A model generated the notes under the pieces. The model was not told the DNA's origin, did no database searches, and saw only the letters and a program-made list of their open reading frames with translations. A program made the position numbers and the translations under genes. From the NCBI RefSeq assembly GCF_009834025.1, contig NZ_CP047156.1, positions 1,426,001 through 1,490,000 on the forward strand: a DNA stretch of 64,000 nucleotides, read 5' to 3'. This DNA comes from Epidermidibacterium keratini (lineage in GTDB: Bacteria; Actinomycetota; Actinomycetes; Mycobacteriales; Antricoccaceae). This document shows, in pieces, positions 1 to 64,000 of the stretch. Positions within the stretch are counted from its first letter, which is position 1. Every line of letters starts with the position of its first letter.

Positions 1-2
1 AC

Positions 3-605
3 GGGCTCGACACCGACGAGTGGGATCAGCACTGCGAACACCTGATGGTGCGCCACGACGCCACCGGCGAGATCGTCGGCACCTACCGGATCTTCCCGCC
101 GAAGGCCGCGCGAGCTCTCGGCCGCTCCTACTCCAGCTCGGAGTTCGATCTCGACAACCTGCGTGGAATCAGCGACCAGCTGGTCGAGGTCGGTCGCTCC
201 TGCGTCGACCCAGCCCACCGTAACGGCGTGGTCATCGGACTGCTGTGGAGCGGGCTCGCCCGTTACCTGCTGCTGTCCGGACATCGCTACCTCGGCGGCT
301 GTGCATCGATCTATCTCGATGGAGGCCGCGACAACGCCGCGACCATCGTGCGCAAGGCACTGCGCGACAACCAGGGGCCGGCCACGCGCGCGGTCACCCC
401 GCACGTCGCCTGGGACTACGAGCAGTACGCCGACGTGCCGAAGCCGACCATCCCGCCGCTGCTGCGGGCCTACCTGCGCCTAGGTGCACAGGTGCTGGGC
501 GAGCCGTCGTACGACCCGGAGTTCAACACCGCCGACCTCTTCATCCTGCTGGATATCCAGGCCATCGACCCACGAGTCCTGAAGCGCTTCGCCGGGACGA
601 GCTGA
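3..605 (+). CDS. GNAT-superfamily acyltransferase, OlsB-like, 5' end outside window
   Basis: The reading frame is already open at the window edge: residues GLDTDEWDQHCEHL precede the first internal ATG at 45, so the real start lies upstream and about 200 C-terminal residues are visible. The stretch GEIVGTYR and the later segment RSCVDPAHRNG fit the hemolysin-like/OlsB acyl-ACP N-acyltransferase family, which puts the first acyl chain on an amine head group such as ornithine. The stop at 603-605 is one base before the next ATG, so this gene and the PlsC-like gene are probably co-transcribed. An OlsB-OlsA pair making an ornithine-type lipid is an inference; the amine substrate is not visible. 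Confidence 0.8.
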   Translation, partial: GLDTDEWDQHCEHLMVRHDATGEIVGTYRIFPPKAARALGRSYSSSEFDLDNLRGISDQLVEVGRSCVDPAHRNGVVIGLLWSGLARYLLLSGHRYLGGCASIYLDGGRDNAATIVRKALRDNQGPATRAVTPHVAWDYEQYADVPKPTIPPLLRAYLRLGAQVLGEPSYDPEFNTADLFILLDIQAIDPRVLKRFAGTS

Positions 606-606
606 C

Positions 607-1569
607 ATGGCCATCTCGGTGCAGTCCTGCCCGCACCTGTGCGCTCGCCAAGGGGTCGCCCACCGCCACGAGGTGGGGCCGGTCGCGGTCGCGATGCGCA
701 TGCTGGCCGTGCTTCGGGTCGTCATCGCCGGCCTCATTGGTACGGCGTGGCGGCGCCAGGTCGACCGGTTCACCGGCACGAGCATGGCCCGTCGCTACGT
801 GCCCAAGGTCTATCGGCGCGTCATCGCGGCGAGCGGGATCACCGTCGAGGTCACCGGGCTGCGCGAGACGTTTGCCAACCCCGGCGAGCCGGTGCTGGTT
901 GTCGGCAACCACGTGTCCTGGCTTGATGTGATGGGCTTGGCATGCGTGCAGCCGGTGCGGATGGTCTCCAAGCGCGAGATCGGCGAGTGGCCGGTGATCG
1001 GGACGGTCGCCACGGCTGCCGGCACGATCTTCATCGACCGCTTCGCCCCGCGCCGTGTCGCCGCAACCCACCGCGAGGTCGCCAGCGCGCTACGCGCGGG
1101 CGAGGTCATCGCCACGTTTCCCGAGGCAACGACGACCTGCGGTCGCGGCATCGGACGGATGTATCCGGCGATGTTCCAGGCCGCGATCGACGCCGGCGTA
1201 CCTGTCCAGCCGGTGGCATTGACGTTTGTCGACAGCCACGGATGCATCACCACCGCTGGTGCGTATGTCGGGGAGCAGCCGCTGATGGACTCGATCCGCT
1301 CCATCCTCGGGCAGCGCGACCTGCGGCTGCGTATCGAGGTCCTGCCGCGGATCAGCCCCAAGCACGTGCGCCCGATCGACGATCGCAAGGCGTTGCGCAC
1401 GGCGGCTCACAGCGCGATCTCCGAGGCGCTGGAGCTGGCCGTCGGCGACTACGACGCCCACCTGCGCCCGGCGACCTGCCAGGCGAGGCCGCTGGCGATC
1501 CCGGTCGTCGCCGATCCACTCACAGAGCTCGAGGCCATCGCCGCGAAGGCCCGGCGTACTGCCGCCTAA
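607..1569 (+). CDS. PlsC/OlsA-like 1-acyl-glycerol-phosphate (lyso-lipid) acyltransferase
   Basis: The 320-residue protein has the acyltransferase HX4D box in GNHVSWLDV (near residue 100) and the second block as FPEATTTCG, an FPE-T variant of the usual FPEGT. A hydrophobic stretch near residues 33-48 (LAVLRVVIAGLIG) probably anchors it to the inner face of the membrane. It begins one base after the stop of the OlsB-like gene. The expected reaction is transfer of an acyl chain from acyl-ACP or acyl-CoA to the free hydroxyl of a lyso-lipid. It is either a phosphatidic acid enzyme or, given its neighbour, the second step of an ornithine-lipid-like pathway; sequence alone does not separate these. 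Confidence 0.85.
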   Translation: MAISVQSCPHLCARQGVAHRHEVGPVAVAMRMLAVLRVVIAGLIGTAWRRQVDRFTGTSMARRYVPKVYRRVIAASGITVEVTGLRETFANPGEPVLVVGNHVSWLDVMGLACVQPVRMVSKREIGEWPVIGTVATAAGTIFIDRFAPRRVAATHREVASALRAGEVIATFPEATTTCGRGIGRMYPAMFQAAIDAGVPVQPVALTFVDSHGCITTAGAYVGEQPLMDSIRSILGQRDLRLRIEVLPRISPKHVRPIDDRKALRTAAHSAISEALELAVGDYDAHLRPATCQARPLAIPVVADPLTELEAIAAKARRTAA

Positions 1570-1604
1570 CGGGCACGCTGCCACGGTTCGGAGTACTCGG
1601 TGCC

Positions 1605-1620
1605 TATGCTGGAAGACGTG
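1605..1620 (+). promoter_or_regulatory. -10 box TATGCT of a leaderless HAD gene
   Basis: TATGCT at 1605-1610 is followed by exactly 7 nt and then GTG at 1618. This TANNNT-N7-start layout recurs in the window and implies that the transcript begins at or next to the start codon. No Shine-Dalgarno sequence is present. Confidence 0.55.
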
Positions 1621-2439
1621 CCCGTCCCCGTCCGGCAAGCTGCGTTCTTCGATCTCGACAAGACGATCATCGCCAAGTCGAGCGCGCTCGCATTCGGTCG
1701 GCAGTTCTTCGCCGAGGGGCTCATCAACCGCCGCGCCGTGCTGAAGGCGACCTACGCGCAGCTGGTCTATATGAGTCCGGGCGCCGACGACGAGCAGATC
1801 ACCAAGATCCGCAACCACATCACCGAGATGTCGGCCGGCTGGAACGTCGAGCAGGTGCGCTCGATCGTCGCCGAGACACTGCACGACGTGGTCGACCCGC
1901 TGGTGTACGACGAGGCGACCGAGCTCATTGCGCTGCATCAGGAAGCCGGCCGCGACGTCGTGATCGTCTCGACCAGCGGCGCGGAGATGGTCGCGCCGAT
2001 CGGTGGGATGCTCGGGGTCGATCACGTCATCGCCACGACCATGCGCGTCGAAGACGGCACGTTCACCGGCGAGGTCGACTTCTACGCCTACGGCCCGGCC
2101 AAGGCCGAAGCGATGCGCGAGCTCGCCGAGCGCCGCGGCTACGACCTCAGCAAGTGCTACGCATACTCCGACTCCGCCTCGGACATCCCGATGCTGGAGG
2201 CGGTCGGGCACCCGACGGCGGTCAATCCCGACAAGACGCTGCGGGCGCTGGCGATCGAGCGCGAGTGGCCGATTCTGACCTTTACCAAGGGCGTCTCGCT
2301 TCGCGAGCGTTTCGACCAGTTCAGCGCACGCTCGGGCTCGGTCGTCGCTGGCACGGCGGGTACGGCGGCTGCCGCGGCCGGGATCGCGTGGCTCGCGGCG
2401 CGGCGCCGGCGCCGCGCCGCCGAAAGCTCAAAGCAATGA
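1618..2439 (+). CDS. HAD-IB (SerB-like) phosphatase with hydrophobic C-terminal segment
   Basis: FFDLDKTII near the N terminus is the catalytic DxDx(T/S) motif of HAD phosphatases. SDSASDIPML around residue 185 is the motif IV acidic loop, and VSTSGAEM supplies the motif II serine/threonine. The subfamily is IB, like phosphoserine phosphatase and glycerol-phosphate phosphatases. After about residue 240 there is an Ala/Gly-rich hydrophobic stretch and a terminal Arg-rich tail (AARRRRRAAESS), suggesting a membrane-associated C terminus. I chose GTG 1618, not the in-frame GTG at 1600, because a TATGCT box sits 7 nt upstream; 273 residues result. Its stop overlaps the next ATG (ATGA). It follows two lipid acyltransferases, so a lipid-phosphate substrate is possible but unproven. 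Confidence 0.85.
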   Translation: MPVPVRQAAFFDLDKTIIAKSSALAFGRQFFAEGLINRRAVLKATYAQLVYMSPGADDEQITKIRNHITEMSAGWNVEQVRSIVAETLHDVVDPLVYDEATELIALHQEAGRDVVIVSTSGAEMVAPIGGMLGVDHVIATTMRVEDGTFTGEVDFYAYGPAKAEAMRELAERRGYDLSKCYAYSDSASDIPMLEAVGHPTAVNPDKTLRALAIEREWPILTFTKGVSLRERFDQFSARSGSVVAGTAGTAAAAAGIAWLAARRRRRAAESSKQ

Positions 2440-2723
2440 GCGGCTGGTACTGCCTCGGCGCGTGGCTGTTGGTCGTCGCCGTCGCGGTCGCGGCGCACCT
2501 GTTCGGCAAGCTCGCCAGCGCAGCACCGACAGATCCCGACAGCGAGGCGAGCGTACGGCGCGCCCGGCTCGGCGTCGCGATCTCGATCACCGGACCCCTG
2601 ATAGCGCTAGTGATTGGCTCGGGCGCTGGCCTCGTCACCGGCGCCTGGCCGATGGCCGGACTGGTGACTTTCGTAGGGATCGTTCTCGTAGCCGCCATCG
2701 GTTACACCCTCGCCCCTCGCTGA
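2436..2723 (+). CDS. Small integral membrane protein, unknown function
   Basis: This 95-residue protein starts with ATG 2436 overlapping the HAD gene stop (ATGA), so it is translationally coupled to it. Three hydrophobic segments are visible: residues about 5-22 (WLLVVAVAVAAHLFG), 46-65 (ISITGPLIALVIGSGAGLV) and 72-92. A charged loop rich in Asp/Glu/Arg separates the first two. I recognise no family. It could be a membrane partner of the HAD phosphatase. It ends 20 bp before a long palindrome. Confidence 0.7.
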   Translation: MSGWYCLGAWLLVVAVAVAAHLFGKLASAAPTDPDSEASVRRARLGVAISITGPLIALVIGSGAGLVTGAWPMAGLVTFVGIVLVAAIGYTLAPR

Positions 2724-2742
2724 GCCGGTACCTCACCAAGCG

Positions 2743-2791
2743 TTAGTGCGTAGCGTTTCGGTCACCTGGTGACTGAAACGCTACGCACTAA
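2743..2791. terminator. 49-bp palindrome between convergent genes (bidirectional terminator)
   Basis: Arms TTAGTGCGTAGCGTTTC (2743-2759) and GAAACGCTACGCACTAA (2775-2791) are perfect 17-bp complements. A second 6-bp stem, GTCACC/GGTGAC, lies inside. It sits between the rightward small membrane gene and the leftward mftC gene, where a two-way terminator is expected. There is no strong U-tract. Confidence 0.7.
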
Positions 2792-2812
2792 GGGCCGAGC
2801 ACCGAGGGGTTG

Positions 2813-4039
2813 CTACGGAGTGAAGCCGGCGAGGGGGCTCTCGGCGCAGGCGGTCACCGGCGGCGCACTCGACGCGCCGACCACCGAACCATCCGAAGCC
2901 CGGCGCCCGATCGTCACCGGCACCGGAGCCCGCGTCCCCGGCCGCCGACCCGCGCGACGTTTCTTGGAGTGATCGACGCTTGGCTTGGGCAGTACGCCGG
3001 ACCGCCCGGCCAGCAGGTCTTCGCCGTACCCCTGCACGCACTCGGGGTCCGGGCCGTCCAGCGGCAGGCCGGTGAAGAACTTCGCCGCCATGCAGCCGCC
3101 GCGGCACGAGTCGTAGAACTGGCACGAGGCGCACGCCCCGCCGGTCTGCGGCTCACGCAGCTCGGCAAACAGCTCGGACTCACGCCACACGCCTTGAAAG
3201 CCCCCGGGCGAGCGGACGTTGCCGGCGAGGAACTCCTCGTGGATCGCAAACGGGCAGGCGTAGACATCGCCGACCGGGTCGATGAGGCAGACGACGCGAC
3301 CGGCGCCGCACAGGTTGAGCCCGGGCAGCGACTCGCCGTACGCCGCGAGGTGGAAGAACGAGTCACCGGTCAGCACGTCTTCGCCGTGAGCAAGCAGCCA
3401 CTCGTAGAGCTCACGCTGCTGCTCCGGCAGCGGATGCAGCTCGTCCCAGGTGTCAGCGCCGCGGCCGGACGGGCGCAGCCGGGTGAGCCGCAGCTGCGCG
3501 CCGTACTCGTCGGCGATCGCCTTGAACTCATCGAGCTGGCCGATGTTGTGCCGCGTGCACACCACCGACAACTTGAAGCCGCTGAACCCGGCATCGCGCA
3601 GGTTGCCCATGGCACGCAGCGCGGTCTCGTAGGAGCCGGGCCCGCGCACGTGGTCGTTGACGTCGGCGGTCGCGCCGTCGAGCGAGATCTGCACGTCAAC
3701 GTAGTCGCTGGCGGCGAGCTTGCGCGCGATCTCCGGGGTGAGGCGTACGCCGTTCGTGGAGAACTTCACCCCCACCTGGTGGTCGGTCGCGTAGTCGACG
3801 AGCTCCCAGAAGTCGGGGCGGATCGTCGGCTCGCCGCCGCCGATGTTGACGTAGAAGACCTGCATGCGCTGCAGCTCGTCGATGATCGCCTTCGCCTCAT
3901 CGGTGCTCAGCTCGTTGGGGTCACGTCGCCCCGAGCTCGACAGGCAGTGCACGCACGCGAGATTGCAGGCATAGGTCAGTTCCCACGTCAGACAGATCGG
4001 CGCGTCGAGGCCGAGCTCAAAGTGCTCCACGAGCTTCAT
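2813..4039 (-). CDS. mftC: Mycofactocin radical SAM maturase MftC
   Basis: The 408-residue protein carries the radical SAM cluster motif CNLACVHC (CxxxCxxC, about residues 26-33) and the GGGEPTIRPDF SAM-binding loop. A C-terminal SPASM region is rich in cysteines (CGAGRVVCLI, YACPF, CASCQFYDSCRGGC, PECVQG) and binds auxiliary Fe-S clusters. MftC decarboxylates the C-terminal Tyr of MftA and then makes a Val-Tyr crosslink. The start ATG at 4039 overlaps the mftB stop. The C terminus runs about 60 residues past the conserved region as a basic, Pro/Ala-rich tail, longer than I expect for the family; it may be unstructured. No mftD or mftF follows: a convergent unrelated gene ends here. Confidence 0.97.
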   Translation of the reverse strand: MKLVEHFELGLDAPICLTWELTYACNLACVHCLSSSGRRDPNELSTDEAKAIIDELQRMQVFYVNIGGGEPTIRPDFWELVDYATDHQVGVKFSTNGVRLTPEIARKLAASDYVDVQISLDGATADVNDHVRGPGSYETALRAMGNLRDAGFSGFKLSVVCTRHNIGQLDEFKAIADEYGAQLRLTRLRPSGRGADTWDELHPLPEQQRELYEWLLAHGEDVLTGDSFFHLAAYGESLPGLNLCGAGRVVCLIDPVGDVYACPFAIHEEFLAGNVRSPGGFQGVWRESELFAELREPQTGGACASCQFYDSCRGGCMAAKFFTGLPLDGPDPECVQGYGEDLLAGRSGVLPKPSVDHSKKRRAGRRPGTRAPVPVTIGRRASDGSVVGASSAPPVTACAESPLAGFTP

Positions 4040-4317
4040 GCGGACTCCTCCAGGGATGTGCGGGGTACGACGATGTCGCTCGCGACGAGCGACTCAAGAG
4101 CGCGGGTGAACCGCGCACGGTCGTCTGCCCCAATGTCGGTCGCGGCCATCGCCGCGTCGACGCTGTCGTGCTCGGGAAGGGCGCGCACCAACTCAAGAAG
4201 CCGCCGGTCCTTTAAGAACGACAGCTTGCGGTTGCCAAAGTGGTAGAGCAGCGCGCCGAATGGCTCGGGGCGCACCGACACCGCCTCGTGTAGCGCCCAG
4301 GGGCGTGTGGTGTCCAT
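4036..4317 (-). CDS. mftB: Mycofactocin peptide chaperone MftB (RiPP recognition element)
   Basis: This 93-residue protein starts with ATG 4317; the segment ALHEAVSVRPEPFGALLYHF matches the PqqD-like MftB fold that binds the leader of MftA and presents it to MftC. FGNRKLSFLKDRRLLELVRAL is the following conserved helix region. It lies 11 bp after the mftA stop and overlaps mftC by 4 bp (ATGA), the usual mftABC order. Length is normal for MftB. Confidence 0.95.
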   Translation of the reverse strand: MDTTRPWALHEAVSVRPEPFGALLYHFGNRKLSFLKDRRLLELVRALPEHDSVDAAMAATDIGADDRARFTRALESLVASDIVVPRTSLEESA

Positions 4318-4328
4318 GCAGGAGCGGC

Positions 4329-4463
4329 CTAGTAGACGCCGCACATCCCGTCGATCGAGACCTCTTCGACGAGCTCGTCGTCGGCGACCAGCTCGGCCTG
4401 CGGCGTGGTCTCGTCGCTCTCGGTCTGCTCGGCCTCGATGCGCTCCATCGTCTGCTCGCTCAT
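4329..4463 (-). CDS. mftA: Mycofactocin precursor peptide MftA
   Basis: The 44-residue peptide has an acidic leader (MSEQTMERIEAEQTESDE...) and ends in the invariant core IDGMCGVY; the final Val-Tyr pair is the part modified by MftC and later excised and oxidised to the redox cofactor mycofactocin. I start it at ATG 4463 because GGAGG lies 8 nt upstream; an in-frame extension further upstream (MVWVITAAQC...) has no such site and does not resemble the family. It is first in the mftABC operon and divergent from mftR. Confidence 0.97.
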   Translation of the reverse strand: MSEQTMERIEAEQTESDETTPQAELVADDELVEEVSIDGMCGVY

Positions 4464-4561
4464 GTCGATCCTCCATCGCGTCGGTCGGTGGGCAGTCCCC
4501 GGGCATTGCGCCGCGGTTATGACCCAGACCATACTGACACTCGATGCCGAAAGGAAGAGCT
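4464..4561. promoter_or_regulatory. Divergent mftA/mftR promoter region
   Basis: The 98-bp gap between mftA and mftR must hold both promoters. Features visible are the mftA ribosome site (GGAGG, reverse strand), a ribosome site AGGAAG before mftR and a weak dyad TATG-N8-CATA at 4518-4533, next to CATACT, a possible -10 for mftR. The dyad is a candidate MftR operator only; arms are short. Confidence 0.4.
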
Positions 4562-5170
4562 ATGGCCAGATCGGCTCCCGACATCGCACCACCCAGACCC
4601 GGGCGGCGCCCCTCGACCAGCCTGGAGGAGATCGAGCGCGCCGGGTTGGCGCTGTTTGCTGACCGCGGCTTCGACGCCGTCTCGGTCGACGACATCGCGG
4701 CCGAGGTCGGCATCGGGCGCCGCACCTTCTTTCGCTACTACCCCTCCAAGAACGACCTCGTGTGGGGCAGATTCGACGAGCTGATCGACGAATGGGAAGC
4801 GTGGATGCGCGCCCACACCGCCGAAATGCCTTTGCTGCAAGCGATCCGCGCCGCCGTACTGCACTTCAACGACTTCCCCGAAGACGACGACACGCACAGA
4901 TTGCGCATGTCGCTGATCCTGCAGAACCCAGCACTGCAGGCCCATGCCACCCTGCGCTACCAGCGTTGGCGTGATGCGATCGCGCGCTACTCAGCTCGCC
5001 GGCTCGGCGTCGACAATGAGGCGTTCACCCCACGGGTTATTGGGCACATCGCCCTCGGCGCGGCACTCGCGTCATACGAGCAGTGGCTGCTGACGCCGGA
5101 CGCCGACCTGCGCGGCCTGCTCGATGACGCGCTCACCGTGCTCGCCGAGACGGTCCGCCTCCCCGGCTAG
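4562..5170 (+). CDS. mftR: Mycofactocin TetR-family regulator MftR
   Basis: This 202-residue TetR-family protein has its HTH at about residues 20-65, with the recognition part VGIGRRTFFRYYPSKNDLVWG, typical of MftR (the RRTFFRYYPSK wording is close to that of known MftR proteins). The ligand domain contains DDDTHRLRMSLILQNPALQAHATLRYQRW. MftR represses mft genes and responds to long-chain acyl-CoAs in mycobacteria. I chose ATG 4562, preceded by AAAGGAAGAGCT, over ATG 4544, which lacks a ribosome site. It is divergent from mftABC. Confidence 0.93.
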   Translation: MARSAPDIAPPRPGRRPSTSLEEIERAGLALFADRGFDAVSVDDIAAEVGIGRRTFFRYYPSKNDLVWGRFDELIDEWEAWMRAHTAEMPLLQAIRAAVLHFNDFPEDDDTHRLRMSLILQNPALQAHATLRYQRWRDAIARYSARRLGVDNEAFTPRVIGHIALGAALASYEQWLLTPDADLRGLLDDALTVLAETVRLPG

Positions 5171-5216
5171 AGGAGCGCGGACCATCTCGCCGGCTAGGGA
5201 GCGCGGATCGCCGTGA

Positions 5217-6233
5217 CTACGCAGACGTCGCGGGCAGGATCCGCCGCAGGATGTCGGCCATGCTGACCACCCCGACACGCTGATCGGCATCAAAGACGAC
5301 TGCCAGCTGCTCACCGTGCTGGCGCATGTCGGCGAACGCCTCGTGCACCAGTGCTTCGACCTCGACCGGGTACGCCGGCCGGGACAGCTCGGCGACCGGC
5401 CGATCTGCCGGCTCGAGCAGCGTGTCGCGGACGTGGACGATGCGCGACTTCCCCGAGCCTGGTTCGGGCTCGACGACGACCCGCATATGCCCTGAGCGAT
5501 GCGATGCCGCCTGCACATCGGCCACCGTGGCGTGAGCGGGCACGGCCGTCACCGACCGGTCGCGGTCGATGAGCTCGCCGATCTTCAGCGTCTCCAGCTC
5601 GATCGCGCCGGCGAGCGGAGTCTGGTACGCGACGTCGAGGGCACCCACGTTGGCCGAGTGCTCGACGAGGTGGCGCAACGTCGCCGGATCGCGACCACCC
5701 GTCGCGGCCTTATCGACCGGCTCCACACCGGAGGCCTTGACGAGCCGGTTGGCAATCGAGTTGATCCACCGCAACAGCGGGCGGAACGGCCAGATGAAGG
5801 CTCGCGAGGGGATTCCGAAGACGATCGCGGCACGCTCGGGAAAGGCGATGGCCCACGACTTCGGTGCCATCTCGCCGACAACGAGATGCAAGAACGTCAC
5901 GATCAGCAAGGCGAGCACGAAAGCCGCGACGTCGGCAAGCCAGTCCGGCAGCCCGAGTCCCTGCAGCAGCGGCAACAGCGCTTCGTCCACGGCCGGTTTG
6001 GTGACCGCGCCGAGCGCGAAGGTGCAGGCGGTGATGCCGAGCTGAGCCCCGGCCAGCATGATCGTGAGCTCGTTGATGCCACGCAGCGCCGCGCGCGCAG
6101 AGCGGCTCGTCGCGGCCGCCTCTTCGAGGCGATTGCGGCGGGCACCGAGCAACGCAAACTCGATGATCACAAAGAACGCGCTTAACGCGATGAGCGCCGC
6201 GGTGGCCGCGAAGACGAACCATGGGTTACTCAT
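5217..6233 (-). CDS. CNNM-domain membrane protein with CBS domain (HlyC/CorC family), short form
   Basis: The 338-residue protein begins with three to four transmembrane helices of the CNNM (DUF21) type: hydrophobic N terminus, then AGAQLGITACTFALGAV and the conserved VGEMAPKSWAIAFPERA segment. A CBS-like region follows (residues about 205-335). It lacks the C-terminal CorC_HlyC domain found in its upstream neighbour, which it overlaps by 8 bp. Paired long and short CNNM genes are common in actinobacteria and probably form a heteromeric Mg2+/divalent cation transporter or export regulator; the ion is not shown by the sequence. Confidence 0.88.
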   Translation of the reverse strand: MSNPWFVFAATAALIALSAFFVIIEFALLGARRNRLEEAAATSRSARAALRGINELTIMLAGAQLGITACTFALGAVTKPAVDEALLPLLQGLGLPDWLADVAAFVLALLIVTFLHLVVGEMAPKSWAIAFPERAAIVFGIPSRAFIWPFRPLLRWINSIANRLVKASGVEPVDKAATGGRDPATLRHLVEHSANVGALDVAYQTPLAGAIELETLKIGELIDRDRSVTAVPAHATVADVQAASHRSGHMRVVVEPEPGSGKSRIVHVRDTLLEPADRPVAELSRPAYPVEVEALVHEAFADMRQHGEQLAVVFDADQRVGVVSMADILRRILPATSA

Positions 6234-7605
6234 CGTCGGCCTCCTTTGACTGCGGGCTAGTGGATTCTTCGATCAGCGTGATCCGCACTGACTCGGGCAC
6301 GTGCCGCTCGATCTCAAGGATCTCGACCTCAATCGCGCGCTGCGGTAGCTGGTCTAATGCCAGATCCGCGGGATCGACGGGCAGCTCGATCCGCACGCGT
6401 TCGCCGCGCTCAGGTAGCGCACCGTGCTCGGAGATCACCAGACCGGCGACTGTCTCAAAATCCCCCTCAGGCAAGGGATGTCCGACAGCACGTTCGGCCT
6501 CGTCGACATGCACGTCACCGTCCATCAGCCACGTGCGCGCATCCTCGGCGACGACGATCTCGTCTGCGTCGGAGTCGTGCTCGTCGCTGATCTCGCCGAC
6601 GATCTCCTCGGCGAGGTCCTCAGTGGTGAGTACGCCGCTGAAGCCGCCGTACTCATCGATCACACACGCCAGCTGGTTGCCCGAGCCGACGAGCGCCGAG
6701 AGCGCGTCCGGCAGCGTCATCGACGTGGGGATGACCAGCGGGGCACGCATGACGGAAGTGACACGATCGCCCTCGTCGATGTCCTTGCCGAGCAGGTCGG
6801 CGAGCTGTACGACGCCCACGACCTCCCCGGCCTCGTCGATCACCGGGTAGCGGCTGTGGCCACGAGCCATGAGCTCGCGCACCGCGGCAACGCTCATGTC
6901 CGGACGCACGGCGTCGACTCGCGAGCGCGGGATCATCGCGTGCTCGACGTCTTCACCCGGGAAGTCCAGGATGCGGTCGAGCATGACCGACAGGTCCGCA
7001 GGCAGGTCGCCACTGCGGCGCGAGTCGGCGACGATGTGCTCCAGGTCCTCTGCGGTCGCGCTGCCGTCGATGTCGTGGACGGGTTCGATCTTCAGCAGCC
7101 GCAGCAGCCCGTTGGCAGCCTTGTCGAAGACCGCGATGAGCCAGCCAAACACCGAGAGGTAGATCGTGGTCGACCGGGCGAGGCGCCGCGCCATCGGCTC
7201 GGGAGCAGCGATCGCCAGGTTCTTCGGATAGAGCTCGCCGAAGATCATCTGGACGACGGTGGAGACCGCGAGCGCCAGCACAGTGCCAACGGTCACGCTG
7301 ACCGCCACCGGGACGCCGACTCCACCGAGCAGGGTGCCGAGAGCCTCGCCGACGAGCGGCTCGGCGACGAACCCGACGAGCAGGCCGGTGACGGTGATGC
7401 CGAGCTGGGCGCCGGACAGCATGAACGACGTACGCCGTGTCACGCTCAGCGCCCGAGCCGCGGTGCGGTCGCCGGCGTCGGCCTGCGCGCCCAGACGTGA
7501 ACGGTCCACCGACATATAGGCAAACTCTTGGGCGACGAAGTAGCCGTTTGCGGCAATGATGACCAGGATCGTCGCGATTCCCAGTAACAGCTGCAGGACT
7601 GCCAC
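6226..7605 (-). CDS. CNNM/CBS/CorC_HlyC membrane protein (hemolysin-type), long form
   Basis: The 459-residue protein has N-terminal CNNM helices (AANGYFVAQEFAYMSVDRSR, SGAQLGITVTGLLVGFVAEP, FGELYPKNLAIAAPEP). Two CBS motifs follow at about residues 215-340, including MIPRSRVDAV, HSRYPVIDEAGEVVGVV and VIDEYGGFSGVLT. A C-terminal CorC_HlyC domain (about 370-450) contains EGDFETVAGLVI. It is the first gene of a two-gene operon with the short CNNM protein. Family members act in Mg2+/Co2+ efflux or homeostasis at the cytoplasmic membrane. Confidence 0.9.
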   Translation of the reverse strand: MAVLQLLLGIATILVIIAANGYFVAQEFAYMSVDRSRLGAQADAGDRTAARALSVTRRTSFMLSGAQLGITVTGLLVGFVAEPLVGEALGTLLGGVGVPVAVSVTVGTVLALAVSTVVQMIFGELYPKNLAIAAPEPMARRLARSTTIYLSVFGWLIAVFDKAANGLLRLLKIEPVHDIDGSATAEDLEHIVADSRRSGDLPADLSVMLDRILDFPGEDVEHAMIPRSRVDAVRPDMSVAAVRELMARGHSRYPVIDEAGEVVGVVQLADLLGKDIDEGDRVTSVMRAPLVIPTSMTLPDALSALVGSGNQLACVIDEYGGFSGVLTTEDLAEEIVGEISDEHDSDADEIVVAEDARTWLMDGDVHVDEAERAVGHPLPEGDFETVAGLVISEHGALPERGERVRIELPVDPADLALDQLPQRAIEVEILEIERHVPESVRITLIEESTSPQSKEADDE

Positions 7606-7876
7606 TAGCGCTCCCCGACCGAGATCGGGCTAGCGGCCAGTACGGCGTTCAGCGGGGTGAGAGACGAGTTCGGACTGTGAGGCGGGTCGTCGGGCGACCC
7701 GGTTTCATCGCAGTGAGACACACAGCCCCAACGTCGCTGACCGCGAAAGAGTTTCACCGGCGTGAAATTTGGTTACATCGCCAGCAGCGAAAGAAACCAC
7801 TGGTCACCGCCGCTCTGCTACGGTCTGCAGTGGCGCAGTTCACACACCATGTTCCCCTGCATGGATGTGAGGCCTG
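7606..7876. other. 271-bp divergent intergenic region with TTTCAC/GTGAAA dyad
   Basis: The gap separates the leftward CNNM operon from the rightward DUF485/symporter operon. A perfect dyad TTTCAC-CGGC-GTGAAA lies at 7752-7767, about 110 bp before the DUF485 start, and could be an operator. I see no gene or RNA in the rest. Confidence 0.45.
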
Positions 7877-8287
7877 ATGAGCACCGAACCTCTGTCGTCG
7901 CACGCCGCATACGAGCAACTGCACGAAACAGATGAGTTCCGAACCCTCAAGCATCGATATCGCAGCTTCGCGATCCCCTGGACGATCGCGTTTCTGGCGT
8001 GGTACCTGCTCTATGTCATCCTGAGCAACTGGGCGCCCGGATTCATGAGCACCAAGCTGTTCGGCAACATCAACGTCGCCCTTGTCTTCGGGCTGCTGCA
8101 GTTTGTCTCGACGTTCCTCATCGCCTGGCTCTACTCCCGGCACGCCGCCAAGGCGCTCGATCCCATCGCCGAGGATCTCGAGGGCCGCTACGTCGCCATG
8201 GTCGGCGCGGACGGAGCGCCACGCCGCCCGGGCGATCACACGCCGCCGGATGAGATTCCCTCCAGCGCTGAAGGCGGTCTGCGATGA
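7877..8287 (+). CDS. DUF485 (YjcH-like) membrane protein
   Basis: This 136-residue protein has two transmembrane helices (about residues 36-52 and 70-92) and the DUF485 pattern EFRTLKHRYRSFAIPWTI. The family is nearly always encoded directly upstream of an ActP-type cation/acetate symporter, as here. The stop TGA overlaps the symporter ATG at 8284 (ATGA). It probably assists or regulates the transporter. After the second helix there is a soluble tail of about 45 residues. Confidence 0.9.
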   Translation: MSTEPLSSHAAYEQLHETDEFRTLKHRYRSFAIPWTIAFLAWYLLYVILSNWAPGFMSTKLFGNINVALVFGLLQFVSTFLIAWLYSRHAAKALDPIAEDLEGRYVAMVGADGAPRRPGDHTPPDEIPSSAEGGLR

Positions 8288-9932
8288 CCACGATCCTGGC
8301 TGCCGAGAGCGGCGGGCACGAGACCCTGACCGCCGTACTCTTCATCTCCGTGTCATCTTGACCGTCGGCATCACGTTTTGGGCAAGCCGGCAAAACCGCA
8401 GCGCGGCCGACTACTACGCCGGCGGGCGGCAGTTCACCGGCACCCAAAACGGTCTCGCGGTCGCCGGCGACTACATGTCCGCTGCGTCGTTCCTGGGAAT
8501 CTCGGGCTTGATCGCCCTGAACGGGTACGACGGCTTCCTGTATTCGATCGGCTTCCTCGTGGCGTGGCTTGTCGCGTTGCTGCTCGTCGCAGAGCTGCTG
8601 CGCAACTCCGGACGCTTCACGATGGCCGACCAGCTGGCCTACCGGATGAACCAGCGCAAGGTCCGCGTCGCGGCAGCATCCTCGACCGTCGTCGTGTCGA
8701 TCTTCTACCTGCTCGCGCAGATGGTCGGTGCGGGTGCGCTCGTCACGCTGCTGCTTGGAGTCACCAGCGAGGCGGCGCAAGCCTGGGTCATCGTCGGCGT
8801 CGGCCTGCTGATGATCTTCTACGTCGTGGTCGGCGGCATGAAGGGCACCACGTGGGTGCAGATCGTGAAGGCCGTGCTGCTGATGGTCGGCACTGTGCTC
8901 ATTACGGTGCTGGTGCTCGCGAAGTTCAACTTCAACATCTCCGCGATGCTCGGGCAGGCGGTCGAGACGACCGGCAAGCCCAACTTCCTCGACCCAGGGC
9001 TCAAGTACGGCGTCTCGACAACATCGAAGATCGACTTTGTATCGCTGGGAATCGCGCTAGTGCTGGGGACCGCCGGGCTGCCGCACATCCTCATCCGCTT
9101 CTACACCGTCCCGACCGCCAAGACCGCGCGCAAGTCGGTGCTGTGGGCGATCGGGCTCATCGGCGCGTTTTATCTCATGACGCTTGTTCTGGGCTTCGGC
9201 GCCGCCGCGCTGCTGAACACCGGCCCGGACTCGGCCGTCGCGCTCAGTAGCGGCAACCTCGCCTCGCCACTGCTCGCACAGGAGGTCGGCGGTGGCGCCG
9301 GGACAATCGGCGGATCGATCCTGCTCGCGTTGATCTCGGCCGTCGCCTTCGCCACAATTCTCGCGGTCGTCGCAGGCCTGACTCTGACGTCGGCATCCTC
9401 GGTGGCGCACGACATCTACGCCAACGTGATTAAGCGCGGCAAGGCGACGGAGCGAGACGAGATCCGGGTGGCCCGGATCGCGGCGTTCGTCATCGGCGGC
9501 GTCGCGATCTTGCTCGCGATCCCCGCGCAGAAGCTCAACATCGCCTTCCTCGTAGCGCTCGCGTTCGCGGTCGCGGCCTCTGCCAACCTTCCATCGCTGA
9601 TCTACAACCTGTTCTGGAAGCGGTTCAACACCCGCGGCGCGCTGTGGAGCATCTATGGCGGCCTCATCTCGGCCGTGGTGTTGGTGTTCTTCTCCCCCGT
9701 CGTCTCCGGCAAGGTCACTCCCGACGGCAAGAGCGCCTCGCTTTTCCCGTTGGGCGTGGACTTCTCGTGGTTCCCGCTGGAGAACCCCGGCATCGTGTCG
9801 ATCCCGATCGGCTTCTTGATGGGCTATCTCGGCTCGATCAGCAAGCGCGACGCCGAGGCCGAGGCCAAGTACGCCGAGCTGGAGACCCGCGCGCTCACTG
9901 GTGCCGGGGCGGAGAAGGCGGTGTCGCACTAA
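8284..9932 (+). CDS. actP: ActP-like cation/acetate symporter, apparent -1 frameshift near codon 23
   Basis: Sodium:solute symporter family with about 12-13 transmembrane segments. The family signature region ITFWASRQNRSAADYYAGGR and AVAGDYMSAASFLGI is clear. Translation from ATG 8284, coupled by ATGA to DUF485, gives MTTILAAESGGHETLTAVLF and then hits TGA at about 8359. The symporter frame resumes directly after CTCCGTG at 8347-8352; one extra G there would join FISV to VILTVGITFW in frame. So either one base is deleted in this strain, inactivating the normal start, or the sequence has an error. A downstream TTG at 8358 or an internal start could still yield a protein lacking the first segment. 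An acs gene elsewhere in the window fits an acetate uptake role. Confidence 0.85.
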
Positions 9933-10001
9933 GCCGGTGCAGCCTGCCACCGCCACGGCCCTCACCACCGGGTTTGCGCACTCTCAGTTAGTCTCGACGG
10001 C

Positions 10002-10031
10002 GTGTATCCGCCGAGGCTTGGGCCGACATGA
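10002..10031 (+). other. Possible 9-codon leaderless leader ORF overlapping the next start
   Basis: TAGTCT at 9989-9994 is followed by 7 nt and GTG at 10002. The resulting nine-codon frame (VYPPRLGPT) ends in TGA at 10029-10031, overlapping the ATG of the next gene as ATGA. This layout would feed ribosomes into the downstream operon by coupling. It may be chance. Confidence 0.3.
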
Positions 10032-10339
10032 GTGCGTGGATCGTCTGGACCGTGGCGATTGCGATGTTGGTGCTTGCCGGGTTCATCGCCGCCACCCGCT
10101 CACGCGCTGCGGCACGCACCCGCGAACTCGCTTCGGAGATGGCTCGTGCCCGACGCGCCATCGCGCTCGCCGAGGCATCACGCGATACCTATCCCGGCCA
10201 GCTCGCCAAGGCCGACGTACTCCTCGACCAGGCGACCGGCCTGCTGTCAGGCAACGATGACCCGGCGACGGCCATTCGAGCTCGAGAGCTTGCCGAACAG
10301 GCGGACGAGCTCTGGCGGGTCACCGGGAGCGACACGTGA
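10028..10339 (+). CDS. Small bitopic membrane protein with helical cytoplasmic tail, unknown
   Basis: The 103-residue protein has one N-terminal transmembrane helix (residues about 4-22, IVWTVAIAMLVLAGFIAA). A highly charged helical region follows, RARRAIALAEASRDTYPGQL, with Ala-rich heptads that could pair with the tails of the next two proteins. No family is recognised. It is the first of three unknown membrane genes joined stop-to-start (GTGA at 10336) that end in mftE. No usual ribosome site precedes it. Confidence 0.7.
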   Translation: MSAWIVWTVAIAMLVLAGFIAATRSRAAARTRELASEMARARRAIALAEASRDTYPGQLAKADVLLDQATGLLSGNDDPATAIRARELAEQADELWRVTGSDT

Positions 10340-11682
10340 GCACCACGCCCCGGCCACGATCCTCGGTGACCCGCAGCGTCCTGCAGTGGAGCGCCGTCGT
10401 ACTGCTCGTCATCACATCGCTGATATTCCTGGCAAACCAGGCACAAAGGCCAGACGTGACCTACGGCGCCGGCCCCGAGGCCCCGGCCCTGGAGGCCTCC
10501 GCACAGCAGCCACTACCGACCTACGCCGAGATTGAGCAGCAGTACGGCGACCAACAGATCGTCCGGTTGCCGGGGGCGGTCGCGACCGTCGACGAGCAGC
10601 TCGTTACTCAGTGGCTCGAGACGGCCGGGGCCAGCCGGGTGCTCCTGCTTCCGCCGCTGTCGCCGGACGCTCCCCGGGGAGAAACCTACGACGCCCCGCG
10701 CGATGTCGTCGTGGTGACCGGCACGATGGCAACCTTCCAGTCGCTGGGCACATCGTCGAGCACCACGGCGGAGTTCCAGCGCAAGTTTGCATTGGGCGAT
10801 GTCACCGCTGACGTGGTCGCGTTGCTTGCAAATGCCGTCGACGAGCAAGCGCCCGAGACCGAGCCGGCTCCAACTCGTGAGCCCACCGCGGAGGAGCTCA
10901 GCGCGGTGGTTGCCGATCTCAGCGACGACGGTATGGCGTTCGTCGGCGGCGCCGAACCGTTTGAGCGGCCTGAGGCCGAGCCGTTCGAGTCCGAGCCGCT
11001 GATCGTCGTCGCGCCGTACCCCGCACCCGGAGAGCCCATCGTCGACTACGCCGCTGCCGTCGGTGAGGCGTTCCCCGATCGCGTCGTGGTGACCATGACC
11101 GGTCTGTGGGTCGACTATGCCGGCGAGGAGATCGACGACGCCGCACCCGCGATCGCCGCGAGCTTCTACGGACGGACCGAAGAACGACTCAGCAGCTATG
11201 GTTACCCCCAGCAGAACGTGCTCGCGGCAAACCTCGCCACGGCCGAGCAGTTCCGAGCCGGTGGCATGTTTGATCGCGAGATTCCATATGTACCAGCCGA
11301 TCCGCTGTATCTGACACTTCCGGTCCTGCCCTGGCTGTGTGCCGGGTTGGCCGTCGTGGCCCTTGGCGCGACCTTGATTCCGGGGCGGCGACCGGACGGA
11401 GTCGAACTGACACTGTCGCCCGAAGCGGCCGCCCGCTTTGCCGTCTTGAGTGATCTGGCTGTCGAGGTCAGCCCGCACGTCACCGACGAGGCGCGACCGC
11501 CCTATGTCCGCGGCTCGAGAGCGCTCGTTGAGGCCCGCGACGCGTTGGCCGACCCCACCACGACCGCCGAGGACGTCGACGTGCTCCTTGACCGAGTCGA
11601 TGAGGAGCTGACCTCGGTGGCTGACGCGATCGACGATCCCGCGTGGTCACCAGCCGAGTTCGGCAAGGATAGGGAACTCTGA
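10336..11682 (+). CDS. Two-TM membrane protein with large extracytoplasmic domain, unknown
   Basis: The 448-residue protein starts with GTG overlapping the previous stop. Helix 1 is at about residues 18-37 (LQWSAVVLLVITSLIFLA). Then comes an outside domain of about 290 residues, rich in Glu/Pro, with alternating beta/alpha-like stretches (ASRVLLLPPLS, RDVVVVTGTMA, EPLIVVAPYP, PDRVVVTMTGLWVDY). Helix 2 is at about 333-352, and the cytoplasmic tail of about 100 residues is helical (ALADPTTTAEDVDVLLDRVD). The domain resembles the general TPM/ectodomain style but I cannot assign it. Same architecture as the next gene, so the two may form a complex. Confidence 0.7.
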   Translation: MSTTPRPRSSVTRSVLQWSAVVLLVITSLIFLANQAQRPDVTYGAGPEAPALEASAQQPLPTYAEIEQQYGDQQIVRLPGAVATVDEQLVTQWLETAGASRVLLLPPLSPDAPRGETYDAPRDVVVVTGTMATFQSLGTSSSTTAEFQRKFALGDVTADVVALLANAVDEQAPETEPAPTREPTAEELSAVVADLSDDGMAFVGGAEPFERPEAEPFESEPLIVVAPYPAPGEPIVDYAAAVGEAFPDRVVVTMTGLWVDYAGEEIDDAAPAIAASFYGRTEERLSSYGYPQQNVLAANLATAEQFRAGGMFDREIPYVPADPLYLTLPVLPWLCAGLAVVALGATLIPGRRPDGVELTLSPEAAARFAVLSDLAVEVSPHVTDEARPPYVRGSRALVEARDALADPTTTAEDVDVLLDRVDEELTSVADAIDDPAWSPAEFGKDREL

Positions 11683-12611
11683 TGGCGGCACAGCGGGGCG
11701 GACGCCGCGGACTCAGCGAGATCGCCTTGTTGGTCGTCTGCCTGGTCCTCGGCGGAGTGGCGTTGTGGGGCGCCGGCGTACTCGACAGCGCCATCGCGCG
11801 CGAAGTCCGCGTCAGCAATGCGTACGTCGAAGACGGCGTCGAGATCGACGAAGCCGAGGCAGAGCAGATCATCGGCAACCGCAACCTCGTGGTGATCTAT
11901 CTCGACGGTGAGCTCGGTTCACGCGGCAGCGATGTCTGCGACGCGGTCAGCAGTGCGGCCGCCGGGTCGTTCGTGGCGATCGTCGACGAACAGATGCGGA
12001 TGTATGGCTGCTCGTTGATGCCCGGCGAGGATGAGAGCGACGAGTTCGGCAAGGGCTACGTCGCCGAGACGACGATGAGAACGGGGATCCGTTCGGTCGC
12101 TGATGATCCGATCCAGGCGACGCGCGTGTTGGCGAGCAACTTTGACGGGCTCGTGCGCGCCGGCATCGCACCAGAAAGTGCCCGCGAGATCACCGTGCCC
12201 TACTCGCGCTATCTGATCGCCGGAATCGCTCTCGGCACCGTCGTTATCGGCGCCCTGCTGGTCTACCTCCGCGGGCGGGTGCTGGGCCACCGCCGCGCCG
12301 ACCAGGTGGAGGGCGACATCGCAGACCGTGGACTCATCGCGCAGCGCGACGCGGCTCTCGCCGCGACCGGCGTACGCCTATTGGAGCTGGACGCCACGCT
12401 GCAAGACGCCTTCGCCACGCCGGAGGAAGACCGCTTGATCAGCGAACGCCTGCACATCGGCTCCTACGAGCGCATGACGAAGGAGTACGTCGAGCTCAAC
12501 GCGGAGGCGGCCGGCGACGAACCTTCCGGCGGCATCGACGACCAGCTTGATCGGATCGAGGCCATCAACGAGGAAGCGACGCGAGTGCTCACGCAACGGA
12601 AGTACTCGTGA
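11682..12611 (+). CDS. Two-TM membrane protein with extracytoplasmic domain, unknown
   Basis: The 309-residue protein starts at ATG 11682, sharing a base with the previous stop (TGATG). Helix 1 is at residues about 12-33 (EIALLVVCLVLGGVALWGAGVL). The outside domain (34-178) holds NRNLVVIYLDGELGSRGSDVC and two cysteines near MYGCSLMPGED, possibly disulfide linked. Helix 2 spans about 181-201, followed by a helical cytoplasmic tail. No family recognised. Its stop overlaps the GTG of mftE (GTGA), so the creatininase-like enzyme and this membrane module are translated together. Confidence 0.7.
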   Translation: MAAQRGGRRGLSEIALLVVCLVLGGVALWGAGVLDSAIAREVRVSNAYVEDGVEIDEAEAEQIIGNRNLVVIYLDGELGSRGSDVCDAVSSAAAGSFVAIVDEQMRMYGCSLMPGEDESDEFGKGYVAETTMRTGIRSVADDPIQATRVLASNFDGLVRAGIAPESAREITVPYSRYLIAGIALGTVVIGALLVYLRGRVLGHRRADQVEGDIADRGLIAQRDAALAATGVRLLELDATLQDAFATPEEDRLISERLHIGSYERMTKEYVELNAEAAGDEPSGGIDDQLDRIEAINEEATRVLTQRKYS

Positions 12612-13279
12612 CCGGTGATCGTCCGCCCCTGCACGAGGCGGTCTGGCCGGAGGTCAGCGCTGGCGGGACGCTCGTCGTACCTCTAGGTGCGACCGAGCAG
12701 CATGGACCACACCTGCCGCTCGGCACCGACACGATCATCGCCGAGTCGGTAGCGGGCGAGCTGGTGCGGCGGGTGGCGGATGCCCATCTGGCCCCGTCGA
12801 TTGCGATCGGTGCGAGCGGTGAGCATGCGGGATTCGCTGGCACGCTGTCGATCGGCACCGACGCCGTGTACGCCGTACTGCTTGAGTTAGTGCGCCACAG
12901 TGTGCCGCCGTGGGACCGCGTGATGGTCGTCAACGGGCATGGCGGCAACGCGACTGCCCTTGCCCGGCTGGCCGACACGTGTGCGTATGAGAAACGGCCG
13001 GTTGTCGTGCGGCACTGTCATGTCCCCGGCGGTGATGCGCACGCCGGTCGCACGGAGACATCGCTGCTGCTGCATCTTCGTCCAGAGCTGGTGAGGTTGG
13101 ACCGCGCGGAGCCAGGAAACCCTGCCCCCGTTGAGAAGTTGCTGGGTCAGCTGCGCGAAGGTGGAGTGCGGTCGGTGTCGCCGAACGGCGTACTCGGCGA
13201 CCCCACCGGCGCCTCCGCTGCCGAAGGCGCCGAGCTCTTCAAAGCGCTCGTCGCCGACGCGCTCGCCACCTACGGCTGA
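12608..13279 (+). CDS. mftE: Creatininase-family peptidase MftE
   Basis: The 223-residue protein belongs to the creatininase family. The metal-binding motifs are visible: PLGATEQHGPHLPLGTDT (Glu, His and Asp ligands near residues 30-45), SGEHAGFAGTLSIGTD, VVNGHGGNA and the C-terminal acidic HAGRTETS. MftE cleaves the C-terminal two residues off modified MftA in mycofactocin biosynthesis. The wording is closer to MftE than to creatininase proper. It lies 8 kb from mftABC, in an operon with three unknown membrane proteins; the start is GTG overlapping the previous stop. Confidence 0.88.
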   Translation: MTGDRPPLHEAVWPEVSAGGTLVVPLGATEQHGPHLPLGTDTIIAESVAGELVRRVADAHLAPSIAIGASGEHAGFAGTLSIGTDAVYAVLLELVRHSVPPWDRVMVVNGHGGNATALARLADTCAYEKRPVVVRHCHVPGGDAHAGRTETSLLLHLRPELVRLDRAEPGNPAPVEKLLGQLREGGVRSVSPNGVLGDPTGASAAEGAELFKALVADALATYG

Positions 13280-13298
13280 GCATGACTGCCCGTGCGGA

Positions 13299-13386
13299 GG
13301 TCTCGACAGCCGCTCGGTCGCTAACGCTCCCTCGCTGCTCGACCACCGATACTCACCTGCTAGCGCGAACGCTGTCCGTCGAGACC
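13299..13386. repeat. Dispersed intergenic repeat, GGTCTCGAC...GTCGAGACC element
   Basis: The 88-bp element begins GGTCTCGAC and ends GTCGAGACC. Its inner part, CGGTCGCTAACGCTCCCTCG then CTGCTCGACCACCG, is closely related to the 83-bp tandem units at 50740-51044 and to partial copies at 21898-21991 and 57915-57965. It fills the gap between the convergent mftE and VWA genes. Confidence 0.75.
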
Positions 13387-13399
13387 CCGAAACCCGTGC

Positions 13400-14245
13400 C
13401 TAGGCGAGGAGCTCCATGAGGAGGGCGGGGGCCGCGCTGGGGCCGCTCAGAGCAGCCCACTTGCCGCCGGCGACCTGAGCCAGCTTCTCCGCGGCACTCA
13501 CGTCGTCATCGGGGGTGAGGATCACCAGCTCATCGACCGTCGAAGCCGCGGGCACCGGATCGACGTCGTCGGTCTCGCGGCAGTCCGACAGCAACACCAC
13601 CACACGCCGTTGAGCGCGCGCGCCGGCGAGCTGGTCGACCGCGGCCTTCAGGCCACCGGCCAGCCCCGTGACGCCGTGTCCACGCAGAGCGAGTACGTCG
13701 TTGATCACCTCGCCAGCAGTACGCCGACCGTCGATCGGGCGAATAATCTCAGCCTCACGGGCAAACTTGACGATTGCGTACTCCCCCGGCGCGCGCCACG
13801 CGCACGCAGCGGCGGTGATCGCCGACGACGTCAACCGGTCGCCGCTCATCGACCCGGACGTGTCCAGCAGCAGACAGATCGCGAGCTCGGACTTCGCCCA
13901 GTCCCGCGCCCAGATCTCCTCCAGCGATGGTTCGCGGCCGGCCGCGTGCGCCTCGGTGATCGCCTCGAACGACGAGTCGATATCGATGTCGCCGCCGCGG
14001 TCGGCCGGAATCCGCCGCATCCGCGCGGATCCTCGTGAGCCGGGCTGACCGACCCGCGCTCGGTCGAGCACGATCCGGGCAGCGAGCTCCTTCGCGCGCG
14101 CCCGCAGCTTCTCATCGGTCGCGCGCACCATGTCGCCGAGCAACGCCATCATCTCGTCGGGCGAGACCTTCATCGCCTCGTCCATCGCCGCTTCGTCGAT
14201 CTCACCGACCTCAGGCGAGATCTGCGCAAACAGCGGGTTGTTCAT
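13400..14245 (-). CDS. VWA (von Willebrand factor A) domain protein paired with MoxR ATPase
   Basis: The 281-residue protein has the MIDAS motif LLDTSGSMSG (about residue 132), followed by the downstream metal-ligand region RGHGVTGLAGGLKAA and VVVLLSDCRETDDV. The N-terminal half begins NNPLFAQISPEVGEIDE, typical of actinobacterial VWA proteins co-occurring with MoxR. ATG 14245 is the only standard start; an open Pro/Gly-rich extension upstream has no ATG/GTG/TTG, though CTG 14248 cannot be excluded. It is downstream of moxR in the same direction, and the pair probably acts as a metal-insertion or folding chaperone for an unidentified target. Confidence 0.88.
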   Translation of the reverse strand: MNNPLFAQISPEVGEIDEAAMDEAMKVSPDEMMALLGDMVRATDEKLRARAKELAARIVLDRARVGQPGSRGSARMRRIPADRGGDIDIDSSFEAITEAHAAGREPSLEEIWARDWAKSELAICLLLDTSGSMSGDRLTSSAITAAACAWRAPGEYAIVKFAREAEIIRPIDGRRTAGEVINDVLALRGHGVTGLAGGLKAAVDQLAGARAQRRVVVLLSDCRETDDVDPVPAASTVDELVILTPDDDVSAAEKLAQVAGGKWAALSGPSAAPALLMELLA

Positions 14246-14337
14246 CAGCTCGTTGCGGCTCTTAGTGCGGTTCTTCGGACCCGACTGGCCTCCCCCGGGC
14301 GGCGGTGGCGCCGCGTCCTGGGGCTGGTCAGCCGGGT

Positions 14338-15231
14338 CTACGCTTCCCCCGAGTCATCGTCGTCCTTCGGCGGCTGGCCGAACACGCCGATGTAGAGCTC
14401 GCGCACGATCTCCTCCGGCGTACGCGTCGACGACTCGTGCAGCCGCACCCGGCCTGACAGCGCCACGGTCGCCGCGTCCAAGCCCAGATGCCAGTCGTCA
14501 ACAGGGACGCCGCGACCGTCGGCGAGCGTTCCGGCGAGTTTGATCATGTCGATGACGCCGCGCACCGACGATCCGACGCGTACGTCGGGGTGGTTGCGAC
14601 TCGAGCGGATCAGCTCGACGACCTTGGCGCGCCACTGCTCGGGCACCTGCGGTGCGCGCAGCTGGGCGATGGCATCCTCGGCGTCCGGGCTCTGGTAGCC
14701 CATCGCGATCCGGCACGTGCGGTCGTAGATCGCACCGGAGATCCGCGCCGTACCCACCGAGTCGTAGGGGTTCATCGCCGCGACGAACTTGAAGCCGGGT
14801 GCCGCCCGCACCGATCCCAGTCGCGGCACATGCACCTCGCCCTCGGACATCGAGGTGAGCAGCACGTTGAGCGTCTCCTCCGGCACGCGGTTGAGCTCCT
14901 CGATGTAGAGCAGCCCGCCGGTGCGCATCGCCTCGATCAGCGGACCGTCGACGTACACCTCCGGGACGTAGCCGCGCGAGAGCACCTGCGCCGGGTCGAA
15001 ATGCCCGACGAGGCGGCTCGGGGTGAGCTCTGCGTTGCCCTCGACGAAGATGAACGGCACGTGCTCGCGGGCCGCGACGGCCCGCAGCAGGGTGCTCTTG
15101 CCGGTGCCCGGCGGTCCTTCGAGCACGATGTGTGCGCCTGCGTGCAGCGCAGCGAGCAGGAGCTCAACCTCCCGCTCGCGGCCAACAACCTCCCCCTCGA
15201 GATCGGTGGCCTGGACAGCTGCCTGCGCCAT
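14338..15231 (-). CDS. MoxR-family AAA+ ATPase
   Basis: The 297-residue protein has Walker A GPPGTGKSTL (about residues 40-49), Walker B LLYIEELNRVP (about 107-117) and sensor 1 FVAAMNPYDS. It is a short MoxR-type ATPase. The start ATG 15231 has GAGGAGGAACG directly upstream. The VWA gene begins about 90 bp beyond its stop, so they form an operon. MoxR/VWA pairs assemble or activate metalloenzymes; nearest candidates here are the mycofactocin dehydrogenase and the membrane module across the convergent gap, but this is inference. Confidence 0.9.
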   Translation of the reverse strand: MAQAAVQATDLEGEVVGREREVELLLAALHAGAHIVLEGPPGTGKSTLLRAVAAREHVPFIFVEGNAELTPSRLVGHFDPAQVLSRGYVPEVYVDGPLIEAMRTGGLLYIEELNRVPEETLNVLLTSMSEGEVHVPRLGSVRAAPGFKFVAAMNPYDSVGTARISGAIYDRTCRIAMGYQSPDAEDAIAQLRAPQVPEQWRAKVVELIRSSRNHPDVRVGSSVRGVIDMIKLAGTLADGRGVPVDDWHLGLDAATVALSGRVRLHESSTRTPEEIVRELYIGVFGQPPKDDDDSGEA

Positions 15232-15288
15232 CGTTCCTCCTCGCGATTTCTCTCAGCTATATCAGCGATGTTATGTGGTCTGAAAAGC

Positions 15289-15322
15289 GCAGCCACCGCA
15301 CGGCGTACCGCGCGGTGGCTGC
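15289..15322 (-). terminator. Hairpin terminator of the alcohol dehydrogenase gene
   Basis: GCAGCCACCGC (15289-15299) pairs perfectly with GCGGTGGCTGC (15312-15322), with a 12-nt loop, 17 bp past the dehydrogenase stop on the leftward strand. Confidence 0.7.
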
Positions 15323-15338
15323 ACCGGTGGGGTGACGG

Positions 15339-16457
15339 TCAGTGCTCGTGAATCAGCACGCCGCGCACGTTCTTGCCTTCCTCAAGGTCGTCGTAGCCCT
15401 CGTTGACCTCGTCGATCGTGTAGGTCCGGGTGATGAGCTCGTCGAGCTTGATGTCGCCGTTCTGGTAGAGCCCGATGATCTTCGGGATATCGGTGGTCGG
15501 GTTGCAGTCGCCGAAGAGGGACCCCTGAACGGTCTTGCGGAAGAGCGTCAGCAGCGAGGCCGGCAGCTTGACATTGTCGAGGTCGAGCTTGTTCAGGCCG
15601 GTGATGACGACCTTGCTGCCCTTGCCGATCGTGTGGAACGCGGTGGTGATCTGCGGCTCCTCGACCAGGCCGGTGGTGATGATGACCGAGTCGGCCATCT
15701 GCCCACGCGAAACCTCGGTGACGCGCTCCATCGCCTCCTCGGCGGTAGCAAACGCCTCGGTCGCGCCGAGCTCCAGCGCCTTCTCGCGCTTGTTTTCCAG
15801 CGGGTCGACCGCGATCAGGTGCTTGGCCCCGGCGTACCGCGCGCCCTGCACGGCGTTGGCGCCGATGCCGCCCACGCCGTACACCACCACGACGTCGCCG
15901 GGCTTGACGTCAGCGGTGTTGACCGCGGAGCCGAAGCCGGTGGGTACGCCGCAGCCGACCAGGACGGCCTTGTCGAGGGGTACGTCGGGGTCGACCTTGA
16001 CGCACGAGGCCTGGTGGATGACGCCGTACTGGCTGAAGGTGCCGATCATGCACATCGCGCCGACCTTCTCGCCCTTGCTGTTGGAGATCGGCCAGCGGTC
16101 TCCGGGCAGGCCGCCCTCGAGGATGCCCGCGCCCATGTCGCAGATCGACTGCTGGCCGTTGGCGCAGTAGCGACAGACGCCGCAGTTGGGGATAAACGAG
16201 CACACGACCTGATCGCCCGGCGCGACACGGGTGACACCGGGGCCGACCTTCTCCACGACGCCGGCGCCCTCGTGCCCGAGGACCATCGGCAGGCGGGCCT
16301 CCATGTCACCGTTCTTGATGTGCAGGTCGGAGTGGCACAGCCCCGCGTGCGTGTAGCGGATCAGCACCTCGCCGTCCTGCAGGTTGTCGTCGAGCTCGAG
16401 CTCTTCGATGACGATCGGCTGGCCGGTTTCGTAGACGACTGCTGCCTTGGTCTTCAT
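15339..16457 (-). CDS. NDMA-dependent (mycofactocin-associated) zinc alcohol dehydrogenase
   Basis: The 372-residue medium-chain dehydrogenase has catalytic zinc ligands in AGLCHSDLH and GHEGAGVV. The structural zinc lobe is CGVCRYCANGQQSIC, and the nucleotide loop is GVGGIGANAVQG. The long insert ILEGGLPGDRWPISNSKG is characteristic of the NDMA-dependent alcohol dehydrogenases whose tightly bound NAD(H) is recycled through mycofactocin instead of by exchange. The mftABC/R and mftE genes within 12 kb support that reading. It is monocistronic with its own terminator; a perfect palindrome lies at 16523-16541, 66 bp upstream. Confidence 0.9.
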   Translation of the reverse strand: MKTKAAVVYETGQPIVIEELELDDNLQDGEVLIRYTHAGLCHSDLHIKNGDMEARLPMVLGHEGAGVVEKVGPGVTRVAPGDQVVCSFIPNCGVCRYCANGQQSICDMGAGILEGGLPGDRWPISNSKGEKVGAMCMIGTFSQYGVIHQASCVKVDPDVPLDKAVLVGCGVPTGFGSAVNTADVKPGDVVVVYGVGGIGANAVQGARYAGAKHLIAVDPLENKREKALELGATEAFATAEEAMERVTEVSRGQMADSVIITTGLVEEPQITTAFHTIGKGSKVVITGLNKLDLDNVKLPASLLTLFRKTVQGSLFGDCNPTTDIPKIIGLYQNGDIKLDELITRTYTIDEVNEGYDDLEEGKNVRGVLIHEH

Positions 16458-16522
16458 ACCTGCAACTCCTCGGGTCGTTTCGGCACGCGCAAGACTCTGG
16501 ACGCGTCGCCAGAGATGGGGAC

Positions 16523-16541
16523 CATCCGCCGTTGGCGGATG
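16523..16541. promoter_or_regulatory. CATCCGCC-GTT-GGCGGATG palindrome upstream of alcohol dehydrogenase
   Basis: Perfect 8-bp arms with a 3-nt centre lie between the 3' end of the Fic-like gene and the start of the dehydrogenase, both leftward. It could terminate the former or act as an operator for the latter. The short 3-nt loop and lack of a T-tract lean slightly to an operator. Confidence 0.45.
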
Positions 16542-16606
16542 TGACTCACGCCTCTTTCTACCCGATGTTCTACGTGGTGGCTACCCGCTTTGAGACGCCT
16601 GTCGAC

Positions 16607-17359
16607 TTAGCCGCGCAGCACGGCTTGACAGATGGCCAGTCCCTCGGTGGCCCCGGCCGACAACGCCTGGCAGCTGTAGACGATCCACTGGCGCACGCCG
16701 TCCGGCGTACCGCTCGAGTACGCCGCTATCGCCCGCTGGTAGGCGCGCTCGTCCTCGGCGTACCCGACCTCGGGTACGGCGAGCGACTTGGGGTCGACAC
16801 CGGCGTTGACCATCACGATGCGCGCGGCGGCGCGGGCCACGACTCCGTTCATCTGGGCGAAGGGCTCCAGCGCCAGGATCTCGGCGTGCACGATCGCGGC
16901 GACGACGGCTCCGGGCACGCCGCGATCGCGCGGGGTCTGCAGCGTCTGCACGAGCTGCTGCAGCCGGCCGGAGATGCGCGGGTCGGCGGTCGGGCGACCA
17001 AGGTCATCGCTGCCTGCGATACCGGTCGCGGCCTGCAGGTGGAGGGCCGCGAGCGCCTGCAGCGGCGCGTTGTCCCAGGTGTCGGCGATCTTGCCGATCG
17101 CACCAGCCACGCGAAGCGCGCCGGTGACCACGGGATCCTCGAACTGGCCGGAGCGCACCGCCTCCAGCTGGTACGCCGAACCTTCCAGCGCGGCCGACGC
17201 GCGGGCGCCACGCAGCAGCGACTCGGCGCTGACCTCCGCCGACTTCTTGCGCAGGATGCGATGGCCGAGGAGGCGGTCGACATCGGCGCGGGCCGCCGTG
17301 GCGGCGTCGGCGACACCCGGCAGGGACATCAGGGGAAGGAGAGGATCGGCACTGGGCAC
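16607..17359 (-). CDS. Fic-domain-like protein with degenerate active site
   Basis: The 250-residue protein has a Fic-like core. The region LEPFAQMNGVVARAAARIVM aligns with the Fic motif HPFxDGNGRxxR but lacks the catalytic His (Glu instead) and has QMNGVVAR for DGNGRxxR. ARASAALEGSAYQLEAV near residue 70 resembles the alpha-inh/N-terminal Fic region. AMPylation activity is therefore unlikely; a structural or binding role is more likely. I start it at GTG 17359, where TAGGGT lies 7 nt upstream (leaderless), rather than TTG 17398. It is divergent from the FKBP gene. Confidence 0.65.
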   Translation of the reverse strand: MPSADPLLPLMSLPGVADAATAARADVDRLLGHRILRKKSAEVSAESLLRGARASAALEGSAYQLEAVRSGQFEDPVVTGALRVAGAIGKIADTWDNAPLQALAALHLQAATGIAGSDDLGRPTADPRISGRLQQLVQTLQTPRDRGVPGAVVAAIVHAEILALEPFAQMNGVVARAAARIVMVNAGVDPKSLAVPEVGYAEDERAYQRAIAAYSSGTPDGVRQWIVYSCQALSAGATEGLAICQAVLRG

Positions 17360-17418
17360 GACGTACACCCTATTTTGGCGGTGAGCGGGCCTCGTCAACG
17401 GGCGGTAGCGTGGGCCAT
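17360..17418. promoter_or_regulatory. Divergent leaderless promoters of Fic-like and FKBP genes
   Basis: On the forward strand TAGCGT (17406-17411) is followed by 7 nt and ATG 17419. On the reverse strand TAGGGT (17372-17367) is followed by 7 nt and GTG 17359. Both match the leaderless pattern of this window. Confidence 0.55.
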
Positions 17419-17799
17419 ATGACCGATACCAACAGCAAGCCAGAGTTCGAGATCCCTAACGACGCCCCGCCGACCGACCTGGTCATCGAGGACATCGTGG
17501 AGGGCACCGGCCCCGAGGCGCAGGCCGGGCAGAACATCAGCGCCCACTACGTCGGCAAGGCCTGGTCTAACGGCCAGCAGTTCGACGCGAGCTGGGACCG
17601 CGGACAGCCGCTGCAGTTCCCGCTCGGTGCCGGCCGCGTCATCCAGGGCTGGGACCAGGGCATCGTCGGGATGAAGGTCGGCGGTCGCCGCAAGATCACC
17701 ATCCCGCCGCAGCTCGGCTACGGCGAGCGCGGCGCGCCCGGCGCGATCGCCCCCAACGAGACGCTCGTCTTCGTGGTCGACCTCGTCACCGCGGGCTAG
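17419..17799 (+). CDS. FKBP-type peptidyl-prolyl cis-trans isomerase
   Basis: A 126-residue single FKBP domain with no signal peptide. Visible conserved residues are SAHYVGKAW, FDASWDRGQPLQF, GRVIQGWDQGIVGMKVGG, RRKITIPPQLGYGERGA and ETLVFVVDLV. Rotamase and FK506-pocket residues are present, including FDAS, VIQGW and YG. It acts in the cytoplasm on proline bonds during folding. The start is ATG 17419 with TAGCGT 7 nt upstream; GTG 17410 would overlap that box. Confidence 0.95.
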   Translation: MTDTNSKPEFEIPNDAPPTDLVIEDIVEGTGPEAQAGQNISAHYVGKAWSNGQQFDASWDRGQPLQFPLGAGRVIQGWDQGIVGMKVGGRRKITIPPQLGYGERGAPGAIAPNETLVFVVDLVTAG

Positions 17800-17815
17800 C
17801 TTCCGTAGTACACCC

Positions 17816-17862
17816 ACCTGCGGTGGTCCCTAAAGCGCTAAGCGCTCGGGACCACCGCAGGT
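17816..17862. terminator. 47-bp CTGCGG-type palindrome after the FKBP gene
   Basis: ACCTGCGGTGGTCCC (17816-17830) pairs perfectly with GGGACCACCGCAGGT (17848-17862). It follows the FKBP stop by 16 bp. Outer CCTGCGG/CCGCAGG ends are shared with palindromes at 26641, 28717, 36595, 44222 and 61086. Confidence 0.7.
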
Positions 17863-17911
17863 CTATTTTGGCTGCATCAGCAAGAACGCATCTATATATG
17901 CGACTTTGACA

Positions 17912-18901
17912 ATGAGTTGTTGGCGCACGCACCCTCGTGTGGTGCCTCTTCCCCGTCCTCAAGCAGTACGCCGCACCGCGCTGGCAGCAGCCCTCGCCCT
18001 CGCTCCGCTCGCTCTGGTCTCATGCGCGACGGCGCCGAGCGGTTCAGGATCGGGCAGGCCCGCGGTCGTCGTCGGCTTCTACCCTCAGCAGTTCCTCGTC
18101 GAGCAGATCGCTGGTGACCGCGTCGAGCTGGCCAGCCTCGCTAAGCCGGGTGCCGAGCCGCATGACATGGAGCTCTCCCCCCAGGCCGTCGTCGCGCTGG
18201 AGGAAGCAGACCTCATCGTCTACCAGCACGGTCTGCAGCCCGCCGTCGACGACGCGGTCGAGGACGAGGCACCCGCACACCGATTAGACCTGCTCGAGAC
18301 CGTCCCCACGCTGATCGAAGGCGGGGACGACGGACACGACCACGGGGCAGAGGAAAGCGGTGACGACCACGCGGCTCATGCCGACCATGAGGTCGATCCG
18401 CACATCTGGCTCGACCTGCCCAATATGGCGGCGATGGGCCAGGCCATTGCCGACCGGCTCGCTGAGATCGACCCGCCCAACGCCGCGACGTACCAGCAGA
18501 ACGCCGTCGAGCTGACCGCACAGCTCACGGATCTGGACACCGAGTTTGCTGCCGAGCTCGCGACGTGCCAGCGGCATGAGTTCGTCACCACCCACACCGC
18601 CTTCGGATACCTGGCAGCGGCGTACGGCCTCGAGCAGGTCAGCCTCACCGGGCTGTCGCCGGACGAGCAGCCCTCAGCTAACCGGCTGTACGAGGCGATG
18701 CAGTACGCCGACGAGCATGAGGTCACCACCATCTTTTACGAAACCGACGGCGATCCCGGTTATGCACTGACGATCGCCGATGAGGTCGGCGCCGCGACCG
18801 AGATGCTCTCGCCACTGGAGGTCGCACCCGCGAGCGGCGACTATCTCACCGAGATGGCGGCCAATGTGCAGAAGCTGCGAAACGCGCTCGGCTGCCAGTA
18901 G
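17912..18901 (+). CDS. Zinc/manganese ABC transporter substrate-binding lipoprotein (ZnuA-like)
   Basis: The roughly 329-residue protein has a lipoprotein signal with lipobox LVSC (about residue 38), then the cluster A-I solute-binding fold: AVVVGFYPQQFLVEQIAGD, AEPHDMELSPQ (metal His), DPHIWLDLPNM (metal His) and HTAFGYLAAAYGLEQ (metal His), with an Asp/Glu near FYETDGDPG. A His/Asp-rich loop DGHDHGAEESGDDHAAHADH at about 145-165 is typical of zinc-binding members. No permease or ATPase genes adjoin, so it is an orphan in this window. Start uncertain: ATG 17912, TTG 17906 or a later GTG. Confidence 0.88.
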   Translation: MSCWRTHPRVVPLPRPQAVRRTALAAALALAPLALVSCATAPSGSGSGRPAVVVGFYPQQFLVEQIAGDRVELASLAKPGAEPHDMELSPQAVVALEEADLIVYQHGLQPAVDDAVEDEAPAHRLDLLETVPTLIEGGDDGHDHGAEESGDDHAAHADHEVDPHIWLDLPNMAAMGQAIADRLAEIDPPNAATYQQNAVELTAQLTDLDTEFAAELATCQRHEFVTTHTAFGYLAAAYGLEQVSLTGLSPDEQPSANRLYEAMQYADEHEVTTIFYETDGDPGYALTIADEVGAATEMLSPLEVAPASGDYLTEMAANVQKLRNALGCQ

Positions 18902-18904
18902 CCG

Positions 18905-18921
18905 TTCTGCCGACAGCAGAA
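18905..18921. promoter_or_regulatory. TTCTGC-N5-GCAGAA operator upstream of XRE regulator
   Basis: A perfect dyad TTCTGC-CGACA-GCAGAA begins 4 bp after the lipoprotein stop and ends 39 bp before the XRE gene start, just upstream of its probable -35. The same half-sites with the same spacing occur upstream of the clpP pair (21869-21885). ClgR (GCGAAC-type half-sites, N5) and PopR (TTCTGC half-sites) are the known relatives controlling clp genes. Confidence 0.7.
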
Positions 18922-18960
18922 TTTGCCTTGCTGCCGCTGGCCCGCGCTTAGCCTTACGCC

Positions 18961-19278
18961 ATGGCCGACAACGTCGTACCCTTCGCCCGTCCCAAGCCGC
19001 GCATGCCCGAGCGCACCCGACGGGCACCACTGTTACGCGAGGCGCTCGGCGAGGTGCTGCGCGAAGAACGCCACCGCCAAGCCCGCACGCTCAAAGACGT
19101 CGCCAAGGACGCGGGAGTATCGACGCCCTACCTCTCGGAGATCGAGCGCGGGCGCAAGGAGCCGTCCTCGGAGTGCATCGCGGCGGTCGGCGACGCACTC
19201 GGTCTGCGGCTCGTCGACGTCGTCTCGCGGGTGGAACGGCGGCTTGGCGGCTACGACGCCGTACTGCTCGCCGCCTGA
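18961..19278 (+). CDS. XRE-family regulator, ClgR/PopR-like
   Basis: The 105-residue protein has an HTH_XRE domain at about residues 23-85: LREALGEVLREERHRQARTL, KDVAKDAGVSTPYLSEIERG and RKEPSSECIAAVGDALGLRL. The STPYLSEIERGRKEPSSE recognition segment is the hallmark of ClgR-like activators of clp protease genes. A basic N-terminal extension of about 22 residues precedes it. TAGCCT lies 6 nt before ATG, so the mRNA is probably leaderless. A clpP pair lies 1.7 kb downstream on the other strand with a matching operator, so this protein probably activates both itself and clpP. Confidence 0.88.
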   Translation: MADNVVPFARPKPRMPERTRRAPLLREALGEVLREERHRQARTLKDVAKDAGVSTPYLSEIERGRKEPSSECIAAVGDALGLRLVDVVSRVERRLGGYDAVLLAA

Positions 19279-19303
19279 CGCGTCGCGACCCCGGCCACCC
19301 TGT

Positions 19304-19374
19304 GCAAAATCGCACCCCTAGCGGGCTGCCTCGTCGACATGCGCCGAGGTAGCCACGTACGGGTGCGATTTTGC
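19304..19374. terminator. Two-stem palindrome GCAAAATCGCACCC...GGGTGCGATTTTGC
   Basis: Perfect 14-bp arms at 19304-19317 and 19361-19374 enclose a second stem, GGCTGCCTCG/CGAGGTAGCC. It separates the convergent XRE and aminotransferase genes. A near-identical element with the same arms lies at 47883-47953. Confidence 0.65.
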
Positions 19375-19387
19375 GCGCCTCGGGCGG

Positions 19388-20575
19388 CTAGAGGACCGCG
19401 GCGATCGCGTCGATGACGGCCGGCAGGTTGCGCTGGTTGAGCGCCGCGACGCAGATGCGGCCCGAGTCCAGGCCGTAGATGCCGTAGTCCTCGCGCAGCC
19501 GCTGCATCTGCTCGGCCGACAGCCCGGAATAGCTGAACATCCCATTCTGGTCGGTGATGTAGGCCAGATCGGCGTCCGGCTTGGCGGCCTCGAGTCCCTC
19601 GCGCAGCGCGGTGCGCATGGCCTTGATCCGGTCGCGCATGGCGGCGAGCTCACCTTCCCACTGCTCGCGCAGCTGCGGGTCGGCGAGCACCATCGAGACC
19701 GCGGTCGCGCCGTGCGTCGGCGGGTTGGAGTACGTCGTCCGCACGATGATCTTCAGCTGGCTCAGCAGCCGCGCGGCCTCGTCGGCGTCGGTGCAGACCA
19801 CGCTCAGCGCGCCAATCCGCTCGCCGTAGAGGCTGAACGTCTTGGAAAACGACGTGGTCACAAACGTGGTGACTCCGGCCTCGGCGAACTTGCGCACCAC
19901 GGCGCCGTCCTCCGCGATCCCGTTGGCGAAGCCCTGGTAGGCCATGTCCAGCAGCGGGATCAAGCCACGCTCTTTGACGACCGCGAGTACGTCGTCCCAC
20001 TGGGCAGGCGTGAGGTCATAGCCGGTGGGGTTGTGGCAGCACGCGTGCAGGACGACGATCGTGCCCTCGGGCGCGGCGCGCAGCGCATCGAGCATGCCGG
20101 GGGCATCGATGCTTTTTTCCTGTGCGTTGTAGTAGGGGTAGGTCTGCACGTCGAACCCGGCACGGGCAAAGAGTGCACGGTGGTTTTCCCAGCTGGGATC
20201 GGAAATCAGCACGGTTGCGTTGGGGCGCAGCTGATGCAGGAAGTCGGCCGCGACCTTCAGCGCGCCGGTGCCACCGAGTGCCTGGACAACCGCGACGCGA
20301 TCACGCGGCACGCTGTCACCGAAGACCAGCTCGGCCACCGCGTCGTCGTACGCCTTCAGGCCGTCGATCGGCAGGTAACCGTAGGGCTTGCCTGCGGCGG
20401 TGATCGCCGCATCGGCGGCCTTTACGCACTCCAGCAACGGAACTTTGCCCGACTCGTCGTAGTACACCCCGACGCCGAGGTTGACCTTGGTGTCTCGATC
20501 GTCGGCGTTAAAGGCTTCGGTCAAGCCGAGGATCGGGTCGCGAGGGGCACGTTCGAGGTCAGACAGCAGGCTCAT
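19388..20575 (-). CDS. Aspartate/aromatic amino acid aminotransferase (class I, AspC/TyrB type)
   Basis: The 395-residue PLP enzyme has SFSKTFSLYGERIGAL around residues 243-258, with the PLP-binding Lys in SFSK. Other marks are NPTGYDLTPAQW (PLP contacts) and an Asp in DMAYQGFA, and Arg near the C terminus (GRICVAALN) binds the substrate carboxylate. Opening VNLGVGVYYDESGKVPLL is typical of the Ialpha (enteric/eukaryotic) subgroup, which is less common in actinobacteria than the Igamma type. It transfers amino groups between aspartate or aromatic amino acids and 2-oxoglutarate in the cytoplasm. It lies alone between the XRE gene and clpP. Confidence 0.92.
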   Translation of the reverse strand: MSLLSDLERAPRDPILGLTEAFNADDRDTKVNLGVGVYYDESGKVPLLECVKAADAAITAAGKPYGYLPIDGLKAYDDAVAELVFGDSVPRDRVAVVQALGGTGALKVAADFLHQLRPNATVLISDPSWENHRALFARAGFDVQTYPYYNAQEKSIDAPGMLDALRAAPEGTIVVLHACCHNPTGYDLTPAQWDDVLAVVKERGLIPLLDMAYQGFANGIAEDGAVVRKFAEAGVTTFVTTSFSKTFSLYGERIGALSVVCTDADEAARLLSQLKIIVRTTYSNPPTHGATAVSMVLADPQLREQWEGELAAMRDRIKAMRTALREGLEAAKPDADLAYITDQNGMFSYSGLSAEQMQRLREDYGIYGLDSGRICVAALNQRNLPAVIDAIAAVL

Positions 20576-20636
20576 GTCTTCTATCCTCGCACCCGCGCAG
20601 CACCCGCCCCAACCGGGTTTCGGTCCGCGAGACGGC

Positions 20637-21230
20637 TCAGGTGGGCATCTGCCTGATCACCCGATCAGCGAGCCCATAGGCGACAGCTGCCTCGGCATCA
20701 AAGATGCGATCGCGGTCGGTGTCGACACGTAGCTGGTCGAGGCTTTGCCCGGTATGCCGCGCCAGCACCGACTCCAGCTGCGAGCGCACGCGGGAGATCT
20801 CGTCGGCCTGCAGGATCAGGTCAGCGAGCGACCCGCGGCCTTCGCCGGAGGGTTGGTGCAGAACGACCCGCGAGTGCTCCAGCACGTTGCGTTTACCGTC
20901 GGCGCCGGCCGCGAGCAGCAGCGCTGCTGTGGATGCCGCCTGCCCCAGGCAAAACGTCGACACATCCGGCCGCACGAACTGCATGGTGTCGTAGATCGCC
21001 ATCACCGAAGTGACCGATCCGCCGGGTGAGTTGATGTAGAGGTGGACGTCGAGCTCGGCCGACTCCGACGCCAGGTGCACGAGCTGGGCCATGACCACGT
21101 TGGCGACACCGTCGTCGATCTCGGTGCCGATGAAGATGACCCGCTCGGACAGCAGACGGCTATAGATGTCGACCGACCGCTCGCCTCCAGCGACCCGCTC
21201 GACGACGTTGGGTACGAGGTACTGGGCCAT
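20637..21230 (-). CDS. clpP: ATP-dependent Clp protease proteolytic subunit (second of pair)
   Basis: The 197-residue ClpP protein has [20 protein letters not shown], catalytic Ser in [14 protein letters not shown] (about residue 95), catalytic His in [13 protein letters not shown] and an Asp in the [18 protein letters not shown] region. The start ATG 21230 shares a base with the stop of the upstream clpP (TGATG). No propeptide is obvious. The pair is not next to tig or clpX, so it is likely an accessory set comparable to Streptomyces clpP3P4 rather than the housekeeping clpP1P2. Confidence 0.92.
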
Positions 21231-21829
21231 CACGCACCGACCTTCTGCCGTAGCCGCAGCACATCTGCGAACGAGTCAAGAATGTGGTCGACGATCCCGA
21301 AGTCCCGAGCCTCCTGCGCGTTGAACCAGCGATCCCGGTCGGCCTCGCGCTCGATCACGCTGCGCGGTTGCCCGGTCTTCTCGGCGAGCAGGTCGTAGAT
21401 CTGGTCGCGAGTGTCACGCAGGTTGGCGGCCTGGATCTCGATATCCGGTGCCACGCCGCCGATCCCGGCCGAACCCTGATGCATCATGATCCGCGAGTGC
21501 GGCAGCGCATACCGCTTCCCCGGAGCACCGACGGTCAGCAGGATCTGACCCATCGAGTACGCCGAACCCAGCGCAACGGTCGAGACCTCGTTAGGAATCA
21601 GGCTCATCGTGTCGTAGATGCCGAGCCCTGCGGTGACCGAGCCGCCCGGTGAGTTGATCAGCAGGGTGATGTCGCGTTCGGGATCGTCTGCTGCGAGCAG
21701 CATCAGCTGCGCGCACACTCGGTTTGCCGACTCGTCGGTGACCTCTTCACCGAGCAGTACGACGCGCCGGGCCATCAGCCCGTTGGCAAGCTGGTTTCCC
21801 AGCAGGTCTGGGATCTTCTCTTCACTCAT
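21230..21829 (-). CDS. clpP: ATP-dependent Clp protease proteolytic subunit (first of pair)
   Basis: The 199-residue protein starts [20 protein letters not shown]. Conserved parts are [20 protein letters not shown], catalytic Ser in [14 protein letters not shown], catalytic His in [12 protein letters not shown] and [20 protein letters not shown]. The Ser loop GSAYSMGQ differs from the usual GQAASMGA, marking it as a divergent paralogue. ATG 21829 is chosen; an open extension upstream lacks family similarity. An ATCTGC-N5-GCAGAA dyad lies 40-56 bp upstream of the start, matching the XRE gene operator. ClpP rings degrade proteins delivered by ClpX or ClpC. Confidence 0.93.
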
Positions 21830-21868
21830 GTCCTTATCGTGCGCGGCCGATCCGCCGTCCGCCGCACA

Positions 21869-21885
21869 ATCTGCTACCGGCAGAA
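21869..21885. promoter_or_regulatory. ATCTGC-N5-GCAGAA operator upstream of clpP pair
   Basis: Eleven of twelve half-site bases match the dyad at 18905-18921 with identical 5-nt spacing. Position relative to the leftward clpP start (40-56 bp upstream) suits an activator of the ClgR type. Confidence 0.7.
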
Positions 21886-21897
21886 GGAGCGCTCTTG

Positions 21898-21991
21898 GTG
21901 GTTGAGCCCTTCGACAGTGGTGCTCGTCCCTCGCACCCATTCGGTGGCCCCGCAACGAGGGAGCGCTAGCGACCGAGTGTCCGTCGAAACC
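21898..21991. repeat. Degenerate copy of the dispersed TCGAC-bounded repeat
   Basis: The right half, GAGGGAGCGCTAGCGACCGA then GTCGAAACC, is the reverse complement of the conserved core of the element at 13299-13386. It fills most of the gap between the divergent clpP promoter and the WYL gene end. Confidence 0.55.
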
Positions 21992-22012
21992 ACTTCCCAG
22001 CCATACAAGCAA

Positions 22013-22972
22013 TCACGCGTCGTACACCGCGAGCGCCTCGCGCGCGATCCGCACCATCTCCGCGCGCAGCTCGGGTGGCTCCAGTGCCTCGACCCACGAA
22101 CCGAACCCGAGCAGTACGCCGACCACCCCGCGCACCTCACCCACTCGCGCACGAATGAGCGAGCGGTCATCGGATTCGTGCTCGACCTCCGGCGTGCCTA
22201 CCGATGTAATTCGCAGTGAGCGCAGGGCAAGTTCGACATGCTGGCGCTCGATGCGCAGCACGATGTCAGTGGTCGCACGGGCGTTCCAGCCAGCCCTCAG
22301 CTCCTTCCACAGCGCGCGCAGGTCAAGATCTGCCGGTCGCTTCGCTGTCTCGGCAAGCACGCGGGCGGTGCGGATGCGGCTCACCCGATAGGTGTGCGGC
22401 GTACCTCGATGCGCCGCGACGAGATACCAGGTGCCGCCGGCGAGCACGAGGCCCCACGGGTCGACTGTCCGCCGCCCGCCATGTCCGGACGACAGCGCGC
22501 GGTAGTCAATCCGCAGCCGCAGATCGCGCTGCACCGCATCGAAGGCCGTGCCGAGCGCGTCCGGATGGCGGACCGCGCCGCCCCAGCCGCCGGGGTCGAT
22601 CACGATGCGATCCATCAGATGTCCGGCCCGCTGGGCGTGGTCATCGGGCAGTCCCGAGGCGATGCGCCGCGCCGCTCGAGCAAACGCCTCGTCCATGCCG
22701 AGCGCATCAGCCACGCCGGCTCCACCCAGCAGCAGCGCCGTCGACTCCTCGGCGCTCAGCTCCTCAGCCTCAGGGCGGTAGCCCGGCAGCAGCTCGTAGC
22801 CACCGCGCCGCCCACGTTCGGCGTACACCGGCACGCCCATCGCCGACAGCGCCTCGATATCGCGCGCGATCGTGCGCGGCGTGACCTCGAGGCGGCTGGC
22901 GAGCTCGGTCGCGCTCATCCGGCCGCGCCGACGCAGCAGGTCGGCGAGCAGCAGGAGTCGGTCTGCGCGCAT
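22013..22972 (-). CDS. WYL-domain HTH transcriptional regulator (DeoR/YafY type)
   Basis: The 319-residue protein has an N-terminal winged HTH (RLLLLADLLRRRGRMSATEL, ASRLEVTPRTIARDIEALSA; residues 4-50). A WYL domain at about 135-230 contains the DPWGLVLAGGTWYLVAAHRG signature and TYRVSRI, and a C-terminal WCX-like domain follows. Such proteins bind small ligands or nucleic acid through the WYL domain. ATG 22972 is chosen; upstream codons carry no similarity. It is divergent from a DinB-like gene with a small dyad in the shared promoter, so it probably controls that gene. Confidence 0.9.
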   Translation of the reverse strand: MRADRLLLLADLLRRRGRMSATELASRLEVTPRTIARDIEALSAMGVPVYAERGRRGGYELLPGYRPEAEELSAEESTALLLGGAGVADALGMDEAFARAARRIASGLPDDHAQRAGHLMDRIVIDPGGWGGAVRHPDALGTAFDAVQRDLRLRIDYRALSSGHGGRRTVDPWGLVLAGGTWYLVAAHRGTPHTYRVSRIRTARVLAETAKRPADLDLRALWKELRAGWNARATTDIVLRIERQHVELALRSLRITSVGTPEVEHESDDRSLIRARVGEVRGVVGVLLGFGSWVEALEPPELRAEMVRIAREALAVYDA

Positions 22973-22975
22973 CTC

Positions 22976-23006
22976 TTGATCATTCCGTAGATATCGGACA
23001 ATAGAT
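22976..23006. promoter_or_regulatory. Shared WYL/DinB promoter with TCCG-N7-CGGA dyad
   Basis: A TCCG-TAGATAT-CGGA dyad at 22984-22998 lies between TTGATC (22976-22981) and ACAATA (22998-23003), a possible -35/-10 pair with 16-nt spacing for the rightward gene. An operator in the spacer would fit repression by the WYL protein. Confidence 0.45.
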
Positions 23007-23067
23007 GTCAGGTTTTCGGTTCGATCCTCAATGTGCAAGTCACCCAACCCGCACGGAAGGACCTCCG

Positions 23068-23640
23068 ATGAACCTCCCCGACCTCCGCCCTCAGCTCGCT
23101 GCCTCCCAGGAATGGATCGCGGCCCTGATCGACGGCGTATCGCCGGACCAGCTGAGCTCCCAGACGCCCTGCGCCGAGTACGACGTACGCGGGCTGATTG
23201 AGCACCTGCTCGCCGTTGAACTGCGCGTGCAGCGGATTGGCGAGTCCGGTGACATCGGTGACGCGCCGTCCGAACTCCCGCTGCCGGAGGGCGATCTTGC
23301 CGCGGCCTTCCGCTCAGCTGCCGCCGACGCCGCTGCTGCGTGGCGCGACGATGAGCGGTTGACCGCGACCGTGACCCCACCGTTCGGCACCATGCCTGGT
23401 GCCGCTGCGCTCGGCGGTTACATCAGCGAACACGTCACCCATGGCTGGGATCTGGCCACCGCGACCGGCCAGAACGCCGAGGCCGATCCGGCTCTCGCGG
23501 CCGTGGCGATGGGGGCGATGGAGAAGGCGCTACCGGACGGTCCGCGTGAGGGTCTCCCGTTTGCCCCGGCGGTCGAGCCGGCCGCCGATGCCGGACCGAC
23601 CGAGCGACTGGCCAACTGGACCGGCCGCCGCTCTCGCTAG
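23068..23640 (+). CDS. DinB-like TIGR03086-family metal-binding protein
   Basis: This 190-residue protein of the mycothiol-dependent maleylpyruvate isomerase N-terminal/DinB four-helix superfamily has SQTPCAEYDVRGLIEHLLAV (first metal His) and the second His pair in YISEHVTHGWDLATATGQ. The start is ATG 23068 with GGAAGGA 10 nt upstream. Members are often predicted mycothiol-dependent transferases; the substrate is unknown. It is divergent from, and likely controlled by, the WYL regulator. Confidence 0.88.
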   Translation: MNLPDLRPQLAASQEWIAALIDGVSPDQLSSQTPCAEYDVRGLIEHLLAVELRVQRIGESGDIGDAPSELPLPEGDLAAAFRSAAADAAAAWRDDERLTATVTPPFGTMPGAAALGGYISEHVTHGWDLATATGQNAEADPALAAVAMGAMEKALPDGPREGLPFAPAVEPAADAGPTERLANWTGRRSR

Positions 23641-23643
23641 GGC

Positions 23644-24477
23644 CTAGCGGTCGCGCTCGAGAGCGGTCACTTGGGCGCGGAGAGCACGCACCTCCTCCAG
23701 GAGCAGGTCCTGGCTTGAGGCGGTCGCGATCGCCTCGGGATGGCTCCCCGGCTCTTCCGCGGACTCGGGGTCCTCCGGCGTACTCTCCGCGCCCTTGTGC
23801 AGGTTTTGCATCGTGTCGACGATGACCGCGATGAAGAGGTTGAGCATGGTGAAGGCCGAGGCGAGGATGAATGGCACGAAAAACAGCCACGCGTAGGGGT
23901 GCTCTTCCATCACCGGTCGCACGATGCCCATCGACCAGCTCTCCAGGGTCATGATCTGGAAGAGCGTGTAGAGCGAGCGGCCGATGTTGCCAAACCACTG
24001 CGGGAAGCCCGCGGCAAACAGCGTCGTCGCCATCGCGGCGGCGATGTAGAACAGCAGCGCCATCAGCGCGGCGATGGCGCTGATTCCCGGTAGTGACTTC
24101 AGCAGTGCCTCGACGACAAACCGCAGTCGCGGCAGTCGTTCGACCAGCCGCACGAGACGCAGGATGCGCAACGCACGGAGTACGGCGAACGGACCCGAGG
24201 CGGGAACCAGCGCAATGCCGATGATGATGAAGTCGAAGACGTTCCAACCGTCGCGGAAGAACCGCCAGCCATAGGCATACAGCTTCGCAAGAATCTCAAC
24301 GACGAAGATCGTGATCGCCGCGTAGTCGAGGATTCGCAGGGTCTGCCCGAAGTTCTGGCGCATCCACGGCGAGGTCTCCAGGCCGATAGTGATGCCGTTG
24401 AAAATGATCACGGCCAGCACAAACCGTTGCACCGGCTGCGACTCGACCCAGCGGCCCACGCGCTCACGAGAGTTCAT
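23644..24477 (-). CDS. Bacterial voltage-gated sodium channel (NaChBac/NavBac family)
   Basis: The 277-residue protein has six transmembrane segments. S4 carries regularly spaced Arg in RALRILRLVRLVERLPRLRF (about residues 99-118). The pore loop TLESWSMGIV (about residue 179) matches the NavBac sodium selectivity filter with the field-strength Glu. S6 is FTMLNLFIAVIVDTMQNL, and a C-terminal region LLLEEVRALRAQVTALERD fits the four-helix coiled-coil neck. It is a single-domain subunit expected to form a homotetramer. ATG 24477 is chosen over an upstream ATG with no ribosome site. It ends 3 bp from the convergent DinB-like gene. Confidence 0.93.
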   Translation of the reverse strand: MNSRERVGRWVESQPVQRFVLAVIIFNGITIGLETSPWMRQNFGQTLRILDYAAITIFVVEILAKLYAYGWRFFRDGWNVFDFIIIGIALVPASGPFAVLRALRILRLVRLVERLPRLRFVVEALLKSLPGISAIAALMALLFYIAAAMATTLFAAGFPQWFGNIGRSLYTLFQIMTLESWSMGIVRPVMEEHPYAWLFFVPFILASAFTMLNLFIAVIVDTMQNLHKGAESTPEDPESAEEPGSHPEAIATASSQDLLLEEVRALRAQVTALERDR

Positions 24478-24623
24478 GGAAGCATTTTCCGCAGGTCGTG
24501 CCGACGACCTGCACATGGGCTCCCACTGGTTCAGCGAGGTCAAGCGGGGATAGGTTTGGACACAAGGCGGGCCAGCAACGCCCGCGGACACGTCAGCGAG
24601 CACTAACGACTTGCGGAGGCACC

Positions 24624-26579
<1,956 letters not shown>

Positions 26580-26630
26580 CCCCGAAGCGCCCGGCGTACG
26601 CCAGCCACCCTCGACGTACGCCGGCCACCT

Positions 26631-26730
26631 CGGCTAGACGACCTGCGGTGCGTTTCACCCCGCTATCGCGCCAAGAGCGGGGTGAAACGCACCGCGCGTC
26701 GTGGGGGCTGTGGATAACCGACCGCGGCAC
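26631..26730. repeat. 100-bp repeat, copy 1: palindrome plus DnaA-box-like site
   Basis: Identical over 100 bp to 28706-28805. It contains a 20-bp-arm palindrome at 26645-26695 (left arm GCGGTGCGTTTCACCCCGCT) and, 14 bp later, TGTGGATAA (26709-26717), the complement of the DnaA box TTATCCACA. It lies between the convergent acs and beta-lactamase-like genes and may terminate both. Confidence 0.85.
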
Positions 26731-26739
26731 ACCGGCGCA

Positions 26740-28065
26740 CTAAGCGTTCCTGAGCCGGCGTACCGCGAGCAAGCCAAGCGCGACGGGCAGTGCGACGAGT
26801 ACGGCGGCGACGTCTGGCATCCACAGCCAGAGGTAGCGCGCCGGCACGTCAAGGACGAGCGGAAGGGCTATCCAGCCGACTGCGATGACCACCAGCGCCA
26901 GGCCCGCCCAGACGATCCCCGCGCTCCTACTGCGCACCGGTCGCACACTCAACGCGCCAAGCGCAAGGACGCCAACCGCGGCGGCAAACACGATCAGGGC
27001 AGGCATAGCGCTTCCCGAGACCGGGGTGGGATCCGCGCCGCGCACGATGTCGTAGAACCCCCGAACCACGCCGTACAGCGACTGTTCGTACAGCGATCCG
27101 GAGGTGTTCAGCAGCACCACCACGGCCAGGTCAGCGGCCTGCTCGATGAAGACCGCCGAGAAGTAGCCGGGCACGGTGCCGGTGTGCCAGACGGTGCCGT
27201 CGTCGCTGATCCGCCAACCTAGTCCGAGCTGCTCAGTCGGCCCAGTTCGCGGTCCGGGCGACATCGTCTCGGAGACGACAGCGCCGTTCGCCGGATCGAG
27301 CTGCCAACGGGCGAACTCAGCCAGCGCGTTGATGTCGCCGCCTTGGTAGCCATACGCGAGCCCGGCACCGTCGTTCGGCGGGTCGAAGCCGAGAGCCACT
27401 CCCCCGGTCATCCGCGATCCGCCGGAGAGGCCGGCCGCTCCCGTCGCCGACGGCAAGAAGTCATGCACGAGCTCGGCAAGCGGGCGACCGGTCGCTTGCT
27501 CGAGCACGGCTTGGACGACGAGATACCCGAGGCTGCTGTAGTGGTACGCCGCGCCTGGCGCGTCGATGAGCTCCACGCCGGGCAGCACCTGGGCGGCGAC
27601 GTCGACCGCCCGCCGATTCGGGTCGTCTACGTCGAGAGCGGTCGCGCCGAAGGGCAGTCCGCTGGTGTGCTGCAACAGTTGCCGCACCGTGATCGCTCCG
27701 GTGGCACCGAACTCACCCGCCGCTGCCAGGTACGTGTCGATACCGGCATCGAGGTCGATCACGCCGTCGTCGGCGAGCCGTTGCGCCACCGTCGCGGTGA
27801 CCGGCTTGGACACCGAGCCCCATAGCATCCGCGAGTCGGTGCGCAGTGGCGAGCCGTCGGGCTGGCTGCCGATCGCGCCCGCGCTCACGGCAGTGGCGTC
27901 GATGACGGCGTACGCCGCCCCGGGGATCGCGAACTCATCGAGCTGGCTCTGCAGCCACGCCGCGGGATCGGCAGCAGGCTGCGGCTGCGCGTACGCCGTA
28001 CTCGGGGTCGCCAGCACTGCGCACGCCAGGACCACCACCAGTATCCTTCTTAATTGAACGCTCAT
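26740..28065 (-). CDS. Serine beta-lactamase-like hydrolase with C-terminal membrane helices
   Basis: The 441-residue protein has a signal peptide (residues 1-27, VVVLACAVLATPSTAYA). A class C beta-lactamase/DD-peptidase fold follows: catalytic SVSK in WGSVSKPVTA (about residue 85), YSS in AYHYSSLGYLVV for the Tyr triad, and HTG in VWHTGTVPGY for the KTG box. Three hydrophobic helices lie after residue 340. The substrate may be a D-amino peptide or ester; beta-lactam resistance is not implied. It is divergent from a TetR gene that shares a compact operator. Confidence 0.9.
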   Translation of the reverse strand: MSVQLRRILVVVLACAVLATPSTAYAQPQPAADPAAWLQSQLDEFAIPGAAYAVIDATAVSAGAIGSQPDGSPLRTDSRMLWGSVSKPVTATVAQRLADDGVIDLDAGIDTYLAAAGEFGATGAITVRQLLQHTSGLPFGATALDVDDPNRRAVDVAAQVLPGVELIDAPGAAYHYSSLGYLVVQAVLEQATGRPLAELVHDFLPSATGAAGLSGGSRMTGGVALGFDPPNDGAGLAYGYQGGDINALAEFARWQLDPANGAVVSETMSPGPRTGPTEQLGLGWRISDDGTVWHTGTVPGYFSAVFIEQAADLAVVVLLNTSGSLYEQSLYGVVRGFYDIVRGADPTPVSGSAMPALIVFAAAVGVLALGALSVRPVRSRSAGIVWAGLALVVIAVGWIALPLVLDVPARYLWLWMPDVAAVLVALPVALGLLAVRRLRNA

Positions 28066-28075
28066 ACGGTTATAG

Positions 28076-28095
28076 AACCATACAGTGATATGGTT
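28076..28095. promoter_or_regulatory. AACCATA-N6-TATGGTT operator between hydrolase and tetR
   Basis: Perfect 7-bp arms span the 35-bp gap. The right arm contains TATGGT (28089-28094), which is the -10 for leaderless tetR (6 nt to ATG 28101). The complementary strand of the left arm gives another TATGGT directed toward the hydrolase. Binding here would block both promoters. Confidence 0.8.
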
Positions 28096-28100
28096 TAGCG

Positions 28101-28712
28101 ATGGTGCGTACCGCAGATCACGTCGCACGGCGCGCCGCGATGACCGCGGCGCTGCTGGACGTCGCGACCGAGACCGGCCTTGACTCGGTCACCGTCGCGA
28201 AGGTCGCCCGCGCCGCCGGAGTCTCGGTCGGGCTCGTGCAGCACTACTTCGCGAGCAAAGACGCTCTGCTGCAGGCGGCGTACGCCGCTGCCTTAGGCGC
28301 CGTCGACGAACGGATCGCCGACGTAGTCGACCGCGGCGAGCACGCGGGCCAGCCAATCCGCACGATGGCCTCGAACGCATTGAGCGAGCTGCTGCCCCTC
28401 GACGAGCAGCGTCGTCGCGAGTGCGTCTTGCGCATCGAGTTCCTCGCGCTGGCAACCCAGAATCGCGACCTTGCCGCGTCGGCGGCCGAAGCCGATCGCG
28501 AGTTCGCGGACCGGCTGGCGCGAGTTGTCGACAACGGCAAGCTGTGCGGAGAGGTGCCGGCCGACCTGCAGTCGGCATCCCGGGCCGATGAGCTGCTGAC
28601 GATCGTCACCGGGATGGCGACACGATCGGTCGTCACCGGCGAGCGCAACCGTGCGGTGCTAGACGCGGCACTCGCGCGAACCTTCTCCGGCGAGTGCCAC
28701 CAGCACGGCTAG
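28101..28712 (+). CDS. TetR-family repressor (BetI-like)
   Basis: The 203-residue protein has an N-terminal HTH (residues 9-55: TVAKVARAAGVSVGLVQHYF, ASKDALLQAA) and a BetI-like C-terminal domain. It is divergent from the beta-lactamase-like hydrolase across a 35-bp gap filled by a perfect dyad, so it probably represses itself and that gene. The transcript is likely leaderless. Its stop codon lies inside the second copy of the 100-bp repeat. Confidence 0.9.
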   Translation: MVRTADHVARRAAMTAALLDVATETGLDSVTVAKVARAAGVSVGLVQHYFASKDALLQAAYAAALGAVDERIADVVDRGEHAGQPIRTMASNALSELLPLDEQRRRECVLRIEFLALATQNRDLAASAAEADREFADRLARVVDNGKLCGEVPADLQSASRADELLTIVTGMATRSVVTGERNRAVLDAALARTFSGECHQHG

Positions 28713-28805
28713 ACGACCTGCGGTGCGTTTCACCCCGCTATCGCGCCAAGAGCGGGGTGAAACGCACCGCGCGTCGTGGGGGCTGTGGATAACCGACCGC
28801 GGCAC
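28706..28805. repeat. 100-bp repeat, copy 2: palindrome plus DnaA-box-like site
   Basis: Exact duplicate of 26631-26730. It begins in the last codons of tetR (the shared GGCTAG supplies its stop). TGTGGATAA is at 28784-28792. The two copies are in the same orientation and bracket the hydrolase/tetR pair. Confidence 0.85.
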
Positions 28806-28879
28806 GGGTCACGAGCCTGAGGCGCACGCCACGCTGAGCGATTTGGGAGAATGGTCGCAGGCCCCGACTACCCAAGGAT

Positions 28880-30220
28880 TTGATTTCGCTGAGCCGCAAG
28901 ACGAAGCGCAGCACCCAGCTCCGCCGTCGGCAGCAACGACTCAAGGTCAAGCTCGCCGATAGCGAATTCGCGGTCGCCTCTCGCATCGCCAAACGCGCTC
29001 AACGCAACGAAAACACCCTGACTCGCGAGGCCATCCGCGAGGCCGGCCGGTTTCTGCGTACGTCGACCGTCGGCGGCCTGGTCATGCTCGCGGCGACGAT
29101 CATCGCGTTGATCTGGGCCAACTCCCCCTGGCAGGGCGGCTATCAAGCGCTGTTTGGGTGGAAGATCGGCCCGTCAGCGCTCGATCTGAACATGTCGCTG
29201 CAGAAGTGGATCAGCGACGGATTGCTGGCGATTTTCTTCTTCGTGGTCGGCTTGGAGCTCAAGCGCGAGCTCGTCGTCGGCCAGCTGCGCAACCCCAAAC
29301 TTGCGATCCTGCCGGTCTTTGCCGCGATCGGCGGCATGGTCATCCCCGGCCTGATCGGGTGGGGATTCTCGCGCGGCGTCGCCGGCGCCGAGCAAGCCTG
29401 GGCCGTGCCGCTGGCGACCGATATCGCCTTTGCGGTCGCCGTACTCGCCATCGTCGCCTCCAACCTGCCCAGCGGAGTGCGAATCTTCCTGCTGAGCGTC
29501 GCGGTCGTCGATGACCTCGGCGCGATCATGATCATCGCGATCGTCTTCACCACCGACGTCGGCTGGGTCGACCTGGCGATCGCCGCTGCCCTGCTCGTGG
29601 TCTACGCCGTGCTGCAGAAGCTGCGATTCCAAGGTCCGCTGTCGACCCTGGTGTATGTCCCGCTGGGGCTGGCGGTGTGGTTCTTCATCCATGCCGGAGG
29701 CATCCACGCCACCATCGCCGGTGTCGCGCTCGGCTTGCTGACCCGCGTCAAGTCGGTCGAGGGTGAGGAGCACGCGCCGGCCGTCCGGCTTGAGCACCGC
29801 ATCCAGCCCATCAGCGCCGGTTTCGTGGTGCCGCTGTTTGCTCTGGCAGCCGCCGGGATCACCGTCAACGCCCAAGAGCTCTCCGCGATCTTCTCCTCAC
29901 CGATGTCGATCGGCATCATCCTCGGTCTCGTCGTGGGCAAGCCGATCGGCGTACTGCTCGGCTCGTTCATCGCGGTCAAGTCGCGCCTTGCCCGACTGCC
30001 GGTTGGCGTGAGGTGGGGCGAGATCGCCTCGATCGGCATGTTGGCCGGCATCGGCTTCACCGTCTCGCTGCTGATCGGCGAGCTCGCGTTCGATGACGAG
30101 GAGCTGCTGGCGACGGGCAAGATGGCCGTGCTTGTGGCCTCGTTCATCGCCTCGGTGTTGGGCGCGATCATCGTCAAAATGCGCGATCGCGCGCACGCCG
30201 ATAACGTCGTCGATTCGTAG
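28880..30220 (+). CDS. nhaA: Na+/H+ antiporter NhaA
   Basis: The roughly 446-residue protein has about 12 transmembrane segments. Ion-binding Asp pair in SVAVVDDLGAIMIIAIVF (about residues 213-214), pH-sensing/charged FFFVVGLELKRELVVGQLRN, and PLATDIAFAVAVLAIV are family hallmarks. The extruded Na+ is exchanged for two H+. A basic, coiled N-terminal extension of about 50 residues precedes the first helix. Start assignment is uncertain: TTG 28880 gives the full frame but has no clear ribosome site. It may pair physiologically with the sodium channel 4 kb upstream. Confidence 0.93.
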   Translation: MISLSRKTKRSTQLRRRQQRLKVKLADSEFAVASRIAKRAQRNENTLTREAIREAGRFLRTSTVGGLVMLAATIIALIWANSPWQGGYQALFGWKIGPSALDLNMSLQKWISDGLLAIFFFVVGLELKRELVVGQLRNPKLAILPVFAAIGGMVIPGLIGWGFSRGVAGAEQAWAVPLATDIAFAVAVLAIVASNLPSGVRIFLLSVAVVDDLGAIMIIAIVFTTDVGWVDLAIAAALLVVYAVLQKLRFQGPLSTLVYVPLGLAVWFFIHAGGIHATIAGVALGLLTRVKSVEGEEHAPAVRLEHRIQPISAGFVVPLFALAAAGITVNAQELSAIFSSPMSIGIILGLVVGKPIGVLLGSFIAVKSRLARLPVGVRWGEIASIGMLAGIGFTVSLLIGELAFDDEELLATGKMAVLVASFIASVLGAIIVKMRDRAHADNVVDS

Positions 30221-30357
30221 TCGCGCTGGCGATCACAGTACGAAACGCCGCGCAGCACGGCCGACCTTCCCTAGACTGCGTTAAGACCGTGTCTTTGCAC
30301 GCGGTAAGCGGGTACTGAAAGAATTCGCAAGTCCACCCGACGGCAGGAGAGATTCCG

Positions 30358-30921
30358 ATGACGACACCGCGCCCCCGGCACGCAGCTGACGAGATCGACG
30401 TAGCCCATCCCAGCGTCGGCACGCTCGTCAAAGAGGCGACCGAGCAAGTCTCGACCCTCGTGCGTGGCGAGATCGAACTCGCCAAGACCGAGGTCAAGGG
30501 CGAGATCAAGAAGGGCGTGACCGGCAGCGGCCTGCTGATCGGCGCTGTCGGCGTACTGCTCGCCGGCCTGCCGTTCTTGTTCGTGACACTCGCCGAGGTC
30601 CTCATCGGACCGGTCGGGTTGGATCGCTGGCTGGGCTACCTGATCATCTTCGTGCTGTTCATCATCGTCGGCGCCGTGCTCGCGCTGCTCGGGCTGAAGA
30701 AGGTCAAGAAGGTCCGCGCCCCGAAGCGCACCATCGAGTCGATGAAGAAGAACCAGGCCCTGGTCGAGGCCGTCAAGACGCACGACCAGCCCGCCGGCGC
30801 CGCCGCCAACCCGAACCGCGCCAACCTGCCGCAGAGCAACCGGCCCCAGCCGCCCGCTCCACCGCAGCCGGCTCCCGGCTCGGACCAAGGACGCGCGCTT
30901 CCGGTCTCGCGCCACAGCTAA
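30358..30921 (+). CDS. Actinobacterial Holin-X (phage holin superfamily III) membrane protein
   Basis: The 187-residue protein has GTLVKEATEQVSTLVRGEIE, LAKTEVKGEIKKGVTGSGLL, then two transmembrane helices (about residues 58-80 and 92-112). A basic region and a Pro/Ala/Asn-rich tail follow. This matches the widespread actinobacterial Holin-X family, which despite its name occurs outside phages. GGCAGGAGAG lies upstream of ATG 30358. Followed by an alpha/beta hydrolase at 9 bp, a common pairing in actinobacteria. Confidence 0.88.
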   Translation: MTTPRPRHAADEIDVAHPSVGTLVKEATEQVSTLVRGEIELAKTEVKGEIKKGVTGSGLLIGAVGVLLAGLPFLFVTLAEVLIGPVGLDRWLGYLIIFVLFIIVGAVLALLGLKKVKKVRAPKRTIESMKKNQALVEAVKTHDQPAGAAANPNRANLPQSNRPQPPAPPQPAPGSDQGRALPVSRHS

Positions 30922-30930
30922 CCCTCGCGC

Positions 30931-31854
30931 ATGCCGCCCACCGAGCAGGCTGACCTGCTGCTGCGCGGCCCGTGGACGCATCGTGGCCTGACCGCGAACG
31001 GCGTACGCCTGCATGTCGCCGAAGCCGGGCGCGGCCCGCTTGTGGTGCTGCTGCACGGGTTCCCGCAGTTCTGGTGGACCTGGCGCACCGTCATTCCGCG
31101 GCTCGCCGACGCCGGTTTCCGGGTGGCAGCGGTCGACCTGCGCGGGTTCGGCAGCAGCGACAAGCCGCCGCGCAGTTACGACCTCGCGACGGCTGCCCGC
31201 GACATCGTCGGGCTCATCCGCGCGCTCGGGGCGCAGTCGGCGTACGTCGTCGGGCACGACATCGGTGGGCTGATCGCCTGGACCGCGGCGGCGCTCGGCC
31301 CCGGCCTCATCGACGGGCTCGCCGCCATCTCCGCGCCGCACCCACGACGACTGCGCCGCGAGCTGGTCACCTCCCGCGGCCAGCTGCACGGCGTACGCCA
31401 TGCCTTCGCCTACCAGCTGCCCCGCGTCCCCGAGGCCCGGCTGGTGCGCGACGGCGGCGCCGAGGTTGAGCGGCTGCACCGCGAGTGGTCAGGGTCGGCG
31501 TGGCCGAGTACGCCGGACTTCGCCGCGGCGATGCCAATCTATCGGCACGCGATCTGCGTGCCGCAGGCGGCGTACGGCGCCTCGGAGTACTTCCGCTGGA
31601 TGGTGCGCTCGCTGATCCGCCCCGATGGCGCCCGCTACGTGCGGGCGATGCGCGCCCGGATCGAGGCGCCTGTGCTGCACGTGCACGGCGGGGCCGACCC
31701 CTACCTGCTGCCGCAGTCGTCCGAAGGATCCAGCGCCTACGTCGCCGGACCGTACTCGTGGCACGTACTGCCGGAGATCGGGCACTTCCCCACCGAGGAG
31801 GCACCGCAGCTGGTCGGCGACCTGCTGCTGGACTGGCTGCCGAACCCTCGCTAA
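30931..31854 (+). CDS. Alpha/beta hydrolase, epoxide hydrolase/dehalogenase-like
   Basis: The 307-residue protein has an oxyanion-hole motif LLHGFPQFWWTWR (about residue 38). The nucleophile elbow is GHDIGGLIAW with Asp as nucleophile (about residue 109), as in epoxide hydrolases and haloalkane dehalogenases; the catalytic His lies in PEIGHFPTEEAPQ. A cap domain lies between. It starts 9 bp after the Holin-X stop and its end overlaps the convergent SDR gene by 4 bp. Confidence 0.9.
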   Translation: MPPTEQADLLLRGPWTHRGLTANGVRLHVAEAGRGPLVVLLHGFPQFWWTWRTVIPRLADAGFRVAAVDLRGFGSSDKPPRSYDLATAARDIVGLIRALGAQSAYVVGHDIGGLIAWTAAALGPGLIDGLAAISAPHPRRLRRELVTSRGQLHGVRHAFAYQLPRVPEARLVRDGGAEVERLHREWSGSAWPSTPDFAAAMPIYRHAICVPQAAYGASEYFRWMVRSLIRPDGARYVRAMRARIEAPVLHVHGGADPYLLPQSSEGSSAYVAGPYSWHVLPEIGHFPTEEAPQLVGDLLLDWLPNPR

Positions 31855-32552
31855 GGCATCACGTCACCGGAGTTGGGCCCGAGCGTCTGCCCGACGTAGA
31901 GGTTGCCACCCGGATCGCTGGCCAGCAGGACCGCCGTGGGGGCCACCTCCTCGGGTACGCCGAACCGCCCCAGCGGCAGCTCGGCCTTCTTGGCTGCCTT
32001 CCAGTCCTCGGTGATCCCGGCGACCATCGGGGTGTCGATCGGGCCCGGAGCGATGGCGTTGACCAGCACGTTGTCGCCGGCGACCTCCAGGGCGACGGAC
32101 TTGGTGAAGCCGATGACGCCGGCCTTGGCGGCGCTGTAGTGCGCCAGCCCGATGCCACCTTTGATCCCCAGCTGCGATGCGAGGTTGATGACGCGCCCCC
32201 ATCGCTGCTCGCGCATGCCGCCAAGGACGGCCCGCGTGCAGAGGAAGACCCCGGTCAGATCGACCGCGATCGTCGCGTCCCACGTCTGCAGGCTCATCTG
32301 CTCGGCCGGTGACTCGGTGAGCACACCGGCCGAGTTGACGAGTACGTCGATCCTGCCGAGAGTCTGCGCGGCTGACTCGAAGGCCCGCGTCACCGAGGCC
32401 TCGTCGGCGACGTCGCACTCGAGGTCGACCGACCCCGCGAGGTCCATCGTGACGACCTCCGCGCCCGCGTCGCGAAAAGCCGAGGTGATGGCCGAGCCGA
32501 GGCCCGACGCGGCACCCGTGACGACCGCCCGCCGCCCTTCCAGCATTCCCAT
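31851..32552 (-). CDS. Short-chain dehydrogenase/reductase
   Basis: The 233-residue classical SDR has the NAD(P) motif TGAASGLGSAI (residues 12-22) and NSAGV at about 80. The catalytic triad is Ser in INLASQLG and Tyr/Lys in HYSAAKAGVIGF; PG follows in AIAPGPIDTPMVAG. MDL at the end of beta-2 (Asp) points to NAD rather than NADP. It is the last gene of a four-gene leftward operon (MCGACG protein, deacetylase, MFS, SDR) under a LacI-type regulator, so it probably oxidises an intermediate of the imported compound. Confidence 0.9.
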   Translation of the reverse strand: MGMLEGRRAVVTGAASGLGSAITSAFRDAGAEVVTMDLAGSVDLECDVADEASVTRAFESAAQTLGRIDVLVNSAGVLTESPAEQMSLQTWDATIAVDLTGVFLCTRAVLGGMREQRWGRVINLASQLGIKGGIGLAHYSAAKAGVIGFTKSVALEVAGDNVLVNAIAPGPIDTPMVAGITEDWKAAKKAELPLGRFGVPEEVAPTAVLLASDPGGNLYVGQTLGPNSGDVMP

Positions 32553-32556
32553 CGCG

Positions 32557-33924
32557 TCAGTCCGTCCGGGCGACACGCGGGTCGACATTGCGAGCGCCGA
32601 GGATGATCAGACCGGAGGCGAAGATCGGCAGGCAGCCCCAGATCAGCGCAGAGTTCTCCCACGTGTTGCCAGCGCCCAGCCACGCGGTGATCAGGATGCC
32701 GCCGATGATCGCCCCGACCTGGCCGGCCGCGTTGATGATTGCGCCGCCGGTCGCCCTGGTGTGCACCGGGAAGCTCTCACCGTTGAAGAACAGCAGCGCC
32801 GAGTAAGGCCCGATCAGCGAAAACAGGCCCAGGCTGTAGAGGGTGATGATCAGCCCGAAGTTGCCATCGGGAGCGAGCAGCATGCCGGTGAAGCTGGCGC
32901 CGCTGAGCACCCAGCCGATCGCGATCGCATTACGCCGCCCGATCCGGTCGCCAAGCCACCCATAGAATAGGTAGCCGCCAAAGGCCGTCGCGTTAGAGAC
33001 GATGAGTACGCCGAGCGCGCTGCTGAAGTCGATGTTCTTGCCCGACTCTGCGGTCAGCACCGACGTACCCAGGATCGCGAAGGCGAGTACGCCGAGCCAG
33101 TTCAGCAGGAACGCCGCACCGATCACGACGGTCGAGCGCAGCGACTCACCCTTGAACGCGGCGGCGAGCGGGTTGGACTGCTCGTCGATGTCGATGCCCA
33201 TGCGACTGGCGTACTCACGGGCTTCTGCCTCACGGCCCTCGGCGACCAGCGACTCGGCGTACTGCCGCGCTTGGAACTGCGGGCTCTCCTTGAGCTTGCG
33301 GCCAGCAATCACCATGAAGAAGGCCGGGAAGATCGCGACCACGAAGCACAGCGCCCATCCGCCGATCGGAAACAGCAGGTAGACCGACACCGCAGCGAGC
33401 ACCGAGCCGACCGGCCAGCCGGACTGCACCAGCGAGTAGATGAACCCGCGGCGGCGGGCCTTGGCTGGGTTGTCGGCGTACACGCTGGCGAACATCTCGT
33501 TGAGGTAGGTCGCGTTGATCGCCTGCTCGGCATAGCCCAGGCCCGCGACCGAGCGCACCAGGATGAGCAGTACGACGCCGATGCCGCCGACGGCACCGGC
33601 AACCCACCCGGCGACCGCCGTCAGACCCGACGCGAGGGCCGCGCCGATGACGGCGATCAAGATGCCCTTGCGCCGCCCGACCCGGTCAACCACCGGACCG
33701 ACGCCGAAAGCGACGAGCGCCGTACCCGCAGTCACCCAGGTGTTGATCCCGGTTGAGTAGCTCGAGCTCCAGCCGAGGTCCTCGGCCAGGACCGGCAGCA
33801 GGTTGCCGAAGAGGACAAAGTCGTAGACGGCGAACGTCCACGCGAAAAAGCAGATCCAGGTGGCATACCTGACGTCGCGCTCAGTGATCGGCTCCGTAGG
33901 CTCGATAGCCGCTTGCATAGACAT
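32557..33924 (-). CDS. Major facilitator superfamily transporter (aromatic acid/sialate symporter type)
   Basis: The 455-residue protein has 12 transmembrane segments. The signature loops are VDRVGRRKGILI after helix 2 and GDRIGRRNAIAIG after helix 8. The ERDVRYATWICFFAWTFAVY start and SLVQSGWPVGSVLA belong to the metabolite:H+ symporter branch. A soluble loop of about 65 residues lies between helices 6 and 7 (KLKESPQFQARQYAESLVAE). It probably imports the organic acid or cyclic compound processed by the neighbouring deacetylase and SDR. It starts 12 bp after the deacetylase stop. Confidence 0.9.
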   Translation of the reverse strand: MSMQAAIEPTEPITERDVRYATWICFFAWTFAVYDFVLFGNLLPVLAEDLGWSSSYSTGINTWVTAGTALVAFGVGPVVDRVGRRKGILIAVIGAALASGLTAVAGWVAGAVGGIGVVLLILVRSVAGLGYAEQAINATYLNEMFASVYADNPAKARRRGFIYSLVQSGWPVGSVLAAVSVYLLFPIGGWALCFVVAIFPAFFMVIAGRKLKESPQFQARQYAESLVAEGREAEAREYASRMGIDIDEQSNPLAAAFKGESLRSTVVIGAAFLLNWLGVLAFAILGTSVLTAESGKNIDFSSALGVLIVSNATAFGGYLFYGWLGDRIGRRNAIAIGWVLSGASFTGMLLAPDGNFGLIITLYSLGLFSLIGPYSALLFFNGESFPVHTRATGGAIINAAGQVGAIIGGILITAWLGAGNTWENSALIWGCLPIFASGLIILGARNVDPRVARTD

Positions 33925-33936
33925 GACAGTCGTCCT

Positions 33937-34839
33937 TTAGTACGCCGGCGGACGATCGGCCGAGTCAAACGGGTAGCGAGCGCGGAAGTCGTCAGCCGCG
34001 TCCTCCATCGTCACCCAGCTCGTGCCGTCGTGGCCGTTGATGTAGTCGATGAGCCGCTCGAGCATCAGCAAGACCTGAGGCCGACCGGCGACGTCCGGGT
34101 GGATGGTGATCGCGAAGACGGCGTAGTCCAGCTCGCGGTAGACCCAGTCGAACTGGTCGCGCCACATCTCCTCGATGTCTCGCGGGTTGACGAAGCCGTG
34201 GCTGTTGGGCGAGCCCTTGATAAACAGCATCGGAGGCAAGTCGTCGACGTACCAGTTGGCGGCGATCTCGACGAGGTCGATCTCCTCGCCACGGATCAGC
34301 GGCTTCATCCATTCCTTGGCCTGCTTGGAGAAGTCGATCTTCGTCCAGCTGTCGTTGACGCGCGCATAGAACGGCACGAAGTCGCCAAGCTGCTGGCTGT
34401 GGTCGTAGGTGAAGCCGTACTTCTTCAGCAGCGACGGGGTGTGCTCACTGAGCTCCCACCACGGTGCGACATACCCGCGCGGCGGTTTTCCGGTCGCCTT
34501 CTCGATCAGCTCGACCGAATACGCCAGCACATCCTCTTCCTGCTGGGCCGACATCGCGACCGGGTTCTCGTGAGAGTAGCCGTGCGCGCCGATCTCATGT
34601 CCGGCATCGGCGATCATCTTCACCGAGTCCGGGAACGTCTCCAGCGAGTGGCCCGGAATGAACCAGCTGGCCGGCATGTCGCGGCGCTGGAACATCTTCA
34701 GGATGCGCGGTACGCCGATATCGCCGGCAAACATGCCGCGCTGGATGTCCGATGGCGAGTCCTCACCGCCGTAGGAGCCGAGCCAGCCTCCGACAGCATC
34801 GATGTCGACGCCGAAGGAACACTTGATGTCTTTTGCCAT
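33937..34839 (-). CDS. Polysaccharide deacetylase-family hydrolase (PuuE/HpPgdA-like)
   Basis: The 300-residue NodB-fold enzyme has [19 protein letters not shown] near the N terminus (catalytic Asp) and [20 protein letters not shown]. The metal-binding His pair is in [14 protein letters not shown], and the late His region is [14 protein letters not shown]. No signal peptide, so it is cytoplasmic. Cytoplasmic members of this branch include allantoinase PuuE and cyclic imide hydrolases, so a ring-opening amide hydrolase is at least as likely as a carbohydrate deacetylase. GAGAGG precedes ATG 34839. Confidence 0.88.
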
Positions 34840-34876
34840 GTCGCTACCTCTCTGTAGTGATCGCGAACCAGCCGGA

Positions 34877-35383
34877 TCAGACCGCGCTGCGGGCGTGGTC
34901 CCGCGCGCGCTCGATGGCCAGCTCAATCGGGGTGTCTGCCGCGACGATCTCGACGCGACCGCTTGTGGTGGATGCCGTTTCAAGGCGGATTCGAGGGCCA
35001 TCCAGCAGCTCGATGACTCCTGATATATAAGCGATGTCCGGGTTTGCCACGAGCTCAGTCGCGGCCGCGATGCTCCACTGCGACCACGGCACCGCGCGCT
35101 CTCGGGCGGTCGAAGTCTGGATGGGTGGCGGGGCGACAGCAGCGTGGTCAGCCAGTGCCGATACGAGCTCCACCAGATGCGTGCACAGCTGTGAGCGGCC
35201 CGTTGCGGTGCGGACGAGGTAGCCGCCGGCGTGCGCCGTCAGGGTGATCCCGCGCGCCAAAGCGGCCGGCCGAAGAATCGCGACGCGCTCGTGCCTGATG
35301 GCTGCTGCGCTCAGTGGACCGCTGGCGGCAAGGGCATGCTCGGACCAGAAGACATCGCTCCCCCGACCGCATGCTCCACACAT
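34877..35383 (-). CDS. MCGACG-start hypothetical protein, first gene of LacI-controlled operon
   Basis: The 168-residue protein begins [20 protein letters not shown]. The N-terminal CxxC could bind zinc. The middle segment [40 protein letters not shown] and C-terminal [14 protein letters not shown] resemble an uncharacterised actinobacterial family starting MCGACG. I place the start at ATG 35383, not at the far upstream in-frame ATG, which would run across the LacI operators. Function unknown; it heads the operon with deacetylase, MFS and SDR. Confidence 0.65.
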
Positions 35384-35392
35384 CAGAATCGA

Positions 35393-35430
35393 CCCTAACG
35401 TGAGCCCTAACGTTTGCGCTAACGTTAGGG
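35393..35430. promoter_or_regulatory. LacI-type operator array CCCTAACG/CTAACGTTAG
   Basis: Direct repeats CCCTAACG at 35393-35400 and 35405-35412 are followed by the palindrome CTAACGTTAG (35419-35428) and the inverse CGTTAGGG (35423-35430). The AACGTT centre is typical of LacI-family operators. The array begins 10 bp upstream of the MCGACG gene and lies between it and the divergent lacI gene. Confidence 0.75.
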
Positions 35431-35558
35431 AGGCGCTCACCAACGTGTCAATACCGAATTGCGCGTAGGTGTCAGCGCCGATAGGCGACGATTGCTCCGC
35501 GCCGATACGTGGGGGCGGCGCGGAGCCGATCGCTTCCAGGGACGGGAGAGCACTCAGA
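35431..35558. other. Intergenic leader of the lacI gene
   Basis: The 128 bp between the operator array and GTG 35559 hold the lacI promoter/leader. The ribosome site GGGAGAG is visible at its end. No separate gene is supported. Confidence 0.4.
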
Positions 35559-36593
35559 GTGGCCGATAACGGCAGGGCAAGGCCCGCAACGCTGCGCACC
35601 ATCGCCGATCACGTAGGCGTACACGTCACCACAGTGTCGAAGGTGCTCAACGGCAGCGAGGCGAATGCCCGCCATGCCGCCTCTGCACAGACCGTCGCGC
35701 GCATCCGCAACGCGGCGACCGAGCTCGGATACCGGCCAAACCCGCACGCGACGAGCCTGCGCACCTCCCGCAGCAACCTGATCGGCGTACTCGTCCCGCG
35801 GCTGTCAGACATCGTGCTCGCGACGATCTACGAAGGAATCGAAGCACGCGCCAACGAGCTTGGCTTGTCGACGTTCGTCACCAACTCCTACGACGAGCCA
35901 GACAACCAGCGCGCTCGGACGACGATGATGCTCAACCGCCGCGTCGACGGCCTGATCTTCGGCGATGCGCGCTACGACGCGAAGTTCGTCGACGCGATCG
36001 CCGCACAGCGGGTGCCGTTCGTGCTCGTCAGTCGGCACGCGGGCGGGCATCCCTCGGTCACGTGCGACGACTTCCGCGGTGGCTGGCTCGCCGGCCAGCA
36101 TCTGGCCGAGCTCGGCCACCGCCAGGTCGCGGTCGCGGCCGGCGCCGACTACGCAAGCACCGCGTTCGACCGGACGGCAGGATTCGTTGCGGCGATGAAG
36201 GAGTACGGCGTACGCGTCACCCGTCCGCAGATCGTCTATACCAGCTTTGACGCGGCCGGCGGCCGGGCCGCGGGGGCCAAGATCCTCTCGCGCAAGCGCC
36301 GACCGACGGCGATCTTTGCCACGAACGATTTCGCCGCGATCGGCGTCATGGGTGCGATCCAGGCCGCCGGACTCCGGCCGGTCGAGGACATCTCGGTGGT
36401 GGGCTACAACGACACCCCGCTGGCGGCCAACATCGTCCCGCCGCTGACGACCGTGCGCTCGCCGATGTTCCAGATGGGTCAGCAGGGGGTCAGCATGCTG
36501 TCGGCGATCCTGGCCGGTGAGGACGTCGCCGATACCCAGGTGCGCCTCGCACCCGAGCTCATCGTGCGCGAGACCGCCCGCCCGGTCGCCTGA
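35559..36593 (+). CDS. LacI-family transcriptional regulator
   Basis: The 344-residue protein has a LacI HTH (TLRTIADHVGVHVTTVSKVL, hinge region RPNPHATSLRTSRSNLIGV) and a periplasmic-binding-like effector domain (NRRVDGLIFGDARY, PTAIFATNDFAAIGVMG, ISVVGYNDTPLAANIVPPLT). I start at GTG 35559, which has GGGAGAG upstream; the open frame extends to 35469 but that part lacks similarity. It is divergent from a four-gene catabolic/transport operon with AACGTT operators between, so it is the likely repressor. Confidence 0.92.
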   Translation: MADNGRARPATLRTIADHVGVHVTTVSKVLNGSEANARHAASAQTVARIRNAATELGYRPNPHATSLRTSRSNLIGVLVPRLSDIVLATIYEGIEARANELGLSTFVTNSYDEPDNQRARTTMMLNRRVDGLIFGDARYDAKFVDAIAAQRVPFVLVSRHAGGHPSVTCDDFRGGWLAGQHLAELGHRQVAVAAGADYASTAFDRTAGFVAAMKEYGVRVTRPQIVYTSFDAAGGRAAGAKILSRKRRPTAIFATNDFAAIGVMGAIQAAGLRPVEDISVVGYNDTPLAANIVPPLTTVRSPMFQMGQQGVSMLSAILAGEDVADTQVRLAPELIVRETARPVA

Positions 36594-36594
36594 T

Positions 36595-36649
36595 CTGCGG
36601 TGGAACCTGACACCCTATGCGCGACGTAGGGTGTCAGGTTCCACCGCAG
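36595..36649. terminator. 55-bp palindrome of the CTGCGG family after lacI
   Basis: Perfect 23-bp arms at 36595-36617 and 36627-36649 (CTGCGGTGGAACC...GGTTCCACCGCAG) with a 9-nt loop, beginning 2 bp after the lacI stop. TGTGGATAA follows at 36672-36680. The arms match the palindrome at 61086-61140 with one compensated T:A to G:C change. Confidence 0.75.
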
Positions 36650-36716
36650 GTCGCGAAAACGGGCGGGGGCCTGTGGATAACTGCCGGACAGACAGGCGGC
36701 GCACTGGACCGACTGG

Positions 36717-37892
36717 CTACGGGTAGCAGGCGCCGGAGCTGACTGGCTGGGTCGCATCGGCGTACTGCAGGGCTTCGGCGAGCTGGCCGACGGTGAGTGC
36801 GTAGCCGACCTCGGAGTTGTCTGCGGCCGAGGCAAACACGACCCCGGCTACGGTCCCGTCTGGGGTGAGCAGGGGGCCGCCGGAGTTGCCGGGTACGACG
36901 CTGGCCCGCAGCGCGTAGACCTCGCGCGTGACGGTCCCGTCCTGGCGGTAGTTGGGGCCAGAGACCATGCCGACCGTCGCGATGCGCCCGGCGGCGAGGG
37001 TGTAGTCCCCGCCGTAGGGATAACCCGCGACCACGACGTCAGCGTCCGGGCCCAGCTCGGAGCTCGCGAACTGCAGCGGAGTCTGCTCCAGCTGTGGGGC
37101 GTAGAGCATCGCGAGGTCGGTCTGGTCATCGAGATAGACCACGGCCGCCGGGACGGTGCCGCTGCGCGTCACCAGCTCCACGGCGCTCGCGCCCGCGACG
37201 ACATGCGCGTTGGTGAGCACGTGCCCGTCGGAGACCACGAACGCCGAGCCGCTGGCCGACCGCTCGCATCGCCCAGATGACGCGAGCACCTTCACGATCG
37301 ACGGGCCCGCAGCGGCGACACCGGGCGAGGAGGCGACACCGGGATCCGGCGGCGCAACATCGACGGCCTGAGTGCGATCAAGCGGGTTGAGTACGTCGGG
37401 CAGCCCCTGCCGTTGCAAGGTCTGCTCGATCGCGCTGTAGGCCGACCTCGCCTGGTCGGGGATCACCGAGTCGATCGCCGGCAGGAGCACCGACTGCTTG
37501 ACCTGTGCCGCGATCGCCGGGACCTGCGAGGTCGCCAGCGGCAGCGCGAGCAACCAACACAAGAACGCCGCTACCGCAGCGGTGAGTACGCCGCCCAGCG
37601 CCCGGTCGAGACCCTGCGCGGCGCGCAGCTTCATGCGGCGCCGTACCCGCGAGCCGACCACGCCGCCGACGACGAACCCGAGGTTGCCGATGATCGCGAT
37701 AGTTCCGACCGTCGCGGCGACCTTCCAGCCCGGGTCGTCGATCTGCTGCCCGACATACGTCGCGAGCGGGATCGAGGCGACCAGCCCCAGCGCGAGGCCG
37801 ACGAACGCCAGCAGCGCGCTGATGAACCCGTCGCGAAAACCGTAGGCGGCGAATCCCAGCACGATCGCCACGATGATCACGTCGATGATCAT
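36717..37892 (-). CDS. marP: MarP-like CvpA-fused periplasmic serine protease
   Basis: The 391-residue protein has four N-terminal transmembrane helices of the CvpA type (residues about 3-130) and a trypsin-like domain (about 190-385). The catalytic triad is His in LTNAHVVAG, Asp in DDQTDLAML and Ser in VPGNSGGPLL. Cysteines in SSGRCERSA and the C-terminal SGACYP probably form the regulatory disulfide known in mycobacterial MarP, a protease needed for acid resistance. Neighbours (NUDIX, TlpA, Nth) match the Rv3671c-Rv3674c order. Confidence 0.93.
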   Translation of the reverse strand: MIIDVIIVAIVLGFAAYGFRDGFISALLAFVGLALGLVASIPLATYVGQQIDDPGWKVAATVGTIAIIGNLGFVVGGVVGSRVRRRMKLRAAQGLDRALGGVLTAAVAAFLCWLLALPLATSQVPAIAAQVKQSVLLPAIDSVIPDQARSAYSAIEQTLQRQGLPDVLNPLDRTQAVDVAPPDPGVASSPGVAAAGPSIVKVLASSGRCERSASGSAFVVSDGHVLTNAHVVAGASAVELVTRSGTVPAAVVYLDDQTDLAMLYAPQLEQTPLQFASSELGPDADVVVAGYPYGGDYTLAAGRIATVGMVSGPNYRQDGTVTREVYALRASVVPGNSGGPLLTPDGTVAGVVFASAADNSEVGYALTVGQLAEALQYADATQPVSSGACYP

Positions 37893-37914
37893 CCGGTGCC
37901 GCCGTCCGACGCGC

Positions 37915-38568
37915 TCATCGCCAGTACTTCTGCGGCAGGTCGATCAGCTGCTCGCGGTCCCACTCCTGCTCGAAGCCGCCGAGCGTGAGCACGGCATCGA
38001 GCACCGAGGCCGTGAAGCCCCACACAAACAGCCCGTCCAGCACAAATGCCGGCCCAAACCGGCCCATCGGCGACTGCACGGTCCGGCGTACACCGGGATC
38101 GACGAGCATCTCAATCGGCACGCGCACCGCCTGAGCCACCTCGGTGGGGCTGACCTCGCCGATCCGGTAGTCGCCGGGCGCACTCGCGACGACCGGGGTG
38201 ACGGCGTACTTCGTGACCGGGATGTAGAGGTCGGGAAGCTGCGCGTGCACCCGCATGTGCTCCGGCGCGATGCCGACCTCCTCGCGCGTCTCGCGCAGCG
38301 CGGTCGCCACCGCATCGGCGTCACCGGGGTCGCGCGCCCCGCCGGGGAAGGAGACCTGCGCGGAGTGCTGGCGCATGCCGGCGGTCCGTTCGGTGAGAAG
38401 TACGTCGGGGCCGGCCGGGCCGTCGGAAAACAGGATGAGCACCGACGACTGGCGCGCGCCCTCGTCCGGTGGGGCGAACCGGTGCAGGTCGGTCGCCGTC
38501 GCGGTGCGCAGCCGCTGCAGCATCGGAAGCATGAAGTCCGGGGCCTGCGCCACGTCAACGAACGTCAT
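37915..38568 (-). CDS. NUDIX hydrolase, CoA pyrophosphatase-like
   Basis: The 217-residue protein has the NUDIX box GGARDPGDADAVATALRETR followed by EEVGI, where RETREEVG carries the metal-binding glutamates. VLLTERTAGMRQHSAQVSFP just before it matches the CoA pyrophosphatase (UPF0035-like) subgroup. ATG 38568 overlaps the TlpA-like stop (ATGA), so the two are translationally coupled, as in the Rv3672c-Rv3673c arrangement. Substrate is probably CoA or a related dinucleotide. Confidence 0.9.
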   Translation of the reverse strand: MTFVDVAQAPDFMLPMLQRLRTATATDLHRFAPPDEGARQSSVLILFSDGPAGPDVLLTERTAGMRQHSAQVSFPGGARDPGDADAVATALRETREEVGIAPEHMRVHAQLPDLYIPVTKYAVTPVVASAPGDYRIGEVSPTEVAQAVRVPIEMLVDPGVRRTVQSPMGRFGPAFVLDGLFVWGFTASVLDAVLTLGGFEQEWDREQLIDLPQKYWR

Positions 38569-39161
38569 ACGTTCACCCCCAGCTCCTTGGCGACGAGCGA
38601 GACGATCTGCTCCAGCGAGCTGAACGCGCCGATGTGCACGTTTGCCACGCTCCCGTCGGCTCGGATAAGGACCGAGTCCGGCAGTGCCTGCATGCCGAGG
38701 TCGGTCATTAGCACGCTGTCGGTGTCGATGACCGAGGGAAAGCCCATATCGAACTCGAGGGCGAAGTCGCGAGCGGCGGAGGCAGAGTCGGCGGTGACGA
38801 CACCGAGTACGTCGACCTTGCCGGCGGCCTTCTGGGCAAACTCCTGCAGTAGCGGGATCTCCTGGCGGCACGGCGCGCACCACGTCGCCCACAGGTTGAC
38901 GATCGTCGGTCGCGGTGGCGCCCCGGACATCGACACCGGCTCGCTGCCCTCGCTCAGACATTCCAGCGTGACGTCCGGGAGGGCCTGGTCTGCCGGCGGG
39001 GGTGCGGCGGGATCCCACGCCGGGCACGGCACACTGAACGCCTTGCTGGACTTCGCGGCCGACGTGCTCGTCGTGGTGCCGTCGGCCCGGCCGACCGCGC
39101 CGCTGCACCCGCTCAACACGAGCGCGGCCGCGGTCAGCAGTACGCCGAGTCGAGTCTTCAT
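38565..39161 (-). CDS. TlpA/ResA-like thioredoxin-fold lipoprotein
   Basis: The 198-residue protein has a lipoprotein signal with LSGC lipobox (Cys about residue 19). A thioredoxin fold follows, with active site WATWCAPCRQEIP (about residue 93) and cis-Pro region GMQALPDSVLI. Extracytoplasmic, membrane-anchored thiol-disulfide oxidoreductase, possibly servicing MarP disulfides or cytochrome maturation. Overlaps the NUDIX gene by 4 bp. Confidence 0.92.
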   Translation of the reverse strand: MKTRLGVLLTAAALVLSGCSGAVGRADGTTTSTSAAKSSKAFSVPCPAWDPAAPPPADQALPDVTLECLSEGSEPVSMSGAPPRPTIVNLWATWCAPCRQEIPLLQEFAQKAAGKVDVLGVVTADSASAARDFALEFDMGFPSVIDTDSVLMTDLGMQALPDSVLIRADGSVANVHIGAFSSLEQIVSLVAKELGVNV

Positions 39162-39188
39162 CGTCAGATCAGGGTAACCGCGTGTGGG

Positions 39189-40010
39189 CTAGCGGAAGTC
39201 GGCTGCGGTCTTGACCAGCTTGGCAGCGACGGCCGGATCGGTGGGCCCTTCGCCGTACGACGGGCACAGCGGGGCGATCGGGCACGCGCCGCACGCCGGT
39301 TTGCGGGCGTGGCAGCGCCGACGGCCGTGGATGATGACGCGGTGGCTGAACATCGTCCAGTCGCGCTTCTCGATCAGCCTGCCGACAGCGTGCTCGACCT
39401 TCACCGGGTCGGTTTCTTCGGTCAGCTTCCACCGGCGCACGAGGCGCCCGAAATGGGTGTCGACGGTGATGCCGGGTACGCCGAACGCGTTGCCGAGTAC
39501 GACGTTGGCGGTCTTGCGCCCCATCCCGGGAAGGGTCACGAGGTCATCCAGGCGCGCCGGCACCTCACCGTCGTACCGCTCGACGAGTGCGGCACCCAGC
39601 CCGATCAGCGAGTTGGCCTTGTTGCGGTAGAAGCCAGAGCTGCGGATCATCTCCTCCAGCTCGGTGCGGTCGGCCCCGGCGTACGCCGCTGCATCGGGGT
39701 ACTTGGCAAACAGCGCCGGAGTGATCTTGTTGACGCCCTTGTCGGTGCTCTGCGCAGACAGGATCGTCGCGACCGACAGCTCGAGCGGGTTGGTGAAGTC
39801 GAGCTCGCAGTGCGCGTCGGGGTAGAGCTCGGCCAGCTCGCGGTTGATCTGCCGTGCCCGACGCGTGCGCCCGCGCGGGGTCTCAGCAGCCCACTGACGC
39901 GCGGTCTTGCGACGCTTGGGCAGCCCGCCGGCCGGCGCCTCGGACTCGGCGGCGACGGTCGACGTCGAAGCGGGCTTGGCGGTGGATTCGGGTGGGTACG
40001 GGGCGCTCAC
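39189..40010 (-). CDS. nth: Endonuclease III
   Basis: The 273-residue protein has the HhH motif [18 protein letters not shown] with catalytic Lys, catalytic Asp in [14 protein letters not shown], and the [4Fe-4S] cluster [17 protein letters not shown] (C-x6-C-x2-C-x5-C) at the C terminus. It excises oxidised pyrimidines and nicks the abasic site. A basic N-terminal extension of about 55 residues precedes the core. I start at GTG 40010 because TACGCT sits 7 nt upstream (leaderless). Confidence 0.95.
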
Positions 40011-40171
40011 GGGCCCTAGCGTAGGACGACCCGGCGACGTGCGCCCGGGAGTCATGCTTTGGTTCCACGAGCGGATGGGGCAAGATATACGTAGATTTGG
40101 TGAAAGTCACTGTGACCTGTCCCCGGCAGTCACGGCAGACGACTACGGCAACAGGCGAAAGGTGGAGACGA

Positions 40172-40438
40172 GTGGCGGCGCTTCTAGTCGTGTTCTTCCC
40201 CGTCGGCCTGTTGTTGTTCCTGCTGTTCATGGAGCGTGTCGAGGCGCCGCTGCGCCGCGCCGACGACCCCGAGGAGATGGAGCGCTTCCTAGAGAGCGCC
40301 AAGCAGGAAGACGTCGACAACATCATCTCCGGCGGGCTGCGCAAGGCCATGAAGGTCTGGCGGCGCCGCCTCACCGGACGCCGGCGTCGTACCGGCTCCG
40401 ATCCCATAGAAGCTTCCGTGTCGCAGCGAGAAGACTGA
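40172..40438 (+). CDS. Small membrane protein upstream of crp
   Basis: The 88-residue protein has one N-terminal transmembrane helix ([20 protein letters not shown]). A conserved-looking soluble part follows: [20 protein letters not shown] and a basic [10 protein letters not shown] stretch. GTG 40172 has GGTGGAG upstream; a longer start at 40097 is possible. It is 46 bp before crp. No function assigned. Confidence 0.65.
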
Positions 40439-40484
40439 TGTCGCGGCGACGCGTCATCGAACAGCAGATGTCTTTGGAGGACAA

Positions 40485-41159
40485 GTGGACGAGGTACTAG
40501 CCCGCGCGGGGTTGTTCCAGGGTGTGGACGAGGAGGCCCAGGAGGCACTCGCCCGCTCCTTTGAGTTCCTCGATCTGGCCCGTGGCTCAGTCATCTTCAA
40601 GGAGGGCGAGCAGGGCGACAGCCTCTACATCGTGCTTGCCGGCAAGGTGAAGATCGGCCGCAAGTCCGCTGACGGCCGCGAAAACCTGCTCGCCGTCATG
40701 GGCCCGTCCGACCAGTTCGGCGAGCTGTCGCTGTTTGACCCCGGCCCGCGTACGTCGACCGCCTCGGCGCTGACCGACGTACGCGTCGCTCGTCTGCCGA
40801 AGTCGGCCCTGCGCCCGTGGCTGACCGACCGCCCCGACCTCGCCGAGCGACTGCTGCGCGTCATCGCGCGCCGGCTGCGGCGTACCAACAACATCGTCGC
40901 GGACCTGATCTTCACCGACGTCCCCGGTCGTGTCGCGAAGGCGCTGCTGAACCTCTCCAAGCAGTTCGGCCAGCAGGAGGGCGACAACCTGCGCGTGACG
41001 CACGACCTGACGCAGGAAGAGCTCGCCCAGCTGGTCGGCGCCTCACGCGAGACCGTCAACAAGGCGCTCGCCGACTTCGCGCAGCGCTCGTGGCTGCGCC
41101 TGGAAGGCAAGAGCGTGGTCATCCTCGACAAGGAGCGACTGGCCCGCCGCGCCCGCTAA
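40485..41159 (+). CDS. crp: Crp/Fnr-family global regulator (cAMP receptor-like)
   Basis: The 224-residue protein has a cyclic-nucleotide-binding domain (residues about 10-120) with the phosphate-binding cassette [19 protein letters not shown] winged HTH (about 165-210) contains [29 protein letters not shown] precedes GTG 40485. It corresponds to mycobacterial Rv3676 by position next to nth. It controls genes in response to cAMP. Confidence 0.94.
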
Positions 41160-41172
41160 TGCGCTGTGCTCC

Positions 41173-41210
41173 GAACGCCGTCCGTGCCGCCTGCGGCCCG
41201 GGCGGCGTTC
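41173..41210. terminator. Hairpin after crp
   Basis: GAACGCCG (41173-41180) pairs with CGGCGTTC (41203-41210), 14 bp past the crp stop; the loop is GC-rich and can pair further. Confidence 0.5.
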
Positions 41211-41241
41211 GACGTTTACCGGCCTACTGACCGCTTCGCAG

Positions 41242-41279
41242 TCACACCTGCGCCGATGTCGGACAGGTACCAGGTGTGA
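41242..41279. promoter_or_regulatory. TCACACCTG-N20-CAGGTGTGA dyad overlapping the sigma gene start
   Basis: Perfect 9-bp arms at 41242-41250 and 41271-41279; the right arm contains the GTG start codon (41276-41278). It could be an operator or an mRNA hairpin hiding the start. CAGGTGTGA recurs at 61802-61810. Confidence 0.5.
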
Positions 41280-41815
41280 GCATTTCAGAGGCAAACCGAG
41301 AAGCCGCGTTCCGCGCACTTTTCACCGACGTGTACGCCGACGCATTACGTTTTGCCCAGCGCCGAGCCGATCGTGACGTCGCCGAAGAGGCCGTCGCGGA
41401 TGCCTGGCTGGTCGTCTGGCGGCGATTTTCCGAGGCACCGCACACTCCCGAGGCCAGGCGCGCATGGGTGTTCGGGGTGGTGCGCGGCTGCTTGCTGAAC
41501 GCACGCCGCGGCAGCCAGCGCCGTACCGCGCTCGCCGTGCGGCTCGCCCAGTCTCCACCCGACGACTCCCTTCCGGCGGACGCGGCGCTGCTGCGCCTTG
41601 ACATTGCGCGCCGCTGGCCTGAGCTCAGCGCTGAACATCAAGAAACGCTGTCGCTGGCGATCTTCGAGCAGCTCACGGCCGGCGAGGCCGCGCGCGTGCT
41701 CGGCATCACCGCGACGACCTACCGGGCCCGACTCTCGCGTGCCCGACGCGCGTTGCGTGCCCTCCTTTCCGACGATTCGCTGCCCCATCTCTACCCCGTG
41801 ACGGAGACATCATGA
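41276..41815 (+). CDS. ECF-type RNA polymerase sigma factor
   Basis: The 179-residue protein has region 2 (FRALFTDVYADALRFAQRRA, VAEEAVADAWLVVWRRF) and region 4 HTH (LSLAIFEQLTAGEAARVLGI, TATTYRARLSRARRALRALL). It belongs to the SigE/ECF branch. The start GTG overlaps a palindrome arm. The next gene, a single-TM protein, overlaps by 4 bp (ATGA), the usual sigma/anti-sigma layout. Confidence 0.9.
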   Translation: MSISEANREAAFRALFTDVYADALRFAQRRADRDVAEEAVADAWLVVWRRFSEAPHTPEARRAWVFGVVRGCLLNARRGSQRRTALAVRLAQSPPDDSLPADAALLRLDIARRWPELSAEHQETLSLAIFEQLTAGEAARVLGITATTYRARLSRARRALRALLSDDSLPHLYPVTETS

Positions 41816-42651
41816 ACACCGACGAACTCATCAGGACCCTCGACGTCGCAGACAACGCCGCGACCATCCACGGCACGTCGGGCCCGACCGCCCTGCTGGA
41901 GCGCATCGTGCAGGACCGCGGGGGTGACGCACCGTCGGATCACCGCCGGCGTCGTACTCGCTACCAGAAAAGCGCGATCGGCGTGGCCGCCACGATCGGC
42001 ATCGGCGCGTTCGTGATCCCGCTGCTGAGTCCGAGCGACCCGGCGTTCGCAGACTGGACGGCAACGGCAGAAGCGGTCTCCGGCGCCGATCTCACGGTCG
42101 CCGACGAGGCATGCCGCGAGGCGATCCCTAGCGACAACGGACTGCAGATGAGCTCCATCCCGCTCGTCGCCTCAGAGCGGCGCGGTAACTACATCGACCT
42201 GCTCTACTACCAGCCCAACCCAGAAAGCTCGGTCTCCTGCGTGTCCAAGCTGCCCCCTGGCACGGACGCGGTGGAAGAGGTCAACTGGGGCGTTGGCGGG
42301 CAGTCCGGACCTGCCGCGACCGCGCCGCCGGGCGCCATCACCCAGGGCGCCATCGCCCAGTTCGCCCTCGCGGAGGGGACCGTGTCGGTGACCGACGGCG
42401 CGGTGGGCCCGGATGTCGTCGCGGTGACGCTGCACGCCAGCGGACTGGAGATCGAGGCCTCGATCAAGGACGGGCGATACCTGGCGTGGTGGCCCGGCGA
42501 GGTCCTGACCGAGCAGAACCCCGGGGCCGGCGTGTCGGCTGCCGGCGGAGGCGCTGAAGGCATGGAGCCGCTTGCTCCGTCGATCAGCTATGACATCGAG
42601 CTCGCCGACGGCACGGTTCTCACCGACGTCGCGCCGGCCTTGCCGCAATAG
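41812..42651 (+). CDS. Single-TM membrane protein, probable partner (anti-sigma-like) of the ECF sigma
   Basis: The 279-residue protein has an N-terminal cytoplasmic segment of about 50 residues. One transmembrane helix follows at about 55-72 (SAIGVAATIGIGAFVIPLL). The extracytoplasmic domain has two cysteines (DEACREAI and SVSCVSKL) that may form a disulfide. No zinc-binding HXXXCXXC is present, so it is not a ZAS anti-sigma. ATG 41812 overlaps the sigma stop. It probably senses envelope conditions and holds the sigma factor, by position. Confidence 0.7.
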   Translation: MNTDELIRTLDVADNAATIHGTSGPTALLERIVQDRGGDAPSDHRRRRTRYQKSAIGVAATIGIGAFVIPLLSPSDPAFADWTATAEAVSGADLTVADEACREAIPSDNGLQMSSIPLVASERRGNYIDLLYYQPNPESSVSCVSKLPPGTDAVEEVNWGVGGQSGPAATAPPGAITQGAIAQFALAEGTVSVTDGAVGPDVVAVTLHASGLEIEASIKDGRYLAWWPGEVLTEQNPGAGVSAAGGGAEGMEPLAPSISYDIELADGTVLTDVAPALPQ

Positions 42652-42702
42652 CGGTAGCGAGGACCAGTTCCCGTGCTGAGCAGGGCGCCACGACGTTCTG
42701 AG

Positions 42703-43377
42703 CTAGATCAGGGCAAGTACGACGACGAGTGCGATCATCACCAGCACGAAAACCGCCGGGATCCACCGGAAGTACGTCGGCTGCTCGCGCAACAGCATGT
42801 CACTGCCATCGACCGGGTCGCTCACTCGGTTGACGACGACTTCGCGGCGGATCGCCAGCACTGTCCCGGCAACGAGCACCCCGCCGGCAGCAAGCAGGAT
42901 CCACGCCTCGAGTTCCAGCAGCGTGGGCGCATCCAGCGCGCTGCTCATCGCGCTGAGGGCCAGGAAGATCCCGACCAGCCCGCCGAGGACCAGCCACGGA
43001 CTGCGCAGCTTGGAAAGCGCCAGTGCTACGAGCACGCTGAAGGCCACGACGACGCCCCACATCGCAAAGTCCCAGCCGGTGAAGGCGACCGGCTCACCGC
43101 GTATGACGCCGACGAGCCCCTCCAGCAGGAAGCTCGTGCCCAGAAACGCCGGCAAGCCCCACAGCGCCGCGCCCACCTCGGTGCGCGGGGTGAACCCCAG
43201 ACTTTCGGCGTACTCGACCGGGTCGCCGAAGGCCTCCGGGGGGCTCTCGCCGGTGTCAGCACAGTGTGTCTGCACGGTCTTGAGTGAGTCGGCGATCTCA
43301 GGTCCGGACACGCCGCGCGCCCGCAACCGGAGGATGAAACGATCGTTCCAGTTCTTGGTCGAGGTATCAGTGCTCAC
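42703..43377 (-). CDS. Multi-TM membrane protein coupled to PadR regulator
   Basis: The 224-residue protein has an N-terminal soluble part (WNDRFILRLRARGVSGPEIA, then FGDPVEYAESLGF), resembling the DUF1700-like prefix of PadR-coupled permease-type proteins. At least five hydrophobic segments follow after residue 65. GTG 43377 overlaps the padR stop (GTGA). Function unknown; likely controlled by PadR. Confidence 0.75.
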   Translation of the reverse strand: MSTDTSTKNWNDRFILRLRARGVSGPEIADSLKTVQTHCADTGESPPEAFGDPVEYAESLGFTPRTEVGAALWGLPAFLGTSFLLEGLVGVIRGEPVAFTGWDFAMWGVVVAFSVLVALALSKLRSPWLVLGGLVGIFLALSAMSSALDAPTLLELEAWILLAAGGVLVAGTVLAIRREVVVNRVSDPVDGSDMLLREQPTYFRWIPAVFVLVMIALVVVLALI

Positions 43378-43721
43378 CGTGTCTTCCCTTCTCGGTTGCC
43401 AACTAGGTGCGCGACGACAGAGCCGAATCTGCTCCACTGCTCGCGCCGCTCGGCGAACTGCGCCGTACCGGCTTCGGTCAGCTCGAAATACTTGCGTCCG
43501 GGTCCACCGTCTCCGGCCTCCCAGCGCGAGACGACGAGCCCGTCCTTCTCCAGCCGGGCCAGTAGCGGATAGAGCGTCCCGCCCTTCACCGCTCCCACTC
43601 CCGCGCGCTCCAGCGCCGTACTGATCGCGTAGCCGTATGTCGGGCCCTCGCGCAGAACGGCCAGAACGGCGAGCGGCAGGACGCCACGCAGCCAGTCGCT
43701 GGGCCACTTCATCTCGGGCAT
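43374..43721 (-). CDS. PadR-family transcriptional regulator
   Basis: The 115-residue protein starts MPEMKWPSDWLRGVLPLAVL. The PadR winged HTH is seen in LREGPTYGYAISTALERAGV, VKGGTLYPLLARLEKDGLVV and GPGRKYFELTEAG. TACAAT lies 6 nt upstream of ATG 43721 (leaderless), and a perfect dyad overlaps it, suggesting autorepression. It is the first gene of a two-gene leftward operon. Confidence 0.92.
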   Translation of the reverse strand: MPEMKWPSDWLRGVLPLAVLAVLREGPTYGYAISTALERAGVGAVKGGTLYPLLARLEKDGLVVSRWEAGDGGPGRKYFELTEAGTAQFAERREQWSRFGSVVAHLVGNREGKTR

Positions 43722-43746
43722 GACTAGATTGTATGGCTATCTAGTC
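43722..43746. promoter_or_regulatory. PadR operator GACTAGAT-N9-ATCTAGTC
   Basis: Perfect 8-bp arms at 43722-43729 and 43739-43746 enclose 9 nt. The -10 box TACAAT of padR (reverse strand, 43733-43728) sits inside. It abuts the padR start codon. Confidence 0.8.
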
Positions 43747-43853
43747 AGTCTGTCTACTTACATCGCCCAGCGGACGAACCGGCCCATCTCGATTTTCGGG
43801 GCGTGCAGCACATCGAAGCCCAGATCACCGCAGCTCACGGCATCCTGGGTGGC

Positions 43854-44219
43854 ATGCCTACCTCGAGTACGTCGCCGCGTGAGCGCGAGATCCTGCCCCA
43901 GCTAAGCAACGCGACGATCGTGCGGTGGTTCAAGATCGTGGCGATCGCTGAGGCGATCTCATGGGCCCTGCTGCTCACCGGCATGTACTTCAAGTACCTC
44001 GCCACCGACCGCACCGACGTACTCGTCTCCATCTTCGGCGCCCTGCACGGCGGCATCTTCGTACTCTTCGTGGCACTCACCCTGCTCGTCTGGCGGCGGC
44101 TGCGCTGGAGCTTTGGCACCCTCGCGCTCGCGCTGGTCAGCGCCGTTCCGCCCTTCTTCACCATCCCGTTTGAGATGTGGGCCAGCCGCACTGGCCGCCT
44201 CGACCCCACGCGTCGCTGA
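43854..44219 (+). CDS. DUF3817 membrane protein
   Basis: The 121-residue protein has three transmembrane helices and the DUF3817 pattern: FKIVAIAEAISWALLLTGMY, FGALHGGIFVLFVALTLLVW and VPPFFTIPFEMWASRTGRLD. An N-terminal soluble tail of about 20 residues is present. ATG 43854 is chosen; a longer frame exists upstream. Function unknown; the family often lies near actinobacterial synthases. Confidence 0.85.
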   Translation: MPTSSTSPREREILPQLSNATIVRWFKIVAIAEAISWALLLTGMYFKYLATDRTDVLVSIFGALHGGIFVLFVALTLLVWRRLRWSFGTLALALVSAVPPFFTIPFEMWASRTGRLDPTRR

Positions 44220-44221
44220 CC

Positions 44222-44274
44222 TGCGGCACGTTTGTGCCCCCTCCAGCGCCCAGAGCCAGCACAAACCTGCCGCA
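44222..44274. terminator. CTGCGG-type palindrome after DUF3817
   Basis: TGCGGCACGTTTGTGC (44222-44237) pairs with GCACAAACCTGCCGCA (44259-44274), one mismatch in 16. It begins 2 bp after the stop and belongs to the CTGCGG family. Confidence 0.6.
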
Positions 44275-44343
44275 CATCGATAACTCGGTAAACGCCGGTT
44301 CGCGCACGCGCCCGGTCACTCCGGCGATCCACCTTTCTCTGAA

Positions 44344-44367
44344 ACGAATTAGTAAACTACTATTCGT
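44344..44367. promoter_or_regulatory. Probable TetR-type operator upstream of acyl-CoA dehydrogenase
   Basis: ACGAATTAGTA and TACTATTCGT form a near-perfect dyad around AAC, 55-79 bp before the ACAD start, in an otherwise AT-rich stretch. The double-HTH TetR gene 2.3 kb downstream is a candidate binder. Confidence 0.5.
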
Positions 44368-44422
44368 ATAGAGAATCCGGGCCCCGTGAGCCTGGAGCGG
44401 CATCACACGAGGTGGCCCACAC

Positions 44423-45574
44423 ATGAAGCGCACGATCTTCTCCCCCGAGCACGACGCCTTCCGCGAGACCGTCCGCGAGTTCCTCAATCGCGAGGTCGCT
44501 CCGCGCTACGACGACTGGGAGCGGCTCGGCTACGTCGAGAAGGACATCTACCCCAAGCTCGCTGAGACGGGCGCGACGACGTTCGGCATTCCGGAGGAGT
44601 ACGGCGGCGCTGGCGATGTCGGCTTCAAGTTCAACGTCGTACTCGCTGAAGAGCTCGCCGGTTCGGGGCTGCAGCTCAACACCTACAACATCACGTACAA
44701 CATCATCCTGCCCTACCTGATGAACCTCGCTACCGACGAGCAGAAGGCGCGCTGGCTGCCCAAGCTCGCGGCGGGCGAACTGGTGATGGCGATCGCGATG
44801 ACCGAGCCGGGAACGGGCTCAGACCTCGCCGGCATCCGCACGAGCGCGGTGCGCGACGGCGACGACTACATCGTCAACGGCTCCAAGACGTTCATCACCG
44901 GCGGCTCGCAGGCCGACCTCACCATCGTCGTCACCCGCACGTCGCCGGCACCTGAAGAAAACCGCCGCCTCGGGCTGTCATTGCTCGTAGTCGATACCAC
45001 CGACCCCGGCTTCGCGGTCGGACGCCGACTGGACAAGATCGGCCTAAAGTCCAGCGATACCTGCGAAATCTCGTTTACCGATGTGCGCGTACCCTCCTCG
45101 GACCTGCTCGGCGAGGAAGGCATGGCCTTCGCGCACCTGTCGCAAAACCTGCCGCGCGAGCGCCTGGCGATCGCGCTCGGTGCGTGTGCGACCGCGCGCG
45201 CTGCGATCGCGCATGCCGCGGCGTACGCCCGCGACCGCCAGGTCTTCGAGCGGCCGCTGTCGACGTTCCAGAACACCAAGTTCGTGCTCGCGGAGTGCCT
45301 TACCGAGCTTGAGGCGGCACAGGCGATGGTCGACAAGGCGATCGAGCTCGACGAGGAGCACCAGCTCAGCGCGGTCGACGCGGCCAAGTGCAAGCTGTTT
45401 GCTACCGAGATGTCCGGACGGGTGATCGACAAGTGCCTGCAGGTGCACGGCGGCTACGGCTACATCCTCGAGTACCCGATCGCCAAGCTGTACGCCGATG
45501 CCCGCATCAACCGGATCTTCGGCGGCACCTCTGAAGTGATGAAGACGATCATCGCCAAGGACGCGGGGCTCTAG
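44423..45574 (+). CDS. Acyl-CoA dehydrogenase
   Basis: The 383-residue flavoenzyme has the FAD motif MAIAMTEPGTGSDLAGIRTS (about residue 120). VNGSKTFITGGSQADL follows. The catalytic Glu region near the C terminus is HGGYGYILEYPIAKLYADAR, then NRIFGGTSEVMKTIIAKD. It introduces a double bond in an acyl-CoA. It converges with an LLM oxidoreductase (4-bp overlap) and sits in a group of acyl-CoA genes. Confidence 0.95.
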   Translation: MKRTIFSPEHDAFRETVREFLNREVAPRYDDWERLGYVEKDIYPKLAETGATTFGIPEEYGGAGDVGFKFNVVLAEELAGSGLQLNTYNITYNIILPYLMNLATDEQKARWLPKLAAGELVMAIAMTEPGTGSDLAGIRTSAVRDGDDYIVNGSKTFITGGSQADLTIVVTRTSPAPEENRRLGLSLLVVDTTDPGFAVGRRLDKIGLKSSDTCEISFTDVRVPSSDLLGEEGMAFAHLSQNLPRERLAIALGACATARAAIAHAAAYARDRQVFERPLSTFQNTKFVLAECLTELEAAQAMVDKAIELDEEHQLSAVDAAKCKLFATEMSGRVIDKCLQVHGGYGYILEYPIAKLYADARINRIFGGTSEVMKTIIAKDAGL

Positions 45575-46578
45575 CTGAGCGCAGCGACGACCGAGTCGAG
45601 CTCCGTCGTACTCGTCGAGCCTGGCGTGCTGATTGCCGCTCGCGTGACCAGTGATCCGTAGCGGCGCTCAATCTCGCTGCCGACCTCATCGGCGTTGCCG
45701 ATAATCGCGAACGTCTCCAGCACCTCGTCCGGCAGCAGCGCGCCCATCTCCTGCCACTTCCTGGCTAAGGAGAGGCCATGCAGCTCGTCACCGAGTGATC
45801 CCCAGCCGTGCAGCTCGAGCACCGGACGGTACGCCGGAGTCGAGCCATAGAAGGCAATTCGCTCGCGTAGCCCGGTGATCACGTCATCATCGGTCCGGTC
45901 TGCGCCGAGTACGCCGACCATCGGTAGCCCTACGACCTCGACGTCACCAAGGGAGCGGCCGGCGCGCGTAGCGCCGGCCTCGACGGCCGGGAGCGTGACC
46001 TCGGCGAGGTACTTGGCGGTGGTGAAACCGTGGCAGATCAGACCGTCTGCGACCTCTCCCGCGACCTCAGTCATGAGCTCACCAACCGCCGCCAGCCGGA
46101 TCCGCGGCGGCCCCCACTCATGGGCCGGCGGGGTAAACACCGGCGTCATGAGCGTGTGCGTGTAGAACTCGCCGCGAAACCGCAGTGGTTTGCCCTCGTG
46201 CCAGTTGGCCCAGATCGCCTGCAGCGCAAGGATCATCTCGCGCATGCGTGCCGCCGGTTTGCTCCACGGCATACTGAAGCGACGGGTGATGTGCGGTTTA
46301 ATCTGCGAGCCGAGCCCGAGTACGAACCGGCCTTCACTGATGCCCGCGAGGTCGTATCCGATGTTGGCCAAGGTCATCGGCGTCCGCGCGAAGGCGATGG
46401 CGACCCCCGTCGACAGCTCGATCCGCTCTGTGCTCGCTGCGGCCTGCACGAGCGGAAGAAACGGGTCGTGCGAGGTCTCCGGCACTCCGAAGCCGGCGTA
46501 CCCGGCGGATTCGGCGTGGGCCGCCTGCTGCGCCGCGGTGCGTACGTTCTGGATGTCGATGGTCGCGTCGATGCGCAT
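45571..46578 (-). CDS. LLM-class F420-dependent oxidoreductase (TIGR03617-like)
   Basis: The 335-residue TIM-barrel protein begins MRIDATIDIQNVRTAAQQAA. Conserved parts are GFGVPETSHDPFLPLVQAA, LSTGVAIAFARTPMTLANI, GRFVLGLGSQIKPHITRRFS and VADGLICHGFTTAKYL. The family uses reduced/oxidised F420 in actinobacteria. Substrate unknown; context suggests lipid or steroid-like acyl intermediates. Divergent from the double TetR. Confidence 0.88.
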   Translation of the reverse strand: MRIDATIDIQNVRTAAQQAAHAESAGYAGFGVPETSHDPFLPLVQAAASTERIELSTGVAIAFARTPMTLANIGYDLAGISEGRFVLGLGSQIKPHITRRFSMPWSKPAARMREMILALQAIWANWHEGKPLRFRGEFYTHTLMTPVFTPPAHEWGPPRIRLAAVGELMTEVAGEVADGLICHGFTTAKYLAEVTLPAVEAGATRAGRSLGDVEVVGLPMVGVLGADRTDDDVITGLRERIAFYGSTPAYRPVLELHGWGSLGDELHGLSLARKWQEMGALLPDEVLETFAIIGNADEVGSEIERRYGSLVTRAAISTPGSTSTTELDSVVAALS

Positions 46579-46703
46579 CAGGAGTCCTCACAGCGGGGAT
46601 GTTCGTCATGACCTAGCAAACCCGAGGCCGGTAAGTAAATCAACATTCAGGTAGGGTTCGCACCAGCGGATTCGCGGCAACAACGACGTCAGGGCCTGCA
46701 AAG

Positions 46704-47867
46704 ATGAATGCGATGACCTCCACCGGAAAGACCGTCACGCGGCGTCCTCGAGATCGCCGCGACCGGATTCTGCAGGCAGCGACGGCACGCTTTCACCGCG
46801 ACGGCTACAGCGCCGTGTCGATGGCCGATATCGCCAGCGATGTCGAGATCACGGCAGGGGCTCTTTATCGGCACTTTCCCAACAAGCAGCAACTGCTCGT
46901 CGAGGTCATGCTGGCTTCGCTTGATCGGTTTGAAGAGGGCCTCTACGAGCTCACCGACATCACGCAGATCTGCGACCGGCTCATCGACTCGGTGCTCGCC
47001 CGCGAGCACCGGGGCATCTTGATCATCACCGAGTCGCGCGAGCTCGACGACGAGCAGTACAAGCTGGTCGCCGACCGTTCACGCGCGATCATGGACTGGG
47101 TGGCCGAGGCGATCCGACGCGCACGCCCCGAATTGTCGAAGCCCGATGCGGCGCTGCTGGGGCGTTCAGTGATCAGCGTGATCCTCAGTCCGACCCACCA
47201 CCGGGCCGGGCTGCGGCCTCGTGCCCTGCACGACCTGCTGTGGGCGGCGACCGACCGGGTGTGGCGTTCTGCTGCCGTCCCCCATCCGGCGGTGCGCGCC
47301 ACCAAACCGGAGCGCCTCGCGTTGCACCTGCTGCCGCGCCGCGAGCAGATCCTCTACGCTGCAACGCAGCTCATCAGCGAGCACGGCTATCGCGAGGTCA
47401 CCATCGAGCAGATCGCCGACGCCGTCGACATCGCGCCATCCAGCCTCTACAACCACTTCCCAGGCAAGGCAGAGATCCTCATCGCGGCTATCGCGCGGGC
47501 CGGCGAGACGATGCGCGTCGGGCTGCGCAACGCGGTGCAGACCGCCGCTGACCGCGACGAGGCGCTGCGCATGGTGGTCGAGGTGTACGTCGATGTCGCG
47601 CTGCGCAGCGACTCACTGATCGGCAGCATGGAGGCCGAAGTCGGCCACCTACCGAGCGAGGATCGGCGGCGGGTACGCGCGGGGCTCGAGGATTTCGTCC
47701 GCGACTGGGCACCGCTGGTAGACGCACCGGCCGACCAGGCGCGTGTGCTGGCCCTGGCCGCCATCGCGCTCGTCAACGACCGGATCCGCATGCGCAGCTC
47801 CCGCGCCCGGCCGGGGATCCGCGACGAGCTCGTGAGCTTGGCGCACGACGTACTCTCCCCCACCTAG
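46704..47867 (+). CDS. Tandem TetR regulator with two HTH domains
   Basis: The 387-residue protein contains two TetR N-terminal domains: residues about 18-65 (RILQAATARFHRDGYSAVSM, ITAGALYRHFPNKQQLL) and about 212-260 (QILYAATQLISEHGYREVTI, APSSLYNHFPGKAEILI), each with its own helical domain. It is a fused dimer in effect, as in some mycobacterial lipid regulators. Divergent from the LLM gene and placed amid ACAD, FadD, CaiB and IPOR genes, so it probably regulates that set in response to acyl-CoA. Confidence 0.9.
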   Translation: MNAMTSTGKTVTRRPRDRRDRILQAATARFHRDGYSAVSMADIASDVEITAGALYRHFPNKQQLLVEVMLASLDRFEEGLYELTDITQICDRLIDSVLAREHRGILIITESRELDDEQYKLVADRSRAIMDWVAEAIRRARPELSKPDAALLGRSVISVILSPTHHRAGLRPRALHDLLWAATDRVWRSAAVPHPAVRATKPERLALHLLPRREQILYAATQLISEHGYREVTIEQIADAVDIAPSSLYNHFPGKAEILIAAIARAGETMRVGLRNAVQTAADRDEALRMVVEVYVDVALRSDSLIGSMEAEVGHLPSEDRRRVRAGLEDFVRDWAPLVDAPADQARVLALAAIALVNDRIRMRSSRARPGIRDELVSLAHDVLSPT

Positions 47868-47882
47868 CCAGACGACTGCCAT

Positions 47883-47953
47883 GCAAAATCGCACCGCAGG
47901 AGGGCGACCTCGCCGGATATCGACGAGGTGCCCCCGCACGGGTGCGATTCTGC
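47883..47953. terminator. Two-stem palindrome GCAAAATCGCACC...GGTGCGATTCTGC
   Basis: Arms at 47883-47895 and 47941-47953 pair with one mismatch; an inner stem involves CGACCTCG/CGACGAGGT. Same element type as 19304-19374. It lies between the convergent double-TetR and acyl-CoA synthetase genes. Confidence 0.65.
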
Positions 47954-47960
47954 ACGGTCT

Positions 47961-49496
47961 TTAGAGCGCGGCGACGCTTTCGGCGCCGTTATCGGCGTAC
48001 GCCGCCCGGACCTTGGCCCGGCTCAGCTTGCCCGACGGCGTGCGCGGCAGCGAGGAGACGATCTCAATGGTGCGCGGGATCTTGTAGTCAGCGAGCTCGC
48101 GCTCCGCGGCCTCGCGCAGCGATATCGGTGACACGTCGGCGGAATCGCTACTGACCAGCGCGACAACCCGCTGGCCCCACTCGTCGTCGGGGACCCCGAA
48201 CACGACCGCGTCGGTGACTCCTGGCTGGTCGAGCAATACCGACTCGATCTCCGCCGGATAGATGTTGACGCCGCCGGAGACGATCAGGTCGGTACGTCGA
48301 TCAGACAGGTAGAGATAACCGTCCTCATCGAGGCTGCCGAGATCACCAGGGACGAAGTAACCGTCACGGTGGCTCGCATCGGTCTTGGCGCGATCACCGT
48401 GGTACTCGAACGGGCGCCCGGTCAGCAGATGGATCAACCCCACCACGCCGGGCGACACAAGATTGCCTGCCTCGTCGCGGATCTGGACATCTGTGCCCGG
48501 TCGCGCTCGACCGACCGAGCCCGGATGCGCAAGCCAGTCGGCGGAGCTGATCATGGTGATCGCACCAGACTCGGTCGCTCCGTAGTACTCCATCAGCTTC
48601 GGTCCGAGCCACTCGATCATCGCCGCCTTCACCGGCGGCGGGCACATGGCGCCGGCGTGCAGCACGGTGCGCAGTGACGACGTGTCATACCTGCCCCGCT
48701 CGGCCTCATCGAGGGCAAGCATGCGGTGCATCATCGTCGGCACCAGGAACGTCTCGACGACGTGGTGGGCGTCGATGAGCTCCAGCAGGTGCGCCGGGTC
48801 CGACCGGTCGGCGAGTACGACGCTCATCCCTCGAGCGAGAGCCGAAGACGCGTGCCGGTTGGGAGCCGAGTGATAGAGCGGTGCGACTGAAAGGAAGACG
48901 CCGTCGCGCGCCACGTCGAACGCCGCGAGCGATTCGACGACCAGCTGGTCCTCCTGCTCGGGGGCGAGCTCGGACAATGGCTTGCTGATCCCCTTGGGTG
49001 CTCCCGTCGTACCTGAGCTGTAGAGCAGGAGGGAGCCGGCGGTTCGGTTGGTTGGGGGCTCGTCGGCAGCCCACAGCTCACGCCAGTCGGCGAAGCCCGC
49101 GACGTCACCGATGGCAAACCGCGCGTCGACTCCCAGCCCGGCCAGCTCGGCCGCTCCCACCGCGGCGTCACCGGTGCGACTGTCGGCGATGAGCAGCCTT
49201 GCGTGGGAGTCCGAGAGGATGTACGCCGCCTCCGGGGCGGTCAGGTGCCGGTTGATGAGCGCTAGCACGAGCCCGATCTGCCCGGTGGCGAGCTGTACGG
49301 CGAAGTACTCGGCGCGGTTGGCGGCCATCAGCGCGACGGTGTCGCCGACCCCGAGACCGCGCTCGCGTAGACCGTTTGCAAGACGATTGGCCTGGCTGGC
49401 GAGCTCACCGAACGTGACGACTTCCCCTGCAGCGCTGATGATCGCTGGACGATCCGGGTGCGCCGCGGCGTTCTCCCAGAATGACGAGTAGCCCAT
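47961..49496 (-). CDS. Acyl-CoA synthetase / AMP-binding enzyme (FadD-like)
   Basis: The 511-residue ANL enzyme has LLLYSSGTTGAPKGISK (about residue 155). Other marks are LMEYYGATESGAIT, DLGSLDEDGYLYLSDRRTDL then IVSGGVNIYPAEIE, and the catalytic Lys in RTPSGKLSRAKV. It activates an acid to its CoA thioester through an acyl-adenylate. It lies 2 bp downstream of the CaiB-like gene stop region, so the two form a leftward operon. The acid chain length is not visible. Confidence 0.93.
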   Translation of the reverse strand: MGYSSFWENAAAHPDRPAIISAAGEVVTFGELASQANRLANGLRERGLGVGDTVALMAANRAEYFAVQLATGQIGLVLALINRHLTAPEAAYILSDSHARLLIADSRTGDAAVGAAELAGLGVDARFAIGDVAGFADWRELWAADEPPTNRTAGSLLLYSSGTTGAPKGISKPLSELAPEQEDQLVVESLAAFDVARDGVFLSVAPLYHSAPNRHASSALARGMSVVLADRSDPAHLLELIDAHHVVETFLVPTMMHRMLALDEAERGRYDTSSLRTVLHAGAMCPPPVKAAMIEWLGPKLMEYYGATESGAITMISSADWLAHPGSVGRARPGTDVQIRDEAGNLVSPGVVGLIHLLTGRPFEYHGDRAKTDASHRDGYFVPGDLGSLDEDGYLYLSDRRTDLIVSGGVNIYPAEIESVLLDQPGVTDAVVFGVPDDEWGQRVVALVSSDSADVSPISLREAAERELADYKIPRTIEIVSSLPRTPSGKLSRAKVRAAYADNGAESVAAL

Positions 49497-49498
49497 CG

Positions 49499-50626
49499 CT
49501 ACCGCTTCGCGATGGCGTCGGCCATCTCGTCGTCTACCCCCGCCTCGCGCAGCGCTGCTGCGATGTCGTCGGCGGCGGGCCGAGCGTCGGTGGGGTCGTC
49601 GGTCGGTGTGCGGTCGAACCGCGGTGCGGGATGGGGATGCACCATCCCGTCGTCCATCGTGTGCAGCGTCGAGCGGTCAGCCAGGTGAGGGTGCTGCGGC
49701 GCCTCCGTCATCGACAGCACGGGCGTCGTACACGCGTCGGTGCCGTCGAACTGCTGCTCCCAGTGCTGGCGCGGCTGCTCGGCGAACACTTCGGCCGCGC
49801 GGGCCGACTGTGCCGGCCACTGCGACCGATCGTGCTGCTTGGCAAACAGCGGGTCGTCTTTGAGGCCAAGGATCCGCAGCCACTCGGCGTAGAACTGCGG
49901 CTCGATGCAGCCGACCGCCATGTGCCGCCCGTCCGCGCAGCGGTAGGTGCGGTAGAACGGCGCGGCGCCGTCGAGCATGTTGCTGGCTCGCTCGTCCTTC
50001 CAGATACCGGTGCCGTGGAAGCCGTGGATCATCGACATCAGCGCGGATACACCGTCGACCATCGCGGCGTCGACGACCTGACCCTCACCGGTCATCTTCG
50101 CGTGCACAAGGGCGCTCACGATGCCGTAGGCGAGCAGCATTCCGCCGCCGCCGAAGTCGGCGACCAGGTTGAGCGGAGGGACGGGATCTTCCTTCGTCCC
50201 GATCGCGTGCAGCGCACCGGTGAGCCCGAGGTAGTTGATGTCGTGGCCGGGGACCTGAGCCCACGGTCCGTCCTGGCCCCATCCGGTCATGCGCCCGTAG
50301 ACCAGCGCCGGATTGACCTCATGCAGCTGCTCGGGTCCGACACCCAGCCGTTCGGCGACACCCGGACGGAACCCCTCGACCGCGACATCGCAGCTCGCGG
50401 CGAGCTGCAGGATCACCTTGAGATCCTCAGGATCCTTCGGGTTGAGCAGGACCGGGATGCGGCCTCGGGAGATTACCTGGCGGCCTGCCGCCTGGCCCTT
50501 GCGCTGCACCTGGATGACCGTCGCGCCGAGGTCGGCGAGCATCATGCAGCCAAAAGGTCCGGGGCCGATGCCGCCCAGCTCAAGCACCCGAATACCGGCC
50601 AGTGGTCCTGACTTTGTGAATCCCAT
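49499..50626 (-). CDS. CaiB/BaiF-family CoA transferase (alpha-methylacyl-CoA racemase-like)
   Basis: The 375-residue protein has GIRVLELGGIGPGPFGCMML near the N terminus and VLLNPKDPEDLKVILQLAA. The active-site region is NPALVYGRMTGWGQDGPWAQ then VPGHDINYLGLTGALHAIG; the Gly/His/Asp pattern GHDINYL is typical of alpha-methylacyl-CoA racemases (Amacr/Mcr). Such enzymes epimerise 2-methylacyl-CoA so that ACAD can act on them. AAGGAG precedes ATG 50626. A 27-bp operator lies upstream. Confidence 0.92.
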   Translation of the reverse strand: MGFTKSGPLAGIRVLELGGIGPGPFGCMMLADLGATVIQVQRKGQAAGRQVISRGRIPVLLNPKDPEDLKVILQLAASCDVAVEGFRPGVAERLGVGPEQLHEVNPALVYGRMTGWGQDGPWAQVPGHDINYLGLTGALHAIGTKEDPVPPLNLVADFGGGGMLLAYGIVSALVHAKMTGEGQVVDAAMVDGVSALMSMIHGFHGTGIWKDERASNMLDGAAPFYRTYRCADGRHMAVGCIEPQFYAEWLRILGLKDDPLFAKQHDRSQWPAQSARAAEVFAEQPRQHWEQQFDGTDACTTPVLSMTEAPQHPHLADRSTLHTMDDGMVHPHPAPRFDRTPTDDPTDARPAADDIAAALREAGVDDEMADAIAKR

Positions 50627-50655
50627 TTCGCTCCTTGGCGCGCACTCGCGATCAG

Positions 50656-50682
50656 ACAAGTTCTTTAGCGAGGCTAACTTGT
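50656..50682. promoter_or_regulatory. ACAAGTT-N13-AACTTGT operator upstream of CaiB-like gene
   Basis: Perfect 7-bp arms at 50656-50662 and 50676-50682, with a nested TAGC/GCTA pair inside, 30 bp upstream of the leftward start. The shape fits TetR-type binding. Confidence 0.65.
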
Positions 50683-50739
50683 GGAGCTAAGTGATTCAAT
50701 ATTCGCCGAGTATCGGCGAGGGCATGGCGCGGACGGCAT

Positions 50740-51044
50740 GATCTCGACAACCACTCAGTCGCTGGCGCTCCCTCGCTGCTCGATCACCGCGGATTCGGTG
50801 GCCGAGCACGCGCGGCCGGCGTGATCTCGACAACCGCTCAGTCGCTGGCGCTCTCTCGCTGCTCGATCACCGCGGACTCGCTGGTCGAGCCGGCGCGGCC
50901 GGCGTGATCTCGACAACCGCTCAGTCGCTGGCGCTCCCTCGCTGCTCGATCACCGCGGATTCGGTGGCCGAGCACGCGCGGCCGCGCTCACTCTCGGTGG
51001 TCGAGCAGGCGCGAGCCGCTAGGCGAGCGCCGGTTGTCGAGACC
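50740..51044. repeat. Three tandem 83-bp repeats plus inverted end, between operons
   Basis: Units start at 50740, 50823 and 50906 (GATCTCGACAACC...), nearly identical over 83 bp, each containing CAGTCGCTGGCGCTCCCTCG and CTGCTCGATCACCG. After unit three an inverted partial copy ends in GTCGAGACC at 51044. The block fills most of the 422-bp gap before the IPOR gene stop. Related elements lie at 13299-13386, 21898-21991 and 57915-57965. Confidence 0.85.
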
Positions 51045-51048
51045 TCCG

Positions 51049-54000
51049 TCAGCGAGATACCGGGGTGCCGCTGGCGGTGAAGTTCTTCTTCATCGCGCCC
51101 AGCTGCTGGCGGTACTTCTCGACGTTGCCGAGCTTGATCTCCTCATAGCCGCGGATGATGTCCGGCAGCCCGGCGATCTGTACGGCGACCGGGTGGTTAC
51201 CGGCGCGCAGTCCGCGCAGTACGCCGTCCATCTCGTCGCGGTACTCCCCGATCAGCTCACGCTCGACCTTGCGCACGTGCGCGCGACCAAACGGGTCGAG
51301 CTTGGTGCCGCGCAGCTTGCGCATCGCATAGAGCGCCTGGAAGGTCTTGTGCCCGACCCCGGCAGGGATGGCGATCTTCGAGTCCATCCCCAATGCGCGC
51401 AGCATCGGCGGGTGCAACCGGAACGAGTACGACGCATCGTCACCGAAGGTCGCCTTGATGTCGTGGGCGAGCTTGGCATCCAGCGACAGCCGCGCGACCT
51501 CGTACTCGTCCTTGTAGGCCATCAGCTTGAAGAGATACTTCGCGACGTTCTCGGCGAGCTCCTCGGAACCGAACTGCTCCTCGGCGGCACGCACCTTCTC
51601 GACGTACTCGACGTACTCCTTGGCGTAGGCCTTGTTTTGGTAGGCCTCGAGCTCGCTGGCCCGCAGCGTCACCAGCCGGCGCAGCTCGGAGTCGGCAGCT
51701 CCGCCCAGCTTGCGCACCAGCGCGACCGCGGCGTTGCTCGGCGTGAACTCCTCGGCCTTCGCCGGGCGCAGGTGATCGAGTCCGAGCGCGTCGACCGCCT
51801 CGTTGATGGCGACGCGGTCGCTCACGAGCTGCCGGCCTCGGCGGAACGCCTGAATGTTCATGTCGACCGCGACGCCGTTGAGCCGGATCGCCTCTTCGAT
51901 CGCCTCGGCGGGAATCGGCAGCGCCCCGGCCTGGAACGCGACGCCCACCATGAAGACGTTGGCGAACTGGTCGTCGCCAAACAGTCCGAGCGTCGCGAGC
52001 CGCGCGTCGACGACCGTGTTGTGCTCGGCGCGAGTTGCGTCGTTGATCTTGCCGACGGTCGCGTCGTCGCCGGGGAAGAGTACGCCGGTGTCGGCGACCA
52101 TCGCTCCGGTCGGCGTGTGCGCCTTGTTGATCACCGCGATGGTCTTGTCCGGTCCAGTGATCTCCAGGTTGCCGTCGGTCGCACCGACGAGCAGGTCACA
52201 CACGATGTAGAGATCGCAGGCACCCTTGGAGATCTTGTTGGCCGCGTCGATCGGCTCGGCGCCGATCTTGATGTCCGAGATGACCGCGCCGCCCTTCTGG
52301 GCCAGCCCGAGCTGGTCGAGGGTGCGCACGTGACGCCCGGCGATGATGCCGGCCTGCGCCACGATCGCCGACACGGTCACGATGCCGGTGCCGCCGATAC
52401 CCAGGAACCGGATCGAGAACTCCTCCTCCGGCACGTTGACCTGCGGATCGGGCAGCTCGCTGGCCTCGATCGGCGGAGCGACGATCTTCTGCTCCTTTGC
52501 CTGCTGGCCCGGGATAATCGAGATGAACGACGGGCAGTCGCCGTCCAGGCACGAGTAGTCCTTGTTGCATGACGGCTGGTGGATCTGCGTCTTGCGGCCA
52601 AACTCGGTCTCGACCGGCTGCACCGACAGGCAGTTGGACTTGTCGCCGCAGTCACCGCACCCCTCGCACACGCGCTGGTTGATGAAGATCCGCTCCGGCG
52701 GCTCCTCGACGATCTTGCGCTTGCGCTTGCGCCGCAGCTCGGTCGCGCATTCCTGGTCGTGGATCAGGACGGTCACGCCCTTGATCGCGGCGAGCTCCTC
52801 CTGGGTCTCCATCAGCTTGTCGCGGTGGCGTACGTCGACGCCCTTCGGCAGCTTGACGCCCTTGTAGTCGGCGAGATCCTCTGTGGTGACGACGATCTTC
52901 TTCACGCCTTCGGCGAGCAGCATCTGGCAGAGCTCGGGCACCGTCATCCCACCCACTGCCTCCTGCCCGCCGGTCATCGCGACGGCCGAGTTATAGAGCA
53001 GCTTGTAGGTGACGTTGACCCCGGCCGCGACCGTCGCGCGGACGGCGAGCGAGCCGGAGTGGTGGAACGTGCCGTCGCCGATGTTCTGGAAGAGGTGCTT
53101 GTCGTCGACAAACGGCTCGATGCCGATCCACGGCGCACCTTCGCCGCCCATCTGCGCCGTACCCAGCAGGTCGCCGACGCGGTCCTCGTCGAGGAACAGC
53201 GCCATGGCGTGGCAGCCGATGCCGGCGCCGACGGTCGAACCGGCGGGTACGACGGTGGAGCGGTTGTGCGGGCAGCCGGAGCAGAAGTACGGCGTACGCG
53301 GGATCAGCGGCAGCAGCTTGCGGGTGCTGGGCGACTCGACCGGTGGCGAGAGCTTGGCAGCCAAGAACTCATTGACAGAAGGGATGTCGAGCCGGGTCGA
53401 CAGCCGCTTGGCGAGCGCCATCGCGATCAGGTCGGCGCCGAGGTCGTGGTTGGAGCGCAGCAGCGGACGGCGCTGGTCGTCGAACTTCCCAACGACTGTT
53501 GGCGCGTTGTCGACGTTGTAGAGCAGATCCTTGATCGCCGACTCGACGAAGTTGCGCTTCTCTTCGACGACGATGACCTCGTCGAGATCGCGGGTGAAGT
53601 CGTCGATCTCGTCGGGGATCAGCGGGTGCACCATGCCGAGCTTGAAAATCGAGATGCCGTACTTGTCGAGCTCAGCCTCGCCGATTCCCAGCTGTGCCAG
53701 GCCTTCCATGACATCGAGATAGGCGATGCCGTGGGTGACGATGCCGATCTTGGCGTTGACCGAACCCTGACGCTTGTTGAGGCCGTTGGCATCGCCGTAG
53801 CGGCGGGCGAGCTCGAGGCGCTCTCCGAGCTGGGTCTCCTCAAGACGTGCGAGGTACGGCGGCAGCAGCCGGGCAGTGGGCTCGTGCACGTAGGGCACGC
53901 CATCGAAGGTGTTGTCCGGGATGAGGATCTTGATCCGGTCGGGGCTGACCTGCGCCGAGCCCGCGCCGTCGGCAACGTTGGTGGCGATCTTCAGCCCGGT

Positions 54001-54621
54001 CCACAGCCCGGTGAAGCGCGACATCGCGACAGCGTGCAGACCGAGATCGAGGATGTCTTGGGAGTCTGACGGTGACAGCACCGTCATGCCCATCTCGGCC
54101 ATCGCGATCTCCGAGCCCGACGGCACGGTCGAGGACTTCGCGATCGCGTCGTCGCCGACGAGTGCGACGGCACCGCCCTTGGGATGGGTACCGCCGAGGG
54201 CGGAGTGCCGAAGAGCATCGGTCGCGCGGTCCAGGCCGGGGGCCTTTCCGTACCAAAGCCCGACGACGCCTTCCTTGTTGGCCGACTTCAGCCCAGGCGC
54301 GAGCTGCGTGCCCTGCACCGCGTTGGCGGCGAGCTCCTCGTTGAGACCGGGCTGGTGGACGACGCCGTACTTGTCGAGCAGCTTGCGCTGGCGGATCAGC
54401 TCGAGGTCGTAGCCGGCCAGCGGCGAGCCTTCGTAGCCGGAGACGAAAACCGCGGTGTTCATCCCGGAGCGCTCGTCCATTCGCCGGATATCCAGCGGCA
54501 ACCGCACCAGGGCTTGCACACCCGTCAGGTAGATCGAGCCGTCTTCGACGTCGTAGCGATCGCTGAGCTTGCGCGGCGACGGAACGGTCAGGCCTCGGTG
54601 CTGTTCGATATCTTCAGGCAC
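51049..54621 (-). CDS. Indolepyruvate ferredoxin oxidoreductase, IorA-IorB fusion
   Basis: The 1190-residue protein fuses the TPP-dependent alpha part and the gamma/beta part. RTPYFCSGCPHNRSTVVPAG is near 445 and the TPP motif QNIGDGTFHHSG near 518. Ferredoxin-type cysteines are in CEGCGDCGDKSNC near 655 and CNKDYSCLDGDC. The second half carries LGIGGTGIVTVSAIVAQAG near 740. It oxidatively decarboxylates arylpyruvates or other 2-oxo acids to acyl-CoA with ferredoxin. GGAGG lies 8 nt before GTG 54621. Expected oxygen-sensitive Fe-S clusters notwithstanding, the family occurs in aerobic actinobacteria. Confidence 0.95.
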   Translation of the reverse strand: MPEDIEQHRGLTVPSPRKLSDRYDVEDGSIYLTGVQALVRLPLDIRRMDERSGMNTAVFVSGYEGSPLAGYDLELIRQRKLLDKYGVVHQPGLNEELAANAVQGTQLAPGLKSANKEGVVGLWYGKAPGLDRATDALRHSALGGTHPKGGAVALVGDDAIAKSSTVPSGSEIAMAEMGMTVLSPSDSQDILDLGLHAVAMSRFTGLWTGLKIATNVADGAGSAQVSPDRIKILIPDNTFDGVPYVHEPTARLLPPYLARLEETQLGERLELARRYGDANGLNKRQGSVNAKIGIVTHGIAYLDVMEGLAQLGIGEAELDKYGISIFKLGMVHPLIPDEIDDFTRDLDEVIVVEEKRNFVESAIKDLLYNVDNAPTVVGKFDDQRRPLLRSNHDLGADLIAMALAKRLSTRLDIPSVNEFLAAKLSPPVESPSTRKLLPLIPRTPYFCSGCPHNRSTVVPAGSTVGAGIGCHAMALFLDEDRVGDLLGTAQMGGEGAPWIGIEPFVDDKHLFQNIGDGTFHHSGSLAVRATVAAGVNVTYKLLYNSAVAMTGGQEAVGGMTVPELCQMLLAEGVKKIVVTTEDLADYKGVKLPKGVDVRHRDKLMETQEELAAIKGVTVLIHDQECATELRRKRKRKIVEEPPERIFINQRVCEGCGDCGDKSNCLSVQPVETEFGRKTQIHQPSCNKDYSCLDGDCPSFISIIPGQQAKEQKIVAPPIEASELPDPQVNVPEEEFSIRFLGIGGTGIVTVSAIVAQAGIIAGRHVRTLDQLGLAQKGGAVISDIKIGAEPIDAANKISKGACDLYIVCDLLVGATDGNLEITGPDKTIAVINKAHTPTGAMVADTGVLFPGDDATVGKINDATRAEHNTVVDARLATLGLFGDDQFANVFMVGVAFQAGALPIPAEAIEEAIRLNGVAVDMNIQAFRRGRQLVSDRVAINEAVDALGLDHLRPAKAEEFTPSNAAVALVRKLGGAADSELRRLVTLRASELEAYQNKAYAKEYVEYVEKVRAAEEQFGSEELAENVAKYLFKLMAYKDEYEVARLSLDAKLAHDIKATFGDDASYSFRLHPPMLRALGMDSKIAIPAGVGHKTFQALYAMRKLRGTKLDPFGRAHVRKVERELIGEYRDEMDGVLRGLRAGNHPVAVQIAGLPDIIRGYEEIKLGNVEKYRQQLGAMKKNFTASGTPVSR

Positions 54622-54722
54622 GGGGTTACCTCCAGGGAACGGCGCACGGATCTCGCGCGATAGACGTCGTCCGGACCCGCAAAGACTGGATCGCAGTGCG
54701 TCGCGGTCCCGGTTAATGACCA

Positions 54723-54739
54723 CTAACTTAGCCGGTTAG
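54723..54739. promoter_or_regulatory. CTAAC-N7-GTTAG dyad upstream of IPOR
   Basis: A short dyad, CTAAC-TTAGCCG-GTTAG, lies 102-118 bp upstream of the leftward IPOR start. It resembles the nested TAGC/GCTA operator of the CaiB-like gene, so a common regulator is possible. Confidence 0.4.
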
Positions 54740-54809
54740 GTGTCTCACGTCACCCTAACCCCCGGCGAGTGAGTCGTGCTCGTTGCCGAACGCGCCGCAG
54801 CGCAGCGAA

Positions 54810-55592
54810 TCAGCCGCGCAGATAGAGAAGTTGCGCCTGCACCGATAGTTCGGCCGCGTCCCAGTTTTCCTTCGGCACGTCGGTGTAGACGTGCTCGACG
54901 ACCTGGCGCGCGCTCGCGTCATCGCCGAGTACGCCGAGCGCGTCACGCACCTGCTGCAGTCGCTGGTCGCGGTGCTCCAGGTACATCTCCGCGATCGCGC
55001 CCGTCGAGTCGAGCTCGGGGCCGTGGCCGGGAAGTGCGGCATGGCTTGGATACTCCGTCAGCGCCCGCAACGAGGACAGGTAGTCGCCGAGTACGCCGTC
55101 CGGGTAGGCCACGACCGTCGTACCCCGCCCGAGGATGGTGTCGCCGGTCAGCACCGCCGGATCGGTCTCGTCGTCGACGACCAGGCAGATCGAGTCCGAC
55201 GTATGACCTGGGGTGTGCTGCACCCGCAGCCGCAGACCGGCGTCCTCGATCACCTCGCCGTCGGTCAGCGGCTCGCCGCCGACGCAGAACTCCGGGTCGT
55301 AGGACCGCACGGGCGCACTGACCAGCTCGCTGAACTCTGCGCGCGACTCGGAGTGGTCGTCATGGCGATGTGTCAGCAGCACGAGCGAGATCGGGCCGGC
55401 CGCGGCCACGATTTGCTCCAGGTGCTCGCGATCGCCGGGGCCCGGATCGACCACGATCGCCGATGGGGCGCCGGGAGCTCGCAGCACCCACGTGTTGGTG
55501 CCGTCGAGCGTCATGATGCCGGGGTTGTTGGCCAGCACGACCGATGCGTAGGGCGTGACTGTGCGCGGCTGTTCGTAGAGCGGGTGGGACAT
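54810..55592 (-). CDS. Metallo-beta-lactamase-fold hydrolase
   Basis: The 260-residue protein has the metal motif LLTHRHDDHSE (HxHxDH). Further ligand His are in VQHTPGHTSDSI and LPGHGPELD, and the bridging Asp is in VLTGDTILGRG. GTNTWVLR near residue 32 and a C-terminal helical domain match LACTB2/Rv3677c-like proteins, which act as RNA endonucleases or thioester hydrolases. AAGGAG precedes ATG 55592. Position mirrors Rv3677c beside RidA. Confidence 0.93.
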   Translation of the reverse strand: MSHPLYEQPRTVTPYASVVLANNPGIMTLDGTNTWVLRAPGAPSAIVVDPGPGDREHLEQIVAAAGPISLVLLTHRHDDHSESRAEFSELVSAPVRSYDPEFCVGGEPLTDGEVIEDAGLRLRVQHTPGHTSDSICLVVDDETDPAVLTGDTILGRGTTVVAYPDGVLGDYLSSLRALTEYPSHAALPGHGPELDSTGAIAEMYLEHRDQRLQQVRDALGVLGDDASARQVVEHVYTDVPKENWDAAELSVQAQLLYLRG

Positions 55593-55617
55593 GTGCGCTC
55601 CTTAGATGTGCTGGCAG

Positions 55618-56424
55618 CTAGTCGATCCGGATGGCCGGGCGCATGAGCGACCCGTCCGGCATCTGCACGTAGTTGGTGCCCTCGTGGCGCACCAGCGTCG
55701 GCTGGATCGGGGTGATCGGACGCGGCGGTGCAGCCGCGAGCGCCTCGTCCGTGGTTTCGAACTTCGACAGGTCGCGCAGCGTGAAGATCGTCGGCGGCAT
55801 CATCGTGCGCTCGCCGGCGTCGGCCTGCGCGATCGCGTCATGGACGCCGACCCACTCGGCGAGGTCGTACTCGCCGTGGATCTCCCGCGGGTGCACACCC
55901 TCGGGCACCTTCATCAGGAAGAACCGGGTGTCGTAGCGGCGCGGCTCGGCTTCCGGCGTGATCCAGTGCGCCCACGGCGCGACCAGATCGGCACGCAAGA
56001 CCAGACCGCGACGCTGCAGGAGCTCAGAGAGCGAGTGCTCGCGGTTTACCAGGGCGACCCGCTCAGCCTCCCACTCGTCGCTGGAGACGTCGAAGACCTC
56101 ACCGCCGGGCTCGGTCGCGAGCAGTACGCCGACCTCCTCGAAGGTCTCGCGCACAGCCGCTGCGACGAGTGCCTTCGCAAGCTTCTCGTCACAGGCGAAC
56201 GCATCGGCCCAGAAGGAAGGCCCCGGACCGACCCACTCGAAGTCTGCGTCGATGTCGCGCGGATCGACGCCCCCGCCGGGGTAGGCCGTCATGCCACCGG
56301 CAAACGGCATGCCCTTGACCCGGCGGATGAGATAGACCTCGAGGCCGGCATCGCCGTCACGCACGCACAGCACCGTGGAGGCGGCTTTGGGCACGGCCGG
56401 CGTACTCGTCTGCTCCGACGTCAC
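55618..56424 (-). CDS. NUDIX hydrolase (NUDT19-like, long)
   Basis: The 268-residue protein has MTAYPGGGVDPRDID and the NUDIX Glu-rich helix AAVRETFEEVGVLLATEPGG. An insert of about 45 residues lies between them, typical of NUDT19/Rv-type CoA diphosphatases. GTG 56424 overlaps the RidA stop (GTGA). A CoA or nucleoside diphosphate substrate is likely. It is co-transcribed with RidA, DUF4177 and probably MBL. Confidence 0.88.
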   Translation of the reverse strand: MTSEQTSTPAVPKAASTVLCVRDGDAGLEVYLIRRVKGMPFAGGMTAYPGGGVDPRDIDADFEWVGPGPSFWADAFACDEKLAKALVAAAVRETFEEVGVLLATEPGGEVFDVSSDEWEAERVALVNREHSLSELLQRRGLVLRADLVAPWAHWITPEAEPRRYDTRFFLMKVPEGVHPREIHGEYDLAEWVGVHDAIAQADAGERTMMPPTIFTLRDLSKFETTDEALAAAPPRPITPIQPTLVRHEGTNYVQMPDGSLMRPAIRID

Positions 56425-56879
56425 GAAGCCACCGCCACCACGAGCTCGACCTCGACCGGAGTGTCGGCCGGCAGTACGGCGACACCGACGGCCGAGCGCG
56501 CGTGCTCGCCGGCAGGCCCGAAGACCTCGCCGAGTAGCTCGCTGGCGCCGTTGATGACCTTTGGCTGGCCGGTAAACGACGGGTCGCTCGCGACGAACCC
56601 GACGACCTTCACGACCCGCTCGACCTTGTCGAGACCGACGAGCGCGTCGATCGCGGCGAGCGCGTTGATCGCACACATCCGCGCATCGTCGTACGCGTCC
56701 TCCGGGCTCACCTCGGCGCCAACTTTGCCGGTGCGGCGCAGCTTTCCGTCGACAAACGGCAGCTGGCCGGAGGTATAGACGAGCGTGCCGTTTTGCAGCG
56801 CGGGCACGTAGGCGCCGGCCGGCTTGGCCACCGGCGGCAGCTCGATCTCGAGCTCGGCCAGGCGCTCTTTTGCCGTCAT
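56421..56879 (-). CDS. RidA-family enamine/imine deaminase
   Basis: The 152-residue protein has YTSGQLPFVDGKLRRTGKVG, ARMCAINALAAIDALVGLDK with the conserved Arg/Asn region, VVKVVGFVASDPSF and HARSAVGVAVLPADTPVEVE. It is longer than core RidA (about 130) with an N-terminal 20-residue extension, as in the Rv3678c-like subgroup. It removes reactive enamines. ATG 56879 overlaps the DUF4177 stop (ATGA). Confidence 0.92.
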   Translation of the reverse strand: MTAKERLAELEIELPPVAKPAGAYVPALQNGTLVYTSGQLPFVDGKLRRTGKVGAEVSPEDAYDDARMCAINALAAIDALVGLDKVERVVKVVGFVASDPSFTGQPKVINGASELLGEVFGPAGEHARSAVGVAVLPADTPVEVELVVAVAS

Positions 56880-57040
56880 TGCTTCGGCCGTTTCATGAAG
56901 GCGACCAGCTGCTCGCCGGTCGGGCCCGGGGTGATCGCGACGAGCTCCCAGCCGTCGGAGCCCCACTGGTCGAGGATCTGCTTGGTCGCGTGCGTCAACA
57001 ACGGGACGGTGGAGTACTCCCACTTGGTCAGTTCAGCCAT
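56876..57040 (-). CDS. DUF4177 small protein
   Basis: This 54-residue protein starts at ATG 57040 (MAELTKWEYSTVPLLTHATK), followed by QILDQWGSDGWELVAITPGP and a basic end. WEY near the N terminus and the GWELV core are the DUF4177 signature. It heads the leftward RidA/NUDIX operon and overlaps RidA by 4 bp. Orthologues occupy the same place upstream of the RidA gene in mycobacteria. Function unknown. Confidence 0.85.
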   Translation of the reverse strand: MAELTKWEYSTVPLLTHATKQILDQWGSDGWELVAITPGPTGEQLVAFMKRPKQ

Positions 57041-57102
57041 GCCCGCAGTCTAGGCGCCCGAGTAGGGTGGCCGAAAAGGTGAGGCATGCGAAGGAGTTCG
57101 CG

Positions 57103-57909
57103 ATGGTCGACGTACATCTGTCCCCGCCCAACGTCCCCGACCAGCCGGTGGCCGGTGCGTATGACTGGCCGGACATCATCGAGCGGCTAAACCGCCTGCT
57201 ACGCCTGCGAACCACGCCCATCGGCATGAAGATGTTCGAGACCGTTGGCGAGATGGAGGCGGTGCCGCGAGTACGCCGCCCCACCGCGATCCACACCACC
57301 GACCAGATCGTCGCGCAGGCTGCGCGCCTCGGCTGGACCGTCGGCATCACGATGGACGACCTCGTGGGCGCGCAGTGCGGTGCGGTGATCGGGCTGCACC
57401 GGCAGGACGAGGAGTGGAAGTCCGGCAAGCGGATGGCCGGCGTCTGGTTCGAGGACATTGAGGACTCGCACAAGCACCAGGTCGCGATGGACACCGTCCC
57501 CTACGGCAAGTACGCCGCGATGGCGGTCTCGCCGATCTCCAGCGGCCGGCTCGACCCGCCGGACGTCGTACTCATCTATGCCACGCCCGCCCAGACGATC
57601 CTGATGATCAACGGCCTGCAGTGGACGGGCTTTTCAAAGTTCGACTTCGGTTGCGTGGGCGAGTCGTCGTGTGCGGACTCGTGGGGCAAGGCGCTCTCGA
57701 CCGGCGAGCCGTCGGTGTCGATCCCCTGCTACGCCGAGCGGCGGTACGGCGGCGTACTCGAAGACGAGCTGCTCATGGCACTGCCGCCTAAGTTCCTGCC
57801 GAAGATGCTCGATGGGCTGGATTCGCTGTCGCGTAACGGGCTGCGCTATCCCATTCCGCAGTACGGCATCCAGCAAGACGTCCGCGCCGGCATGTCCGCC
57901 AGCTACTAG
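57103..57909 (+). CDS. DUF169-family protein
   Basis: The 268-residue protein has RLNRLLRLRTTPIGMKMFET, a Cys in DDLVGAQCGAVIGL and the late FGCVGESSCADSWGKALSTG, then SIPCYAERRYGG. The conserved cysteines could bind a metal or Fe-S centre. DUF169 is common in anaerobes and some actinobacteria. GAAGGAG precedes ATG 57103. It is divergent from DUF4177 across 62 bp. Function unknown. Confidence 0.85.
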   Translation: MVDVHLSPPNVPDQPVAGAYDWPDIIERLNRLLRLRTTPIGMKMFETVGEMEAVPRVRRPTAIHTTDQIVAQAARLGWTVGITMDDLVGAQCGAVIGLHRQDEEWKSGKRMAGVWFEDIEDSHKHQVAMDTVPYGKYAAMAVSPISSGRLDPPDVVLIYATPAQTILMINGLQWTGFSKFDFGCVGESSCADSWGKALSTGEPSVSIPCYAERRYGGVLEDELLMALPPKFLPKMLDGLDSLSRNGLRYPIPQYGIQQDVRAGMSASY

Positions 57910-57914
57910 CGCAT

Positions 57915-57965
57915 TTCGATGGTCGAGCAGGCGCGAGTCCCCAAGGGCGAGCGCCGGTTGCTTGG
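57915..57965. repeat. Partial copy of the dispersed TCGAG-type repeat
   Basis: GGTCGAGCAGGCGCGAG and GGCGAGCGCCGGTTG match the inverted end of the repeat block at 50740-51044 (GGTCGAGCAGGCGCGAG, GGCGAGCGCCGGTTG). It lies just after the DUF169 stop. Confidence 0.65.
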
Positions 57966-58062
57966 ACCACTCCCAGCCCCGGGCCTTAGGTGTGGCGGAT
58001 TGCAGGTTAGACCAAGCAATCGCTCACACCTTGTCGGCGTACGCCGGCCACTCGACCAGGTG

Positions 58063-58115
58063 GGCGATTGCGGCTCGCCATCACCTTCGCTAGCGTGATT
58101 GCGACTCGCAATCAC
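58063..58115. promoter_or_regulatory. Tandem operators GTGATTGCGA-C-TCGCAATCAC
   Basis: A perfect 10-bp-arm dyad at 58095-58115 lies 13 bp before the reductase start. A degenerate copy, GCGATTGCGGCTCGCCATCA, lies about 32 bp upstream (58065-58085). No regulator gene is adjacent, so the binding protein must be encoded elsewhere. Confidence 0.75.
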
Positions 58116-58128
58116 TCAAGGGGACCCC

Positions 58129-58773
58129 ATGCCGCAACTACTTCGCCTGCAAAACTTCGGCGTCTCGCGCGATGGCTTCGGTGCCGGCGAGGGCCAGTCC
58201 CTGGAGCACCCGTTCGGACATGCCAACCCGGCGGACCTTGTCGGGTGGTGCTTCGCGACCGCAAGCTGGGTCAACCGCACCGATCCGGGCGGTTCGCGCG
58301 GTCTCGACGACTACTTCACCCGCGACTTCACCAACAACATCGGCGCCGAGATCATGGGACGCAACAAGTTCGGTCCTCAGCGCGGCCCGTGGCCCGACGA
58401 CGACTGGCGCGGCTGGTGGGGTGACGAGCCGCCGTTTCACACCCCGGTGTTCGTGCTGACGCACTACCCACGCGAGCCGATGCAGGTTGGCGAGACGACG
58501 TTTTACTTCATTGACGCAGCACCGGACGAGGCACTTGAGCAGGCCAAAGCCGCAGCCGGCGACAAAGACGTGCGTCTTGGTGGAGGAGTCGCCACTGTCA
58601 GAGAGTTCGTCGAGGCGGGTCTCATCGACACGCTGCACATCGCCGTCGCGCCTGTCGAGCTAGGTCGCGGCGAGCGCCTGTGGACCGGACCGACCGAGCT
58701 CGACGACCGGTATCACCATGACGTCGTGCCCAGCTCCAGCGGCGTGACCCACCACCTGTACTGGCGCGACTAG
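58129..58773 (+). CDS. RibD C-terminal/dihydrofolate reductase-like protein
   Basis: The 214-residue protein has the YyaP/YwjB-type pattern: FATASWVNRTD, AEIMGRNKFGPQRGPWPDDD, PVFVLTHYPREPMQVGETTF, VRLGGGVATVREFVEAGLID and HIAVAPVELGRGERLW. It is a probable NADPH-dependent reductase of unknown substrate. AAGGGG lies before ATG 58129. Strong dyads in front point to tight control. Confidence 0.9.
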   Translation: MPQLLRLQNFGVSRDGFGAGEGQSLEHPFGHANPADLVGWCFATASWVNRTDPGGSRGLDDYFTRDFTNNIGAEIMGRNKFGPQRGPWPDDDWRGWWGDEPPFHTPVFVLTHYPREPMQVGETTFYFIDAAPDEALEQAKAAAGDKDVRLGGGVATVREFVEAGLIDTLHIAVAPVELGRGERLWTGPTELDDRYHHDVVPSSSGVTHHLYWRD

Positions 58774-58858
58774 CACCGCCTCGACCTTGCGGTGGCCTTA
58801 GCCACAGGCCCGCCAACTCACCGGACCCAACCCCGCCATACGCACTACATTTGATGGT
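58774..58858. promoter_or_regulatory. Hairpin terminator and leaderless arsA1 promoter
   Basis: CACCGC/GCGGTG form a small hairpin just after the reductase stop. TACATT ends 7 nt before GTG 58859, giving a leaderless start for the first ArsA-like gene. Confidence 0.5.
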
Positions 58859-59851
58859 GTGAGTTGGTGGAGCGATGCCCGGCTGCATGTCGTGACCGGC
58901 AAGGGCGGAACGGGCAAGACGACGGTCGCGGCGGCGCTCGCGATCGCGCTCGCGGCCGGCGGCAAGCGCACCCTGCTCGTCGAGGTCGAAAACCGCCAGG
59001 GCGTCGCGCAGCTTTTCTCGATCCCGCCGCTGCCGTACGGCGAGCGACCCATCGCGGCAGCGCCGCGCGACGGACGCGTCGACGCACTCGCCGTCGAGCC
59101 CGAAGCCGCGCTCATCGAGTACCTCGACATGTTCTACAACCTCGGACGGGCCGGCGGGATGCTGCGCCGCGTCGGGGCCATCGACTTCGCCACGGCTGTG
59201 GCACCCGGCCTTCGCGATGTGCTGCTCACCGGCAAGGTCAAAGAGGCGACGACCCGAGTCGAAAACGGCTCGCGGGTGTACGACGCCGTCGTACTCGACG
59301 CGCCACCGACCGGACGCATCGGCCGCTTCCTCAACGTCACCGCCGAGGTCGCCGACCTCGCCCGAGTCGGGCCGATCAAGAAGCAGTCCGAGGGCGTCAT
59401 GTCGCTGCTGCGTTCGGACCGGACGGCGATCCACCTCGTCACGCTGCTCGAAGCGATGCCGGTGCAAGAGACCCTCGACGCGGCCGCAGAGCTGCGCGAG
59501 AGCGGTCTTGATGTCGCCTCCGTCATCATCAACATGGCCACCGAGCCGGAGATGTCGCCGGGTGAACTCGCGCGCATCGACCGGGACGGCGTACCGCTCG
59601 AGCTGCTTCGCGACGGCCTAGCCGAAGGCAAGGTCGACCCTGCCGTGACCGACGCCCTCGCCGAGGAACTGAAGGAGTACGCCGCCCGCTACCACGCAGA
59701 GCAGCAGGCGCGCGCCGTACTGCCCGAGCTCGGGGTGCCGATCATCGAGCTGCCGCGGCTCAACCGCGTGATGAACCACGACGCCGTCTACGACCTGGCC
59801 GATGTCATCACTGAACAGTCCGCCGACTACGTCGAGACTGAGGCCCTATGA
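58859..59851 (+). CDS. ArsA/GET3-type ATPase, first of pair (Rv3679-like)
   Basis: The 330-residue protein has the deviant Walker A motif GKGGTGKTTVAAALA (residues about 14-28). The switch region has VVLDAPPTGRIGRFLNVTAE, and the A-loop VASVIINMATEPE. In mycobacteria the Rv3679/Rv3680 pair forms a heterocomplex ATPase involved in tolerance to glycerol/small molecules. It lacks the ArsA arsenite cysteine triad. Its stop overlaps the next ATG (ATGA). Followed by arsA2, whiB and ponA in conserved order. Confidence 0.92.
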   Translation: MSWWSDARLHVVTGKGGTGKTTVAAALAIALAAGGKRTLLVEVENRQGVAQLFSIPPLPYGERPIAAAPRDGRVDALAVEPEAALIEYLDMFYNLGRAGGMLRRVGAIDFATAVAPGLRDVLLTGKVKEATTRVENGSRVYDAVVLDAPPTGRIGRFLNVTAEVADLARVGPIKKQSEGVMSLLRSDRTAIHLVTLLEAMPVQETLDAAAELRESGLDVASVIINMATEPEMSPGELARIDRDGVPLELLRDGLAEGKVDPAVTDALAEELKEYAARYHAEQQARAVLPELGVPIIELPRLNRVMNHDAVYDLADVITEQSADYVETEAL

Positions 59852-61020
59852 CCCGCCCGAGGCAGACGCTGCGTCCCCGTTCGGCGACGCGGCTCGACAT
59901 CGACGAGCTGCTCGGCAGCGAACAGACCCGAGTAGTGGTGTGCTGCGGCGCCGGCGGAGTCGGCAAGACGACGACCTCCGCCGCAATCGCGCTGCGGGCC
60001 GCTGACCAGGGTCGCAAGGTCGTCGTACTCACCATCGACCCGGCCAAGCGCCTCGCGCAGTCGCTGGGCATCGAGCAGCTCGACAACACACCCCGACGTG
60101 TCGCCGCCGCGGGCGAGCACGGCGGCGAGCTCTACGCGATGATGCTCGACATGAAGAGCACGTTCGATGAGATCGTGCTCGAGCACACCGACGAAGAACG
60201 CGCCCAGCAGATCTTCGACAACCCCTTCTACCAAACGCTCTCCTCGTCTTTCGCCGGCACGCAGGAATACATGGCGATGGAGAAGCTAGGGCAGCTCGTG
60301 CAGAAGGACGAGTGGGACCTGATCATCGTCGACACGCCACCGAGCCGGTCGGCTCTGGACTTTTTGGACGCCCCGGAGCGGATGGCGCGCTTCCTCGACG
60401 GCCGCGTGCTGCGAGCACTGCTGGCGCCGGCGAAGTCCGGCAGCCGCATGTCGCTGAAGCTGGTCAGCGCCGGAATGGGCATCTTCACCAAGGTGCTCAC
60501 CAAGATCATCGGCGGACAGGTCCTCAACGACATCTCGGCGTTCGTCGGCTCCCTCGACACCATGTTCGGCGGTTTCCGCACCCGCGCCCAGGCGACCTAC
60601 AACCTGCTACGCGAGCCGGGTACGTCGTTCCTCGTGGTCGCCACGCCCGAGCCAGACGCGCTCCGCGAGGCGTCGTACTTCGTTGATCGTCTCGTCGGCG
60701 AGCAGATGCCGCTCGGCGGCGTCGTACTCAACCGGGTCCACAACGCCGCGGCGCCCCAGCTGGGTGCGAAGAAGAGCCGCGAGATCGCCGACCAGCTCTG
60801 GCCCGACGATGCTGAGCCGACCGAGGGCGGTGCGCTGGCCGCCGCCGCGCTGCGCGTGCATGCTGACCGCGTCGAGCTGGCCTTGCGCGAGCAGCAGCTG
60901 ACCTCTGGATTCACCGACAGCCACAGCGGTGTCGCGATCGGCGAGATCGCCGCGTTGGACTCCGACGCGCACGATCTCGGTGACCTGCGCGAGATCGGCG
61001 ACCGGCTCGCCGACAGTTGA
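59848..61020 (+). CDS. ArsA/GET3-type ATPase, second of pair (Rv3680-like)
   Basis: The 390-residue protein has Walker A CCGAGGVGKTTTSAAIAL (residues about 31-48), TIDPAKRLAQSLGIEQLDNT and switch motif LIIVDTPPSRSALDFLDAPE. A hydrophobic central stretch LKLVSAGMGIFTKVLTKIIG may contact the membrane or a client. Translationally coupled to the first ATPase. The pair probably binds and shuttles an unknown tail-anchored or small-molecule client. Confidence 0.92.
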   Translation: MTRPRQTLRPRSATRLDIDELLGSEQTRVVVCCGAGGVGKTTTSAAIALRAADQGRKVVVLTIDPAKRLAQSLGIEQLDNTPRRVAAAGEHGGELYAMMLDMKSTFDEIVLEHTDEERAQQIFDNPFYQTLSSSFAGTQEYMAMEKLGQLVQKDEWDLIIVDTPPSRSALDFLDAPERMARFLDGRVLRALLAPAKSGSRMSLKLVSAGMGIFTKVLTKIIGGQVLNDISAFVGSLDTMFGGFRTRAQATYNLLREPGTSFLVVATPEPDALREASYFVDRLVGEQMPLGGVVLNRVHNAAAPQLGAKKSREIADQLWPDDAEPTEGGALAAAALRVHADRVELALREQQLTSGFTDSHSGVAIGEIAALDSDAHDLGDLREIGDRLADS

Positions 61021-61085
61021 CCGACCGCTTCCTCGAAGCAACGACGGCGCGCCAGCGGACAAACCGCGCCTGTCACGCCCCTCAC

Positions 61086-61140
61086 CTGCGGTGGAACCGG
61101 ACACCCTACGGCGCCCGTAGGGTGTCCGGTTCCACCGCAG
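61086..61140. terminator. 55-bp palindrome of the CTGCGG family after arsA2
   Basis: Perfect 25-bp arms at 61086-61110 and 61116-61140 with a 5-nt loop. It is the relative of 36595-36649 with a compensated base pair. Confidence 0.75.
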
Positions 61141-61171
61141 ATCGCGCGGGCTGGCCGCCAAAGGACAAGCC

Positions 61172-61269
61172 ACGGCCCCGGCCCACTGTCCCCCACGAAC
61201 CAGTGACCCGGGGCCGTAAAACGGGCCATCCCGCGGGGCCCTACCCTCCAGGGTCCCGTGGGATGGCCC
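61172..61269. terminator. Two stacked GC-rich hairpins between convergent arsA2 and whiB
   Basis: ACGGCCCCGG/CCGGGGCCGT (61172-61181, 61208-61217) with an inner CACTG/CAGTG, then GGGCCATCCC/GGGATGGCCC (61223-61232, 61260-61269) with an inner GGGGCCCT-type stem. Together with the preceding palindrome, three hairpins separate the convergent genes. Confidence 0.65.
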
Positions 61270-61313
61270 GATGGCTTCCCCCGTATTCCGGTCGACGTAG
61301 CGACCGGAAGCTG

Positions 61314-61628
61314 TTATGCGCCGCGCGCCTCCTGGGCCTTGCTCAGTAGCAGGGCCCGCCAGGAACGGACGTCTGGGTTGCGCCGCAGCATCGCCCGGCG
61401 CTCACGTTCGGTTGCCCCGCCCCACACGCCGAACTCGGTCTTGTTATCCAAGGCGTCGGCAAGGCATTCCAACTGCACCGGGCAGCCAGAGCAGATCTTC
61501 TTTGCCTGATGCTGCGCGGCACCCTGGACGAAAAGTTCCTCGGGATCGGTTCCCATGCAGCGCGCCTGAGATGCCCACTCGGACATTGAGCTCCGGGGTG
61601 CATCGGTGAACACGATGGTGCTTGCCAT
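61314..61628 (-). CDS. whiB: WhiB-family iron-sulfur regulator (WhiB4-like by position)
   Basis: The 104-residue protein has four [4Fe-4S] cysteines: one in SQARCMGTDPEELF and three in KKICSGCPVQLECLADALDN (C-x2-C-x5-C). The GVWGGATERERRAML turn and a basic C terminus bind sigma factor/DNA. Position between the ArsA pair and the PBP gene matches Rv3681c (whiB4), a redox-responsive regulator. GAGGAGG precedes ATG 61628. Confidence 0.94.
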   Translation of the reverse strand: MASTIVFTDAPRSSMSEWASQARCMGTDPEELFVQGAAQHQAKKICSGCPVQLECLADALDNKTEFGVWGGATERERRAMLRRNPDVRSWRALLLSKAQEARGA

Positions 61629-61941
61629 GTCGGCCTCCTCACGTTCGCGACCTGCTTTAACCAGCTCCCGCACCGGTGGGCGCGGCCCGCTGATCTGTCG
61701 TTCTAAGTAACTAACGCGCGCCGAGCGGAGCCATGACGCGGTTTCGCGAAAAACTTTTCAGAACGCCTTCGACGCCCCCAATCGGGGCGTAACGTGCGGG
61801 ACAGGTGTGACCTGTGACGCAGGATTCGGCGTACGCCGAACTCCGGGCATGCCATAGCCTCGCTGCTGTTCGCGAGCACAGGCCTTAGCGAGGTCTGCCA
61901 CGATTCACCCGCACCTGACCACAAATCCGTAGACTGTTCGG
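61629..61941. other. 313-bp divergent whiB/ponA intergenic region
   Basis: It holds an ACAGGT-GTG-ACCTGT dyad at 61801-61815 (which includes the CAGGTGTGA seen at the sigma gene start) and the ponA -10 TAGACT at 61930-61935, 6 nt before GTG 61942. The AT-richer part near 61690-61760 probably holds the whiB promoter. No further gene seen. Confidence 0.5.
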
Positions 61942-64000
61942 GTGTCAAGTTCTGCTCTGGGCAAGGTAACGTCGCTCGTCAAGCTGGTCGCCGCCATCGC
62001 GGCAGGTGGCCTCGTGCTTGCCGCGATGCTGTTTCCCGCCTTCGGTGGTGCCGGACAGGCGGCCAAGAGCACGGCTGACATCGTCAACAAGGTCGACCCG
62101 GAGTTCACCGCCGAGGCACCGCAGCTCGTCACCACCGTGCTTGCCGCTGACGGATCACCACTGGTCAACTACTACAACTACTACCGCCTGCCGATCCCGC
62201 TGGATCAAATGGGCGAGTGGATGCCGAAGGCGATTGTCGCCGTCGAAGACAAGCGCTTCTACGAGCACAAAGGCGTCGACACGCAGGGCATGTTCCGCGC
62301 GGCCGTCCAGAACGCGGTGACCGGCGGCGTCTCGCAGGGCGCCTCGACCATCACCCAGCAGCTCGTCAAGAACACGCTGCTCTACCAGGCCGAGAGCCAA
62401 GCCGAGCGCGATGCGGCTACCGAGCAGAGCCTGGGCCGCAAGCTGCGCGAGGCCAAGATCGCCCTGCAGCTGGAAAAGGACTTCAGCAAGGAGCAGATCC
62501 TTGAGAAGTACCTGAACCTGATGAACATGGGCAACGGAGCGTACGGCGTACGCGCCGCGTCGCTGACCTACTTCGGCGTCGAGCCGGTCAACCTGACGAT
62601 CGACCAGGCCGCCCTGCTGGCCGGGCTGGTGCAGAACCCGACCAAGTTCAACCCGACCCACAGCCCGGATGCGGCCAAGGAACGCCGCGACATCGTTTTA
62701 AAGCTGATGGCCGACCAGGGGCAGATCAGCGAGGAGCAGTACCAGCAGGCGGTCGCCACGCCGATCACGCTGTCCGGCACGGGTAAGCCGTCGCGCTCTT
62801 GCGCCGACGCGCCAAACTACGGCGGCTTCTTCTGCGACTACGTCTGGCAGTACCTCACCCAGAACCTGCAGATCCCCGAGGCGACGCTGAAGAACGGCGG
62901 CCTCACGATCCAGACCACCCTGATGCCGTCGTACCAGGTGGCCGCGACCGACGCCATCGTGGGCGCCAGTTCGTCGTTCAAGCAGAATGCGTCGATCTTC
63001 GGCTTCGGCGACAACCGGATCGCGACGATGCCGATGCTCGACGTGGATTCCGGAAACGTGCTCGCGCTCGGGGTCAACAAGCGTTACGGCAACGACCCGA
63101 ACGATCCGGCGCAGACCAACAACAACTTCGCAGTCTTGCCGGCCTCGGACGGTAACGGCTCGACCAACAAGCTCTTCCCGGCCACGGTCGCACTCTCGCA
63201 GGGCACCGGTTGGAAGTTCGAGTTGACCGCGAAGGCGCCGTATACCTCTCAGATCATGAAGCGCCAGGGCGTCAACTATGCGGTCTCGAACGCCAGCAAC
63301 GGCTACCCGGATCGGATGCCGCTGGATACCGCCTTGTACATGTCCTCCAACACCTACTTCGTCGCGCTGGAGGACTACATCGGCGAGATGAAGCCAATTG
63401 CCGACATGGCCTACAACATGGGCTTGTGGGCCCCGGGCGACACGGGCGCGCGTGACACCATCGCCGCGGAGGACCGCGCTGCGTTCACGCTCGGCCCGGA
63501 CGGGGTGAGCCCGCTGCGCCTCGCCACGGCGTACAACACGATCGCCAACCGCGGCACGAAGTGCGAGCCGACCCCGGTCCAGTCGGTCACCGGTCCTGAT
63601 GGGCAGCCGGCGATCAACCCGGCGACCAACCAGCCTTGGTTCACACCAGGCTCTAATTGCACGGCAAACGTCGTCTCGCAGGGCGTGGCCGACACTCTCA
63701 ACCAGATCCTGCTCAAGGACGTCATGCCCGGCAACAGCGGGCAGACCGGTGCGCGTGCCTACATCAACGGCTATCAGATCGCCGGCAAGACCGGTACAGC
63801 GCAGGACAACCGCTCCTACACCTTCGTCGGCTGGACGCCGGACATCCTGGCCGCCGTCTACGCCTTCAGCCCGACCTCGAACGACACCATGCCGGCTCCA
63901 GGCGGCGCCAGCGGTGAAGGCTTCGGTGGCGGTTACCCAGCGCAAATGTGGAAGCTGGCGATGCAGAACATCCTGCCGCAGATAGGCAGCTCGCCGTTCC
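61942..64000 (+). CDS. ponA: Class A penicillin-binding protein (PonA-like), 3' end outside window
   Basis: The frame is open from GTG 61942 to the window edge (686 codons). It has one N-terminal membrane helix (LVKLVAAIAAGGLVLAAMLF) and a glycosyltransferase 51 domain with VEDKRFYEHKGVDTQGMFRA and GASTITQQLVKNTL. The transpeptidase domain has STNK in GNGSTNKLFP (active Ser), SSN in MSSNTYFVAL and KTG in IAGKTGTAQDNRS. It polymerises and crosslinks peptidoglycan outside the membrane. Leaderless by TAGACT at 6 nt. Position matches Rv3682 (ponA2) next to whiB4; a PASTA tail may follow outside the window. Confidence 0.95.
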   Translation, partial: MSSSALGKVTSLVKLVAAIAAGGLVLAAMLFPAFGGAGQAAKSTADIVNKVDPEFTAEAPQLVTTVLAADGSPLVNYYNYYRLPIPLDQMGEWMPKAIVAVEDKRFYEHKGVDTQGMFRAAVQNAVTGGVSQGASTITQQLVKNTLLYQAESQAERDAATEQSLGRKLREAKIALQLEKDFSKEQILEKYLNLMNMGNGAYGVRAASLTYFGVEPVNLTIDQAALLAGLVQNPTKFNPTHSPDAAKERRDIVLKLMADQGQISEEQYQQAVATPITLSGTGKPSRSCADAPNYGGFFCDYVWQYLTQNLQIPEATLKNGGLTIQTTLMPSYQVAATDAIVGASSSFKQNASIFGFGDNRIATMPMLDVDSGNVLALGVNKRYGNDPNDPAQTNNNFAVLPASDGNGSTNKLFPATVALSQGTGWKFELTAKAPYTSQIMKRQGVNYAVSNASNGYPDRMPLDTALYMSSNTYFVALEDYIGEMKPIADMAYNMGLWAPGDTGARDTIAAEDRAAFTLGPDGVSPLRLATAYNTIANRGTKCEPTPVQSVTGPDGQPAINPATNQPWFTPGSNCTANVVSQGVADTLNQILLKDVMPGNSGQTGARAYINGYQIAGKTGTAQDNRSYTFVGWTPDILAAVYAFSPTSNDTMPAPGGASGEGFGGGYPAQMWKLAMQNILPQIGSSPF

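Follow-up and report, generated by a model that had tools for sequence, protein, structure and literature searches.

Three consecutive genes for predicted membrane proteins, here called P1, P2, and P3, run directly into mftE in the window (the whole 64,000-nucleotide stretch of DNA that was analyzed), which raises the question of whether they belong to the mycofactocin machinery or form a module of their own. The features that bear on this question are as follows.

10028..10339, + strand: P1, 103 aa, one transmembrane (TM) helix plus tail, Pfam DUF6403
10336..11682, + strand: P2, 448 aa, two TM helices, ectodomain of ~290 aa with two alpha/beta units (the second predicted to be TPM-like), helical tail, AlphaFold2 pLDDT 86.7
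11682..12611, + strand: P3, 309 aa, two TM helices, one predicted TPM-fold ectodomain (residues ~36-162), two invariant Cys, helical tail, AlphaFold2 pLDDT 88.1, TPM proteins at Z 8.3-11.0
12608..13279, + strand: mftE, mycofactocin peptidase, TIGR03964 279.7 bits against a cut-off of 172 (equivalog match)
8082..9932, + strand: MctC-type monocarboxylate transporter, just upstream of P1, NF058657 816.6 bits
4544..5170, + strand: mftR regulator, TIGR03968 239.5 bits against a cut-off of 224.9
4329..4463, - strand: mftA precursor peptide, 44 aa, C terminus ...IDGMCGVY, from a six-frame reading with derived coordinates
4036..4725, - strand: mftB, TIGR03967 101.3 bits, match to residues 139-221
2813..4039, - strand: mftC radical SAM maturase, TIGR03962 655.1 bits

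A sequence-only reading of the window had described three genes joined stop to start that then overlap mftE, and the junctions bear this out: P1 and P2 share a GTGA overlap, P2 and P3 share a single base (TGATG), and P3 and mftE again share GTGA. The topology it had proposed, one single-TM protein with a tail and two two-TM proteins with ectodomains, is matched by hydropathy, which places TM helices at residues ~1-25 of P1, ~13-36 and ~324-350 of P2, and ~9-35 and ~176-201 of P3 and thus leaves ectodomains of ~290 residues in P2 and ~140 residues in P3. Because positive charges flank the TM segments, the tails of all three proteins are taken as cytoplasmic; the P1 tail is presumed to be helical, like those of P2 and P3. 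The genes mftR, mftA, mftB, and mftC lie in that order at 5.2 to 2.8 kb, and two CNNM genes and the MctC-type transporter gene separate them from P1. We take the C terminus IDGMCGVY to be a typical MftA ending. The true start of mftB is probably near 4318, since the family match spans only residues 139-221, and that of the MctC-type frame is probably later than 8082, since the match begins at residue 89.

The same reading had recognized no family for any of the three proteins. This did not survive for P1, which matches Pfam DUF6403 (PF19941) at 40.8 bits (cut-off, 26.9), and it stands for P2 and P3, for which no Pfam or NCBIfam model scores above cut-off with the window proteins. Their aligned relatives (52 rows for P2 and 51 for P3) gave only scattered weak Pfam matches among the matches listed. 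The Pfam TPM_phosphatase model is absent from the matches of the window P2 and P3 at E ≤ 1, and at the same level it is absent from all 21 of the 21 families listed for the P2 alignment (A4) and from the best 25 of 44 for the P3 alignment (A5). In sequence searches of the PDB, the P2 and P3 profiles reached E 0.0092 at best, and most of their matches were to coiled coils, helical bundles, and single-TM proteins. When the profiles were compared with one another, the second unit of P2 resembled P3 weakly (E 0.0019, probability 14%), and the first unit gave E 0.035 and a probability of 1%. A literature search found no paper that names DUF6403, none on mycofactocin together with a TPM domain, and none on MadB/MadC; among titles and abstract openings, it found no earlier description of a P1-P2-P3 module.

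Structure models were predicted from each window protein together with relatives from GTDB loci, after sequences that seemed short, broken, or miscalled had been excluded by hand (P2 of L076, L078, and L079, 3/54; P3 of L076, L077, and L079, 3/53). The predicted outer domain of P3 matches BA41 (5anp) at Z 11.0, with an rmsd of 2.9 over 118 aligned residues, followed by the TPM structures 7tbr (Z 10.7), PG_0361 (2kw7; 10.0), TLP18.3 (3ptj; 9.8), cg2496 (2kpt; 9.6, rmsd 6.4), Psb32 (8c7i; 9.5), and BA42 (4oa3; 9.1). It also matches a chain of the mycobacterial III2IV2 supercomplex in four entries (6adq_J, 6hwh_O, 8hcr_J, and 8ovc_V) at Z 7.8-8.5. Helical bundles match the P3 tail at Z up to 12.5, which has little meaning, and for P2, too, the highest-ranking structural rows come from helices that align with its tail (Z up to 9.7). 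Residues 181-312 of P2 align with five of these TPM proteins (Z 6.3-7.9; best, 119 aligned residues, rmsd 3.7), all below Z 8, a level at which likeness may be merely a common arrangement. The first unit of P2 (residues 63-167) resembles the second in the order of its elements and gave no structural match row. Foldseek alone returned nothing at E ≤ 0.001 for either protein; its best-ranked match for P3 was the supercomplex chain (E 0.039), and for P2 it was cg2496, a TPM protein (E 0.063). On these predicted models, a TPM fold for the P3 ectodomain is well supported, a TPM-like second half of the P2 ectodomain is moderately supported, and the first half may be TPM-like as well. They give a first structural reading of two unnamed families, P2 and P3, and tie them to DUF6403 as one module.

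The P3 cysteines C86 and C110 are present in 51/51 aligned sequences and perhaps form one disulfide, and no Cys or His is conserved among the aligned relatives of P2. No residues suited to binding haem, an iron-sulfur cluster, or flavin stand out in P2 or P3. With P2 lacking conserved Cys and His and P3 having only its two invariant Cys, the role as electron acceptor that had been suggested for the trio is unlikely.

Across genomes, the three genes stay together. P3 is found in 13/61 genomes (the host and 60 relatives), spread over four families of the order. In the class sample, P2 occurs in 4/296 genomes, and DUF6403 is above cut-off in 3/296 and at E ≤ 0.001 in 6/296. GTDB yielded 54 named loci with P2, from genera that we take to be Pseudonocardiaceae and Micromonosporaceae, plus Nakamurella, Hoyosella, and Lolliginicoccus. 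P3 adjoins P2 in 53 of these loci, with a 4-base P2/P3 overlap in 37/53. P1 was found by tblastn in 23/54 loci and by its profile in 54/54, directly upstream of P2 by a distance rule in 49; among the other five, the match overlaps the P2 start beyond that rule in L029, L053, L059, and L079 and precedes the first of two tandem copies in L038. Because P3 adjoins P2 so consistently, the P1 profile matches at every locus, and the P2/P3 overlap recurs, the arrangement is beyond chance and constitutes a conserved module whose genes have stayed together across four or more actinobacterial families.

Conserved neighbors were sought among frames of ≥100 aa at the 54 loci. The recurring gene groups were dominated by the trio and its antisense readings, and the only other groups in at least three lineages, which are unannotated, reached 4 and 5 loci; no broadly recurring group besides the trio was thus found across the 54 loci, nor were respiratory genes found as conserved neighbors. 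The MctC-type transporter was considered as a conserved neighbor and set aside, with no match in L016-L027 and a match at 1/54 named loci.

Within the family of the host, the module does keep company with mycofactocin genes. MftE is found in 5/5 genomes of this family, and the module is linked to mftF/mftE in four of them. Two relatives (G002 and G003) have the order P1-P2-P3-mftF-mftE, where mftF encodes an MftF-type glycosyltransferase; MftF of G003 falls short of its cut-off (253.1 against 280), and the MftE match there contains one stop. Since mftF separates P3 from mftE in these two genomes, the direct overlap of P3 with mftE that the window shows does not represent the conserved order. 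A contig of G004 runs from inside P1 through P2, P3, and mftF to its end, with MftE on another contig, and G001 has mftC, mftB, mftE, and mftF with no linked module. The host itself carries mftD and an MftF-like gene at ~549 kb, ~0.88 Mb away. On a midpoint-rooted tree of P2, the four mft-linked proteins group together in a single clade, whose sister group comprises the P2 proteins of the remaining loci, except for the distant L027 and the fused copies described below.

Outside this family the association is lost. Up to 10 kb on each side, none of the 54 named loci has MftB, MftC, or MftE at E ≤ 1e-3, or MftD or MftF at E ≤ 1e-10; the test covered MftB through MftF, and on one side several of the contigs run out less than 10 kb from the module. 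MftC was counted by its cut-off, since all 14 control genomes match at E ≤ 0.001, which makes that level no guide. By this count it is present in 21/49 P2-carrier genomes searched (50/54 submitted) and missing from 28; by locus, the 21 are 10 Prauserella, 6 Amycolatopsis, 2 Actinophytocola, 2 Hoyosella, and 1 Dactylosporangium (in two pieces). The class sample has MftC in 91/296 genomes and P2 in 4/296, the host genome being the only overlap, so that 90/91 MftC genomes have no P2. Carriers have MftC somewhat more often than genomes of the class sample do, a difference for which the genus mix may be responsible. The prediction that the module's distribution would track the mft genes thus failed, and the trio occurs widely with none of mftB-mftF found beside it and often with no MftC above cut-off in the genome, the outcome named beforehand as speaking against a role in mycofactocin. 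What remains of the proposed membrane complex coupled to MftE is a conserved membrane module, probably one complex, that adjoins mft genes in one family; the tie to mycofactocin biosynthesis or use found no support. Considering that the linkage is seen only in one small family, the module is probably not mycofactocin machinery, which corrects a tempting assignment. We conclude that the module is real and conserved, and that it is probably a variant of the TPM membrane-protein kind and not a system specific to mycofactocin.

Our preferred, still tentative account is that the three proteins assemble into a single membrane complex with outer TPM-fold domains, that this complex assists some other membrane complex as a nonenzymatic chaperone or scaffold, and that its operon became joined to mftF/mftE in the host lineage. 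P2 and P3 would each be a hairpin in which a TM helix, an outer domain, and a second TM helix are followed by cytoplasmic helices, placing one TPM-fold domain from P3 and probably two from P2 on the outer face, and P1 would contribute a TM helix and an inner-side tail. The joining of the operon to mftF/mftE may have provided shared expression. An outer-face scaffold or assembly helper appears to be the most likely role because TPM proteins are known or proposed as helpers of membrane complexes. Passages of one study propose TPM proteins as chaperone-like partners in membrane-complex assembly (PMC11237479), and in those of another the TPM-domain protein Msmeg_4692 appears to mediate the contact between the oxidase and QcrB (PMC8267372). 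Our best guess is that the TPM helpers reported for photosystem II and for the mycobacterial bcc-oxidase supercomplex are the model for the trio, and a chaperone-like role would follow by analogy with TPM proteins that take part in assembling, repairing, or tethering photosystem II and respiratory complexes; a shared TPM fold alone does not establish function.

Three other accounts were weighed against this scaffold. An envelope-stress sensor, in which outer TPM domains sense and helical tails signal to inner partners in the manner of the TPM/coiled-coil partners of PspA, is possible though rather unlikely. Helical tails are predicted to follow the second TM helix in both P2 and P3, and TPM/coiled-coil proteins accompany PspA in other systems, according to passages of PMC11237479; against it, besides the trio no gene group in at least three lineages exceeds 5/54 loci (a count of unannotated groups), and no signaling family is above cut-off among the window proteins. 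We consider it improbable that the module is dedicated to mycofactocin (MFT), serving as a membrane dock for MFT enzymes or for glycosylated MFT, or feeding electrons to the respiratory chain. The mftF/mftE linkage in 4/5 genomes of the host family would fit such a role, as would the retention of the mftE link in the host despite the distant mftD and MftF-like gene, but linkage to MftB-MftF at 0/54 named loci, the 28/49 carriers with no MftC above cut-off, and the 90/91 MftC genomes with no P2 all count against it, as does the lack of likely cofactor-binding Cys or His conserved besides the two P3 Cys. Moreover, passages of PMC11778925 already report MftG as the link between MFT and respiration.

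Phosphatase or ATPase/ADPase activity has been claimed for some TPM proteins. That the TPM domains of the module are enzymes of this kind is nonetheless very improbable: neither protein has a sequence match to the Pfam TPM model among the matches listed, and P2 has no conserved His or Cys, the residues that the comparison covered. A wider version of the scaffold account, in which a three-protein outer-face TPM scaffold of at least four actinobacterial families was captured in one of them by the mycofactocin operon and there links oxidation that depends on mycofactocin, or processing of the cofactor, to respiratory membrane complexes, strikes us as a long shot.

Among known systems, the closest to the scaffold are the TPM-domain proteins Psb32, TLP18.3, cg2496, PG_0361, and BA41/BA42, which appear to share the TPM fold with P3 (Z 9.1-11.0 with the predicted model). 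The module differs from them in being spread over three genes that together probably encode three TPM-like domains, in placing these domains between two TM helices, in having no Pfam TPM match among the matches listed, and in its conserved DUF6403 partner. It has the TPM fold in common with the Msmeg_4692-type factor of the mycobacterial bcc-oxidase supercomplex, as passages of PMC8267372 describe that factor, and the four supercomplex chains matched by P3 are presumably Msmeg_4692 or a homologue; the likeness seen is one of fold, and no respiratory genes were found to recur as neighbors of the module. DUF6403, to which P1 belongs, is itself an uncharacterized family. The mycofactocin cluster (mftA-G and mftR) is physically linked to the module, with overlap at mftE/mftF, in one family only, whereas none of mftB-mftF was found beside the module in 54/54 named loci and carrier genomes often have no MftC. 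Passages of the first description of that cluster list no P1-, P2-, or P3-like proteins (PMC3023750).

The Rv1476 family (PF20381) was considered as a relative because of weak matches and dropped. It scores below cut-off, with weak matches in 4/51 P3 members (best E 0.033, among the matches listed), and its match to a fused copy covers 38 model positions, the last quarter of the model, at 17.0 bits (cut-off, 26). The host genome has no Rv1476-family match (2/6 in a six-genome comparison). The Rv1476-family protein of one genome (G010) finds no PDB chain at E ≤ 0.01, and for this reason the supercomplex chain is probably not an Rv1476-family protein.

Two genomes carry second copies of the module in another form. 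Directly after ffh, the host genome (G000) has a P1-like gene, below every Pfam cut-off, and a 788-aa protein in which P2 and P3 are fused; in G001, a P1-like gene sits between two such fusions. These fused copies are remote paralogues that, by eye, lack the P3 cysteines. The fusion of P2- and P3-like parts in both genomes suggests that P2 and P3 form a physical complex.

The mycofactocin pathway of Epidermidibacterium keratini appears to be split between two loci, since mftD and an MftF-like gene lie ~0.88 Mb from mftABC/mftE. The features at these loci and elsewhere in the genome are as follows (L105 and L082 are extracted loci with local coordinates; C1 is the contig of the window).

Window 942-2723 (+): open frame, 593 aa
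Window 5217-7605 (-): two neighbouring membrane proteins with CNNM/CBS domains, in the interval that separates P1 from the mft genes
Window 13400-16457 (-): VWA/CoxE-like, MoxR-type AAA and NDMA-dependent alcohol dehydrogenase genes, adjoining the mft genes
L105 8352-10982 (C1 ~549 kb): mftD and MftF-like gene
L082 7861-10544 (C1 ~3.576 Mb): second P1-like gene and fused P2-P3 protein, immediately 3' of ffh

The VWA/CoxE-like, AAA and dehydrogenase genes likewise adjoin mft genes in two relatives of the same family (G001 and G002), and the VWA/CoxE-like and AAA genes were seen near those of a third (G003). Because the window's AAA protein weakly matches MadB (59.7 of 475 bits, far under the cut-off), it and the VWA/CoxE-like protein may act as a pair in maturing the dehydrogenase.

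The 593-aa frame gave no matches in the family search; portions of it match G002 and G003. It overlaps other frames and may lie on the non-coding strand.

In Prauserella cavernicola, P2-P3 occurs in two tandem copies (L038 7079-11928), with a P1 match preceding the first copy only.
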